47,894 nucleotides of DNA from Patescibacteria group bacterium (GTDB taxonomy: Bacteria > Patescibacteriota > Dojkabacteria > JAKAPS01), in NCBI GenBank assembly GCA_025450075.1, contig JANWIC010000004.1:1-47894 (forward strand), written 5' to 3'. Positions within the stretch are counted from its first letter, which is position 1. Each line of letters begins with the position of its first letter. Position numbers and translations under genes: made by a program. The notes below the pieces were generated by a model, which was not told the origin of the DNA, searched no databases, and saw only the letters and a program-made list of their open reading frames with translations. Positions 1-47,894 of the stretch are shown in pieces.

Positions 1-308
1 GGAGCTTTTATAAAATTTAGTAGCCAGGTAAGGATTCTTGAAGCGCCATTTTTATCTGCACTGGCAAGATGAAGAATGGCAAGAGGAATGCCATGCGCAC
101 TGTTTGTATGGTCAGGATACATGTATGAAATATGGTTCTCTTCCAGAATTGTCGTAATAAGTGAAATCATACTGGATTTTCCTGAACTTCCTGTAACTAC
201 CAATACCCTTTTTTTCGATCGTAGAAGGGTGATCTTTGCAAAAAAAGAAAAATAGCTGACTGTAGGAAAATATAGATTTTTTCGAATTGTTTCTTGTATA
301 TCAATCAT
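1..308 (-). CDS. Mur-ligase-like ATP-dependent ligase, N-terminal part (cut by window edge)
   Basis: This gene is not in the ORF track because it runs off the left edge. Translating the minus strand from the ATG at 308 gives about 102 residues with no stop. Near residue 40 is a glycine-rich loop, VTGSSGKSS, that fits the GxxGK(T/S) ATP-binding loop of Mur ligases (MurC-F, MurT, FPGS). A conserved-looking TNSAHGIPLAI stretch follows, similar to the part of MurF-like ligases that handles the acceptor. The enzyme would join an amino acid or peptide to a cell-wall precursor in the cytoplasm. Which member it is cannot be told from one third of the protein. It is divergent from sufB, with about 56 bases between the two starts. 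Confidence 0.7.
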   Translation of the reverse strand, partial: MIDIQETIRKNLYFPTVSYFSFFAKITLLRSKKRVLVVTGSSGKSSMISLITTILEENHISYMYPDHTNSAHGIPLAILHLASADKNGASRILTWLLNFIKA

Positions 309-331
309 GTATCTAATACAACGTGTGTTTA

Positions 332-340
332 TGATATAAT
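332..340 (+). promoter_or_regulatory. Extended -10 promoter for sufB
   Basis: The sequence TGATATAAT is a perfect extended -10 element (TGnTATAAT). It ends 24 bases before the sufB ATG, so the leader would be about 17 bases. No good -35 box is seen 16-18 bases upstream, which is tolerable for an extended -10 promoter. Confidence 0.6.
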
Positions 341-364
341 ATCACAGTTAGCACGATTATACCT

Positions 365-1768
365 ATGCAGTCTCAAAAGAATTCAATTAAAAAAGAAGAA
401 TATACCTACGGTTTCCATGATAAAGAATCAAAATTCGGTAAACCGTTAAAGGGATTATCAAAAGAAGTTATTCACATGATTTCAGATAGAAAAAATGAGC
501 CGGATTGGATGCGTGAGATACGGCTTCGGGCATATGATATTTTCTTATCAAAATCGCTTCCCGACTGGGGTGCAGATCTTAGCGAAATTGATTTTAATGA
601 TATCTATTACTATATCGTTCCGGATGAAAAGCTGAAAAGGAATTGGGATGAAGTACCGGTAAAAGTAAAACAGACATTTGAGCGACTTGGTATTCCTGAA
701 GCAGAAAGAAAATTTCTTGCAGGAGTAGAAGCGCAATATGATTCAGAAAGTGTCTATTCTTCATTAAAAGAAGAATGGATTAATCTTGGTGTCATTTTTA
801 TGTCTACTGATGAAGCAGTACAAAAATATCCGGATATTGTGAAACAATATTTTGGAACTGTCATTCCCTCTGCTGATAATAAATTTGCTGCATTAAATAC
901 AGCAGTATGGAGCGGGGGTAGTTTTGTATATATCCCAGAAGGGGTTGAAGTGAAAATTCCATTACAAGCATATTTTCGAATTAATGCAAAAAGTATGGGA
1001 CAATTTGAACGGACACTGATCATTGCAGAAAAAGGATCTATTGCACAATATGTAGAAGGATGTACCTCCCCTATTTATGAGATAAATTCACTGCACAGTG
1101 CCGTTGTAGAAATTATTGTAAACGAAGGAGCACGTATAAGGTATACCACAATTCAAAACTGGTCAAAGAATGTATATAATTTAGTAACAAAACGAGCTGC
1201 AGCATATAAAAATGCAACGATGGAATGGGTCGATGCAAACTTAGGTTCATACAAAACAATGAAATACCCATCGGTTTATCTTTTAGAAGAAGGAGCTAGA
1301 GGTGAAGTATTATCCATAGCATTTGCAACTGACGGACAGCATATTGATTCAGGTGCAAAGATGATCCATGCTGCACCCAATACAAGTTCCCTTATTACCT
1401 CCAAATCAATATCCCAAGGAACAGGACGCGCAACGTACCGGGGACTTGTCAAAGTACATCCTGTAGCAAATAATACAAAAGTAAATGTAACATGTGATGC
1501 TCTGCTTCTTGATAAAACTTCACGGAGTGATACTTATCCGGATATGCAAATTGATAATGCTGATACTGCAGTGCAGCATGAAGCTGCAGTGAGTAAGGTT
1601 TCAGAAGAACAACTTTTTTATGTCATGAGCCGTGGATTAAAAGGAGATGATGCAATGGCAATGATCGTCAATGGATTTATTGAACCAATTGCAAAACTTC
1701 TTCCTCTGGAATATGCTATTGAACTAAACCGTCTCATACAATTAGAAATGGAAGGATCAGTCGGATAA
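365..1768 (+). CDS. sufB: Fe-S cluster assembly scaffold protein SufB
   Basis: SufB forms the scaffold of the SUF complex (SufBCD), which builds Fe-S clusters in the cytoplasm. The 467-residue length is normal. The family is recognised from the N-terminal KEEYTYGFHDKE stretch, the beta-helix core with SGGSFVYIPEGVEVKIPLQAYFR, and the C-terminal block VQHEAAVSKVSEEQLFY. The Cys at about residue 377 (VTCDALLLD) corresponds to the cysteine that builds the nascent cluster in E. coli SufB. The stop TAA overlaps the ATG of the next gene (TAATG), so the two are probably translationally coupled. No sufC, sufD or sufS is in the window, which is unusual since they normally sit beside sufB. They may be elsewhere in the genome. 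Confidence 0.95.
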   Translation: MQSQKNSIKKEEYTYGFHDKESKFGKPLKGLSKEVIHMISDRKNEPDWMREIRLRAYDIFLSKSLPDWGADLSEIDFNDIYYYIVPDEKLKRNWDEVPVKVKQTFERLGIPEAERKFLAGVEAQYDSESVYSSLKEEWINLGVIFMSTDEAVQKYPDIVKQYFGTVIPSADNKFAALNTAVWSGGSFVYIPEGVEVKIPLQAYFRINAKSMGQFERTLIIAEKGSIAQYVEGCTSPIYEINSLHSAVVEIIVNEGARIRYTTIQNWSKNVYNLVTKRAAAYKNATMEWVDANLGSYKTMKYPSVYLLEEGARGEVLSIAFATDGQHIDSGAKMIHAAPNTSSLITSKSISQGTGRATYRGLVKVHPVANNTKVNVTCDALLLDKTSRSDTYPDMQIDNADTAVQHEAAVSKVSEEQLFYVMSRGLKGDDAMAMIVNGFIEPIAKLLPLEYAIELNRLIQLEMEGSVG

Positions 1769-2067
1769 TGGAATATATTGCTGATGAATCACAACTTATC
1801 CTCCATACTCCATTCAAAGCGACATATAAAGAGAAACCAATCGTTCTTTTCAAGACAAATAAAGGAATTTTTGCAATGGAAGATCGCTGTTCACATGAAG
1901 ATTTTCCATTATCTGAATCATTATCATCTGACACGGAAGTCTCATGTCAATTACATGGTTCAACATTTGATTTAGCTTCCGGGAAACCGAAATCACTTCC
2001 TGCACTTTTTCCGGTAAAAACATACCAGGTAACAATTACAGAAGGAAAAATATTTGTTTCAGATTAA
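1768..2067 (+). CDS. Rieske [2Fe-2S] ferredoxin-like protein
   Basis: A small soluble Rieske protein of 99 residues, of the kind used as the ferredoxin component of dioxygenases or NirD-like subunits. The two Rieske motifs are present: CSH at about residues 41-43 and CQLH at about 60-63, with GSTFDLASGKPKSLPA following as in the family. It would carry one [2Fe-2S] cluster bound by two Cys and two His and transfer electrons. Coupling to sufB through a TAATG overlap suggests a role linked to Fe-S assembly. Rieske-type ferredoxins are known members of suf operons in other bacteria. The 3' end overlaps the convergent HIT gene by 4 bases. Confidence 0.88.
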   Translation: MEYIADESQLILHTPFKATYKEKPIVLFKTNKGIFAMEDRCSHEDFPLSESLSSDTEVSCQLHGSTFDLASGKPKSLPALFPVKTYQVTITEGKIFVSD

Positions 2068-2462
2068 GCTTTTATCTTCATCATTACGTGTTGGAGATCT
2101 TCTTCTGAAGCCGGTTCTTGGGGACCAAAAACGTTAATATCTTCCGTATCCCCTTGGAACATCGGATATATCTTTATATGGAAATGATTCACACCAAGAC
2201 CTTGGATAAGGATAAATGATCTCTCATATCCAAGCTTTTCTTGAAGAATTTTTGCAGTTTTTTGAGCAGTAAGAAGCGTTTCACTTACTGTGTGAGAATC
2301 AACATCAGTAAAATTTGATGGAAAATGTTTTTTGGGAAAAATGACTGTTTGCCCTTCTTTTGTAGGAAAAATATCAAGTATGGCTAAACTATTCTCATCT
2401 TCATATACTACATGAGATGGTATTTCTTTATTTACGATTTTACAAAATATACAGTTATCCAT
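2064..2462 (-). CDS. HIT family protein with altered HxHxK triad
   Basis: HIT proteins are nucleotide hydrolases or transferases that act on Ap4A-like dinucleotides or AMP conjugates. The start MDNCIFCKI with its CxxC zinc pair, the VVYEDENSLAILDIFP strand and PKKHF are typical. The histidine triad reads VNHFHIKIYP: aligned to the usual HxHxHxxP, the first and second His are kept (the second is the nucleophile) and the third is Lys. The protein is likely still folded and possibly active, but its specificity cannot be read. A TATTAC box 8 bases before the ATG could give a leaderless transcript. It is convergent with the Rieske gene. Confidence 0.88.
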   Translation of the reverse strand: MDNCIFCKIVNKEIPSHVVYEDENSLAILDIFPTKEGQTVIFPKKHFPSNFTDVDSHTVSETLLTAQKTAKILQEKLGYERSFILIQGLGVNHFHIKIYPMFQGDTEDINVFGPQEPASEEDLQHVMMKIKA

Positions 2463-2497
2463 ATGAGTATGTAATATATGATTAATATAGCAAAATA

Positions 2498-2743
2498 TTA
2501 GATGGGTGTAACATATCGTAAATCAGGCGTTAATGGTTGTCCTGGAAAGAGATGGTTTATGAGTTGTGGACCAAAGTAAATTTCAAGAAAAAGGATGATA
2601 AAAGTAATGAGCAGGCAGATGCTAGCTTCCATATAGTCTTTGCGATAGAAGAAAAATTTAAAGGCGTAAAAAAGTCCGAATGGGCAAAGTAATAAACTGA
2701 TAATATATGCCTTTAAGTAAAGAGCATAATCTTTTTCTTGCAT
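2498..2743 (-). CDS. Small membrane protein, unknown
   Basis: An 81-residue protein with two strongly hydrophobic segments (around residues 10-32 and 40-60) separated by a short charged stretch, FFFYRKDYME. It looks like a two-pass inner-membrane protein. No family is recognised. A clean extended -10 lies upstream on the same strand, which supports expression. It is followed by the HIT gene 35 bases downstream on the same strand. Confidence 0.6.
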   Translation of the reverse strand: MQEKDYALYLKAYIISLLLCPFGLFYAFKFFFYRKDYMEASICLLITFIILFLEIYFGPQLINHLFPGQPLTPDLRYVTPI

Positions 2744-2766
2744 AAGACAATTACAAAGCTTTTTAC

Positions 2767-2775
2767 ATTATAGCA
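2767..2775 (-). promoter_or_regulatory. Extended -10 promoter for the small membrane protein
   Basis: On the minus strand the sequence reads TGCTATAAT, a perfect extended -10 element, 23 bases before the ATG at 2743. It sits in the 41-base gap after the GT-C/GH5 gene, so the small membrane gene and HIT can be transcribed apart from the glycan genes. Confidence 0.6.
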
Positions 2776-2784
2776 TGTCTTTTC

Positions 2785-5340
2785 TTATGCAAGAAGTTTT
2801 TTTAAATCATTTTGTGTAAATTCACCATGAAATCCTACTGGTGAAAAACCAAATGAATTATCCGGATTCACTGACCAATTCCAAATGAGTTCACCAGTAT
2901 ATCCCATCGTTTTGGTCTTTGTAATAATGGATTTAAGATAGGTCAGTGGAGAAGATCCTTCAATCTGAGATTGTTTTGATATCCCAAGCTCTTCTATGAA
3001 TATTGGCTTTTGGTCATTTTTTACCCTTACTACCTCATTCTTTAATTTTTGTCCAATTTCTGCTGAAGAATATACAGTTATATCATCAGGCGCGTTTAAG
3101 TAGGTATGGATTGAACAAATATCAATAGATGGAATAGCACATAAATCTATTTGATTCATTGAAATATCCTGTGTTCCGATTGTAACTAAATGGTTTTGAT
3201 CAAGCTGCTTTAGGTATGATGTCATTTGTTCAGTCCAGGTATATACGGATGTATCGGGTTGAGGTTCATTCATCAAATCCCATGCTAGAATTGTGGAATC
3301 TTTTGCATATGGAATATGTGTATAAGTATTGATACGATTTACTACTTTGTTTATATAGTTTTTCATAAGATTTTGGGTATCGGGATTTGTATAGAATAAG
3401 TCAGGATTAGATAAAGGATCTTTACCTACCCAGGATACATATTGATTTTTTCCTCCATAGTCAGTCCAATTATTCACAAGAACTGGAATTAGCCTGATGT
3501 GATATTTTTTTGCAGTTGTAATAATTTCATCTGCTTGAAGAAATCTATTTTCATTCATGATTCCCGGTAGAGGTTGGAACCCGTCGGTTGTCCCTTCACC
3601 AAAAAGCCAGAACCTAACCACATTCACATTTGATTTGGAAAGCTGTGAAAAAGTATATTCTATTTGGCTATTTGTTTGGTAAGCAAGATCATATGCATTA
3701 ACACCATGAATGGTAAAAGCGGCATCATTTACCTTGAGTGTTGATCGCTCTCTTATTATAAAGAGATCATTAGATCCTTTTTTCTCATACACATTTGCGT
3801 GTTTACCAGAAAAGGCGAGTTTATAATATTGTAAAAAGCCTTTTTTCTCTTTATCCATGAGTGCAGTATAGACACTATCCCCAATATCTCCATTTGGCAT
3901 AACAATCCAAGTTGCGTATGGAGCTGGATCATATATTGCTTTTTTCCATAACGCTGATACTCCTTCATGGATAAGCTGGTTGAGTCGGATACCACTTTGG
4001 AATGCAACCGGATTGAAATATGAAGTAGACATAAGGATAGTATCAGAAGGTCCTACTTTTTGCTTGAGGAAATTTGCAATATCAGAGTTTGTAAAACTGC
4101 TCGAACCAGTTTGCCCGTCAATCACTGTTGTTACTCCTGTATGGATGAAATATATCCCTTGAGCAAAAATGATAACCCATGCTATAGTTACCGTTTCGAA
4201 TAGAAAACGGGAAGTTTGTGGGACAAGCATTGCTGCAAAAAATGAAACAGCAGGTAATGCAAGGATTGCGTATCGGACATTAAACCATTGTGTAACTAGC
4301 GGAGTTGTATACAAATGCAATTGCGGAGTATCGAGAGATGTAAACCCCAGCACCAAAGCAATGATATTGAAGATGATTGGTGATAATAGCATGAGTGCAA
4401 TGAGTATTCTTTGAGTATAATAGAATTCAATATTTTTTTTGAAGAAAAATAGTATCATGCCGATACAGCTAAACAGTAAAATAGGAATTCCAATTGTATC
4501 AATTACTGCTGATCCATAGGCAAGAAGCGACATCCCAATATTGCCTTTTGTTGCAAGCCCGCTATTAACAAGGATTAAGGTTTGTTGAGAATGTGCAGAA
4601 TATGGACCTAAGATGAAATACAATGGATTTTTAAATATTACCATGTTCCATAATATCCATATTCCCATTCCAAAAAGAACCGGCATTATGAAAAAGAGTA
4701 AAAGTCCAAATATTTGAAGCAATGTATGTCTTCTTAAGTAGATTTCATAAAAGATAATGAGAAGCATTTCTATAAATACAACAAACCATCCATCATATCT
4801 GATTAATACCTGACAAAAACCACATAATCCTAGGAATAAAAGAAAGTTAGGTTTATCTTGCTGTAACCAAGCTATGAGGCAATAGGTTGAGAGAATAAAA
4901 AAAACTAAAAAAAGAGGTTCGGTAAGCGGTGTGCTTTGAAGGTATAGCATATTTACATTTAAAGCAAATACTCCTGCTCCGATGAAAGCAATGAATTTTT
5001 TTCTAATTGACATTTTAATAATTGCATACATTCCCCAAACTGATATGACAAAACTGATCATGGAAAATATACTTCCTGCAAAACCCGAATGCCATGCCCA
5101 GTTATTCCAGATAAGAAGGAGATCTAACATATGATTGAGTGGAAGCCAAACTCCACCAAGTTGAGAAAATCCTGGTTGTAAATTATCAATAATTAATCTT
5201 GAAATATTCAAATGGGACATTGCATCGTTATATATTACACTTAATCCGGAAAAATACGTAATAAGCCACGCGATAACAGAGATACTAACTACCCCAAGTA
5301 TCGGCAGATATCGTTTTGTCCAGAGTAATATTCTCTTCAT
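2785..5340 (-). CDS. Fusion of GT-C membrane glycosyltransferase and GH5-like glycosidase
   Basis: This 851-residue protein has two parts. Residues 1-430 hold about ten membrane segments and a first extracytoplasmic loop YNDAMSHLNISR, whose Asp near position 39 matches the metal-binding or catalytic acid of GT-C (PMT/ArnT-like) enzymes that use polyprenyl-phosphate sugars. After a soluble linker, about residues 545-851 form a GH5/mannanase-like TIM barrel: IHGVNAYDL, VVRFWLFGEG, LMNEPQ with acid/base Glu near 692, IFIEELG with nucleophile Glu near 784, and LIWNWS at the end. The barrel would lie outside the cell. It starts at the stop of the preceding gene (TAATG overlap), so it is coupled to the GT2-GT2 protein. 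It may add sugars to, and cut, the same beta-glycan. Substrate is inferred only. Confidence 0.85.
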   Translation of the reverse strand: MKRILLWTKRYLPILGVVSISVIAWLITYFSGLSVIYNDAMSHLNISRLIIDNLQPGFSQLGGVWLPLNHMLDLLLIWNNWAWHSGFAGSIFSMISFVISVWGMYAIIKMSIRKKFIAFIGAGVFALNVNMLYLQSTPLTEPLFLVFFILSTYCLIAWLQQDKPNFLLFLGLCGFCQVLIRYDGWFVVFIEMLLIIFYEIYLRRHTLLQIFGLLLFFIMPVLFGMGIWILWNMVIFKNPLYFILGPYSAHSQQTLILVNSGLATKGNIGMSLLAYGSAVIDTIGIPILLFSCIGMILFFFKKNIEFYYTQRILIALMLLSPIIFNIIALVLGFTSLDTPQLHLYTTPLVTQWFNVRYAILALPAVSFFAAMLVPQTSRFLFETVTIAWVIIFAQGIYFIHTGVTTVIDGQTGSSSFTNSDIANFLKQKVGPSDTILMSTSYFNPVAFQSGIRLNQLIHEGVSALWKKAIYDPAPYATWIVMPNGDIGDSVYTALMDKEKKGFLQYYKLAFSGKHANVYEKKGSNDLFIIRERSTLKVNDAAFTIHGVNAYDLAYQTNSQIEYTFSQLSKSNVNVVRFWLFGEGTTDGFQPLPGIMNENRFLQADEIITTAKKYHIRLIPVLVNNWTDYGGKNQYVSWVGKDPLSNPDLFYTNPDTQNLMKNYINKVVNRINTYTHIPYAKDSTILAWDLMNEPQPDTSVYTWTEQMTSYLKQLDQNHLVTIGTQDISMNQIDLCAIPSIDICSIHTYLNAPDDITVYSSAEIGQKLKNEVVRVKNDQKPIFIEELGISKQSQIEGSSPLTYLKSIITKTKTMGYTGELIWNWSVNPDNSFGFSPVGFHGEFTQNDLKKLLA

Positions 5341-7493
5341 TACTGAGAGTGTGTTAGCGGATATTGCTGCAAAGCTACATGCTGTGAAGTTTGCAGATAA
5401 AGTCCATGTTTCGTTTTATTCCAATGATGCAGGTTAAATATGAATTCTTTACAAGCCTGTAGACAGGCGATACTCATGAAAAACCAATAGAACGGAACAA
5501 GGAGAGTAAAGGGAATGAGATCCCATTGCCCCCTTTTTACCAATCCAAGAGTGTATGAATACAGATACAAGAAATTACCGAAAACAAATGTTATAACAGC
5601 AATATATAATATTGGTCCGGGAAAAAGCGTATGAATAAAATTGTGAAGAGACCCTCTATCAATAATATATATTGATGTCATGATCCACATTGCAAGATTC
5701 GCAAGTGTTGCAAACACTTTTCCGCCTATCATGAGTTGGAACAGAAAAAACCCTTTACCAAAAAAATCTTTCGGGTTTCGCATATGCACGAAATATGTCT
5801 GCATATAACCTTTCATCCATCTTGCCCTTTGATTTCTCCAATTCTTTAATTTGCAATTTGCTTCCTCAAGCGTATATGAGTCAATAATAGCAGTATGATA
5901 TCCCCTCTTTGCAATTCTCATTCCTAGATCCGCATCTTCTGTGACGTTAAACGGATCCCAACCGCTTAATTTTTTTAAATCGTTTAATTTGAAATGATTT
6001 GATGTCCCTCCTAATGGAATTGGAGCCTGGAGATATTGTAATCCGGTTAATATTAATTCAAACCATACTGCATATTCTGCTGTAAACAATCTTGTTAATA
6101 GATTTTGCTTTGCATTATAGTAATTCAGTTTTGCCTGAATGCATACAACTGACTTATCCATTGTTTGAAATGCAATAATTGCCTTTTTTAACTGGTCAGG
6201 ATCAGGAATATCTTCTGCATCATAAATGACGGCATATTCCCCTCTTGCTTTTTCCAAAGCATAATTTAGAGCTTTGGGTTTTGTTTTTGGAAATGAATGC
6301 GGAACAATATGAATGGAAAAGTTTTCTGGCAAATGCATCATACTAATTTGCTCTATTGTTTCAGGATCATTTTCTTCCAGTAGAAGCATGATATCCAATT
6401 TTTCTTGCGGATAATCTAGATTTTGCATAGCTTCAATAAATTGACCAACTATCTCTGATTCTTTATATAATGGACAAAATATTGTATAGATCGGGTAATC
6501 AAATGTTTTTTTTGTTCGTGTAGATGAGATATGAAGAATTGGTGAAACTAAAAAGCTCAAAGATACAAGTAGTGTATTACACACCAAATCGACAAAATAC
6601 AAAACAGTTATTGTTGCAATAAAAATAATAAGCGTTACATGCCAATTCAAAAGAATAAAAAGACTTATTGTACAAAAGATGAGAAGAATAGTTGTCTTTT
6701 GCCATCTTGTGAAATGAGTAAGTGCTAATTCATAAAAAGGTAATGATGAATAATGAGTAAATTCCTTTCCTTTGTAGTGGAACCCGTTATGAGATGAATT
6801 TTGGATTGGTTGTCTTTTTTTCAATTTCAGCTTTATCGCCTCTCTTGCAATTTGCAATGAATCGCTAAACAAATGAATTTTTGAAATGCCTTTTGTGCGG
6901 GGAGAAAAAGTAATGGGAATAGTTGAGAGCAGAAAACCTGCATCAAGCGCTTTTACCAAAAATTCCAAATCAAACGACCATGGACGTGGATGGATAGTGA
7001 TCTGTTCTAATATTTCTTTTCGAAAAAGCTTCAAACCGGATTGAGCATCGCATGGGATGTGATGAAGCACTTTTACAAAGATAAAATTAAATGTCTTACT
7101 AAAAATTCTTCGGTACCAAACTAATTGAGATTCATTCCTGTTTGCAACGACAATATCAACTTTCCTTTCTTGAAGTATTTCATACATTTCATTAATTGCT
7201 TCAGGGGGGTATTGTAAATCAGCGTCAATAAAGCCGATAATCTCCCCTGACGCATGAGTAAATCCTTCTAATAAGGAAAAAGCTTTCCCTTTTTCTCCTT
7301 TTTTTGAATATATCTTTACATGAAAGCGATTCTTTTTCTTTCTAACTAAACTCAGAGTCCTATCAGTTGAGTGATCATCAACTATAATAACCTCATAAGG
7401 GATATGGGATCGTTTACAGCTTTGATCAATTCGCTCAAGTAAACGGATAATATTTCCCTCTTCATTTAATGTAGGTATGACAATTGAAATCAT
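5340..7493 (-). CDS. Double GT2 protein: polyprenyl-phosphate sugar synthase plus cellulose-synthase-like domain
   Basis: The ORF track starts at a TTG (7544), but the ATG at 7493 gives MISIVIPTLNEE, the usual GT2 start, with AAAGG upstream; that makes 717 residues. Domain 1 (about 1-240) is DPM1-like: VDDHSTD, DADLQYPPE near 90, and AQSGLKLFRKE, so it should make polyprenyl-phosphate-hexose at the inner membrane face. Two membrane segments follow (about 267-320). Domain 2 (about 335-565) is a processive GT2 with YDAED near 425, GGTSNHF, TEDADLG near 518 and QRARW near 555, the DxD/TED/QxxRW set of cellulose-synthase-like enzymes, then three membrane helices. The next gene is a GT-C enzyme that could use the lipid-linked sugar. 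Polymer identity is unknown. Confidence 0.88.
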   Translation of the reverse strand: MISIVIPTLNEEGNIIRLLERIDQSCKRSHIPYEVIIVDDHSTDRTLSLVRKKKNRFHVKIYSKKGEKGKAFSLLEGFTHASGEIIGFIDADLQYPPEAINEMYEILQERKVDIVVANRNESQLVWYRRIFSKTFNFIFVKVLHHIPCDAQSGLKLFRKEILEQITIHPRPWSFDLEFLVKALDAGFLLSTIPITFSPRTKGISKIHLFSDSLQIAREAIKLKLKKRQPIQNSSHNGFHYKGKEFTHYSSLPFYELALTHFTRWQKTTILLIFCTISLFILLNWHVTLIIFIATITVLYFVDLVCNTLLVSLSFLVSPILHISSTRTKKTFDYPIYTIFCPLYKESEIVGQFIEAMQNLDYPQEKLDIMLLLEENDPETIEQISMMHLPENFSIHIVPHSFPKTKPKALNYALEKARGEYAVIYDAEDIPDPDQLKKAIIAFQTMDKSVVCIQAKLNYYNAKQNLLTRLFTAEYAVWFELILTGLQYLQAPIPLGGTSNHFKLNDLKKLSGWDPFNVTEDADLGMRIAKRGYHTAIIDSYTLEEANCKLKNWRNQRARWMKGYMQTYFVHMRNPKDFFGKGFFLFQLMIGGKVFATLANLAMWIMTSIYIIDRGSLHNFIHTLFPGPILYIAVITFVFGNFLYLYSYTLGLVKRGQWDLIPFTLLVPFYWFFMSIACLQACKEFIFNLHHWNKTKHGLYLQTSQHVALQQYPLTHSQ

Positions 7494-7620
7494 AAATAAG
7501 CCTTTCTTAGGGGGTAGCATAAAATACATCAATATTGTAATCAAGGTTATAGATGCTGACTGTAATTAAAATAACAATACTATGAGCTAATATATTGAAT
7601 TAAAGCAGGAAATAATATAG

Positions 7621-7639
7621 GATATAGATGATCTATATC
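7621..7639. promoter_or_regulatory. Perfect inverted repeat in divergent intergenic region, possible operator
   Basis: GATATAGA-TGA-TCTATATC is a perfect 8-base inverted repeat with a 3-base centre. It lies between the divergent GT2-GT2 gene and the gene at 7680. Its position and short spacer fit a dimeric repressor or activator site better than a terminator, since no T-run follows. The rest of this 186-base gap shows no gene. Confidence 0.4.
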
Positions 7640-7679
7640 ACATCCTTCCCAATATTTCATTTTGTATTAGACAATTCTT

Positions 7680-8162
7680 ATGATTCAATTCATATCCGGC
7701 ATATCACCATTAATTCAACGCGCCGAAGAAGTTTTGCAATGGTGTATTAATAGTGGGATAGATGAAAGCGAATGCAGTGTTATGTATGTCGCAAAATACC
7801 ATGATGTTTCTGATAAAACATATCCATTGATTTATAGTATTCTTGGAATTGCATACAACAGTTTACCTATTCCATCTGACATAGGTGTATTATATATCGG
7901 AGGACCTCTAGCTGCATCTCTTGCTGTAACTGAAACATCGCGATCTACAGGTCCGCTTGTTGGAGGAATAGTGAATGCATGCATGGATATTGGATTTCCT
8001 GAAAATGATGCTAAGAAGATTTTTCATGCGATGCAACATGGCACTGTACTTATTGGTGCAAATATAGAAGATGAAAAGACGGAAGAAATCATGAAACTAT
8101 TCTCAGATCATGAAATCTTCCCTGTCTTTGCAATTGCATTAGAAGATATCTTCATTCCTTAA
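7680..8162 (+). CDS. Soluble protein resembling general-stress YflT/17M-type domain, unknown function
   Basis: A 160-residue protein. The C-terminal half contains a small-residue-rich central stretch, GGPLAASLAVTETSRSTGPLVGGIV, followed by IGFPENDAKKIFHAMQHGTVLIGANIEDE. This order (glycine-rich helix, then G(I/F)P..DA, then a Gly-rich turn and a hydrophobic strand) is similar to bacterial general stress proteins of the YflT/GSP17M type. The similarity is judged by eye and is moderate. No signal peptide is seen. It is divergent from the GT2-GT2 gene across a palindrome and converges with the GH113 gene with a 4-base overlap. It has no clear role in glycan synthesis. Confidence 0.55.
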   Translation: MIQFISGISPLIQRAEEVLQWCINSGIDESECSVMYVAKYHDVSDKTYPLIYSILGIAYNSLPIPSDIGVLYIGGPLAASLAVTETSRSTGPLVGGIVNACMDIGFPENDAKKIFHAMQHGTVLIGANIEDEKTEEIMKLFSDHEIFPVFAIALEDIFIP

Positions 8163-9871
8163 TGCGAAATATAGATAGCAACTGATGTTGAAGAAATTAC
8201 ATTCCCATTTAGATCTTTTGCAGTAAATGTCAGCATATATGGGCCGTTTCCTCTCCAATTCCATCCTGAAAGATCAACAAGTGATTCTTTATGGTCTGTT
8301 GCATTCTGCATTAGATTGAATTGACCATTATCTACTTGCCAGTACATATTGTATGAAGATAATGATGCGCCATTCAAGACAGCTTTAAATGGTTGTGTCC
8401 CTGATACTGTTACTTTATTTGTCGGCCACCATACGGAAACAGTTGAACCTGTCGGAGTAGGTGTTGGTGACTGACCCACCGTTATATTTATTATGCTATT
8501 GTTCCAGTAGTAGAGTGTTGACCATGTGCTGTTAAATACTCCTAATTTTACCTGGTATACCCCTGCTGATTGAGGAGTCCAGTTTATCGTATAATTTTGT
8601 GCCTGATTTGTACTAAATGATTGGTTTTGGAAATACTGTTGAAACACTTTTGTGCTCCCGGCGTATATTTCCATATCGGTGATAATGCCGCTTGTATTTC
8701 CTCCCGTATCTTTTATTCCAGTTGAAATAGTTGCCTGCTGATTAACCGAAGGAGATGATGGTGACACAGATGTCGGCTGCATGGAGAATGCAGGTTGTGT
8801 TCCTCCTCCACCACTTCCTCCGCCTTGTGAAAACCAGGTTATCAAAACTTGCTGAGCTGATTTGTTTTGAACAGTATACCCGTTATCATTTGGACCACCA
8901 GCATTTGGATCTACTGACCATTGCCATATTTGAACACCAATCATCCAGGGATAATTGCTCCAATAATCAAAAAGTGCAGTATAGTCATTTGCCTGTTCGG
9001 TTTGGTCTGCAGGACCTCCCATACTGTAATTCCATGGTTGTGTATTAGCGCCTTTTACGCTTCTGTATCCTATTTCTGTAAAAAGCACGGGTTTTTGGTA
9101 TGTATTACTGAGCGATTGAATATTGGAAATGTATCCTCCCCAAGCTCCTTCAAGTTGTGATACAGAAGCGTCAGCCTGGCTTGTCAGATTAAAATATGCA
9201 GATATACCAATATAGTCCAATATATTCCAAAATGCGATATGGTCTTTCTCGTCAACAAAACCTGAAGGACCCCAATTTGAACTATAGGTAAGTTTTCCCG
9301 AAAAAATACTTCGAATTTTTGAAATGAGTGTATCCCAATATCCAGTATTTGCAGATGATGAAGTGTATGTTGATAGTGTAATCAATTCACTTCCAATACA
9401 AATCTCTTCAACATTATGTGCTTGTGCTATAGTTGCAAGATGGGACATGATCTGTCCATAATTGGAAAACCATCCTGCCTTATCTGATGGGTTAATGTAT
9501 GCTCGCCAATCTCCAGTTGTCGGATCAATATGAGGAGCAAGCATAACATGAAGACCTATACTATGTGCATAATCTATTCCTGCAATTAGTGAGGCGTCTG
9601 TAGGAGTGTTGTACCCGCCTTGAATGGAACTTGTGTATAAATCAGACTGATAGTATGGAATGATAAGTGTGACATAGTTTGCTCCAGTTGCTTGTAAGTT
9701 TTTAAGAGAAGTTTGAAAAGAACTTGAATCATAATCAGTTGTATTTGTCGGCACTATTGTCTCTCCTTTTTGCCAATTAGCCAAGCTTCCTGCTGCGTGA
9801 GTTGATCTTGGTAAAAAAGCAAAAAAGATGGAAAAAAGAAGAAGGATTAGTAATACTGATAGTCGTTTCAT
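8159..9871 (-). CDS. Secreted GH113-like beta-mannanase with two C-terminal modules
   Basis: A signal peptide is evident (MKRLSVLLILLLFSIFFAFL, cut near THAAG). Residues about 27-347 form a GH113-like TIM barrel: LAPHIDP, CIGSEL with a likely acid/base Glu near 162, YIGISAYF, LFTEIGYRS with a likely nucleophile Glu near 266, and QIWQWSVDP. GH113 enzymes cut beta-1,4-mannan or related glycans. A GGGSGGGG linker leads to a beta-sandwich module (about 360-465) ending VYQVKLGVFNSTWSTLYYW, and, after a PTPTPT linker, a final module with WWPTNKVTVSGTQPFKAVLNG and VDLSGWNWRGNGPY. The first module is also found at the end of the GH8 protein at 14381. It likely works outside the cell on the glycan made by this locus. 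Confidence 0.85.
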   Translation of the reverse strand: MKRLSVLLILLLFSIFFAFLPRSTHAAGSLANWQKGETIVPTNTTDYDSSSFQTSLKNLQATGANYVTLIIPYYQSDLYTSSIQGGYNTPTDASLIAGIDYAHSIGLHVMLAPHIDPTTGDWRAYINPSDKAGWFSNYGQIMSHLATIAQAHNVEEICIGSELITLSTYTSSSANTGYWDTLISKIRSIFSGKLTYSSNWGPSGFVDEKDHIAFWNILDYIGISAYFNLTSQADASVSQLEGAWGGYISNIQSLSNTYQKPVLFTEIGYRSVKGANTQPWNYSMGGPADQTEQANDYTALFDYWSNYPWMIGVQIWQWSVDPNAGGPNDNGYTVQNKSAQQVLITWFSQGGGSGGGGTQPAFSMQPTSVSPSSPSVNQQATISTGIKDTGGNTSGIITDMEIYAGSTKVFQQYFQNQSFSTNQAQNYTINWTPQSAGVYQVKLGVFNSTWSTLYYWNNSIINITVGQSPTPTPTGSTVSVWWPTNKVTVSGTQPFKAVLNGASLSSYNMYWQVDNGQFNLMQNATDHKESLVDLSGWNWRGNGPYMLTFTAKDLNGNVISSTSVAIYISH

Positions 9872-10054
9872 ATAGGTATAAAAGATATATTGGAATTATC
9901 GTACCGTTAATGCTTGATGAATTCAGTTAGAACACTTACCAAAGACATGCATACCTTCTAACAATATAGGTTATGTAGATATGGGAAATGTATGAAGTAA
10001 TCCTTTTATAACAATATTAAAATTTAATCCAGTCATGTATATTACATTTCCTGC

Positions 10055-10096
10055 GTAAGGATCCTTACTGCCTATAGCTTTCATGATACATATACT
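10055..10096. promoter_or_regulatory. Palindrome and -10 box upstream of the GH8-BcsA-like-GT-C operon
   Basis: The 250-base gap 9872-10121 contains no gene. It holds a perfect 14-base palindrome, GTAAGGATCCTTAC (10055-10068), followed 22 bases later by a TATACT box (10091-10096) that ends 25 bases before the GH8 ATG. The palindrome overlaps where a -35 box would lie, so it may be an operator. Which regulator binds is unknown. Confidence 0.4.
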
Positions 10097-10121
10097 AATC
10101 CCAGTATTTCATCGGATTTGA

Positions 10122-11324
10122 ATGGCACGATTCACCCGAAAACAAAAGACCGCAGCAGGAATAATTCTACTTGGGGTTATAGCGACTTTTTTTATTGTTC
10201 ACATTGGAAAATCAACTCCTACTCCTCAGGTGAATATCCAATACACTGATGTATTATCCAATGCCTGGCAATATTACAAAAAAACATATATCCAAGCAGA
10301 TGGAAGAGTTATTGATGTAACATCTCCTAATTTGCAAAGCACATCAGAAGGACAATCTTATGCAATGCTGCAAGCAGTTCAAGAACAGGACCATGACTAT
10401 TTTGATCGAGTATATCAATGGACACTCTCAAACTTGGCTGTTCGGCATGATGGTTTGTTTGCATGGTTATGGGGAAGAAAACCTGATGGTTCATGGGGGG
10501 TAATCCAGGAAAATGGAGGAATGAACAGCGCAACTGATGGAGATGAACAAACAGCTGTAGCATTAATTAATGCCTACAATACCTGGAAAGAGCAAAAATA
10601 TCTTACAGAAGCAATGTCTTTGATGAAAAGCATTTATGCATCCGATACTGCTTCTTACAATAACCAGAAATATGTTGTTGCAGGAAATTGGGCAAATGAC
10701 AGTATTGCAAATCCCGAACCTATTCTTTTTATAAACCCCTCATATTTGCAGTTAACAGATTACAGGCTTTTTAGCAGATATGATAATGCAGATAATTGGA
10801 ATGGTATCATCAATACTTCTTTTGATGTATTAAATAACTGTACTTTTGATAGTTCGAATATTGCGATGCTTCCCCCAAATTGGTGTTTAATCAACACCGA
10901 TAGATTCAATATTAATTATACAAATCCATCCTTTCCACCTGTATATAGCTATGACGCTTTTCGAACAATGTATAACGTAGCACTTGATTACAAAATATAC
11001 AAAGATCCAAGAGATTTATCATATTTACAAAAAACGAGTAATTCACTTTATAAATTTTATCAACAAAATTCCAGTGGTGAAGCATACAACATATTAACTG
11101 ATCAGACAATAAGTGGTGGGTCATATATTATCAGTTCTGGGACTGCAGCTAATTTCTATTTCACCCACCCAAATGAAGCTGATTCAGTTTTTATGGACAA
11201 TATTTACCGACAATATGAATCTGAAAGTGGAAAATTTGGAAATGGATATTATGATTCAAACTGGAATTGGTTTATGACTTATCTATATTCAAATCAAGTA
11301 GAAAACAATATTCCAGTCGTATAG
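10122..11324 (+). CDS. Membrane-anchored GH8 endoglucanase-like enzyme
   Basis: A 400-residue protein with one N-terminal membrane segment (about 11-28, IILLGVIATFFIVHI), so it is either anchored or secreted. The rest is a GH8 (alpha/alpha)6 barrel. STSEGQSYAM carries the general-acid Glu near 76; ATDGDEQTA carries the conserved Asp near 139; YSYDAFRTMY holds the Asp of the YDAxR loop, which in BcsZ-type GH8 enzymes is the base. GH8 covers endo-beta-1,4-glucanases (BcsZ), chitosanases and xylanases. The next gene, 3 bases away, is a cellulose-synthase-like GT2, the same pairing as BcsA and BcsZ in known cellulose operons, so an endoglucanase role on the nascent polymer is the best guess. Two Cys near 250-270 may form a disulfide. 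Confidence 0.9.
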   Translation: MARFTRKQKTAAGIILLGVIATFFIVHIGKSTPTPQVNIQYTDVLSNAWQYYKKTYIQADGRVIDVTSPNLQSTSEGQSYAMLQAVQEQDHDYFDRVYQWTLSNLAVRHDGLFAWLWGRKPDGSWGVIQENGGMNSATDGDEQTAVALINAYNTWKEQKYLTEAMSLMKSIYASDTASYNNQKYVVAGNWANDSIANPEPILFINPSYLQLTDYRLFSRYDNADNWNGIINTSFDVLNNCTFDSSNIAMLPPNWCLINTDRFNINYTNPSFPPVYSYDAFRTMYNVALDYKIYKDPRDLSYLQKTSNSLYKFYQQNSSGEAYNILTDQTISGGSYIISSGTAANFYFTHPNEADSVFMDNIYRQYESESGKFGNGYYDSNWNWFMTYLYSNQVENNIPVV

Positions 11325-11327
11325 CAT

Positions 11328-12908
11328 ATGAAGAATAAATTTAAATTCAAACAATCACATATTAAAAAACCTTTGATTATCCTTGCCTGGATTGCTTCCA
11401 TTGTATATATTTACTGGTGGCTACAATTCTCCAATGTTGGAAATATCTATTTATATATTATACTACTTATCAGTGAAATATATTTTCTTTTGATGACTTG
11501 GGGATACTGGTTTACTGTATGGGATACTTCTTTTACTAAAAAAAGATCTATTCATACATTCCCGAGTATTGATATTTATATTCCGGTATGTGGAGAACCA
11601 TTGGCAATCATTACTAATACCCTTACAGCAATTCTAAGAATGAAATATAAAGAAGGTTTCGTAGCCGATTATCCGGAGTTGGTACATATCTTTATCCTGA
11701 ATGATGGGTTTGTAGCAAAAAAAGAAAATTGGAAAGATGTTGATGATTTAGCTTTGCGATATCCCGTCACAGTAATTACTAGAGAAATTGGTGGAGGTGC
11801 AAAAGCCGGGAATATTAATAATGCTATGAAACAAACGTGGGGAGAGTATATTGTTATTTTTGATGCAGATATGAATCCTCTTCCTGATTTTTTAACAGAA
11901 ACAATAGGATTTTTTAGAAAAAATTCAGTTGCATTTGTCCAAACCCCTCAATATTACAGCAACAAAAAAAGAAATTTTGTAACAGACGGAGCATGGGCAC
12001 AGCAGGAGTTATTCTTCGGTCCTATTTGCAGGGGAAAAAATAGGGTAAATGCAGCATTTTGCTGCGGGACTAATGTCATAATCCGAAGGAAAGCGCTTGA
12101 GGCAATAAACGGGTTTGATACGGATAACATAGCAGAAGACTTTTCTACTTCAGTACGAATACATGCGCAGGGATGGAAAACAATCTATTACCCACATGTT
12201 CTTGCACATGGACTAGCTCCAATGAATATTGAGGAATATTACTCTCAGCAGCTTCGTTGGGCGAAAGGATCAATCGATGTTTTCTTTAAAAACAACCCGA
12301 TTTTTAAACGGCATTTAACACTTGCTCAGCGAATCCAATACCTTTTGTCTTTGGGATATTATTTCATGGGATTTTTCATGATACTCGATGCTTTTATTCC
12401 CGTTATTTTTCTCGTAACAGGAATTGTCCCGGTAAAAGGAACTTCAACCACATATATTCTGCTTTTCATGCCATATATTCTTTTTATTATCTATATCCTT
12501 TCTGCTTCAACCGGAGGAAGCTTGAATTACAAAGCATTGCAATTTTCTATCGGTTCTTTCTATATCCAAATAATTGCAATATTTTCATCGATATTTCACA
12601 GAAAAATTGGATTTAAAGTGACAAGCAAAGAAGTAGGAAAAGAAAAGAACTTCTATTTCAAACTTGTTTGGCCGCATATACTATATATAATAATAGGTTT
12701 CATATCCATCGGTATTGGGGTGTTTCGTGAGGGATTCAGTCCAGCAATCATCACGAATATGTCATGGATTATATTTAATATGACAATGATATCTGCACAT
12801 GTGTATGCAGCAATGCCGGGATTACAGGCATGGCTAAAAAAGATTTTTCCTACAGAATCATTTGGGTATGATGAAACTCCTGAAGTATATATCAATATAA
12901 TTCATTAA
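11328..12908 (+). CDS. Cellulose-synthase-like processive GT2 (BcsA-like, no PilZ domain)
   Basis: This 526-residue membrane enzyme has two N-terminal helices (about 14-32 and 39-62), a cytosolic GT2 domain (about 75-320), and about five C-terminal helices. The processive-synthase signature is full: ILNDGF near 124, FDADMNP near 179, QTPQYY near 205, AFCCGTNVIIRR, IAEDFSTS near 268 and QQLRW near 307. This is the BcsA/CesA family, which polymerises UDP-sugars and threads the chain through the membrane. It ends soon after the last helices, so the c-di-GMP-binding PilZ domain of BcsA is absent, and there is no bcsB gene nearby. It sits between a GH8 gene and a GT-C gene with almost no spacing. 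The product could be cellulose, mannan or another beta-glycan. Confidence 0.9.
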   Translation: MKNKFKFKQSHIKKPLIILAWIASIVYIYWWLQFSNVGNIYLYIILLISEIYFLLMTWGYWFTVWDTSFTKKRSIHTFPSIDIYIPVCGEPLAIITNTLTAILRMKYKEGFVADYPELVHIFILNDGFVAKKENWKDVDDLALRYPVTVITREIGGGAKAGNINNAMKQTWGEYIVIFDADMNPLPDFLTETIGFFRKNSVAFVQTPQYYSNKKRNFVTDGAWAQQELFFGPICRGKNRVNAAFCCGTNVIIRRKALEAINGFDTDNIAEDFSTSVRIHAQGWKTIYYPHVLAHGLAPMNIEEYYSQQLRWAKGSIDVFFKNNPIFKRHLTLAQRIQYLLSLGYYFMGFFMILDAFIPVIFLVTGIVPVKGTSTTYILLFMPYILFIIYILSASTGGSLNYKALQFSIGSFYIQIIAIFSSIFHRKIGFKVTSKEVGKEKNFYFKLVWPHILYIIIGFISIGIGVFREGFSPAIITNMSWIIFNMTMISAHVYAAMPGLQAWLKKIFPTESFGYDETPEVYINIIH

Positions 12909-14384
12909 ATGAAGGACTTTCGTGTTTCAGTTGTTACAACTCTGGTTATCCTTGTCTGTATAGCAGTTGGTCTATTGCTTCGGTTACATTTCATTTCCTC
13001 TTTAAGCATATCGCTAGATGAGGCACAAAGCATTTGGCAGGCACAACATACCTTATGGGGATCTGATAGTATATTTGTAGTAATGGCAAAAGACATACAT
13101 CCTCCGCTATTTGTCTTAATGCTCCATTTTTGGATTCAACAATTCGGACAAGGTGCTTTTATAGATAGAATACTTCCCCTCATATTCGGAATGCTTTCCA
13201 TTCCTCCCTTTTACTTTCTTGTCAAAGAGGTATATACAAGAAAAGAAGGTATCTTTGCTGTTGCGATTGCTGGATGTGGCCCATTATGGATATGGTATTC
13301 AATAGATATAAAAAACTATTCATTATTAATATTTGGAACGATATTATCTCTTTTGTCATTTTTTAAAATTGTGCATAACAATCATCCACGCACATGGATG
13401 ATTTTCTTTTTTCTATCACAAATATTGGGTATGTATTCCCATTATTTTTTCTTTCTAATAATTTTGCTGGAATTTATTGGAGCATTTATTTACAAAAAAA
13501 AGAGCATTATCATCCTCTCACTTTTATCAGCGATATTCTTCATTCCATGGGGATATGAATTTTTGCTCTTTCACTCCAGTTCTACACAACCAAGTCTTGG
13601 ACAGGTAAACCTGTTTAATATTCTCCTGACAATTTTTGAATTGGTGCTAGGGTATCACAGCACCGATTTTTATAAAGCATCGATTGCCCTGTGGCCGCTT
13701 GTTATCCTATTTTTCTTTGTCTATATTAAAGCGTTCCGGAAAGTGAATAAAGATAGTATGCTATTATTGATAGCGATCATTTTACCAATTGCTGGAACCT
13801 TTATTGTATCGCAAATTAGTGTAACGATATTTCTCACGCGTTATCTTCTGTTTGTTTCCATTTTCTTATACATGGTGATTAGCAGAAGCATATTCTCTGC
13901 AAAATATGTTCCGTATCGTTTAGTCGGAACAGTAGGCTTTTTAATACTACTTCTTTTTATGACATATACACAATTTAGCGATCCGTTGAACATTTCCGTT
14001 GAGGATTACAAAGATTCAGTTGCCTATGTTGAACAATATGCTACTCCTCACTCGCTCATTATAGTTTCTGCTCCATTTACTATTTATCCATTTGAATATT
14101 ATTACTCAGGAAATGCTCCATATGTAACATTGCCTTTATGGGACAGGAAGCATCCGATTAACTTTGCACCTACTCCCGGTCAGATGGCAGCATTAGTTTC
14201 ATCTTCTGAAAAAACTTACTCAAAAATTTTTTTGATAGAAAGCTATGATCAGGGACATAACAATGAGACAGTGAGCTGGTTTAATAATAAGTTTAAAATT
14301 ATCAGGCAGGAAAATTTCGGATACAATGTATCAGTGCATGAGTATCAAATTTCATATGATACTCATGCACTTGCAAATCGTTAA
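12909..14384 (+). CDS. GT-C family glycosyltransferase (PMT_2/ArnT-like)
   Basis: A 491-residue multi-pass membrane protein with about ten helices and a C-terminal extracytoplasmic tail of about 130 residues. The first outer loop has SISLDEAQSIW, whose acidic pair is the usual GT-C catalytic/metal site, followed by DIHPPLFVLMLHFW, a hallmark of the PMT_2 group. These enzymes take a sugar from a polyprenyl-phosphate carrier and add it to a glycan, lipid or protein outside the membrane. The ATG follows directly on the stop of the GT2 gene, so translation is coupled. The donor could come from the DPM1-like domain encoded at 5340-7493. The last codons form one arm of a large inverted repeat. Confidence 0.88.
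   Translation: MKDFRVSVVTTLVILVCIAVGLLLRLHFISSLSISLDEAQSIWQAQHTLWGSDSIFVVMAKDIHPPLFVLMLHFWIQQFGQGAFIDRILPLIFGMLSIPPFYFLVKEVYTRKEGIFAVAIAGCGPLWIWYSIDIKNYSLLIFGTILSLLSFFKIVHNNHPRTWMIFFFLSQILGMYSHYFFFLIILLEFIGAFIYKKKSIIILSLLSAIFFIPWGYEFLLFHSSSTQPSLGQVNLFNILLTIFELVLGYHSTDFYKASIALWPLVILFFFVYIKAFRKVNKDSMLLLIAIILPIAGTFIVSQISVTIFLTRYLLFVSIFLYMVISRSIFSAKYVPYRLVGTVGFLILLLFMTYTQFSDPLNISVEDYKDSVAYVEQYATPHSLIIVSAPFTIYPFEYYYSGNAPYVTLPLWDRKHPINFAPTPGQMAALVSSSEKTYSKIFLIESYDQGHNNETVSWFNNKFKIIRQENFGYNVSVHEYQISYDTHALANR
14334..14370. terminator. Perfect 14-base inverted repeat at the end of the GT-C gene, possible two-way terminator
   Basis: GTGCATGAGTATCA and TGATACTCATGCAC form a perfect 14-base stem with a 9-base loop. 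It lies inside the last codons of the GT-C gene, about 14 bases before its stop, in the zone where this gene meets the convergent GH8 gene. The position fits a terminator working in both directions, although the T-runs that follow are weak, so mRNA protection or a protein site remain possible. Confidence 0.5.
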
Positions 14385-15952
14385 TTTATTGTGATTGTTC
14401 CCACATGTGTTGCCCATGAATATTCATGTGACCAATCGGGTGAAAATATTCCTACCTCTATGGAATAGACTCCTTTTGCAAAACCCGAAGGAACATTCCA
14501 TTTGACAGGAATTGTTATATCGGTTCCTTTTTGGTTTTGATTATCGGTAATAATTTGTGCAACTTTTTGTCCTGTATTATTTTTCATTTCGGTATCAACA
14601 AGATATGTTGCATCAGTTACTTCTAATGTATCAAGATGCAGATTAATGGTATATGCGAGTGAAATGTTCGCACTAACCCCTTTACTTGCTGTTTGAGCTA
14701 GAGTAGTTGGAGTAACAGGTGAACTTGTTGGAAGTAAAGGTTGGTTGGAGCTATAGAGATTAGTAATATTTCCATTTCCCATCATCAATCCGAATGCAGC
14801 CCAGTTATTTCCATAATAATTGGTTGAATTGCTTGCAAAATATGCATAGCCATTATTATATATATAGTCTTTTTCAATTTTTTGTTCGATGCCTGATACT
14901 ATGGCAGGGTCTGATTTCATAAATACTGCGAGATCCCCTCCGTAAATTGCTGAGGATTCGTAACTATTTTTTACCGTTCCATCATGGTTGTACTCTGCGT
15001 AAATCTTTCCTAGGCTATTCCATTGGTCAAGCATGAAGGTATGAATTGCGCCTCCAAGAATTGCCGATGCTCGTGGTTCGTTAAACCAGAGATAATCTTC
15101 TGCAACTCGGAAAGTTGTTCTGAATGCATCATAAGTATAGGCATTCGTTCTATCGTTCCCATTTGGCTGGTTAAGAGTAAGGCTTGTTAGGTCAAGTATT
15201 CCCCAGTTTGGGAAAAGACCAGCATTTGTTGCAAGTATTCCTGTTGTTGATTTATTTAACAAATCATATGAAGTATCTACAACACTATTCCATTTTGTGT
15301 TTCCACTGCTTTGTGCAAATAATTTGTAATATGCAGGAGCTAAGTATGAAAGGTTGATGTCTACATTATTCCCTTGATATCGGGTATATGTCCCGCCAGT
15401 TATATATAGCCTACCATCAGACCCTTTAGCTGTCTCTTTTGACAGGATATCTGCAATAATTGCATTCGCTTGTTGTGTATATGAATTTTGTCCCCATTGT
15501 TTTCCTGCAAAAAGCAGTGCTGTTGCAATATCTTCATCTGCATCTGTTGCTCCTGTCCAATCAAGCACAGCATTGTTATAATGCCAGGCAAAAAGATTAT
15601 CTCGATTACTTTGATCTGAATTATTCATTCGAGACAAATTTTGTTTTGTCCAGTTCCAAATACTATCAAATGTTGTCTGATCGTTCATATATACAGAACG
15701 TAGCATTCCGTATCCCTGGCCTTCAGAAACAACATCATATCCCTGGTCAGGTCGTACGACTTTGCCATTATCTATATAATACTTTTTATACCCATTCCAT
15801 GATGAAGTAAGCATGGCGGAAATATCTTGTGAGGGAGTTTGTGTGATTTGTGAATGCACAGATTGAGAATGAAATGTTTGATACAAGAAACTGGAAACGA
15901 CGGACAAAACGACAACAAAAATAATACTGAAAGACTTTTTATTGTTTTTCAT
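14381..15952 (-). CDS. Secreted GH8 endoglucanase-like enzyme with C-terminal beta-sandwich module
   Basis: The ATG at 15952 (MKNNKKSFSIIFVVVLSVVSSFL) gives a clean signal peptide or anchor; the ATGs at 15994 and 15973 add a non-signal-like extension. The GH8 barrel (about residues 45-410) has DVVSEGQGYGM with the general-acid Glu, GATDADEDIATAL with the conserved Asp, and YTYDAFRTTFR. After a Pro/Thr-rich linker, about the last 100 residues form a module ending YSIEVGIFSPDWSHEYSW, which matches the middle module of the GH113 protein at 8159. The enzyme would cut beta-1,4-glucan or a related polymer outside the cell. It is the second GH8 of the locus and overlaps the convergent GT-C gene by 4 bases. 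Confidence 0.88.
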   Translation of the reverse strand: MKNNKKSFSIIFVVVLSVVSSFLYQTFHSQSVHSQITQTPSQDISAMLTSSWNGYKKYYIDNGKVVRPDQGYDVVSEGQGYGMLRSVYMNDQTTFDSIWNWTKQNLSRMNNSDQSNRDNLFAWHYNNAVLDWTGATDADEDIATALLFAGKQWGQNSYTQQANAIIADILSKETAKGSDGRLYITGGTYTRYQGNNVDINLSYLAPAYYKLFAQSSGNTKWNSVVDTSYDLLNKSTTGILATNAGLFPNWGILDLTSLTLNQPNGNDRTNAYTYDAFRTTFRVAEDYLWFNEPRASAILGGAIHTFMLDQWNSLGKIYAEYNHDGTVKNSYESSAIYGGDLAVFMKSDPAIVSGIEQKIEKDYIYNNGYAYFASNSTNYYGNNWAAFGLMMGNGNITNLYSSNQPLLPTSSPVTPTTLAQTASKGVSANISLAYTINLHLDTLEVTDATYLVDTEMKNNTGQKVAQIITDNQNQKGTDITIPVKWNVPSGFAKGVYSIEVGIFSPDWSHEYSWATHVGTITIN

Positions 15953-15965
15953 GGTGTTATATTTA

Positions 15966-15982
15966 TTACACATAAAGTGTAA
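15966..15982. promoter_or_regulatory. Inverted repeat upstream of the second GH8 gene, possible operator
   Basis: TTACAC-ATAAA-GTGTAA is a perfect 6-base inverted repeat with a 5-base centre, 14 bases upstream of the preferred GH8 start at 15952. This is a promoter-proximal place where a dimeric regulator could bind. If translation starts at 15994 instead, the repeat would lie inside the coding region. Confidence 0.35.
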
Positions 15983-16034
15983 ATAATGTAACATTCATGA
16001 AGGCTAAGTGCAAGCACAACTACAACTTATCCCA

Positions 16035-17006
16035 TTATTCTAAGAAATCAATATCAAGAAAATTGCGATTGATTGGTTGGTGGGGATGGATATATCTTTG
16101 TAAATAGGTAATGTAGGGTTTTGCTTTTTGAAAATTATGATGTATTAGCCATGAGCTTTTTACAATTGCAATTATAAGAGAAAACACATCAATTTTTTCA
16201 TGAAATAACTTTGGATCAGATAAATCAATATCAATTTCTTCTCTCCACCCTTTGATTAGATATTCTGATAATCCTGGATGCAGCATATGAAAATTTGCTA
16301 TATCCCAAACTGGATCCATACTCATCTTATTTCCGAAATCAATCATTCCGCTATACCCATATTTTGCCGCAAAAATATGAAGCAAATCATAATCACCATG
16401 CACTAACCTTCCTTGTTTGAGAGAATGGACAGAAGGATGTGAAGCAATATATGTTTTTATCCATTCTGCTTCTGAGTTCGTTATGATATTTGCATTACAT
16501 AATAAAGGCAAGTGTTCATGGAGAGCATTATGGAGTACAGTTTGCAGATCATCATCATATCCGCAAACAATTCTGTATTTTCTACTCAATTCATTTGAAC
16601 ACCATCCAAAACCTCTTGTATGGATATGGTGCATCCGAGCCAAATCCTTACCCGCTCTAGTGATGATAAATGCTTGCTCACTTTTAGCTAATGAAAGCGT
16701 TGAAAATGGTTGGCCATCAATTGCAGTAATAACAAAAAAGGGATATTGAAAAGTGATCTCAGAATCATCATATATGACAGGACGGGGTACTCGTACATTT
16801 TTTTCAGCTAAATGTTCAATCACCCATTTTTCCGTATAGAAAGGAATGTGGTCAAGTGAAATTTTGATATAGTAATATCTGACATCTGTTTTAAATCTCC
16901 ATACCTCATTTGGTGGCTGTGATTTTACCTGTTCAATTTCATAAACTTTTCGCTTCAGATAGGTTTGTAATAGGTTGTCGATATCTGTTTTTGTAATTTT
17001 TTCCAT
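16035..17006 (-). CDS. Aminoglycoside phosphotransferase (APH)-like kinase
   Basis: A 323-residue protein with the APH/choline-kinase fold. The catalytic loop is LVHGDYDLLHIFA: the HGD catalytic Asp is kept, while the usual Asn five residues later is His, a variant I have in mind for other APH-like proteins. The metal-binding motif follows as GMIDFGNKMSMDPVWDIA. It would move a phosphate from ATP to a small hydroxylated molecule in the cytoplasm; members act on sugars, choline, thiamine or antibiotics, so resistance should not be assumed. A TATTAT box 6 bases before the ATG suggests a leaderless mRNA. It is a single gene between the second GH8 gene and the ydjM-like gene. Confidence 0.82.
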   Translation of the reverse strand: MEKITKTDIDNLLQTYLKRKVYEIEQVKSQPPNEVWRFKTDVRYYYIKISLDHIPFYTEKWVIEHLAEKNVRVPRPVIYDDSEITFQYPFFVITAIDGQPFSTLSLAKSEQAFIITRAGKDLARMHHIHTRGFGWCSNELSRKYRIVCGYDDDLQTVLHNALHEHLPLLCNANIITNSEAEWIKTYIASHPSVHSLKQGRLVHGDYDLLHIFAAKYGYSGMIDFGNKMSMDPVWDIANFHMLHPGLSEYLIKGWREEIDIDLSDPKLFHEKIDVFSLIIAIVKSSWLIHHNFQKAKPYITYLQRYIHPHQPINRNFLDIDFLE

Positions 17007-17012
17007 AGGAAA

Positions 17013-17018
17013 ATAATA
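17013..17018 (-). promoter_or_regulatory. -10 box (TATTAT) placed for a leaderless APH transcript
   Basis: On the minus strand, TATTAT is followed by 6 bases and the ATG at 17006, so a transcript starting about 7 bases past the -10 would begin on or next to the start codon. No convincing -35 was found. Confidence 0.45.
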
Positions 17019-17069
17019 CCCATTCAGTTATATCGAAATTGCTCCCTATACACTGTTAGAAAAGTGACA

Positions 17070-17627
17070 CTAACGAGCAAAGATGGCGTAGTAATGGTAA
17101 AAGTAAAATCCAATAGCGAGAATGAGAAGAGGAAGAACTATAACAAATTCAATAATCCCTCCAGTTTTAATCCGAAGTGCCTTGATTGGAGGAATTCCGA
17201 ATTTAAACCCGAAAGGAAAAAACAAAGGAATACCTTCTGTAGTCATCGCATCAAGAATAAAATGAGATGCAATACCAATTAAATATGCATACCAAATTAG
17301 TTGTAATTGAAGACCTGGAAGTTGTGGCAAAAGGAATAGTAATTTATGTGAAAGATAAGTAAATGCTGCAAAACCTAGTATTGAATGAGAGATATGCCTG
17401 TGTCCTCCTATAAATATCGGATTTATAATATGACCAATAAGAGATCCAGCAGGAATCTTTTTGTATATGATACTCGTTGGCTTATCAAGATCAGGTGTAA
17501 GAGCTCCAATTATGCTGACGAGTAAGCATGCAAGAGCAGTTGGAGAATTCGTATGAATGCCACCATATGCAGTATCAGTTGCAAGAAGTGCAACAACACC
17601 TCCTAATTCATGTGTTCTTCCAAGCAT
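17070..17627 (-). CDS. YdjM/DUF457-type membrane-bound metal-dependent hydrolase
   Basis: A 185-residue multi-pass membrane protein. The family pattern is complete: MLGRTHELGG at the start, ALTPDLDKP in the first loop, GGHRHISHS in the middle, and GIASHFILDAMTTEGIPLFFPF near the end. The His and Asp residues are thought to bind metal in this family (YdjM, described as a LexA-regulated membrane hydrolase). Its substrate is unknown, with a possible role in lipid or envelope metabolism. The start lies 25 bases inside the 3' end of trhO on the same strand, so the two are probably one transcript and coupled. Confidence 0.85.
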   Translation of the reverse strand: MLGRTHELGGVVALLATDTAYGGIHTNSPTALACLLVSIIGALTPDLDKPTSIIYKKIPAGSLIGHIINPIFIGGHRHISHSILGFAAFTYLSHKLLFLLPQLPGLQLQLIWYAYLIGIASHFILDAMTTEGIPLFFPFGFKFGIPPIKALRIKTGGIIEFVIVLPLLILAIGFYFYHYYAIFAR

Positions 17628-18517
17628 TGGGGCATATGATAACGTGATTTTTCTTTACATGCATCGCAGCACGCACTTTGATGAGATTGTTGACAAGCTT
17701 CGCATGAAACATATTGTTTGTTGCATGCAGCATTACAACAGTTAATATATCGATCTGTCGGAGTATGGCAATAATAGCAGGAAGATATGATTTTCCTCCT
17801 TTCTTCCGAGTTAATTTGTACAGCAACCCGTGAATCAAATACATAACATGATCCTTCATATCCTTCATCCGGATACTTATTCCCATAAGTTACAATTCCT
17901 CCATGCAATTGTGATACATCTTCAAAACCTTGTTGGATGAGATAAGCGCTTGCCTTTTCGCATCTAATACCACCGGTGCATACCGTAACAATTTTCTTCT
18001 TTTTCAAATGTTCAATGTCTTTAATCCCATCTGGAAGTTCACGGAAATTTTTTATCGGTAAAGGAATTGAATTTTTAAATTTACCAATATATGTTTCATA
18101 ATCATTTCGAACATCAACAATGTAATATTCTTCATCTGATTGCATAAGTGCGTACAAATCTTCAGGTTCAATATATTTCCCTCGCTTGACATTATCTCTT
18201 GTTATATCAAGAGCTGTCTTTAAAGAAACAATTTCTTCTCTTACTTTAATCTTTAACTTGGGAAAAACTTGTGATTCAGCCGAACTTTCTTTGAAAACGA
18301 TATCAAAAAAAAGCGGATGATTTTTCATGTAAGTTTTGTATGCCTGTATTGCATAAGGTGTTCCTGCTACTGTTCCATTTATTCCTTCATTTGCAATAAT
18401 TATCCTACCTTTAATTCCCAGTTTATCGCATAAGGCTCTGTGGGTTTTCACCTCACGAATAGGGTTTTGTATTTCTATATATTTGTAGTATAACAGCACA
18501 TTGTACATATAGTTCAT
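17603..18517 (-). CDS. trhO: tRNA uridine(34) hydroxylase TrhO (rhodanese-related)
   Basis: TrhO (YceA/YbfQ) adds a hydroxyl to uridine 34 of several tRNAs using molecular oxygen. The 304-residue protein has the N-terminal acylphosphatase-like domain with IIANEGINGTVAGT, then a rhodanese domain (about 120-215) with the active-site loop CTGGIRCEKAS (Cys near 180 and 186). A Cys-rich tail with several CxxC pairs (CYYCH, CCNAACNKQYVSCEAC) may bind zinc, as usual in this family. An ATTATA/TATAAT box lies 14 bases upstream of the ATG at 18517; the ATG at 18508 is an alternative start. It overlaps the ydjM-like gene by 25 bases. Confidence 0.92.
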   Translation of the reverse strand: MNYMYNVLLYYKYIEIQNPIREVKTHRALCDKLGIKGRIIIANEGINGTVAGTPYAIQAYKTYMKNHPLFFDIVFKESSAESQVFPKLKIKVREEIVSLKTALDITRDNVKRGKYIEPEDLYALMQSDEEYYIVDVRNDYETYIGKFKNSIPLPIKNFRELPDGIKDIEHLKKKKIVTVCTGGIRCEKASAYLIQQGFEDVSQLHGGIVTYGNKYPDEGYEGSCYVFDSRVAVQINSEERRKIISSCYYCHTPTDRYINCCNAACNKQYVSCEACQQSHQSACCDACKEKSRYHMPQCLEEHMN

Positions 18518-18551
18518 ACTTAATCCAGCTGATTATACTATACTTCGGGGA

Positions 18552-19205
18552 TTAGATGTAAGCCTCGTCACGAAGTTTATCTACATCTTTCACGACAATT
18601 CTGCGACCTTTGTACTTAATAATACCTTTTTTCTCTAACTTTTTAATCTCAAGACTTGTAGTTTCTCTTGCAATTCCAGCTGAGAATGAAATATGTTGAT
18701 GGGTAATCGGCATCTTTAGCATCACCTCATCTCCTTTTCTTACTCCAAGCAACTTTGAATAAACCCAAATAATGGATGCAACAGTTGTGTTTGCTTTACC
18801 GAGAATAATGTGCTGCATGCGATAAATAAGAGCACTTAACTGGATTAAAATTTGTTCAGTTATATGCATAAGGATGTCAACATCAGATTTTACAAATTGC
18901 CTAAAATCTTCTGCAGGTGCTTTATATACATCAACAGGTGTAATTGATTCAAACCAATATATATTTGGCGCATCTTTAATAACAAGAGTAAGCGGAAAAA
19001 TTTCTTTGGGAGTTAAAATGATAGCAGTCAGTTCTTTTCCTTCTGTTGAATAAATATGAAGACGAACATATCCTTTTTTAATGTAAAAAACATGGGAGGC
19101 ATTGTCATCATCGTCTCTTCTTAAAATCGTTTCCCCTTTTTTATATGTTATCAGTTTATATTTTTTGAAAAAGGATTCGATTTCAGCGGAAATTTTATCT
19201 CCCAT
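18552..19205 (-). CDS. Crp/Fnr family transcription regulator
   Basis: A 217-residue protein with an N-terminal cyclic-nucleotide-binding-like beta barrel (about 15-115; YKKGETILRRDDD, FYIKKGYVRL) and a C-terminal winged helix (about 145-215). The recognition region is THQHISFSAGIARETTSLEIKKLEKKG, where ARET matches the Crp-family helix. No N-terminal Cys cluster is present, so it is not an oxygen-sensing Fnr. The usual cAMP-binding residues are not clearly conserved, so its ligand is unknown. It is the only global-type regulator in the window and could control the nearby glycan or pyrimidine genes, but no clear Crp-type site was found. Confidence 0.88.
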   Translation of the reverse strand: MGDKISAEIESFFKKYKLITYKKGETILRRDDDDNASHVFYIKKGYVRLHIYSTEGKELTAIILTPKEIFPLTLVIKDAPNIYWFESITPVDVYKAPAEDFRQFVKSDVDILMHITEQILIQLSALIYRMQHIILGKANTTVASIIWVYSKLLGVRKGDEVMLKMPITHQHISFSAGIARETTSLEIKKLEKKGIIKYKGRRIVVKDVDKLRDEAYI

Positions 19206-19351
19206 ATAATAACAATAATAATGTAAGATATATCATAAACAATATATCATTCCTATGAGGCTGTGTTTGTAATGATTCTCACAGGTGGGGAGTGAATTAT
19301 ATTACTATTATAGCATATTTTAAGATACAATGGTGAAATGCTGTGTAGGTA

Positions 19352-19360
19352 TGATATAGT
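19352..19360 (+). promoter_or_regulatory. Extended -10 promoter for cytidine deaminase, leaderless spacing
   Basis: TGATATAGT is an extended -10 element. It ends 7 bases before the ATG at 19368, so the predicted transcript begins at the start codon. The bases between (AGGTGGT) also resemble a Shine-Dalgarno sequence, which could serve if transcription starts farther upstream. Confidence 0.5.
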
Positions 19361-19367
19361 AGGTGGT

Positions 19368-19814
19368 ATGAAACCGTCTCATGATGAAATCCTACAAGCG
19401 ATAGAAATTGCTAGAAAAGCCGGGGAAAATTCTTTCAATTTTATCTCCGGAAATTCCATTGGAGCATGTATTATTGCATCAGACGGGAAAATGTTTGGAG
19501 GATGTATTGTAGAAAATGATATATCAGGACTTGGGGTATGTGCTGAACGAAGTGCAATTTTCCATGCAGTTGTTGAAGGTTATTATACATTTAAAGCAAT
19601 TGTAGTCGCCAATCATGAAATGATATTTCCTTGCGGAGCCTGTCTGCAAAACCTTACTCTTTTTTCTCTCATTACCGATGAACCAATTTATGTCATATCT
19701 GCAACATTTGATGGAAATTATGAAATCCATGAATTAAGCGAATTGCTTCCAAAAGGTTACAAAACAAACCATAATCTGGATGCAATTAAAAGTTTTAAAA
19801 AGCATTCAACCTAA
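19368..19814 (+). CDS. cdd: Cytidine deaminase
   Basis: The ORF track starts at 19338, but the ATG at 19368 (MKPSHDEILQAIEIARKA) is the family-like start and sits just after a promoter. The zinc-binding motifs are CAERSAIFHA and PCGACLQNL, three Cys ligands with the catalytic Glu, as in tetrameric cytidine deaminases. It would convert cytidine or deoxycytidine to uridine or deoxyuridine in pyrimidine salvage. At 148 residues it is slightly longer than the family norm. Its stop overlaps the ATG of the next gene (TAATG), a P-loop nucleotide kinase, so the pair forms a small salvage operon. Confidence 0.88.
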   Translation: MKPSHDEILQAIEIARKAGENSFNFISGNSIGACIIASDGKMFGGCIVENDISGLGVCAERSAIFHAVVEGYYTFKAIVVANHEMIFPCGACLQNLTLFSLITDEPIYVISATFDGNYEIHELSELLPKGYKTNHNLDAIKSFKKHST

Positions 19815-20320
19815 TGCAAACTATCACCATTTCCGGAGATATTGGAACAGGTAAAACTACTCTAGCTCGTTGGCTTGCCTCATATATCAGGTGGGACTAT
19901 ATCAATGCTGCAGATATATATTTCCAGTTGCAAAAAAGTATCCAAGTTATTGCGACACTTAATAGGGAAGTTGATGAGAATATCCGCACTATGGCAAAAA
20001 CTGCTCATCATCTTATCATTGATGGCCATTACCAGGGATGGAATTTAAGAGAAATGGATTCTGTGTATAGGATTCTTGTAGTATGTGATCCGGAAATTCT
20101 GAATGCAAGAATTGCAATAAGATGTGGAAACGATAGCGAAAAGATCAAAAACGAAGAAGAAAGAAAATACAAATTATTTGCAGATTTCAAACAAACATAT
20201 GGGGATATCGATTATCTGAATGAATCTTACTATTCTCTCATTGTAATAAATGATGGTTCAGAAGTAAGTATGTATACAGAGGTATACAAAAAAGTTGAAA
20301 AGGATGTTTTATCTAAATGA
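19814..20320 (+). CDS. P-loop nucleotide kinase, cytidylate-kinase-like
   Basis: A 168-residue kinase with P-loop GDIGTGKTTLARWLA at about residues 8-22, a Walker-B-like strand HHLIIDGHYQGW near 75-86, and Arg-containing lid RIAIRCGNDSEKIKNEEERK. The small size and the GHY..GW segment fit the short archaeal/CPR type of CMP kinase, though dephospho-CoA or other nucleoside-monophosphate kinases remain possible. Coupling to a cytidine deaminase supports a role in (d)CMP metabolism. The 3' end overlaps the convergent gene at 20309 by 12 bases. Confidence 0.75.
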   Translation: MQTITISGDIGTGKTTLARWLASYIRWDYINAADIYFQLQKSIQVIATLNREVDENIRTMAKTAHHLIIDGHYQGWNLREMDSVYRILVVCDPEILNARIAIRCGNDSEKIKNEEERKYKLFADFKQTYGDIDYLNESYYSLIVINDGSEVSMYTEVYKKVEKDVLSK

Positions 20321-21238
20321 TGTTCCTGAAAGTCTAAATTTATTCCTTTCTCTTTCAACAATACCTACTCTGTCATGGCCCATTGTAACTGGATGATGAA
20401 TTGTCTGTTCAAGCCACAATTTTTGTCTCAACATTTCCATGATTCTTGCAGAATCTGGATCTTTCATTGCTGCTAATGTCCCTACAGTTGGAGCAGAAAA
20501 ATTTAAAGAAGTAAGTAGCGCTAATTTCATCCTACTTCGCCATTTTTTTGCATTTCTTTCATACGGTTGTAAAGAAGGCCTTATTCTGAAAATATTAAAA
20601 TAGATAAACTTAGCTAAAGTTCCTGATCCTGCAACAATATTAAGTGGATTTTCCAATTTTATAAAGAATTGGAATAAAGCTGGGCTATATATGGCTGAAT
20701 AATATAGAATAAATGGGGTTAATATAAATCCAGTAAAAATTGTTAATCCTAACGTATCGTATGCAATTGCCCGTAAAATTTCTTTGATCTTTGGGTCATT
20801 TGGAATATATCCTAATTGCATATATCGATCTTTTAAAATCTGTGCTAAATCATCAGGAGAATGTTGATCATTCCTTTGAGAATAAGAATTCAATAATTCA
20901 GTGTCACTACGAATGGCTCCTCTAAGTGTTTCTTGAGAAATGTTTCCATCTTTAATCAATTGGTCTAATAAACCTGCACGATAGGCTATCCTTACAACAG
21001 TTGCACGGAAATCATCCATATTTTCAGATGGAGTTTCGTATGTTTGTTCTAAAGTATATGCAAGAGTGGTAGCGATTGTACTATCAGGACGGGTTTGGAA
21101 CCATAAAGCGAATCTTTCTGGTGAAGTGATAATAGTATTCCTAAGTTCAATTAGTTTTTCAACTATAATACCCCTTTTTTCAGGATTCAATTCTGCCTCT
21201 TGGGAAACTAAATCTTCTACTGCTAAAGATCTACTCAT
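20309..21238 (-). CDS. Membrane protein of unknown function
   Basis: A 309-residue protein, not recognised. Residues 1-150 are soluble, acidic and helix-rich. Two or three hydrophobic stretches follow (about 165-190 TIFTGFILTPFILYYSAIY, then about 235-260), and a basic C-terminal tail with many Arg. The topology suggests an inner-membrane protein with a cytosolic N-terminal domain. An extended -10 (TGGTATAAT) lies about 22 bases upstream of its ATG. It follows the exported protein at 21291 by 52 bases on the same strand and may be expressed with it. Confidence 0.55.
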   Translation of the reverse strand: MSRSLAVEDLVSQEAELNPEKRGIIVEKLIELRNTIITSPERFALWFQTRPDSTIATTLAYTLEQTYETPSENMDDFRATVVRIAYRAGLLDQLIKDGNISQETLRGAIRSDTELLNSYSQRNDQHSPDDLAQILKDRYMQLGYIPNDPKIKEILRAIAYDTLGLTIFTGFILTPFILYYSAIYSPALFQFFIKLENPLNIVAGSGTLAKFIYFNIFRIRPSLQPYERNAKKWRSRMKLALLTSLNFSAPTVGTLAAMKDPDSARIMEMLRQKLWLEQTIHHPVTMGHDRVGIVERERNKFRLSGTSFR

Positions 21239-21290
21239 ATTATGAAAGTAAAAGAACTATATTATACCATATCTTTCTCATCAATATGCA

Positions 21291-22958
21291 TTACAGATGA
21301 CTAAAAATTGTTTGCCAGAACGATACAATAAGCTTAAAAAGCCGGACAAAGATATTGTCTGATTGTCTCGTTGGGGATGGTGAGGGTGTGACTTGTGTGA
21401 ACATGGATGGAGTTGGATTTGTATGGGAAAAAGTCGGAGAAACTGAAGTTATATGTCCAGCTGGTAATGTTGTTGTCGTCGGATTTGAGTGCCATGTAAC
21501 GACCGGAGGTGTAACAGTCGGATAGGTTCGATTTGTTGATGTCACAGCCGGGTTTGTTGGAGTTGCAGTTATCTGATGGGTGGGCATAGATGTTGGAGAC
21601 ATGGTAGGATTTTGGGTTGGCGTTGGTGTAGAAGTTATTACAGTTCCTAGCGATACTGCACCTTGTGCATAATAAATGCCTAGTTGTTGATCAAAAAATC
21701 CTCCATCATCATCTGCAGATAGTGATGTTCCAGAATTTCCATTAATTGCTGGAGGGTTTGTAATACCATCTTTTGCAGCATCACAATTACAAGTTGTTCC
21801 ATCTGCACCTCTTCCAAAAAGTATTGCAACTACTCCTGATTGAATATATGAAGCAATATTTTGCCGAGACGGATCGTCAAGAAAATACTCAACATGGGTA
21901 TCTTGGAAGTGATCCCATGTATTATTCTCAGCGAGCATTTTTGTGTTTCCGTATGGGGCCTGCCATAAAACAATACGCTTTTGGGTAATTTGAGAGAAAG
22001 TAGAATAGAACAAGGAGAATCGGGCATAATCTGCAGGAGCGAAGTACGTATTTGGGTCTCCATTGATTACCTGTTTAAAACCAGCATCTCTATCTGTTTG
22101 GTCAGTAAAAACAATATCGAAATTTGCCTGTAGAGATTGATAAAATGCTGCTGCTTGATCAGCAAGTGATACAACAGTTTGGTCAGACGGCTTGGAATGA
22201 ATGATATCATTCCCGGTTCCCCATACACTCATATGGTATGCAAGAACAACATTTGGGGCATAAAGGTCGCGCAAATGAACAATTGCCTGTGCAAAACCTG
22301 CAGCATTATTTGCATATCCTGATACATCACTCATCCCTGAGGATGAGACTGCAGCAGCAACAGTACTTGCATTATTTCCGCTTGTCTTTTGTTCAATATA
22401 TCCCCATAAGTCAGGTTCAATATGTACAACGACCATTGCAGGTTTAAAAGCTCCTGCTTTTTGGAATAGCACCTTTAAGTCGGTATAATATGCATTCATG
22501 GTTGAAGGATTTGCCAGGTTTGCATAATCTCCTCCCGGTTCTCCCTGTGAGCTTCCTGGGTTTGATGCAAGCATCATATAGTAGGAAAAGACTGGAATGA
22601 GATTATTCTTTTGAGCATCTTGGATATAGTAGGTGGGAAAGTCGGCATTTGCATCCCAATTTTCCCAGTTATACCCTGTATTTACACCGCCAGTTAAATA
22701 TTGATAAATGAAAGAGAAATTGTTAATTGCTTTCATTGGACCAGCAGATCCGAGTCCACCTGATTGACCAATTTCAAATGTATGTGGCCATTGAGAAGGA
22801 AGTGGTGGCTGGAGTGTACTTGCTTTTGTTGTGAGAGGATGATATGTATCAATTCCTGAATTAAACACATAAACCAGGGCAATGAGGGTAGAGGTCAGTA
22901 ATACAAGAAGCACTAATGCAAGTTGGTATTTTTTATGTATAATTGCAGGCAGTCGCAT
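21291..22958 (-). CDS. Exported protein with putative TIM-barrel glycosidase-like domain, unknown family
   Basis: A 555-residue protein with one N-terminal membrane segment (LALVLLVLLTSTLIALVYVF). Residues about 58-430 form a single domain that looks like a (beta/alpha)8 hydrolase: FSYYMMLASNP, VVVHIEPDLWGYIEQ (a possible catalytic Glu/Asp pair), VVLAYHMSVWGTG, RIVLWQAPYGNTKM, VAILFGRGADGTTC. No named glycoside hydrolase family is recognised with confidence. About 95 residues of Thr/Pro-rich repeats follow (PTPTQNPTMSPT), then a hydrophobic C-terminal end (LFKLIVSFWQTIF) that may act as a second anchor. It has its own near-perfect promoter and may act on the same envelope glycan. Confidence 0.7.
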   Translation of the reverse strand: MRLPAIIHKKYQLALVLLVLLTSTLIALVYVFNSGIDTYHPLTTKASTLQPPLPSQWPHTFEIGQSGGLGSAGPMKAINNFSFIYQYLTGGVNTGYNWENWDANADFPTYYIQDAQKNNLIPVFSYYMMLASNPGSSQGEPGGDYANLANPSTMNAYYTDLKVLFQKAGAFKPAMVVVHIEPDLWGYIEQKTSGNNASTVAAAVSSSGMSDVSGYANNAAGFAQAIVHLRDLYAPNVVLAYHMSVWGTGNDIIHSKPSDQTVVSLADQAAAFYQSLQANFDIVFTDQTDRDAGFKQVINGDPNTYFAPADYARFSLFYSTFSQITQKRIVLWQAPYGNTKMLAENNTWDHFQDTHVEYFLDDPSRQNIASYIQSGVVAILFGRGADGTTCNCDAAKDGITNPPAINGNSGTSLSADDDGGFFDQQLGIYYAQGAVSLGTVITSTPTPTQNPTMSPTSMPTHQITATPTNPAVTSTNRTYPTVTPPVVTWHSNPTTTTLPAGHITSVSPTFSHTNPTPSMFTQVTPSPSPTRQSDNIFVRLFKLIVSFWQTIFSHL

Positions 22959-22964
22959 AGTTAA

Positions 22965-22993
22965 ACTATATCGGCATTTCCTATCAATGTCAA
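22965..22993 (-). promoter_or_regulatory. Near-consensus sigma70 promoter with leaderless start
   Basis: On the minus strand the sequence is TTGACA, 17 bases, TATAGT, 6 bases, ATG (22958). The -35 is perfect, the -10 differs from consensus at one base, and the spacing is ideal. Transcription would start on the ATG itself. The promoter sits just after the stop codon of the 768-residue gene. Confidence 0.8.
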
Positions 22994-22994
22994 T

Positions 22995-25301
22995 TTATGG
23001 AGTAGGCCGTGCCATTCTTCCAAGATGCCTTCTTCTTTCCAACGGTAAAAATGCCATTTGCCAATTTTGCGCTTTATATATGACTGTTTGTGGAAGCTTT
23101 GAGATAGTAATTGAAGTGATAGTTTTGGTGGTAATTTCTGGTTGTGAAATGGGTACAGATTGATCAACATTTCCTTGCCCTACTTGTGTTGCAAATACGG
23201 TTGCATGGGAACCATTTATCTGTGCCACTTCAGCATATGTGGCGCGAAGGCTTTCATGTTGATCAACAAATATATTCCATAAAGGACTAGATCTTGTGAT
23301 AATTGCATTCCCGTCTGCATTTACCGGAACTGCATACGTATGCAAGTTTCCATTTTTATCAGCATAGCTTAAAAGGACAGATATCTGATGACTTTGCACT
23401 AATTCCGGTACATTGTATGAAGTATGACCGATAAACGAACCATTTTGTGACATATGAAGTGACCATACAACAGTATTTTGGTCCTGTGATGTGTAATCAA
23501 GTCCTAATTCATTCATATCAGGAGTTTGTGAGTTATTCGTGACCCACGTACGAGATGCAATTGCTGTTTCATGTATATTTTGCTGGGAAAGGTACTCATT
23601 TGTTGGAATAGAAAAATTCTTTGTGGTCATAATGGTATGGGATATTTCTTTACTGGATCCTGTATATCCTAGCTCATGAAGCTGTGTGATAGCATGAGGA
23701 TCAACTGTATTCCCAATGATTGCATGAGGAATGACATGTGTCCCAACCTGCAGATCATATGTCGAATTTCCTATCTGGATAACATGTACATCTTGAGGAG
23801 CTGTAATATGAAACCCGTTAGTAAGGGTGAAGGTTCTTGACGTATTTGATATCGGTTGTGTTTCTGTTTTAGGATGCGAAATGGGTATAGGCTGAAAATC
23901 CCGATGGAAGAGTTCGCTCAACCCAAATTGTACGCCCTCTCCAAGGATTATGCCGCTTACGGCTGCAAATAAAGCAACTTTCCCTGGATTTTTTCGAAGA
24001 GACATGGTCCTATATAATATTTTTTCGCATCTTGCAATATCTAAGTGCAGAAATTGGATATATTCTGCCTTTTTAGTTTGTATCTCTGCAATAACTTGAT
24101 CAATATATGGGTTCCCCTCTCTTTTATATGAATTTAGAAGGTCTTCTATCTGAGATGTATGCATATCAAGTTCTAGTCTTTCTCGTGCAATATTCTCAAA
24201 TGATGAAAACTTTATAAGGTCAATATGTTGTTCATCACTGACTTCCTGATAGGCAAGATAGCGTGCATATTCTGAAGCATCTGCAAGCGAAAATGTATTT
24301 GCTAAGTTTGCTCCTATTATGAGGTTAAACTTCTTTTGCAGGAGAAATGTAAGTGTCTTATTTGCATCTAACATATTTGGTGTCATTACATCCATCTGAA
24401 CTCTACCCATATCATGCGGGTCAAATGTGTGACTAATTGCAGATCTTCTGACATGTTGAACCCATTCTCGCTGTATTGCATATTTTTCCCGAAGTGCGGC
24501 AAGACCTGCAGATACGCTTCCTACTCCCAGTAATCCAAGAAGAGAGAAAGCACTTCCTGTAAGTATTTTCTTTGCAGCAAATACTGATACAGCAAACACA
24601 AGGGGATGGGTCAGGATGTCAAATTTACTTTCCCGAATTGTCCGTACCAATTTATCTAACGGACTTCCTTCATATATTGTCCTTTGTCCTTCAACAATTG
24701 CTGCTGCTTTAATCCGAAGTTGTGGCGTATAGTTCAGACCTGGTGGATGTTCGGCACGCATTGCTTCAACAACACTCCATGCATTATTCACCGTAATTAT
24801 TTTTCTTCTGGATGAGGGTGAGAGTTCAAGCAAGATTCCTCTCATTCTTCTTTCAAATTCATCTCGATCCTGTAATCCTCTATTTTGTAAAAATTCCTGC
24901 ATTAGTTGCTGAATATTAGTTAAAACAGATTGTTGTATAATAATTTCTGATTCTCCAACCGTTCGATGTAAATGTGAAAATTCTACACGCTTGAGAATAG
25001 CATCATTTGCTGCTTCCTTTTGAAGTTCATTCATTCCGGAAAATTCGTAAAAATCATTCATTTTCACCATCATATTTAAAATTTTCCTTTTTTCATTCTG
25101 AAGAAGATAGGTTTCGGTAAAACTTCTGGATAATCTCCGAATCACGGATGAGCGCATTGCTTCGTCATGGGAGAATGCTGCAATTGTTTCTGCCTGTTCT
25201 GTTGGGTTTATAAGGGCAATTTCAATAGCATATGGAACCGGATTATTATTTCTTGTAATTACAAAAGGTCTATTATCTTGTATCGGTCCAGATGTTGTCA
25301 T
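22995..25301 (-). CDS. Large membrane-anchored protein of unknown function
   Basis: A 768-residue protein that is not recognised. Residues 1-230 look cytosolic and helical. A hydrophobic region lies near 240-275 (LVFAVSVFAAKKILTG...), a second soluble helical region at 280-450 has heptad-like stretches, and another membrane segment lies near 455-478 (VALFAAVSGIILGEGVQFG). The last 290 residues are beta-rich, Thr/Ser/Asn-rich and look extracellular, with the sequence changing style after the segment. It begins 2 bases after the stop of the DUF5663-like gene and is probably in the same transcript. The layout suggests a protein linking cytosol and cell surface; no enzyme motif is seen. Confidence 0.6.
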   Translation of the reverse strand: MTTSGPIQDNRPFVITRNNNPVPYAIEIALINPTEQAETIAAFSHDEAMRSSVIRRLSRSFTETYLLQNEKRKILNMMVKMNDFYEFSGMNELQKEAANDAILKRVEFSHLHRTVGESEIIIQQSVLTNIQQLMQEFLQNRGLQDRDEFERRMRGILLELSPSSRRKIITVNNAWSVVEAMRAEHPPGLNYTPQLRIKAAAIVEGQRTIYEGSPLDKLVRTIRESKFDILTHPLVFAVSVFAAKKILTGSAFSLLGLLGVGSVSAGLAALREKYAIQREWVQHVRRSAISHTFDPHDMGRVQMDVMTPNMLDANKTLTFLLQKKFNLIIGANLANTFSLADASEYARYLAYQEVSDEQHIDLIKFSSFENIARERLELDMHTSQIEDLLNSYKREGNPYIDQVIAEIQTKKAEYIQFLHLDIARCEKILYRTMSLRKNPGKVALFAAVSGIILGEGVQFGLSELFHRDFQPIPISHPKTETQPISNTSRTFTLTNGFHITAPQDVHVIQIGNSTYDLQVGTHVIPHAIIGNTVDPHAITQLHELGYTGSSKEISHTIMTTKNFSIPTNEYLSQQNIHETAIASRTWVTNNSQTPDMNELGLDYTSQDQNTVVWSLHMSQNGSFIGHTSYNVPELVQSHQISVLLSYADKNGNLHTYAVPVNADGNAIITRSSPLWNIFVDQHESLRATYAEVAQINGSHATVFATQVGQGNVDQSVPISQPEITTKTITSITISKLPQTVIYKAQNWQMAFLPLERRRHLGRMARPTP

Positions 25302-25303
25302 AG

Positions 25304-25630
25304 TTACTCTAACTGATCTTGTAGATAAATATCTTTAAAATCTAATAAGGCTTGTCGAACCGCGTCATGAAAATCCGGAATATGTAATTTATAGAAGTGC
25401 TCAATTTGCTTTTCAGTTGGTGAGCTATCCAATAGGATTGAAAATTCTTGGAGTTTTGAAATTGGGATTTGTTCTATTATTCTCATGTTTAAATATTCCA
25501 TGAGTTTATCAATAATTTCATTTACTGTTTGGTCAAGGACTCGCACATCGTAAAGTTCGATCCCTTTTTCAGCGATAAGAGACAGTGCAAATATTTCCAG
25601 ATAATTTGTTCCATGTTCTTCACCATTCAT
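25304..25630 (-). CDS. DUF5663-like small protein
   Basis: The ORF track starts at a TTG (25651); the ATG at 25630 (MNGEEHGTNYLEIF) is preferred, giving 108 residues. The pattern ISKLQEFSILLDSSPTEKQIEHFYKLHIPDFHDAV...L.DF resembles DUF5663, a small helical domain I associate with CPR bacteria. Its function is unknown. A TATACT box ends 10 bases before the ATG. It is probably the first gene of a unit with the 768-residue protein, 2 bases apart. Confidence 0.65.
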   Translation of the reverse strand: MNGEEHGTNYLEIFALSLIAEKGIELYDVRVLDQTVNEIIDKLMEYLNMRIIEQIPISKLQEFSILLDSSPTEKQIEHFYKLHIPDFHDAVRQALLDFKDIYLQDQLE

Positions 25631-25688
25631 AAGTATGGCTAGTATAGCCAAAATGAATGGAAAAAGATGTCATTTTTATGACAAGAGG

Positions 25689-26558
25689 TTAGAACATAAT
25701 GACAAGCATGCCGAGGATGGCAATGAGGGAGCAAATGATTTTTGTATCTACCCTTGTCCTCTCATGAAGGAAAATGATTGCACAAATGGTTACTGTTATG
25801 GTTGAGAATGAATTAACAGCAATGACCTGCGTGATGTTACCAATTGTGAAGCAAACGAGATAAAGTAAAAAACTCATAGTTAAAAGAGCACTGGAAAGAA
25901 GCAGTAAATCTCCGGTAACCATAAATTCATGTTTCAACTCATAAAGTGGAGTCCTTAAGATGATTGCGTGACTAATAATTGCCTGAATGAAATACAGCAA
26001 CGCAAGGAAAAATGGCGGAGAGAAATAGGTAAGCATGCTTCCTGCCAGACCCACTGCGAATCCCAAAAAAACAGCGCTTATTATGGCGTAAACTATTCCT
26101 TTGCTTAACTGCAGTTTTTTATGGGAAAAACCGATAAGAATAGAGGAAAGAAGGATGATTGCAAGTCCGATGCCGGTATTGGTATAGAATGATTTATTAA
26201 AAAAAAAGATGCTTATGAGAATTGCGAATATATTATTTAAAGGAAATATTGCGCTTAATACACTCGCTTCTTCATATTTAAAAGAATCAAATCGAAAGAA
26301 ATTGCTTATTGCATAAGCAATGATAGCAACAAATAACAAAATAATTGTTTGTGTCCTTACTTGCGAAATATTCCCTAGTCCAAAGAGCGGTAAAAAGATG
26401 AGAGCTATTATTCCGCATAAATATTCAGAGATTACAGTATATGCACGAGGATAGGTAGTCTGTTCAAGACCGATCCTGGTGAGGATTGAAAATATTGTAA
26501 AAAATATTATGGATATAGCGAGATAAAAGATCCAAAGCATAGGCAAGTAACTAAGCAT
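25689..26558 (-). CDS. EamA/DMT-type transporter
   Basis: A 289-residue membrane protein with about ten helices in two similar halves, as in the drug/metabolite transporter superfamily: the first half ends YEEASVLSAIFPLNNIFAILISIFFF and the second ends TQVIAVNSFSTITVTICAIIFLHERTRVD. These proteins move small metabolites or drugs; no substrate can be deduced. A TATAAT box lies 4 bases before the first ATG (26558), so the second ATG at 26540 (MLWIFYLAIS) is a likely true start, with a leader of about 15 bases. It is followed by the DUF5663-like gene on the same strand after 38 bases. Confidence 0.85.
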   Translation of the reverse strand: MLSYLPMLWIFYLAISIIFFTIFSILTRIGLEQTTYPRAYTVISEYLCGIIALIFLPLFGLGNISQVRTQTIILLFVAIIAYAISNFFRFDSFKYEEASVLSAIFPLNNIFAILISIFFFNKSFYTNTGIGLAIILLSSILIGFSHKKLQLSKGIVYAIISAVFLGFAVGLAGSMLTYFSPPFFLALLYFIQAIISHAIILRTPLYELKHEFMVTGDLLLLSSALLTMSFLLYLVCFTIGNITQVIAVNSFSTITVTICAIIFLHERTRVDTKIICSLIAILGMLVIMF

Positions 26559-26570
26559 TAGTATTATACC

Positions 26571-27548
26571 CTACTCCTGGTCTTTTACAATATCTTCCTG
26601 ATATCTGTATCCCTTAACAATTCTCTCGACTTCCTTTGTAGTTTTTGTCTGCATAAGCTGCATGCGAAGATCGCTTGCTCCAGGAAAATCTTTAATATAT
26701 GCTTTATAGAATTTTTTTAAAATATCCATTTGTTTTGTATCATGCCACACTTCTTCAAATAGCTGAGTATGCTCGATAAGTTTTTGCATATGTTCTTCAA
26801 AACCATGTTGCTTTTTATTATTCTCAAAAAACCAGATGTCCTGAAAGATTCCTCTACCCACCATTATGCCATCTACTCCATATGTCTTATGCATTTCAAT
26901 TCCTTGTTCTCTGGACATAATATCTCCGTTTCCAATAATTGGAGTTGTAAGTCCTAAAGAATCACGAAGCTTTACTGCTTCCCCAATAGCATCCCAATGT
27001 GCAGGTACTTTTGACATTTCTTTTGTTGTTCTTCCATGGATAGTTAATGCATCAATATCTTGTTGAAGTAATAAGCCTATCCAATCTTCAACAAGTATAT
27101 TATAAAAGCCAAGACGTGTTTTTACACTTACAGGCAGATTACCTGCACCCTCTTTTGTTGCTTTGATAATTTTAGCTGCACGTTCAGGTGTTCTTATAAG
27201 GCCGGAACATGCTCCATGTCCAACAATACTTTTATCTGGGCATCCCATATTAATATCAATTCCATCAAAACCCATATTTGCTACAAGTTTTGCAGATTCA
27301 TAGAATTGTTCGGGAACAGTTCCCCAAATCTGTGCTATTAAAGGACGTTCAGTTTCAGTAAAATACAGACGTTTCAGTACCTTATCTTTTCCTGGTGAAC
27401 ATAATCCTCCCGTACTGGTAAATTCGGTAAAAAAAACATCGGGTTTTCCAGTTGATGCAACAATTCGTCTGAATACAGTATCAGTCACATTCTCCATAGG
27501 AGCAAGGACAAAAAAAGGCCGTGGAAGTTGTTTCCAAAAATCTTTCAT
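26571..27548 (-). CDS. dus: tRNA-dihydrouridine synthase
   Basis: Dus enzymes reduce uridine to dihydrouridine in tRNA with FMN and NADPH. The 325-residue protein has the family start FFVLAPMENVTDTVFRRIV, the FMN-site strand PLIAQIWG, the catalytic-Cys motif DINMGCPDKSIVGHGACSGLI, TIHGRTTKEMSK, and the phosphate loop GNGDIMSREQG with GVDGIMVGRG. A TATAAT box 6 bases before the ATG points to a leaderless mRNA, and a second TATAAT lies 17 bases farther upstream. The bacterial subgroup (DusB/C-like) is not decided. Confidence 0.92.
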   Translation of the reverse strand: MKDFWKQLPRPFFVLAPMENVTDTVFRRIVASTGKPDVFFTEFTSTGGLCSPGKDKVLKRLYFTETERPLIAQIWGTVPEQFYESAKLVANMGFDGIDINMGCPDKSIVGHGACSGLIRTPERAAKIIKATKEGAGNLPVSVKTRLGFYNILVEDWIGLLLQQDIDALTIHGRTTKEMSKVPAHWDAIGEAVKLRDSLGLTTPIIGNGDIMSREQGIEMHKTYGVDGIMVGRGIFQDIWFFENNKKQHGFEEHMQKLIEHTQLFEEVWHDTKQMDILKKFYKAYIKDFPGASDLRMQLMQTKTTKEVERIVKGYRYQEDIVKDQE

Positions 27549-27554
27549 AAGTAA

Positions 27555-27560
27555 ATTATA
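27555..27560 (-). promoter_or_regulatory. Consensus -10 box (TATAAT) with leaderless spacing for dus
   Basis: TATAAT on the minus strand is followed by 6 bases (TTACTT) and the dus ATG at 27548. Another TATAAT lies 17 bases upstream, so there may be two start points, one leaderless and one with a short leader. No consensus -35 was found for either. Confidence 0.5.
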
Positions 27561-27606
27561 TCGTAGGTATTATATGATACGGGAATGTGCAAGATCAATT
27601 TTATTC

Positions 27607-28563
27607 TTATCTCCAATTTCCGATTGCTTTTCCTAAACTATATGCTTTGACAATATCACCTTTCATTCTTAATTTATAGATATTCCAAGCAGCATTCCAT
27701 AGATGGAGTTCAATTGGTGTCAATACTTTAGGTTCTTCTGGAAAATATTGTTCACTTAAATCATCGGGATGTGGAATTATATTCCTTGTAGTTCTAATAA
27801 TTAAATTTGCCCCGTGTTTATGAGCTCCCGTGAAATGTAGAATAATTGCAGGTAATAATGCGACATGCATTATTCGATGTAATACAAATTCAGAAAAATT
27901 ATGAGCAGATAAATGAAAAGTATGAGAATGAACTGAATCTGATATTGCCATATGTGAATGCATTTTTGACGAATCTAGAGTATCTCTAGCTTGCCTTCTT
28001 AAGCGTTGACCCAATTTCCCATGTCTAATTTCTTCTATTATTAGTTTTGCTTTATCGAAAAGTGCTGTTGGTGTTTCAACTTCATCAGCTTGAAAACTTT
28101 CTAAAACTCCTGTTAATAAGCTTACATCAGTTTGAGAAAATAAATTTTGTAAAATGTATGCTAAAACTTGCTCTTGAGAATAATGCTCACTTAGCTCTAA
28201 TGATCTTATATATAGTCTAAAATCATTATTAAATAAACTTGCAAGACCATTATAAATTATTCTATAACCCGGATCTGCATTCGGCATATCAAATAATTCC
28301 TGAAATCTATGTTGAATTCCTGGATCAGTAAATTTTAGCAAAACTTGTAAACTTTCAGATCGTCGAGTAACATCGTCCAGTTCAATTTCTGCATCTTTGG
28401 AATATTCCTCTGGCATATCTTTTTTTAATTGATTGCCAACAAATGCATGTAATGTTCCTGCTAAAGCAGCAAAGATAACAGCATTTCTTTCTTCGCCTTC
28501 CTTTTGTTCAAGTAAGGCTAATAATTCTTGATATGCATTTGGTTCTGAAGTCATCAGCTCCAT
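27607..28563 (-). CDS. Unknown protein, helical
   Basis: A 318-residue, mainly helical and acidic protein that is not recognised. It has one moderately hydrophobic stretch near 235-255 (HRIMHVALLPAIILHFTG) that may be a membrane or buried helix. The start at 28563 (MELMTSEPNAY) has a TATAAT box 24 bases upstream; the ATG at 28554 (MTSEPN), preceded by GGAG, is an alternative. It lies between the AI-2E permease gene and dus on the same strand, 56 and 58 bases from them. It resembles, in style only, the other unknown helical proteins of the window (20309, 47304). Confidence 0.55.
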   Translation of the reverse strand: MELMTSEPNAYQELLALLEQKEGEERNAVIFAALAGTLHAFVGNQLKKDMPEEYSKDAEIELDDVTRRSESLQVLLKFTDPGIQHRFQELFDMPNADPGYRIIYNGLASLFNNDFRLYIRSLELSEHYSQEQVLAYILQNLFSQTDVSLLTGVLESFQADEVETPTALFDKAKLIIEEIRHGKLGQRLRRQARDTLDSSKMHSHMAISDSVHSHTFHLSAHNFSEFVLHRIMHVALLPAIILHFTGAHKHGANLIIRTTRNIIPHPDDLSEQYFPEEPKVLTPIELHLWNAAWNIYKLRMKGDIVKAYSLGKAIGNWR

Positions 28564-28618
28564 AGCTCATAGTTATAATACTCTTGTATTATATCCCATA
28601 TCTACTGATGAGGCAATG

Positions 28619-29686
28619 TTAAAAGAAGTATTCCTTACCTTTTACCCACAATAATTTGAGAAAAACCTGAATAAGCCCGGCAATTGGAGCTGCAAAAAGA
28701 GCTCCTGTAATACCGAATAATCTGGTTCCGACGATTACTGCAAATAAAGATACAGCAGGATGAATGCCGATTGCTTTTCCAACAATCCGAGGGCCGATAA
28801 CATCTCCCTCAATGATATGCACACCGACAAAGTATAATAGAACTGCAACTGCGCTTAGTATTCCATTACTTAAGGCAAAAAGGGTACAAATGACTCCAGA
28901 AGTTATTGTTCCAAGAACTGGAACAAATTCAAATAGGAATGCAATTAATCCAAGTAAAGCTGAAAATGGTACATGAAGGATAGTCATACCAATACCAACC
29001 AGTGCTCCAATGAGCGCGGAGAGAAGCAGTTGACCTCGAATATATCCTCCAATGATATAGCTGAAAGTATCAATGACAAAAGCCACATCTTTATGGAATC
29101 GCTTTGGGAGGTTTGCATAAATCCATGTAATGATTTTACCCCCATCCATAAGTAAATAGATACTAAGAACTACAATCAAGATAAAATCTAAAAGTGCGCT
29201 TACTACGTTGCTAATAAAAGGGATAATGGAATTTGCGATATTTTGTAATTGGCCAAGAATTTGTCCGCTTATCCCATTTATTTGAGAGGTTAACCCTAAG
29301 CTTTTTAAAAATGAGAATTGATTTGGGATAGTAATGATGTCACTAAGACTTTTATGTCCGAGTGTTTGTTGCAAAAAACTGATGAAGAGTAAAAACTGGG
29401 TAATGATGACATTAATAATGAAATAGAATATTAATCCAATGCCGATAAGAACAATTAAGTAGGTAAATAATATGGCAAGAAAACGAGGCATTTTCTTTTC
29501 AAAAAAAGTCACAAGTGGATTTAATACATATGCTAAAGCAACAGATATAACAAGGACAATGATGACTTCAATGATTTTTTGAACTAAATACAAAAGAATA
29601 ATAGCAACTCCTGTCCATAAGAGAATGATCAGGGGTATATCTCTCAGCTTTGTATAATCAATTGTTTGTATCTTCTTTTCTGCCAT
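28619..29686 (-). CDS. AI-2E family permease-like transporter
   Basis: A membrane protein of the AI-2 exporter superfamily (PerM/TqsA-like), with about eight helices and the typical C-terminal block VIGPRIVGKAIGIHPAVSLFAVIVGTRLFGITGALFAAPIAG. Family members are linked to export of AI-2 or to ion and antiport roles, so the label does not prove a signalling function. The ATG at 29686 (MAEKKIQTIDY) is preferred over 29713, because TATAAT ends 6 bases before it. It is divergent from the M1 aminopeptidase, sharing a 114-base upstream region. Confidence 0.88.
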   Translation of the reverse strand: MAEKKIQTIDYTKLRDIPLIILLWTGVAIILLYLVQKIIEVIIVLVISVALAYVLNPLVTFFEKKMPRFLAILFTYLIVLIGIGLIFYFIINVIITQFLLFISFLQQTLGHKSLSDIITIPNQFSFLKSLGLTSQINGISGQILGQLQNIANSIIPFISNVVSALLDFILIVVLSIYLLMDGGKIITWIYANLPKRFHKDVAFVIDTFSYIIGGYIRGQLLLSALIGALVGIGMTILHVPFSALLGLIAFLFEFVPVLGTITSGVICTLFALSNGILSAVAVLLYFVGVHIIEGDVIGPRIVGKAIGIHPAVSLFAVIVGTRLFGITGALFAAPIAGLIQVFLKLLWVKGKEYFF

Positions 29687-29692
29687 ATCCTG

Positions 29693-29698
29693 ATTATA
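29693..29698 (-). promoter_or_regulatory. Consensus -10 box (TATAAT) with leaderless spacing for the AI-2E permease
   Basis: TATAAT is followed by 6 bases (CAGGAT) and the ATG at 29686. This places the predicted transcript start on the ATG and excludes the upstream ATG at 29713, which would lie before the promoter. Confidence 0.5.
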
Positions 29699-29800
29699 CT
29701 GGAAAGAAGGCATTTTATGTACTATTCCCCGATTCTATATATTCTAAAGCATTTTCATCCAAATCATTTCGCTGTATAATTATAATATTACATATATTGC

Positions 29801-32197
29801 ATGCAAATACGATCCTATACCCTTCATTTCATCCTTGATCCACAAAAGGGCTCATTTAGAGGCGATACTCTTATTCAAATTGATGGTATGGATGATGGAT
29901 GTGTACTGGATGCTGTTGGACTAAAGATCGAAAATGTAGAAGTAGACGATAAAATTGCTCAATTTCGCTATGATGAATCAAAGGGAAAACTTTCAATTAA
30001 CACATCCGGTTCCAGGATACACATTCTATATGAAGGCAGTATTGACTCGGGAATGGTGGGGATGTATGCAGCAGGATATAAAGAAGTGAAAATGCTTTCG
30101 ACTCAACTAGAAGCAGTTGGTGCTCGACGTTTGTTTCCATGTATTGATAATCCTGAACATAAGGCAACATTTAATGTATCTGTAAGCGTTCCTAAACGGT
30201 ATGATGTCATATCAAATACTGATCCGATCAGAATAGAAGAACAATTAACTTCAAAAATTGTTGTCTTTGATGAAACGCCAATAATGTCTACCTATCTATT
30301 ATATATAGGTGTTGCAGAATTTCAGGATATTGAAGATCATGCAGGAAAAACAATTGTTCGGGTAAAAACCACGAAGAATGCAAATATTGAGCATGCGGAA
30401 CAAACTCTTTCATACGGAATAGAATTTTTACAATGGCTTGAATCATACTTTGGAATGCCATATGTTTTAGCAAAACTTGATCTTATTGCAGTACCACAGT
30501 TTTCATCCGGTGCTATGGAAAATTGGGGAGCAATAACTTTTCGAGAAATGTATGTCATTGCTGATAAATCATCTTCAACAATTGTTAAACGCCGGATAGC
30601 AGAAGTAACTGCACATGAGATCGTCCATCAATGGTTTGGTAATCTTGTAACCATGAAATGGTGGGATGACTTATGGCTCAATGAAAGCTTTGCAACATTT
30701 ATGGCATATAAAGCAGTTGATGCAATATATCCTGATTGGAATTATTGGGATGATTTTTTGATGCAGGAGACGGGAAGTGCATTGCAAGAAGATAGTTTGC
30801 AAGAGACTCATCCAGTTGAAGCACATGTGAAAGACCCAAATGAAATTGAACAGATATTTGATCATATTAGCTATGGAAAAGGCGGCAGTATTTTGCGGAT
30901 GATTGAGCATTATATCGGATTCAATGCCTTTCAAGATGGACTTCATTCCTATCTTACAAAATATGCATATAAGAATGCGGAAGGTGAAGATTTATGGAAA
31001 GCATTAGAAGAATCCTCAGGAAAAAATATTTCTGCAATCATGCGAACATGGGTTAAGCAGGAGGGGCATCCATTTGTGGAAGCAAAACTCATCAATGGTC
31101 AATTGTTTTTGCAACAAAAGCGATTCTCACTAGCCGGACAAGCGTCAGATATTTTATGGCCGATTCCTTTGGTATATTGTCTTGATGGAAAAGAATATCG
31201 GCAGCTTTTTGATCAAAAACAATTGACCATAGAAGTGAAAAACTCAAAAAGAATTGAAATAAACAGCGATAGAAGTGGCTTTTATGAGGTTCTGTATGAT
31301 GAACAACTACTAGTAACCTTACTGGAAAATATACAAGAGTTAAATAGCTATGCTGTCTGGGGGTTACTTTTTGATTATTCGCTTTTTCTTGAAGCCGGTA
31401 TGATATGCCTTGATACCTATCTTGATATTATTCAAGCAGCAAAATCCTGCAGTGATGCAATGATTGTACGCTTTATTGCATCCTCTCTGAAGGGACTCTA
31501 TACAATTCTTGGTGAGAATGTGAAATTGCAAAATATAGCCCTTCCATATTTTCAATATCAGATTGAAAGGATTGGAATGAAAGCTAATGAAAATGAAGAT
31601 TCAGTACTTAGTCTCATTAGAGGAAGCATTCTTGAAGGACTTGTCCTGATGGACCCATCGTTTAGTACAACGCTATTAAAAATATATTCTGATTATGATC
31701 AGACTCCAGCAGATATTCGAACAGCAGTATCCCTTGCACTTGTTGCACAAGCGAAAGAAAATGCTTTTGAAACAATGCTTACACTTTTCCATGGTGCATC
31801 AATTGATGAAGACAAAATTCGAATTATCAGATCAGTTTTTTCATCTAACTTTCCTACTGTGCAAAAAAAAGGTTTGGATTTTGTCCTTGGTGGTGAGGTA
31901 AAAAAGCAAGATATCCCTTTGTTATTGATACGAGCATCAGCTTTTAAATCATCTCATAAAATGCTGAGAGAATGGATGCAATCGTCTTTTGTATCTTTTG
32001 CAAAAAACTATGATGCTGGCGCAACTCGATGGCCAGCTGAAATGATAGAAGCAATGACCCCATACATTGGTATGGAAGAAAGTGATAAAATTTTTTCCAT
32101 TTACTCTGAACCTTTTTTTGCAGATATGAAATATGCTATTGAAAAAGGAAAAGAAATGCTTGATATTAATCTAAAGCTTCTACATGCTGCTGAATAA
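29801..32197 (+). CDS. M1 family zinc aminopeptidase
   Basis: A 798-residue metallopeptidase that removes N-terminal residues from peptides. All motifs are present: GAMENWG near 237, the zinc site HEIVHQWFGN near 271-280, and WLNESFATFMAYKAVD with the third ligand Glu near 294. The N-terminal beta domain (SFRGDTLIQID), the catalytic domain and the C-terminal helical domain are all recognisable, so the protein looks complete. There is no signal peptide, so it should act in the cytoplasm, in peptide recycling. The 3' end overlaps the convergent CPBP gene by 32 bases. Confidence 0.95.
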   Translation: MQIRSYTLHFILDPQKGSFRGDTLIQIDGMDDGCVLDAVGLKIENVEVDDKIAQFRYDESKGKLSINTSGSRIHILYEGSIDSGMVGMYAAGYKEVKMLSTQLEAVGARRLFPCIDNPEHKATFNVSVSVPKRYDVISNTDPIRIEEQLTSKIVVFDETPIMSTYLLYIGVAEFQDIEDHAGKTIVRVKTTKNANIEHAEQTLSYGIEFLQWLESYFGMPYVLAKLDLIAVPQFSSGAMENWGAITFREMYVIADKSSSTIVKRRIAEVTAHEIVHQWFGNLVTMKWWDDLWLNESFATFMAYKAVDAIYPDWNYWDDFLMQETGSALQEDSLQETHPVEAHVKDPNEIEQIFDHISYGKGGSILRMIEHYIGFNAFQDGLHSYLTKYAYKNAEGEDLWKALEESSGKNISAIMRTWVKQEGHPFVEAKLINGQLFLQQKRFSLAGQASDILWPIPLVYCLDGKEYRQLFDQKQLTIEVKNSKRIEINSDRSGFYEVLYDEQLLVTLLENIQELNSYAVWGLLFDYSLFLEAGMICLDTYLDIIQAAKSCSDAMIVRFIASSLKGLYTILGENVKLQNIALPYFQYQIERIGMKANENEDSVLSLIRGSILEGLVLMDPSFSTTLLKIYSDYDQTPADIRTAVSLALVAQAKENAFETMLTLFHGASIDEDKIRIIRSVFSSNFPTVQKKGLDFVLGGEVKKQDIPLLLIRASAFKSSHKMLREWMQSSFVSFAKNYDAGATRWPAEMIEAMTPYIGMEESDKIFSIYSEPFFADMKYAIEKGKEMLDINLKLLHAAE

Positions 32198-33026
32198 TCT
32201 TTCTTCTGTTTTTTGCAATGATAATTGCCTGAATTAGAGTAACGAATCCTAAAATGAGGAAAGCAAGAACAGAGATAGGAAAAAGCTGATTGAGGAATGA
32301 AGATAATGGCAGATGCCGTTGGGGAAGCGCAATATCAGGAATAGTTAAGATGAAGTTATATGAAAAATGAAACAGATATCCATACCAAAATCCCAAATGC
32401 ATCCTGATATATGCCAGGAAAGCTCCTACTATTGTTTGCGGCAAGACGAGAACAGGTAAAAGTATCGCTGGAAATCCCTGGAAACTAGTAAAATTGGTGA
32501 AGTGCAGCAGTCCAAACAATAATACTAATCCATAAAGTATCCATCTGAAATGCTTTACAAAAAAAGTATGTACTGCATCGTTTCGTAGAAAAACAAACAT
32601 GGAAACAAAATAGGTACATATGATTGCCAATACCAATTGTATCTGCGGAATATCTGCGATAAATTTTGGGAAAAGCAAAATCATAAAAGGAATAACATAA
32701 CTAAAATACAAAAATTCCCATAGAATTGCTGTCCATTTATTAAAGCGAAGAGGTAGTCTAAATAAGATTTCTTCAAAAAGTGGGACAAAAAATAGAATAA
32801 AAAAAAGGTCATTAGTTGGAACATAATTTTGTAATGAGTTTTTTACACCTGATCCGAACATGACATTTATTGGCAAATATATAAAGAAAATTACAATATA
32901 TACCAGTGAAATTAATAATAGAACTGAAAAAAGCTTCTTTCTAATTGATTCCTTTTCATTTTTTTGCGAATAAATTGGATGACGGAAATAGTCAAATACG
33001 TTGAGTAATATACTTTGATTATGCAT
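32166..33026 (-). CDS. CPBP family intramembrane metalloprotease-like protein
   Basis: A 286-residue membrane protein with about eight helices. The three CPBP/Abi signatures are visible: EEILFR (in FVPLFEEILFRLPLRF), GLLHF in LLFGLLHFTNF, and HFSYN near the end. These glutamate-type membrane proteases process prenylated proteins, peptides or leaders in various systems; here no substrate gene is next to it. An extended -10 (TGTTATAAT) lies about 21 bases upstream of its start. It converges with the M1 aminopeptidase with a 32-base overlap. Confidence 0.82.
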   Translation of the reverse strand: MHNQSILLNVFDYFRHPIYSQKNEKESIRKKLFSVLLLISLVYIVIFFIYLPINVMFGSGVKNSLQNYVPTNDLFFILFFVPLFEEILFRLPLRFNKWTAILWEFLYFSYVIPFMILLFPKFIADIPQIQLVLAIICTYFVSMFVFLRNDAVHTFFVKHFRWILYGLVLLFGLLHFTNFTSFQGFPAILLPVLVLPQTIVGAFLAYIRMHLGFWYGYLFHFSYNFILTIPDIALPQRHLPLSSFLNQLFPISVLAFLILGFVTLIQAIIIAKNRRKIIQQHVEALD

Positions 33027-33147
33027 GCAGGTGTGTCAATTTTCCCCATTATAACAAAATTTATCTATATAGATAAGTGAGAAACTTTATATATTTCTGT
33101 TAGCAAAATAATATATTTTCTTTCCTGCTAAGACTAAAATATATACT

Positions 33148-34218
33148 ATGCACATACCAGATGCACAAAATCCAGAACTATTAAGAACTGATGAATATGC
33201 GACTCCTAATTTTTCATTAAATCGTCAGTTAGTATTGGCGCGATTACGAAGATTAAATCCTTTTAACCGAATTCGTCAGCTTCCTCCACCAGGAAGAAAA
33301 ACAGGATGTGCATTAGGTGCGGTGGCCATAGGTTTAGTAACTCTTCTATGTGCGGAAACATCATGTAACAGCATCCAACATCTATTATCAAGAAATGATG
33401 AGGATACCCCTACTCCAACACTTGTTTCATTACCCCCATCAAATCCAAGTTATACAATACCTACAGATACTCCTGAAGTTCCAACTGAAGTTCCTTCTCC
33501 TACTCCTACAGAAACACCATTACCAACAACGGTGACTTTAACCCCTACTGAAGTTGAAATACCTTCACCCTCTCCGACAGAAGGTGAACCTACACCAGTA
33601 AGCACACCTACACAAGTTCCCTCGGCAGTCTTTACCTATACTGGCACATATTGTACAGATACTACAAACTTTGAAATACCTCCTGCAGCATTAGAAACAA
33701 CCTTTTATACCTGCGATTCAAATGGAAGCTTGGAAGTATCAAATAACCTGCAATTGGAGGCATCTCCAACAGGAACTGTTGTATTCCTAAATCCTGATGC
33801 TGGAGATTTTAATGGCCAAACTTCAACAATTACAGCAACCGCTACGACATCATTTAGTGAGGCAGTAGATCTAGAGCAAAGCGTTGCAACATATGCCGGT
33901 GTCTCTTTATTAGATTCACAAGATGGCAGTTCACAATATGGATTAGTAGTGGATATGAACGGCGTATGGCAATTATTACATATGCAAAATGGCAAAAATA
34001 CACTCCTTGCTACAGGTATGGTTGGTATTAATCAACAAAGTATTGATCTAACTCTTTCATATCATCAAGGAGTCCTTACAGGTAGTATTGATCAAGCAAC
34101 TGTCGTTATTGGACAGGGTGCAAATAATATATATGCATATGCAGGCATGATAGTGAACCAAAATGACGGTTCTACTGGTACTGCATTATTTACCAACTTC
34201 AGGTATCAGCAAGGATAG
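33148..34218 (+). CDS. Membrane-anchored surface protein with Pro/Thr stalk and lectin-like domain (paralog 1)
   Basis: A 356-residue protein. The N-terminal 50 residues are cytosolic and basic; a membrane segment follows (GCALGAVAIGLVTLLCAETSC), then about 85 residues rich in PT/SP/TE repeats, and a C-terminal domain of about 190 residues with beta-strand-rich character, YCTDTTNF...FYTCDSNGSLEV...DSQDGSSQYGLVVDMNGVWQLLHMQNG. The last domain resembles a concanavalin-like jelly-roll by strand pattern; this is inferred by eye. A TAAAAT box ends 7 bases before the ATG, which fits leaderless expression. The next gene is its paralog. Confidence 0.7.
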   Translation: MHIPDAQNPELLRTDEYATPNFSLNRQLVLARLRRLNPFNRIRQLPPPGRKTGCALGAVAIGLVTLLCAETSCNSIQHLLSRNDEDTPTPTLVSLPPSNPSYTIPTDTPEVPTEVPSPTPTETPLPTTVTLTPTEVEIPSPSPTEGEPTPVSTPTQVPSAVFTYTGTYCTDTTNFEIPPAALETTFYTCDSNGSLEVSNNLQLEASPTGTVVFLNPDAGDFNGQTSTITATATTSFSEAVDLEQSVATYAGVSLLDSQDGSSQYGLVVDMNGVWQLLHMQNGKNTLLATGMVGINQQSIDLTLSYHQGVLTGSIDQATVVIGQGANNIYAYAGMIVNQNDGSTGTALFTNFRYQQG

Positions 34219-34288
34219 CAGCCTATAGACAATCATATTTACATAGCACATAAAGATTGCTATAATCCAATGGCATTATTAAACCTAA

Positions 34289-35338
34289 ATGAGTGATACT
34301 CTACCAGAGGACTGGGCAGATGGAATGGATAATTATGGTCGCGATCCTTTTAATACTTCATCTGGATGGGAAAATGATATGCCAACAGGTGAAAGAGATA
34401 CTCCGGTCGGGGATGGGGTAAGAGCTGCAGTTATGTCAAGAGTTAAAGATAGAATTAGAAGAAATGAAGAAACTGCAAGAATATTAGCCCTTGCTATAGC
34501 TGTATGTATAACAACTGGTACCACTTCTTTTTTATTAGTGAGTCAAGTAAGAGGATCAGGTCCTACTAGAAGTTCAAAAAGTGCGTCTAATATAGGAGTA
34601 GCTATAGCTCCAACTGAGCAACCTACCCCTACTTCAAGTATAGTATTCCAAACGCCAGTTGCAACTGAGACGGTAACTGTAACTCCTGTTCCAGAAGCTA
34701 CCCCAACAGTAATACCTTCCCCAACTGCTACAAGTGTTCCAACAGTATACAAAATAAATGCTGGCGATTATTGTACCAATGTAAACGGGTGGCAAATTGC
34801 TAACACATGGAATATGACAACTGAATATGTTTGTGATGGAAATAATGCTGTTGAGCAAGATAATACTCAAATTCAAGCTCATGCTCCTATTGCATTGCTA
34901 GTCTTTAATAATCCTGATTCAGGACAATTCAATGGAAGAACTACAACAATAACAGCAAATGTTACTGGAACATATAAAAATGCGGTTGAATATCAACAGA
35001 CTGTTAATTCATATAGCGGAATTGCACTACTTGATTCTCCAGATGGTAGTTCCTTCTATTCCATGAGTGTAAATATGCAGGGTCACTGGATGCTGTTACA
35101 TATTCAAAATGGGGAAGTTAACGTGATTAGTCAAGGAGACACTACCATCAATCAACAAGGTTTTGATCTTGGAATCACCTACCAAAACGGACAAATACAA
35201 GGAAGTATAAATGGAAAAACGCTTGTACAGCAGGCTGCTTCAGGAATTTATGCTCTACCAGGAACGGTTCTTTACCAAACAGATGGAATACCTGGTGCAG
35301 CAGAATTCGGTAACCTTATATACCAACAACAAGGTTAG
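34289..35338 (+). CDS. Membrane-anchored surface protein with Pro/Thr stalk and lectin-like domain (paralog 2)
   Basis: A 349-residue paralog of the previous gene. The layout is the same: a cytosolic N-terminus of about 65 residues, a membrane segment (ILALAIAVCITTGTTSFLLV), a PT/TVTP stalk, and a C-terminal domain with YCTNVNGWQI...YVCDGNNAVEQ...LLDSPDGSSFYSMSVNMQGHWMLLHIQNG. The C-terminal domains match along their full length, while the N-termini differ. A TATAAT box lies upstream (ending 23 bases before the ATG), so it can be expressed separately. Its 3' end overlaps the DUF805 gene by 23 bases. Likely displayed on the cell surface; function unknown. Confidence 0.7.
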   Translation: MSDTLPEDWADGMDNYGRDPFNTSSGWENDMPTGERDTPVGDGVRAAVMSRVKDRIRRNEETARILALAIAVCITTGTTSFLLVSQVRGSGPTRSSKSASNIGVAIAPTEQPTPTSSIVFQTPVATETVTVTPVPEATPTVIPSPTATSVPTVYKINAGDYCTNVNGWQIANTWNMTTEYVCDGNNAVEQDNTQIQAHAPIALLVFNNPDSGQFNGRTTTITANVTGTYKNAVEYQQTVNSYSGIALLDSPDGSSFYSMSVNMQGHWMLLHIQNGEVNVISQGDTTINQQGFDLGITYQNGQIQGSINGKTLVQQAASGIYALPGTVLYQTDGIPGAAEFGNLIYQQQG

Positions 35339-35723
35339 TTCTTTGTGATAATCCAAATATCTTTCTCACATCAACTCCTTCTTTCGGCTGTGTCCCATAT
35401 TTGTTATCATGATCTTCTCCAGGATATAACAGAAGAAAGATGAGGAGGATAAAGAATACGAGTGTATATGGAATTAGGATGATAAGGCTAATCCATCCAT
35501 TTAAGTTAATATCCTGCAGCCTTCTCCATAAAAGAGAGATATTAAACAAAAGAAGGATAATGTATACAATAGTTCCTAAAACATTTGGATGAATGAATAA
35601 AGGATTAAAGATCGAATTTACAATGCTTAACAAAACAAATCCTAACGAAAGTTCTAGTCTATTTAATCTATGGGCAAAGTATCTTTGGTAAAGGTCTTTA
35701 GGAAGATGTGTGATGTCATTCAT
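35316..35723 (-). CDS. DUF805 membrane protein
   Basis: The track starts at a GTG (35732); the ATG at 35723 (MNDITHLPKDLYQRYF) is preferred because an extended -10 (TGGTATAGT) ends 7 bases before it. The 135-residue protein has three to four helices and the DUF805 signature RRLQDINLNGW, then PGEDHDNKYGTQPKEG at the tail. DUF805 proteins are inner-membrane proteins of unknown function, found in many bacteria. It overlaps the convergent paralog-2 gene by 23 bases. Confidence 0.85.
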   Translation of the reverse strand: MNDITHLPKDLYQRYFAHRLNRLELSLGFVLLSIVNSIFNPLFIHPNVLGTIVYIILLLFNISLLWRRLQDINLNGWISLIILIPYTLVFFILLIFLLLYPGEDHDNKYGTQPKEGVDVRKIFGLSQRTNLVVGI

Positions 35724-35730
35724 ATCACAC

Positions 35731-35739
35731 ACTATACCA
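35731..35739 (-). promoter_or_regulatory. Extended -10 (TGGTATAGT) with leaderless spacing for DUF805 gene
   Basis: On the minus strand TGG-TATAGT is an extended -10 element, followed by 7 bases and the ATG at 35723. The GTG start at 35732 would fall inside the promoter, so it can be excluded. Confidence 0.5.
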
Positions 35740-35777
35740 AATTCATGAATGAATGTACATAAACTTGAGGTTTTTAT

Positions 35778-36275
35778 CTATTCCCATTTATCATCCGAAT
35801 CGTTATCCTTATCGAAGTGGTGTTTTCGGTTTCCGGATATGGTAAATGTTGCAGAGGTGTGATTTACTGAGGATGTAAAGATCACTTCATACTTCCCCCC
35901 ACTCACTTGCTTTCCGTTATTATCTTTCTGGTTCCAGGTAACAATATATAGACTAGGCATTTGCTGGACTGATGATCCAGAATATATACCTTGATAAATA
36001 ACTTTTCCTGAATTGAGCTTCACAATCTCCCAAGGTAATGATTGTCCTGGCTGGAGAAACAAAGGGTTCCGGGTGTTATTTATGAGACAAAATATAACAG
36101 TTTTACCTTTTTTGAATTTCGCTTTTTCCAATTGCACGAAATATCCCATTTTGGAAGGAGGTTGACAAAAAGAAGAGGAACCTACAGTTTGAGCAAAGCT
36201 TGCGCTGCTTCCTAGGGGCAAAAGAAATAATAACGAGGAGATAAAAACAATAACACTAGATAGTATCTTTTTCAT
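35778..36275 (-). CDS. Secreted BsuPI-like (proteinase-inhibitor-domain) protein
   Basis: A 165-residue protein with a clear signal peptide (MKKILSSVIVFISSLLFLLPLGSSASFAQ). The mature part is an Ig-like beta-sandwich; VTWNQKDNNGKQVSGGKYEVIFTS matches the strand and turn typical of the BsuPI (intracellular proteinase inhibitor) and FlgD-Ig families. Two Cys (SFCQPP and FCLINN) may form a disulfide. A charged His/Asp tail follows. Inhibitor activity is not implied. CATAAT ends 7 bases before the ATG, so a leaderless transcript is possible. It is divergent from the TipA-type gene. Confidence 0.72.
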   Translation of the reverse strand: MKKILSSVIVFISSLLFLLPLGSSASFAQTVGSSSFCQPPSKMGYFVQLEKAKFKKGKTVIFCLINNTRNPLFLQPGQSLPWEIVKLNSGKVIYQGIYSGSSVQQMPSLYIVTWNQKDNNGKQVSGGKYEVIFTSSVNHTSATFTISGNRKHHFDKDNDSDDKWE

Positions 36276-36347
36276 ACAGAATATTATGATATGTACAGCC
36301 TACAATACACCAATAGGGATATATTCTCAGTTTAAAATATTACAGGC

Positions 36348-36378
36348 TTGACATTGACCTAACGTTATTGTCTATACT
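36348..36378 (+). promoter_or_regulatory. MerR-type promoter (19-base spacer) for the TipA-like gene
   Basis: TTGACA (36348-36353), a 19-base spacer, then TATACT (36373-36378), which ends 6 bases before the ATG. MerR-family regulators act on promoters with unusually long 19-20 base spacers, which they twist to let RNA polymerase bind. The spacer holds an imperfect dyad around TAACGTTA, a likely binding site for the regulator itself. The transcript start would be on the ATG. Confidence 0.75.
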
Positions 36379-36384
36379 CTTCCT

Positions 36385-37143
36385 ATGAAAAAGAAATATA
36401 CAGTGCAACAAGTAGCTTCCATTGCCCATATAACACCAAGAACTTTACGATATTATGACAGTTTTGGACTTTTAGTCCCCTCTACAATTGGAGAGAATGG
36501 TTATCGGTATTATACCTTTGAAGATCTTTTACATTTGCAACACATTTTATTTTTTAAAGAATTGAGGTTTCCATTAAGAAAGATTAAGGAGATTATGCAA
36601 AATCCAGATTTTGATATCTTACAGGTTCTGCAATCACACAAGCAAATACTTGAACATGACAAAGAACGAATTGAAAAAATAATTGCAGCAATGCAAGAAG
36701 CAATACAAATGAAAGGAGGTGAAAGTAGTATGTCAACAGATGATATGTTTGCAGGATTTAACAAAAAAGAGCTTGAAGAATACAAAATAGAATCAGAAAA
36801 AAGATGGGGACACACTGATTCATACAAGCAGTCTCAAGAAAGAGTGAAAAACTTTTCAAAAGAAGATTGGGAAAAGATGAATACGGAAAGGGATGAAATC
36901 CTTACAAGCCTTTGTAAAGAAATGCATGCAGGGTATGATGATCCCGAGGTACAGAAGTTAATAGATGCATATTTTCAATATATGCAGCATTTCTATGATT
37001 GCAATTATGAAATATTCAAAGGATTAGGTGAAATGTATGTACAGGATGAGCGGTTTGCAAAAAATTTCAGAATATATGATGAGCACTTACCTGAATTTCT
37101 ACGAAATGCCATTACTTACTATTGTAATTCTCGTCAGAAATAG
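36385..37143 (+). CDS. TipA-type MerR-family regulator
   Basis: A 252-residue regulator. Residues 1-70 are a MerR DNA-binding domain (YTVQQVASIAHITPRTLRYYDSFGLL, GYRYYTFEDLLHLQHILFFKELRFPL), followed by a coiled-coil dimer helix (80-112) and a TipAS-like antibiotic/ligand-binding helical domain (about 116-252; TDSYKQSQERVKNFSKEDWEKM). TipAL from Streptomyces lividans binds thiopeptides; homologs sense various drugs. The promoter has the 19-base MerR spacer and starts on the ATG. Inside the gene an AAAGGAGGTGA ribosome site precedes an in-frame ATG (codon 116), so a short ligand-binding product can also be made. It is followed by a terminator-like hairpin. Confidence 0.9.
   Translation: MKKKYTVQQVASIAHITPRTLRYYDSFGLLVPSTIGENGYRYYTFEDLLHLQHILFFKELRFPLRKIKEIMQNPDFDILQVLQSHKQILEHDKERIEKIIAAMQEAIQMKGGESSMSTDDMFAGFNKKELEEYKIESEKRWGHTDSYKQSQERVKNFSKEDWEKMNTERDEILTSLCKEMHAGYDDPEVQKLIDAYFQYMQHFYDCNYEIFKGLGEMYVQDERFAKNFRIYDEHLPEFLRNAITYYCNSRQK
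36711..36732 (+). promoter_or_regulatory. Internal ribosome binding site and in-frame start for a TipAS-like product
   Basis: GAAAGGAGGTGAAAGTAGTATG: a near-perfect Shine-Dalgarno sequence (AAAGGAGGTGA) sits 7 bases before an ATG at 36730, in frame with the full-length gene at codon 116, exactly at the junction of the DNA-binding and ligand-binding parts. In S. lividans, tipA makes TipAL and TipAS in this way. No such strong ribosome site was noticed before other genes of this window. Confidence 0.7.
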
Positions 37144-37147
37144 CGGG

Positions 37148-37171
37148 AAGTCTTGCAGCGAGGCAAGACTT
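37148..37171 (+). terminator. Hairpin downstream of the TipA-like gene
   Basis: AAGTCTTGC-AGCGAG-GCAAGACTT is a perfect 9-base stem with a 6-base loop, 5 bases after the tipA-like stop. It is followed by TATCCTACATATTTTG, a weak T-rich tract. It is probably an intrinsic terminator that separates the regulator from the ROK gene. Confidence 0.65.
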
Positions 37172-37232
37172 TATCCTACATATTTTGTTAAAATGTTGTA
37201 CATGATACAATACATATGATCACCTTACAAAT

Positions 37233-38063
37233 ATGTATATAGCGATTGATATTGGAGGAACTACAATTCGAATTGCCTCAGCAAGAGACACTTCTATTCC
37301 CCACTTTGATGAAATTCAAAAATTTGAAATTGAGAATAACTATGAGAATGATCTCTCTCACATTGTTACCGCCATACATGAATTGTCACATGCCGAAATG
37401 CTTACCGCAATCGGATGTGGTTTTCCTGGCACGTTATCCGATGATAAACTTACAATACATTTAGCACCAAATCTTCCGGATTGGAATGGTAAATCGTTTG
37501 GCAAAGATTTAGAAAATGAGTTTCATACAACCGTGAAAATTGAAAATGATGATATGGTGGCCTCATTGGGTGAGGCTGCTTTTGGAAATGGAATCGGGTT
37601 AAATTTCACATATATCACCTGGGGAACTGGGATTGGTGCTGCTTTTGTAAGCCGCGATAATGGTCACATCTATATAAAACAGGTGGAGGCAGGGCACCAT
37701 ATTATAGTATGGCAAGATGGAAGGCCTTGCGGTTGCGGACAATATGGATGTGCTGAAGCATATATAGGTGGAGGAAATATAGAAAAGCATTATGGTAAAA
37801 GTGCAGGAGAATTAAACAATGAAGAATGGCATGAGATATGCGAATATGCTTCACAAGCGATTTTAAATATTATAGTTTTTAATCCAGTTTCTCGGGTAAT
37901 TATTGGAGGAGGGGTTGGAATTCATCAGAAAGAAAATATACAATATATATCAGAAGTAGTACACAGCCGATTACAGATTCAACCGATGCCTGAAATAGTA
38001 GAAGCAAAACTTGGTGATGATGCTGGGTTGTTTGGTTCACTTGCAATCCACACTTTACATTGA
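37233..38063 (+). CDS. ROK family sugar kinase (glucokinase-like)
   Basis: A 276-residue kinase that would phosphorylate a hexose such as glucose or N-acetylglucosamine/mannosamine. It has the ATP-binding start MYIAIDIGGTTIRIA, the catalytic loop IENDDMVASLGEA with Asp, the GTGIGAAFV phosphate loop, and the ROK zinc site CGCGQYGCAEAYIGG (with His in EAGHHI). The zinc site Cys residues are all present. An extended -10 (TGATACAAT) lies 21 bases upstream. It overlaps the convergent kinase-like remnant by 9 bases. Specificity is not readable. Confidence 0.88.
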   Translation: MYIAIDIGGTTIRIASARDTSIPHFDEIQKFEIENNYENDLSHIVTAIHELSHAEMLTAIGCGFPGTLSDDKLTIHLAPNLPDWNGKSFGKDLENEFHTTVKIENDDMVASLGEAAFGNGIGLNFTYITWGTGIGAAFVSRDNGHIYIKQVEAGHHIIVWQDGRPCGCGQYGCAEAYIGGGNIEKHYGKSAGELNNEEWHEICEYASQAILNIIVFNPVSRVIIGGGVGIHQKENIQYISEVVHSRLQIQPMPEIVEAKLGDDAGLFGSLAIHTLH

Positions 38064-38439
38064 ATTACGATTAATTCTTCCTTCCCCATTTTTAATACAG
38101 TCTATAATCTTATCCCAAGTCTGAGTAGGAGATAATAAAATATTATCAATTTGAAATGAATATTGGATATTTGTATTTCGTATTTGCTCATTTACCTGTT
38201 CTAATTCTTCTAAAGATTTAAATCCTTGTTGATGATTTTTGATTCTTTTTTGAATTTCATCGATTTGCGGATCGAGAGTAAAATGGAATATTTCGCAATT
38301 GCATTTTACACCATCTATTATCTCTTGAAGTTGTGTATTCAAATACAAGGCATTTCCTTCAAAAATAACAAATGTAAAATTTGAATTGAAAAATGAATCA
38401 ATTAATACACATGCTGAAAATAATTAAAGTTTGCATCAT
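38055..38439 (-). pseudogene. Remnant of a P-loop kinase-like gene (no P-loop, frameshift near its start)
   Basis: The tracked ORF begins at a TTG (38348), but the reading frame stays protein-like upstream to 38423: FTFVIFEGNALYLNTQLQEI, then IFHFTLDPQIDEIQKRIKNHQQGF. This resembles the second half of a small nucleoside/shikimate-kinase-like protein (Walker-B-like strand, then a strand followed by D..I..R). The N-terminal ATP loop is missing. A start ATG (38439) exists in another frame (MMQTLII), and one base has to be removed from a run of Ts near 38420 to join the two. It is therefore a broken or truncated gene. The start at 38439 overlaps the frame-corrected stop of the GNAT gene (ATGA). 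Confidence 0.6.
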
Positions 38440-38449
38440 ATGAAATGAG

Positions 38450-39064
38450 TTACAATATCATCAATTCCATTAAATGAAATCTCTTCAAAGTCTTAAAATT
38501 TTCTGATGGTAATCTCATCCTTCTATCTTTCACAGCTTTTCCCTGGCGTTCCATCCAATATTCTCCATTTGGAATAAAGCCTAATTTTTCCATAATATGC
38601 AATGAGGGGATATTATCAGACCAAGCGCCAAGATATGCTTCTCGTGCGTGAAGCTTCCCAAAACCAAATGAAAGTATTGCCTGAGTACTTTCAGTTGCTA
38701 ATCCATTACCTTGATGATCACTTCCAATCCAATATCCGCAACCAAATCCTCTAGCAACGGGAAATCGCTTTGCAAAAAGAGTAACCATTCCAATTGCGTT
38801 ATTATCAAAAAAAATTGTAAATGGTATATGCCAATCATTTTTATCCCAATTAGCAATACATCCTTCAATATCTTTTTGAAACTTCATCTCTAATTCTTCC
38901 TTCGACTTATCATAAAGTGCATCTTCTTGAAAATGCGGTTGGTTTTCAGGCTGAATTCCGTTTGATGCAGTAATTGCAAGCAATGATATCTCATCTATTT
39001 GAGGAATTTTCAGCAATAATCTTTTTGTTTGAATTGAAATAGAGTATAACCAATCATTTTGCAT
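38450..39064 (-). CDS. GNAT family N-acetyltransferase (RimJ/RimL type), frameshifted near its 3' end
   Basis: Acetyltransferase that would use acetyl-CoA to modify a protein N-terminus or small amine. ATG at 39064 (MQNDWLYSISIQTKRLLLK) is preferred over 39085 since an extended -10 ends 6 bases before it. The domain has RLLLKIPQIDE, FGCGYWIGSDHQGNGLATE (acetyl-CoA loop) and SLHIMEKLGFIPNGE. As read, the tail ends KTLKRFHLMELMIL. Adding one A to the AA pair near 38493 gives a more natural end, ENFKDFEEISFNGIDDIVTHFI, with a stop at 38436 that overlaps the next start. So the true end is probably 38436 and one base is missing in this sequence. Confidence 0.82.
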   Translation of the reverse strand: MQNDWLYSISIQTKRLLLKIPQIDEISLLAITASNGIQPENQPHFQEDALYDKSKEELEMKFQKDIEGCIANWDKNDWHIPFTIFFDNNAIGMVTLFAKRFPVARGFGCGYWIGSDHQGNGLATESTQAILSFGFGKLHAREAYLGAWSDNIPSLHIMEKLGFIPNGEYWMERQGKAVKDRRMRLPSENFKTLKRFHLMELMIL

Positions 39065-39070
39065 ATTTGT

Positions 39071-39079
39071 AGTATAACA
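39071..39079 (-). promoter_or_regulatory. Extended -10 (TGTTATACT) with leaderless spacing for the GNAT gene
   Basis: On the minus strand TGTTATACT is followed by 6 bases (ACAAAT) and the ATG at 39064. It supports that start. A similar ACAAATATG start region precedes the HAD gene at 40920. Confidence 0.5.
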
Positions 39080-39109
39080 TATCAATTATATGTAAAAGAA
39101 ATGATGAGA

Positions 39110-39841
39110 TTACAATCCGAAGAGATGAGGAACAATTGATCCAAGGACATAGCCGCCTAAAGCTGAAATGATTCCAACAATGACAATTTCTAATATGCTT
39201 TGTGCCATATTAATCTGAGCAAGTTTACCTTTTATTATGCCAACAATTACAAGAGCTAAGATGGTTAATAATAATGATATAAAGATTGCTGTGTGTACGG
39301 GAAAAAAGAAATATGCAATAAGTGGAAAAATTGATCCAACGATATATGAAATTCCAATTGTTATCGCTTCGGGGTATTGGACAGTTTGCGGGTCTACATT
39401 AATTCCTAATTCCTTTTCTACCATTGTCTTTTTGTATGAATGGTCATATTTATTCAATATTCCAGAAATCGTTGCTGCATCATCCGGTTGTATTCCTTCA
39501 AGTTCAAATAAGTATGCCATTTCTTTTAATTCATAAACAGGATCATTTTTAATCTCTAAAAATTCTTTTTGCACTTCTTTTTGATGTACTTGTGCCTCAG
39601 ATCTTCCGGAAATGAATTCTCCTGCACCCATAGATAATGCTCCAGCAAATGCTTCTGCAAGTCCAGCAACTATAACTGCGCGTGTATTCCCAGTTCCTCC
39701 TGCAACCGCACTTACCACTCCAACTGGTACAAGTAGACCATCCAAAGTCCCAAAAACAAATTCACGAATTCTACTAAGTCGTTCAATTCTTCCCTTTTCT
39801 GCAAATATTTTTTCTTTATGTATTTCGATGATCTTATCCAT
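39110..39841 (-). CDS. VIT1/CCC1-type iron or manganese transporter
   Basis: A 243-residue membrane protein. The start RLSRIREFVFGTLDGLLVPVGVVSAVAGG is the VIT1 (vacuolar iron transporter) signature. A charged cytosolic loop with Glu-rich stretches (AQVHQKEVQKEFLEIKNDPVYELKEM), which in VIT1 proteins binds metal, separates the first helices from the last three. It would move Fe2+ or Mn2+ across the membrane. TATACT ends 7 bases before the ATG, so a leaderless transcript is likely. It lies between the GNAT gene and a frameshifted membrane gene on the same strand. Confidence 0.88.
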   Translation of the reverse strand: MDKIIEIHKEKIFAEKGRIERLSRIREFVFGTLDGLLVPVGVVSAVAGGTGNTRAVIVAGLAEAFAGALSMGAGEFISGRSEAQVHQKEVQKEFLEIKNDPVYELKEMAYLFELEGIQPDDAATISGILNKYDHSYKKTMVEKELGINVDPQTVQYPEAITIGISYIVGSIFPLIAYFFFPVHTAIFISLLLTILALVIVGIIKGKLAQINMAQSILEIVIVGIISALGGYVLGSIVPHLFGL

Positions 39842-39848
39842 TAAACTT

Positions 39849-39854
39849 AGTATA
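39849..39854 (-). promoter_or_regulatory. -10 box (TATACT) with leaderless spacing for the VIT1-type gene
   Basis: On the minus strand TATACT is followed by 7 bases (AAGTTTA) and the ATG at 39841. The predicted transcript starts at the start codon. Confidence 0.5.
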
Positions 39855-39865
39855 CTAAAATGATC

Positions 39866-40290
39866 CTAAATCTTTTGTAATTTAGTTTGAGTTATCTTAG
39901 TAAGCACCCTTCTATTCTGAAGAAGGTAGATAGTTGCAATAATAGCACCAAAAAAGTTTAAATCTCCAATCATAAAAATTATCCAGAGTATCCAATCTTT
40001 TGTATGCAATAAATGGAAAAGAAATCCATATCCAAAAAGCATTAAAAATATTTCATTTCGGGCATAGAAGATAATTTGGATAAGGAAAAAAGATAAAAGA
40101 ATATAATAACCTGATTTGGTTTTATACAATAGGAAAAACCACCTAAAAACCAGATAAGTGTAGCAAGAAGGAGAAACAATCCGGAAATATTGATATGTGT
40201 TCCATACAAATGCAGGTTATATGGTAATTGAGCGATATAGTTTGCAATAACCGTTATATATGCAATTGTTAAAGGAACTGACTTTTTCAT
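39866..40290 (-). pseudogene. Small multi-pass membrane protein split by a single-base frameshift
   Basis: The track shows two overlapping minus-strand ORFs (40290-40042 and 40129-39866). They are two parts of one gene: the first runs MKKSVPLTIAY...LIWFLGGFSYC and the second ...LYKTKSGYYILLSFFLIQIIFYARNEIF...INR-like end. Adding one T to the T-run at about 40134-40138 joins them as LGGFFLLYKTKSGYYILLSF, a smooth four-helix membrane protein of about 141 residues. As read, the gene is broken. No family is recognised. It starts 10 bases after the frame-corrected stop of the HAD gene, so the two are probably one unit. Confidence 0.7.
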
Positions 40291-40308
40291 AAATATTTTC
40301 TCATTTTA

Positions 40309-40920
40309 TCATATTAAATTCATGTAACAACGCTTTACTTGATTCTTCTCTATGCTTTGGGTCGTAGAGGAAAGTTTGCCAACCATGCTTTTTAGCCCTA
40401 TCAATATGTTTTGTGTGTTTTCCACATACAATATTTGCTGTGGTGCAACATTAGCATTTACTGTTGCTAAATCGAATAGTTCGTCTTGTAGTTTAGTTAG
40501 TCCAACTTCACTTGAATCAAGAATTACATCCCAATCTACTTCTGGAAGAATTCCTGCATGTTTCATTGAAGCATACATGCCAGGATAAATCATAGTGAGC
40601 ACACCGACTTTGCAATTTGTATGCATTTCATTAATTACTGGCCAAATAGATGGATTCTTTTCAAATCTTGATACAAATCCATTCATTAATGAATATTCAT
40701 GAGGAATGTGTAAATTTAAACGATGATTCAATACTTCCTTAAAATGTTCAATATCCATATTTGTACATATACGCTGGTCGTACTCAGCATATATTGCATC
40801 GAACTTAGGATAATCCTCCGGATTTACTCCCAGTTCTTTCTTTAAATCTTCCCAACCATTGTTACCACTAAAGTCAATTTCAATTACTCCTCCTAAATCA
40901 AAATATACAAAAGAAATCAT
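40309..40920 (-). CDS. HAD-like hydrolase, frameshifted near its 3' end
   Basis: HAD phosphatase-like protein; the ATG at 40920 (MISFVYFDLGGVIEIDF) has the motif-1 start FDLGGV, in which the first Asp is the nucleophile. ILYVENTQ is the last acidic motif (motif IV-like), where the family usually has a VGD/VDD. As read, the tail LIGLKSMVGKLSSTTQ is not protein-like. Adding one A to the A-run at 40409-40412 restores KHIDRAKKHGWQTFLYDPK and an end at 40301. The first start in the track (40944) lies upstream of a TACAGT box, which ends 6 bases before 40920, so 40920 is preferred. Substrate unknown; the corrected gene lies beside the membrane gene. Confidence 0.82.
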   Translation of the reverse strand: MISFVYFDLGGVIEIDFSGNNGWEDLKKELGVNPEDYPKFDAIYAEYDQRICTNMDIEHFKEVLNHRLNLHIPHEYSLMNGFVSRFEKNPSIWPVINEMHTNCKVGVLTMIYPGMYASMKHAGILPEVDWDVILDSSEVGLTKLQDELFDLATVNANVAPQQILYVENTQNILIGLKSMVGKLSSTTQSIEKNQVKRCYMNLI

Positions 40921-41028
40921 ATTTGTACTGTAATATCTCAACAATTATATATCATTTTGAAAAGATATAGATATATTCTAAAAATTTTGATACAGTTGGG
41001 TTACAATCGGTTATATCAATCAATATCT

Positions 41029-42042
41029 ATGATACATGTCGGCATTATTGGAACAGGTTTTGGATATACTCAAGCTTCTGTGTTTTCACAGTTAAAGAAT
41101 TGTATTGTTGAAGGAATTTGTGGAAATGATTATGAAAAAACATTAAAAATTGCAAAAGAGCTGGGAATCAAGAAGGTGTATAGGGAGTATATTTCCATAC
41201 TTGAAGATAAAGATATAGATCTTGTATGCATTGCAAGCCCGAACATACTTCATGAAGAAATGTTTTACCAAGCATTAAAGTCGCATAAGCACATTATTCT
41301 AGAAAAACCTCCTGCAATAACATCAGAAAGAATTAAAAGAATGAAAGATGCTGCTGTTGGCTATGATAAGCTGATTATTGTTGATCATGAGATGCGATTC
41401 AACCCTATCATCACAAAAATGAAAGAGTTAATTGTGCGAATTGGAGATATTTCATATCTCCAGATTTCCCAATATACGAATAAGGGAAGTGATCCAAATG
41501 TATCTTATTCCTGGATGAACCAAGCAGAAGCAGGAGGTGGACAAATTTTACTAATGGGTACCCATCTTATCGATTTATCTCGATACATACTTGATATGCC
41601 TCATGTGATAAATGGAAAAATCTATACCCATATTTTGACGCCTGAAAGGGTTGATAATCAAAATATGATACATGCGATAACGGCTGAAGAACAATTTGAA
41701 GCAATGATGGTCACCGATATGCAATGCGTCATTTCGCTAACAAACACAACTTACAGCTTTGGTTACAAGGATTTTGAAATAAAGATATTGGGTAAGAATG
41801 GTATAATCATGTATAGCGATCAATTAGGACTTATCTATTCTCAATCAAATGACAAAATCGAGAATATTTTGATAGATGATGAACTCTCTCATATCAAGGC
41901 TGGCGGATCTTTCGTATCAAAATCATTTAAGTATTTTGCAGATAGTGTTATTAAATATTTGAATAAAGAATTAATATTTCTTCCTGGATGTTCACTGCAA
42001 GAAGCTGAAGAGAACTTGCGAATTCTAGAATCTTTATCTTAA
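41029..42042 (+). CDS. Gfo/Idh/MocA family oxidoreductase
   Basis: NAD(P)-dependent sugar or sugar-nucleotide dehydrogenase-like protein of 337 residues. The ATG at 41029 (MIHVGIIGTGFGYTQ) puts the Rossmann loop GxGxGx at the N-terminus as usual, so the track start at 40957 is too long. Other signs are DLVCIASPNILHEEM, the EKPPA motif (ILEKPPAIT) with its catalytic Lys, and a middle/C-terminal beta domain with GGGQILLMGTHLIDLSRY, where the His near MGTHLIDL is typical of the family. It could act on inositol, aldoses or UDP-sugars; no specific substrate is readable. Its 3' end overlaps the convergent 657-residue gene by 4 bases. Confidence 0.88.
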   Translation: MIHVGIIGTGFGYTQASVFSQLKNCIVEGICGNDYEKTLKIAKELGIKKVYREYISILEDKDIDLVCIASPNILHEEMFYQALKSHKHIILEKPPAITSERIKRMKDAAVGYDKLIIVDHEMRFNPIITKMKELIVRIGDISYLQISQYTNKGSDPNVSYSWMNQAEAGGGQILLMGTHLIDLSRYILDMPHVINGKIYTHILTPERVDNQNMIHAITAEEQFEAMMVTDMQCVISLTNTTYSFGYKDFEIKILGKNGIIMYSDQLGLIYSQSNDKIENILIDDELSHIKAGGSFVSKSFKYFADSVIKYLNKELIFLPGCSLQEAEENLRILESLS

Positions 42043-44012
42043 TTTGAATGATTTCCTATAAACCTTCGAAATACGTCATTAATAATTTGAGTATTACCTG
42101 AATTTGAAGGAACATTAATAACTTCTGGAGAAACAAATACCAATCTTATAATTCTCCCCTTAGGAGACCTTCCAGGAGTAAAGTTGATCATATAATTATC
42201 ACGAGAGTCACATCCAGCATTGTATATTACTAGATTATTCTGCTCTTCAGTAAATGTTACTTTGGCATATTCATCTAATGTATAAAGATGTGGTCCTTGT
42301 CGTATTATTGCACTATGGGTAGATGCATTATATAAACCTGTACTCAACCTGCAATATGCCGCATCAAAAACCCATGGAGCAAACGCGAATTCAAGACAAA
42401 TAGCATACCCATGTGGAATATTTGGATTACTAACTATATAAACATCTTCTGCTTCAGGTGTATGGTCTTCATCAGTTTTAGGATGTGCAAGATTGGATAA
42501 GATCATTCCAAAAGGAGTGTTGCGATCCAACTTCATGTCTATTTGCTCAAATGGGATTGCTTGAGTTTTACCCTTAGAGGACTGGGTTAGAACTTCGTGT
42601 AAAGTTCTCATCATTCTTTCGATTGATACGCCACTTGGGGATATATCAATTTCTTGTTGATTTGCTGCTGCTTGTTTACGAAGGTCATTTACAAGTCTAT
42701 CAAGAACAATTCTTAATGGTGATTCAGGAGGTAAGATATCATATGTAAAAGGATTATCCCCCTCAAACAATTCTTTTAGCAAATGGACCGATATAACATC
42801 AGGCGTGCCGCTTACAAATCCTGAAGCATTTATGTTGTAATGCCCCATATCCTCTCCTCTCACGGCTGTCTTTTCATCACGCAAAGGGTCAACATAATCT
42901 CCTTTTAATTCTCTATCAATTTCTGCATTCATCCTTTCTCTCGCGACCACTAGATCTTCTCTTTGTGATAACCAGCTATCAGATGTATCCTCATCTCGAG
43001 GATTATTTAATGAACTTCTTCTAAGCAATCTAGATAAAACAGAAGGTCTTATATCGCGTTCATGAGGTTCAAATAGTTGAGCTCTTTCTCTCCAAAAAAT
43101 AGTATGCTTCTCTTCGAATTTTCGTACAATATTTTCTTCTTCCCTTGTTAAATATCGTGTTCTGGGGTCTTTCATTAATTCAATAATACTTCTTTGTTCC
43201 TCAGATAATTCGTTTTGAAGATCATTCGAATCGGTCTCTATCCTTCTATACATTCGCTTAATAACAACAGATCCATTTTCATCTGTCTCGACAACAACGG
43301 CTTTAGTTTTACCTTTAGTTGCCTTATCCTTTTCTTTTTCTGTATAACCTAATTGTTCTATTGGTTTACTTGAATCTTTAAAATCAGTACTGACTAAAAG
43401 ATAATGGCCATCATTTATCCTTCTCATTCCTAATTGTCTCTCAGGCTTTTTAAAATCAACTTCTTCGCTTTGATTCATTTTAATTGCCATTAATTCCATG
43501 CAAAATGCAGTAGGATTATGTCTGGTTCTTAATAATTGAGCTAGCTCTGTTGATTTAGCTTTTACTCCATATTCTGTAGCCATTTCACGAATAAATGAGG
43601 CAATAGTAGGTTCCTCATGACCGACTCTAAGTGCATTATTTTTAATACGATATAATTTTCTCTTAACAGAAGAATTTTCTATATCCCTTATCATTCTTGT
43701 AAATATGTTTCTCATTGGTCCGCCAAAGTACCCCTCAACTTCAAATTCTTGACCGATTTTGGATAATGTTGAAGTTATGTTAAGGATGAAAGGAATATCT
43801 ACTCTATCTTTTGGATCTAGCTTGCCAACTTCAAATAATTCATTATAGAGTTCTTCTGCTTCTATTAAATATGTTGATAATGGTTCACCATTAAGCGTAA
43901 ATCTTCTTCTTGTTCTACCTCCATCCGTATATGTTTCACGTTGAAGTCTACCATCTAATGATGTTTCAATGTTACTTAGGTGTTCGCCAGATTCTATAGT
44001 TCTGTCAGTCAT
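42039..44012 (-). CDS. Large cytosolic protein of unknown function
   Basis: A 657-residue protein with no signal peptide or membrane segment that I can see. It is rich in charged residues, with long helical regions (RMYRRIETDSNDLQNELSEEQRS...) and a beta-rich C-terminal part of about 160 residues (GYAICLEFAFAPWVFDAAYCRL...). No enzyme motif or family was recognised. A TATAAT box lies 15 bases upstream of the ATG. It stands alone between the Gfo/Idh gene (convergent, 4-base overlap) and the NUDIX gene. Its style, with many Arg/Glu and no paralog, matches the other unknown proteins of this genome. Confidence 0.55.
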   Translation of the reverse strand: MTDRTIESGEHLSNIETSLDGRLQRETYTDGGRTRRRFTLNGEPLSTYLIEAEELYNELFEVGKLDPKDRVDIPFILNITSTLSKIGQEFEVEGYFGGPMRNIFTRMIRDIENSSVKRKLYRIKNNALRVGHEEPTIASFIREMATEYGVKAKSTELAQLLRTRHNPTAFCMELMAIKMNQSEEVDFKKPERQLGMRRINDGHYLLVSTDFKDSSKPIEQLGYTEKEKDKATKGKTKAVVVETDENGSVVIKRMYRRIETDSNDLQNELSEEQRSIIELMKDPRTRYLTREEENIVRKFEEKHTIFWRERAQLFEPHERDIRPSVLSRLLRRSSLNNPRDEDTSDSWLSQREDLVVARERMNAEIDRELKGDYVDPLRDEKTAVRGEDMGHYNINASGFVSGTPDVISVHLLKELFEGDNPFTYDILPPESPLRIVLDRLVNDLRKQAAANQQEIDISPSGVSIERMMRTLHEVLTQSSKGKTQAIPFEQIDMKLDRNTPFGMILSNLAHPKTDEDHTPEAEDVYIVSNPNIPHGYAICLEFAFAPWVFDAAYCRLSTGLYNASTHSAIIRQGPHLYTLDEYAKVTFTEEQNNLVIYNAGCDSRDNYMINFTPGRSPKGRIIRLVFVSPEVINVPSNSGNTQIINDVFRRFIGNHSN

Positions 44013-44097
44013 ATAAATTAATGATTAATTATAACTATATCGTAATTAATTGTTGAAATCAAATTATCAATTCAAAATTGCAAATATTATTTTATAT

Positions 44098-44546
44098 TCA
44101 ATTCTCCAAATTAAAGAATCTCACTATCTTTTCTCCAGAATCAAGTTCAGGTTTTTGTTTCCATGTGCAGTTTCTGGCAATAAATGTATAAACAAACCAA
44201 TCTATCTTGAGAACTGGACTGGTTTCATTCCAAAACACCCAATCATTTAATACATAACCTGTTTTTTCAAGCAACTCTCTTTTAATTACATCTAATGGCT
44301 CTTCATTCTCATTAAATCTTCCTCCCGGAATTGAGGGTATTGTTTTATCCATTTGCGGTTGCTTCTCTTCTTGTATAAGTATTTTATCTCCTACTGCGGC
44401 AATAACTTGTGCTGTATTTGGCCTTTTTAGTTTCTCAAAAATAGCAGTAGATCCATCAAACATTTGCTGTTCCCATTGCCAAACTTCAAATAATTTTCCT
44501 TGAAATACTTCTGAAAGTTATTTTTTGGTAGAGCTCTTTTTTCCAT
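44098..44546 (-). CDS. NUDIX hydrolase, frameshifted near its 5' end
   Basis: NUDIX enzymes cut nucleoside-diphosphate-linked compounds. The box reads GGRFNENEEPLDVIKRELLEKTGY: it fits Gx5Ex7REUxEExGU except that the second Glu of the EE pair is Lys. The track ORF (44463-44098) starts too late: upstream in the same frame FQGKLFEVWQWEQQMFDGSTA is clearly NUDIX-like (ADP-ribose-pyrophosphatase type). Adding one T to the T-run at about 44514-44516 (minus strand) joins it to an ATG at 44546, MEKRALPKNNFSEVF. So one base is probably missing here. The start follows the AKR-like gene by 2 bases. Confidence 0.75.
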
Positions 44547-44548
44547 TA

Positions 44549-45472
44549 TTATTTGTCGCTAGGATAGAGTTCATCAAAACTATTTGGAAGGGAAAATATT
44601 GATGTTCCAGAGTTTTCAACAAACCAGTCAATATGTTGCATTTGATAATTCGGAACTTTAAAATTATCAAGCTGTTCCAAATCTTTTACATCCATTGAAA
44701 AATCAAGTGATGCAATATTTTCATCAATATGAGTAATTGTCTCCGATTTTATTAGTGGTAAATAGCCTTTTGAAACCAACCAATTTAAAATTATTTGATT
44801 TTGTGTCTTCCCATATTTATTTGCAAGAAATTCAATTAAAGGCCAATTTCTTTGTGCAGTTCTATTTCTTCTTAAGGGTTGATATATGACATTTTTAATA
44901 TTGTTTTTACTTGCGTATGCAAGTATACCTAAATATTCATTATCCCTTATTTCAAAACTGTAGTGGACTTCATGTGAATATAACTTATCTTTGAATATAT
45001 TATGAAATTTTTGCAAATATTCAAGATTTGCATTTGTCAGACTGGTATATCTTACTTTTCCTGATGATATATGCTTTGACACTAAATCGACAATGTATTT
45101 AAATCCATATTGGTTTATGGCAGAAAGTGGAAATTCAAGAGTATCTATGTAGTCAGTTTGAAATATTTTGAAAAACTTTTCGATTTCTTTTTTTACATCA
45201 TCTAATGTTGGATTAGTATAGTTATATATAACTAAAGATAAGAACATCTCTTCACGTTTTTTAATTGATTTGACTAATGCTTTTTGAATAATGTCTACCG
45301 AATGGCCTTCAGCGTTCCAGAAGTTAATTTCTGCATAATTTAAGCCTTGATTAATAGCGTAAGTAATTGAGTCGATTTGTTTTGTATCACTAATGTTCGG
45401 ATCAAATGTCGCTAAACCTCCAATACCCCATCCTCCAATACCAATTTTAGAAATATCCTGAAGTTGTATCAT
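44549..45472 (-). CDS. Aldo/keto-reductase-fold protein with altered catalytic residues
   Basis: A 307-residue protein with the AKR (beta/alpha)8 layout: IGIGGWGIGGL start, GLNYAEINFWN, DYIDTLEFPLS, SSGKVRYTSLTNANLEYL and SETITHIDENIASLDFS at the C-terminus. By eye, all four positions of the AKR tetrad (Asp, Tyr, Lys, His) differ: the D-T-A-x-x-Y block reads EINFWN, the Lys strand reads FLSLVIYN, and the His strand reads LEFPLS. If this alignment is right, it would not reduce aldehydes in the usual way. It lies 25 bases after the SDR gene and 2 bases before NUDIX, so the three probably form an operon. Confidence 0.75.
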   Translation of the reverse strand: MIQLQDISKIGIGGWGIGGLATFDPNISDTKQIDSITYAINQGLNYAEINFWNAEGHSVDIIQKALVKSIKKREEMFLSLVIYNYTNPTLDDVKKEIEKFFKIFQTDYIDTLEFPLSAINQYGFKYIVDLVSKHISSGKVRYTSLTNANLEYLQKFHNIFKDKLYSHEVHYSFEIRDNEYLGILAYASKNNIKNVIYQPLRRNRTAQRNWPLIEFLANKYGKTQNQIILNWLVSKGYLPLIKSETITHIDENIASLDFSMDVKDLEQLDNFKVPNYQMQHIDWFVENSGTSIFSLPNSFDELYPSDK

Positions 45473-45497
45473 ATTGCTTACTCTTTGTTATGTATCT

Positions 45498-46247
45498 TTA
45501 TTTTATATGACCTCCACCATCCACGTATATGATATTGCCATTTAAATAATTTGTATCATCTTCAACCAACATATATGCAGCCTTTGCAATATATTCCGTA
45601 GAACTCAATTTACCTAATGGGTTCTCTTTAGCGAGACCATCCCAAAGATCTTGGGTATTTCCTAGTTGAGCCCAATATTTATTATTTGTCTTTGTAGCTC
45701 CAGGCGAAATTGCATTTGTTCTGATCCCATATTTGGAAAGAGATTTTACCATCGCTTTCATGAAATTGATGGTTCCTGCCGTGGCGACAGAATATGCTAT
45801 ATCATTCTCATCTGGATAATCACCCAGATCAGAGGTAATTATGATAAGATTTGCATTTGTAGCCTTCTTTAGTAATGGAATAAAATATTTAGTGCAAAGG
45901 AAATTACCATCTAATTTGGTCCGAGTAATTGTTTGCCAATCTTCAAAACTGCAAGTTTCAATTGGTGTCATCCAATCAACTGCAGCATTATTAACTAATA
46001 CATCTAATTTTCCAAACTTTTCTTCAACTTGTCTTGCAAGTTCTTTTACGCTTTCCTCATTTGTAACGTCTAATTGATATAAGCTTGCATTTGTTCCACT
46101 TGCTTCAATATCAGCGCAAACCTTTTCTCCATCAGATTTATTGTTTGCATAGGTAACTATTACTTTATATCCTTTTAATCCAAAATATCTTGCAATCCCT
46201 GCTCCAATTCCATTCGATGAACCCGTAATTAAAATTGATTTATCCAT
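45498..46247 (-). CDS. Short-chain dehydrogenase/reductase with altered YxxxK motif
   Basis: A 249-residue SDR protein. The cofactor loop ITGSSNGIGAGIARY and NNAA strand are normal, and TSDLGDYPDENDIAYSVATAGT follows. The usual YxxxK active site is YSVAT, so the catalytic Lys is Thr, and the Ser (ITSD) is kept. The C-terminal ISPGATKT and YVDGGG are typical. It may have a different activity or bind a nucleotide without reduction. It starts a three-gene unit (SDR, AKR-like, NUDIX) with a TATAAT about 20 bases upstream of the ATG. It is divergent from the 2-hydroxyacid dehydrogenase. Confidence 0.85.
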   Translation of the reverse strand: MDKSILITGSSNGIGAGIARYFGLKGYKVIVTYANNKSDGEKVCADIEASGTNASLYQLDVTNEESVKELARQVEEKFGKLDVLVNNAAVDWMTPIETCSFEDWQTITRTKLDGNFLCTKYFIPLLKKATNANLIIITSDLGDYPDENDIAYSVATAGTINFMKAMVKSLSKYGIRTNAISPGATKTNNKYWAQLGNTQDLWDGLAKENPLGKLSSTEYIAKAAYMLVEDDTNYLNGNIIYVDGGGHIK

Positions 46248-46335
46248 AAATATTACTTAATTGATCCGATTATATCGCTTTTAAGCAGATCAAGGAAGTG
46301 ATACAATCAATTTATTATCATATCAAAAATTAAAG

Positions 46336-47301
46336 ATGAAAATAGCAATTTTGTCAGAAGCTTTTACTTTTAATCCAATTCTGGATGATTTAAAAAAACT
46401 AGGAGACGTAATTTCCTATGATGATACCACCACTGAAGAAAGCATGATTGAAAGATGCTTTGGAGTTGATATTGCATTATTGAATTGCTGGGTCTCTCCA
46501 CTTACCCATAACGTAATTGATGGCCTTACAACTGTTAAACTTATTGTCACGAATACTACAGGATATGAACAGATCGATACGTCATATGCAAGGAGCAAGG
46601 GGATTTCAATAGCGAATGTGCCAGGGTTTGGCACTGAAAGTGTTGCTGAAATGGTTATCGGATTAATGCTTGCAATTGATAGGATGATTCCATTAGGAGA
46701 TAATCAAATGAAAAAACAGCCTTTTTGGGTAGATCCCCAAAATGAAGAAATGAAGATTTTTAAAGGATTTAATTTGAATGATAAAACATTGGGAATAATT
46801 GGTTTAGGGGCAATCGGAATGAGAGTTGCACAATTAGGGAATGCTTTTGGAATGCATGTGATTGGATACAATAGGACAACTAAAGATATTCCTTTTGTAA
46901 AAATGATGCCATTAGAAGATCTCTTAAAAGAGTCGGATATTGTTTCAATTAATGTTGCCTCAACATCAGAAACAATAGGAATCATTAATGAGAAGACATT
47001 ATCTTTAATGAAATCTAATGCAATCCTTGTTAATACCGCAAGAGATAATCTTATTGATGTCGATGCACTTTATTCTGCTTTAAAGAATGGAAAAATTAGA
47101 GGAGCGGGGTTAGATGGAATTGGATTGTCTTCTTCAGATCATCCAATTTTAAAACTAAACAATCTAATACTGACACCTCATATAGGGTGGTATACTGAGG
47201 AATCAGGGCTTAATATTGCACATATCATTCTAGATATTGTAAAGGCTTTTCTAGCTGGAAAAAATCTTCATATTGTGAATTTAAAAGCAAATTTAAGTTA
47301 A
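46336..47301 (+). CDS. D-isomer-specific 2-hydroxyacid dehydrogenase
   Basis: A 321-residue NAD-dependent dehydrogenase that converts a 2-oxoacid and a D-2-hydroxyacid. The Rossmann loop is IIGLGAIGMRVAQLG near 155-170; VNTARDNLID carries the conserved catalytic Arg; ILTPHIGWYT carries the catalytic His. The Glu normally found after LDV (LDVFExEP) is not seen in GLDGIGLSSSDHP, so the catalytic set may be incomplete, as in the SDR and AKR genes next to it. Substrate unknown. It is divergent from the SDR gene across an 88-base gap; both may share regulation. Confidence 0.85.
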   Translation: MKIAILSEAFTFNPILDDLKKLGDVISYDDTTTEESMIERCFGVDIALLNCWVSPLTHNVIDGLTTVKLIVTNTTGYEQIDTSYARSKGISIANVPGFGTESVAEMVIGLMLAIDRMIPLGDNQMKKQPFWVDPQNEEMKIFKGFNLNDKTLGIIGLGAIGMRVAQLGNAFGMHVIGYNRTTKDIPFVKMMPLEDLLKESDIVSINVASTSETIGIINEKTLSLMKSNAILVNTARDNLIDVDALYSALKNGKIRGAGLDGIGLSSSDHPILKLNNLILTPHIGWYTEESGLNIAHIILDIVKAFLAGKNLHIVNLKANLS

Positions 47302-47303
47302 AA

Positions 47304-47894
47304 CTATCTTTTGAGAACGATCAATTCGGATAAGATAAGAAGTGTATCATAAATTGCCTCTTCAGTATTTTTATCTCTATTTCCTCTTTTTATCGCTATA
47401 GCAACAATTAAATCCATAAGATATGGATTTAATACTAAGATGTACCTAATTATCTCTTGTGCATATTTACCACGAATAGAAGTTATTGGTTTGTCAGTTA
47501 AATTAGTAACTTGTTGATTAATATAATCATTCACTCTATGTATAATAGAATAAAATGAATCTTGCTTAACAATTAATGGATTAAACTGAGGTGATTGTCT
47601 CAATGCTTTTGCATATTGGATATCCTCAAGTGAAAGTATTGCTAACATATCAATAACAGCTTCTACAATTACTTTTCTATCAACTCTTGGAGTATGTGGG
47701 AATTTCAAGTCAATTATTCTAGATATATAATTTAAAACATCTGAATCAGTTTCTGATTGAAGTTCAATATTTTTGAATCTTTCACGAAGTTTTGCAAATT
47801 CTGAATCCATATCAATTGTATTTTCATCCGAAAAATATCTACTTACCATTCTCGCATGAAGGACCGGAACATGTGTTGTAGTATACTCTTGATA
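47304..47894 (-). CDS. Unknown helical protein, open to the window edge
   Basis: The track gives 181 residues from an ATG at 47849 (MVSRYFSDENTIDMDSEF). The same frame stays open upstream to the edge (YQEYTTTHVPVLHARMVSRY), so the gene may begin outside the window. A TATACT box at 47880-47885 on the minus strand would instead favour 47849 as the start, with a leader of about 23 bases; an ATG 7 bases after that box is out of frame. The protein is helical and acidic, with no recognised family. It starts 2 bases after the 2-hydroxyacid dehydrogenase stop, convergent with it. Confidence 0.5.
   Translation of the reverse strand, partial: YQEYTTTHVPVLHARMVSRYFSDENTIDMDSEFAKLRERFKNIELQSETDSDVLNYISRIIDLKFPHTPRVDRKVIVEAVIDMLAILSLEDIQYAKALRQSPQFNPLIVKQDSFYSIIHRVNDYINQQVTNLTDKPITSIRGKYAQEIIRYILVLNPYLMDLIVAIAIKRGNRDKNTEEAIYDTLLILSELIVLKR

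Follow-up and report, generated by a model that had tools for sequence, protein, structure and literature searches.

Among described regulators that join a MerR-type DNA-binding part to a drug-binding domain, TipA of Streptomyces lividans is a minimal autoregulated multidrug system, in which a single gene gives two isoforms (TipAL and TipAS) from two start codons, the short one being predominant (PMC7762955); the two products are in frame (PMC7762955, PMC6078987). AlbA of Klebsiella is assumed by analogy to give two in-frame products as well (PMC6078987), and AlbAS alone protects E. coli (PMC12144233). Regulators of the Mta, SkgA and Lmo0526 type have the same two-domain architecture and junction, and in the literature searched we found no report of a short isoform or an internal start in this class. 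As a rule, short products of the TipAS type are described for TipA alone, with AlbA presumed to be similar.

The window, by which we mean the whole stretch of 47,894 nucleotides analysed here, carries a gene that resembles tipA in combining a MerR DNA-binding part with a TipAS domain and in having an internal in-frame ATG at the start of that domain (Table 1). As in TipA, the arrangement is that of an autoregulated single gene with two isoforms, both properties being predicted for the window gene. The initial annotation had called it a TipA-type regulator, and profile searches bore this out: the N-terminal helix-turn-helix matched MerR_1 (PF13411, E = 1.5e-19) and the C-terminal part matched TipAS (PF07739, E = 1.5e-31) over the full profile (1-117). 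Alignment to solved TipAS, to SkgA and to a Listeria-type full-length homologue supported both domains, solved structures of the Mta/SkgA/Lmo0526 class aligning either from end to end or within the DNA-binding part. With phmmer, 3qao (E = 2e-41) and SkgA (7cla) were found as full-length solved relatives. Since solved TipAS (2mbz, 1ny9) aligned from query residue 117 and the PF07739 match spans residues 133-246, codon 116 corresponds to the N-terminus of the TipAS domain, as had been annotated.

Table 1. Features of the tipA-like locus, in window coordinates.
Feature	Position	Strand	Remarks
-35 element TTGACA of the tipA-like promoter	36348..36353	+	read from the sequence
19-bp spacer with MerR-type dyad, probable operator of the gene's own protein	36354..36372	+	TAACGTTA at the centre, palindrome
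-10 element TATACT	36373..36378	+	leaderless geometry, with 6 nt between its end and the ATG
Full-length TipAL-type regulator, 252 aa	36385..37143	+	MerR_1, residues 5-73; TipAS, residues 133-246
Internal Shine-Dalgarno GAAAGGAGGTGA	36711..36722	+	exact complement of the genome's 16S tail, 12 nt
Predicted short TipAS-type product, 137 aa	36730..37143	+	in-frame ATG, codon 116; junction ATG and Shine-Dalgarno conserved in relatives
Hairpin downstream of the stop codon, which may be a terminator or 3' end	37138..37185	+	-15.6 kcal/mol, z -3.7; without a strict T-run

The window protein is about one third identical to its Streptomyces homologues. The segment that reads YECGYEMHTCLGEMYV in the Streptomyces homologue L017 reads YDCNYEIFKGLGEMYV in the window, so that the first cysteine is kept and the second is glycine. 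The thiopeptide-bonding cysteine of TipAS is, we take it, Cys214. Because the second cysteine of the YDC...HTC segment differs in this way from that of TipA, covalent thiopeptide capture by the window protein appears unlikely. The predicted short product is comparable to AlbAS as a drug-binding domain acting alone as a sequestering protein; AlbAS, however, is a tandem of two TipAS-like units, whereas the window product has one. Downstream of the gene a strict terminator scan found no terminator, and the next gene, of the ROK family, begins 90 nt further on. Elsewhere in the window (33148-35338), two neighbouring ORFs (356 and 349 aa) resemble each other, with linkers rich in Pro and Thr and C-terminal domains of the same look, and are probably a tandem duplication.

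The promoter had been described as a perfect TTGACA, a 19-base spacer and a TATACT ending 6 bases before the ATG, and each of these elements was confirmed at 36348-36384. A 19-bp-spacer promoter with a central dyad thus lies at the regulator's own gene. Six bases (CTTCCT, 36379-36384) separate the -10 element from the ATG at 36385, and the long-form start has no Shine-Dalgarno (SD) sequence. Judged by this geometry, as in the initial annotation, the mRNA probably starts at the ATG, which would make the long form leaderless. With up to 3 mismatches allowed, the promoter/operator pattern occurred a single time in the genome, consistent with a private, putatively autoregulatory circuit of the window gene. 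A first operator pattern, ACGTNACGT, did not recover the site in the window itself and was given up for the present one.

The genome comprises 1.11 Mb in 25 contigs, and genomes of the same class range from 0.5 to 1.6 Mb, from which we infer a CPR-type lineage. Background statistics were taken from 382 kb, about a third of the genome. With gene starts taken from mechanical ORF calls, an SD of -6 kcal/mol or better was present near the start of 6% of 317 predicted genes (3% for the internal control), and a -10 box at leaderless distance in 25% (3% for the control); the same procedure gave 84% SD in a Bacilli genome. These results indicate that leaderless geometry is normal in this genome and that the internal SD is exceptional. 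In the literature searched we found nothing on leaderless or SD usage in the window's phylum.

The genome's own 16S rRNA ends in ...GAATCACCTCCTTTCTAA with an intact anti-SD, so the internal element is its exact complement over 12 nt, and the earlier wording, 'near-perfect', was an understatement. The core AAAGGAGGTGA lies at 36712-36722, the preceding G extends it to the 12-nt match, and the ATG of codon 116 (36730-36732) follows in frame 7 nt after the core. An in-frame start with a ribosome-binding site is thus present at the TipAS boundary. Among 1,792 in-frame internal ATGs in the 382 kb, this site showed the strongest anti-SD pairing (-18.7 kcal/mol), the runner-up reaching -13.2 kcal/mol. 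The core occurred 6 times in the 382 kb, every time a few bases ahead of an ATG, and two of the other five sites precede Pfam-supported genes (Hsp20 and DUF2795). The few perfect SDs in this sample of the window genome (G000) include those of Hsp20, of DUF2795, of a basic protein rich in Lys and Ala and of a small KGG-motif protein, perhaps a stress-type set. The second strongest internal SD of the sample, AAAGGAGGTTCAAGAATG, was located in L206 (about 2928-2943, reverse complement) at codon 253 of a 331-codon ORF without a Pfam match, where a further internal start may yield a product of 77 aa.

To follow the internal site among homologues, as the initial annotation had proposed, TipAS-domain genes were gathered in the window's phylum, where 14 of 380 genomes passed the cut-off, and also among Bacillales-type, Actinobacteria-type and Clostridia-type genomes, the group labels being those of the named locus at the search centre, and 156 full-length genes were aligned. 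The site was conserved in the sister L041, in nearly all Bacillota and in most actinobacterial relatives. It was not conserved in nine other full-length genes of the same phylum, and the L007 junction likewise had no strong SD. In a maximum-likelihood tree of 48 rows, the window gene formed a supported pair (96/94) with L041, which comes from genome G188 in a different class of the phylum and shows 42% protein identity. L041 resembles the window gene in its 19-bp spacer and in a -10 element that stops 6 nt short of the ATG; its internal AAAGGAGGT is flanked by residues unlike those of the window. Only these two of the 11 full-length genes surveyed in the phylum kept the junction SD. The nine others lack a strong one, eight of them at an ATG and one without a junction start; as the methionine is kept in most genes where the SD was lost, it may also serve the protein fold. 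Close relatives were few, the sister's class giving only L041 (8 genomes) and the window's own order none beyond the window.

All 13 promoters inspected at tipA-type genes of the phylum had the 19-bp spacer, and nearly all had an ACGT-type dyad. A leaderless distance of 5-9 nt was found in 5 of the 13 (window, L005, L006, L007 and L041), the others having leaders of 21-67 nt, and none of 11 long-form starts in the phylum had an SD of -6 or better. The long leaders of L031, L032, L033 and L039 share GGTCGACRCC between the 19-bp promoter and the ATG; this element, a potential small hairpin, is possibly a regulatory leader.

Across the wider family, a start codon stood at the junction in 72 of 72 Bacilli, 27 of 27 clostridial, 40 of 45 actinobacterial and 9 of 10 same-phylum genes other than the window gene. 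Of these junction starts, 97% in Bacilli, 96% in the clostridial set, 82% in the actinobacterial set and 11% in the window's phylum were accompanied by pairing of at least -6 kcal/mol in strength, compared with 6%, 13%, 10% and 15%, respectively, of other internal ATGs in these genes. After removal of near-duplicates (85% identity), junction pairing was stronger than under amino-acid-preserving codon resampling in Bacilli (p = 6e-11, Wilcoxon), clostridial genes (p = 1e-5) and actinobacterial genes (p = 1e-3), and not stronger in the window's phylum (p = 0.59). In counts that pool related genes, arginine codons within the motif were AGA or AGG in 26 of 26 cases in Bacilli (242 of 907 elsewhere, p = 3e-15) and in 16 of 16 in the clostridial set (179 of 427 elsewhere), and glycine codons within the motif were GGA or GGG in 73 of 77 cases in Bacilli (432 of 790 elsewhere). 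The internal SD of Bacillota is therefore under selection at the codon level. One and the same purine run was encoded through different peptides (EGR, KGE, EGG, ERG and RGG). A set of 18 actinobacterial genes has its ATG 4 residues upstream of the column in which the others align, and GGAGG has shifted along with it, always 8 nt off; these include Streptomyces genes reading MGINLTPEEKFEVFGDFDP from the upstream ATG, which we take to be the TipAS start. Proteobacterial plasmid genes had a weaker site (Legionella, -6.0; Pelagibacterium, -8.7) or none, as in the Novosphingobium and Sphingomonas plasmid genes, where no junction SD was found.

These observations bear on whether the purine stretch initiates translation at all. 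It lies at a domain boundary, and the methionine has outlived the SD in most same-phylum genes, as would be expected if the stretch were an SD-like pause site that slows ribosomes for folding, with no internal initiation and a structural methionine. A pause site would not, however, readily account for a spacing of 6-8 nt between SD and ATG in most Bacillota genes, for an ATG as the junction start in 99 of 99 Bacillota genes or for the joint shift of SD and ATG in the actinobacterial clade, and TipA itself is reported to make a short product; we consider pausing unlikely. The codon bias, the varied peptides and the joint shift together favour translation initiation over pausing or a purely protein-level explanation. 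The protein-level alternative, that only the full-length regulator is made and the window's SD is a relic or a by-product of its KGGE residues, draws on the ease with which Lys-Gly-Gly-Glu encodes an SD, on the missing SD in most same-phylum genes and on the window's own codon test, in which the SD was not significantly stronger than the amino acids allow (p = 0.12). This per-gene test is too weak, because peptides such as KGGE, EGR and KGE themselves force purines, and only the pooled test is decisive. A perfect 12-nt match ranking top of 1,792 in a genome almost without SDs, the sister's motif within different flanking residues at 42% identity and the codon bias in Bacillota all speak against a by-product, which we regard as improbable.

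A separate transcript for the short form was also considered. An internal promoter-like site, ATGACA-16-AATAAT (36656-36683), matches the consensus at 10 of 12 positions and is suitably placed upstream of the SD, about 45 nt before the internal ATG. Such sites, however, occur at 0.36 per kb per strand in this genome, the total of promoter-like sites in the region equalled the shuffled level, L041 reaches only 7 of 12 at this place and 4 of 148 other genes reach 10 of 12. As a single site at chance level that is not conserved, it was rejected, and we hold an internal promoter to be very unlikely as the source of the short form.

Initiation at codon 116 within the one transcript, as the initial annotation had suggested, is thus the reading we prefer and the one supported by the analysis. 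The locus is very probably a single-gene unit of the TipA type that regulates itself, senses a drug and sequesters it, with a leaderless long form and an SD-driven short form. The full-length protein would occupy the dyad in its own 19-bp-spaced promoter; by analogy with the MerR/TipA family, binding of a compound at the C-terminal domain would untwist the promoter and activate its own transcription. The transcript most likely starts at the ATG or no more than one base away, so that the long form would be read from a leaderless message, while the perfect SD in the same transcript would allow independent initiation at codon 116. The resulting 137-aa drug-binding domain, without the DNA-binding part, would soak up the compound. 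Since SDs are nearly absent from the gene starts of this genome, translation of the short form is expected to match or exceed that of the long form. Dual products are a known property of TipA; what is less usual here is that a leaderless long form is combined with a short form driven by an SD. In contrast to TipA, the window's long form shows leaderless geometry and no SD, whereas its short form has a perfect SD; Bacillota long forms likewise differ from it in starting with an SD (92 of 98 genes).

On a broader view, to which we give an even chance, SD-driven internal initiation is general and selected in the TipA class of Bacillota and Actinomycetota, and in the CPR-like lineage the long form turned leaderless while the internal SD was kept, leaving one mRNA with two initiation routes. 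If so, the ratio of the two proteins could shift with ribosome-targeting drugs or stress. Because nucleotide-level evidence indicates that the internal start is widely maintained, a drug-sequestering protein is probably a second product of many genes whose sole annotation is 'MerR family transcriptional regulator'. The window would offer a natural case of one message whose two starts are used in different ways, in a genome where SDs are nearly absent, and hence a clean system for how such ribosomes choose starts.

The TipAS domain was also found outside the two-domain arrangement. In three same-phylum genomes the TipAS domain is encoded by itself (L008, L009 and L030), no MerR part being detected in the vicinity; one of these genomes (G056, with L008) belongs to the same genus as G055, whose L006 is full-length. 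In genome G110 (L031:1-3348, 958-1875, reverse complement), the tipA-type gene lies in two frames, split just past the junction: the helix-turn-helix part ends in a stop and the TipAS part restarts at its own ATG about 45 nt on. The solo genes and the split L031 suggest that the domain is useful by itself, or decay.
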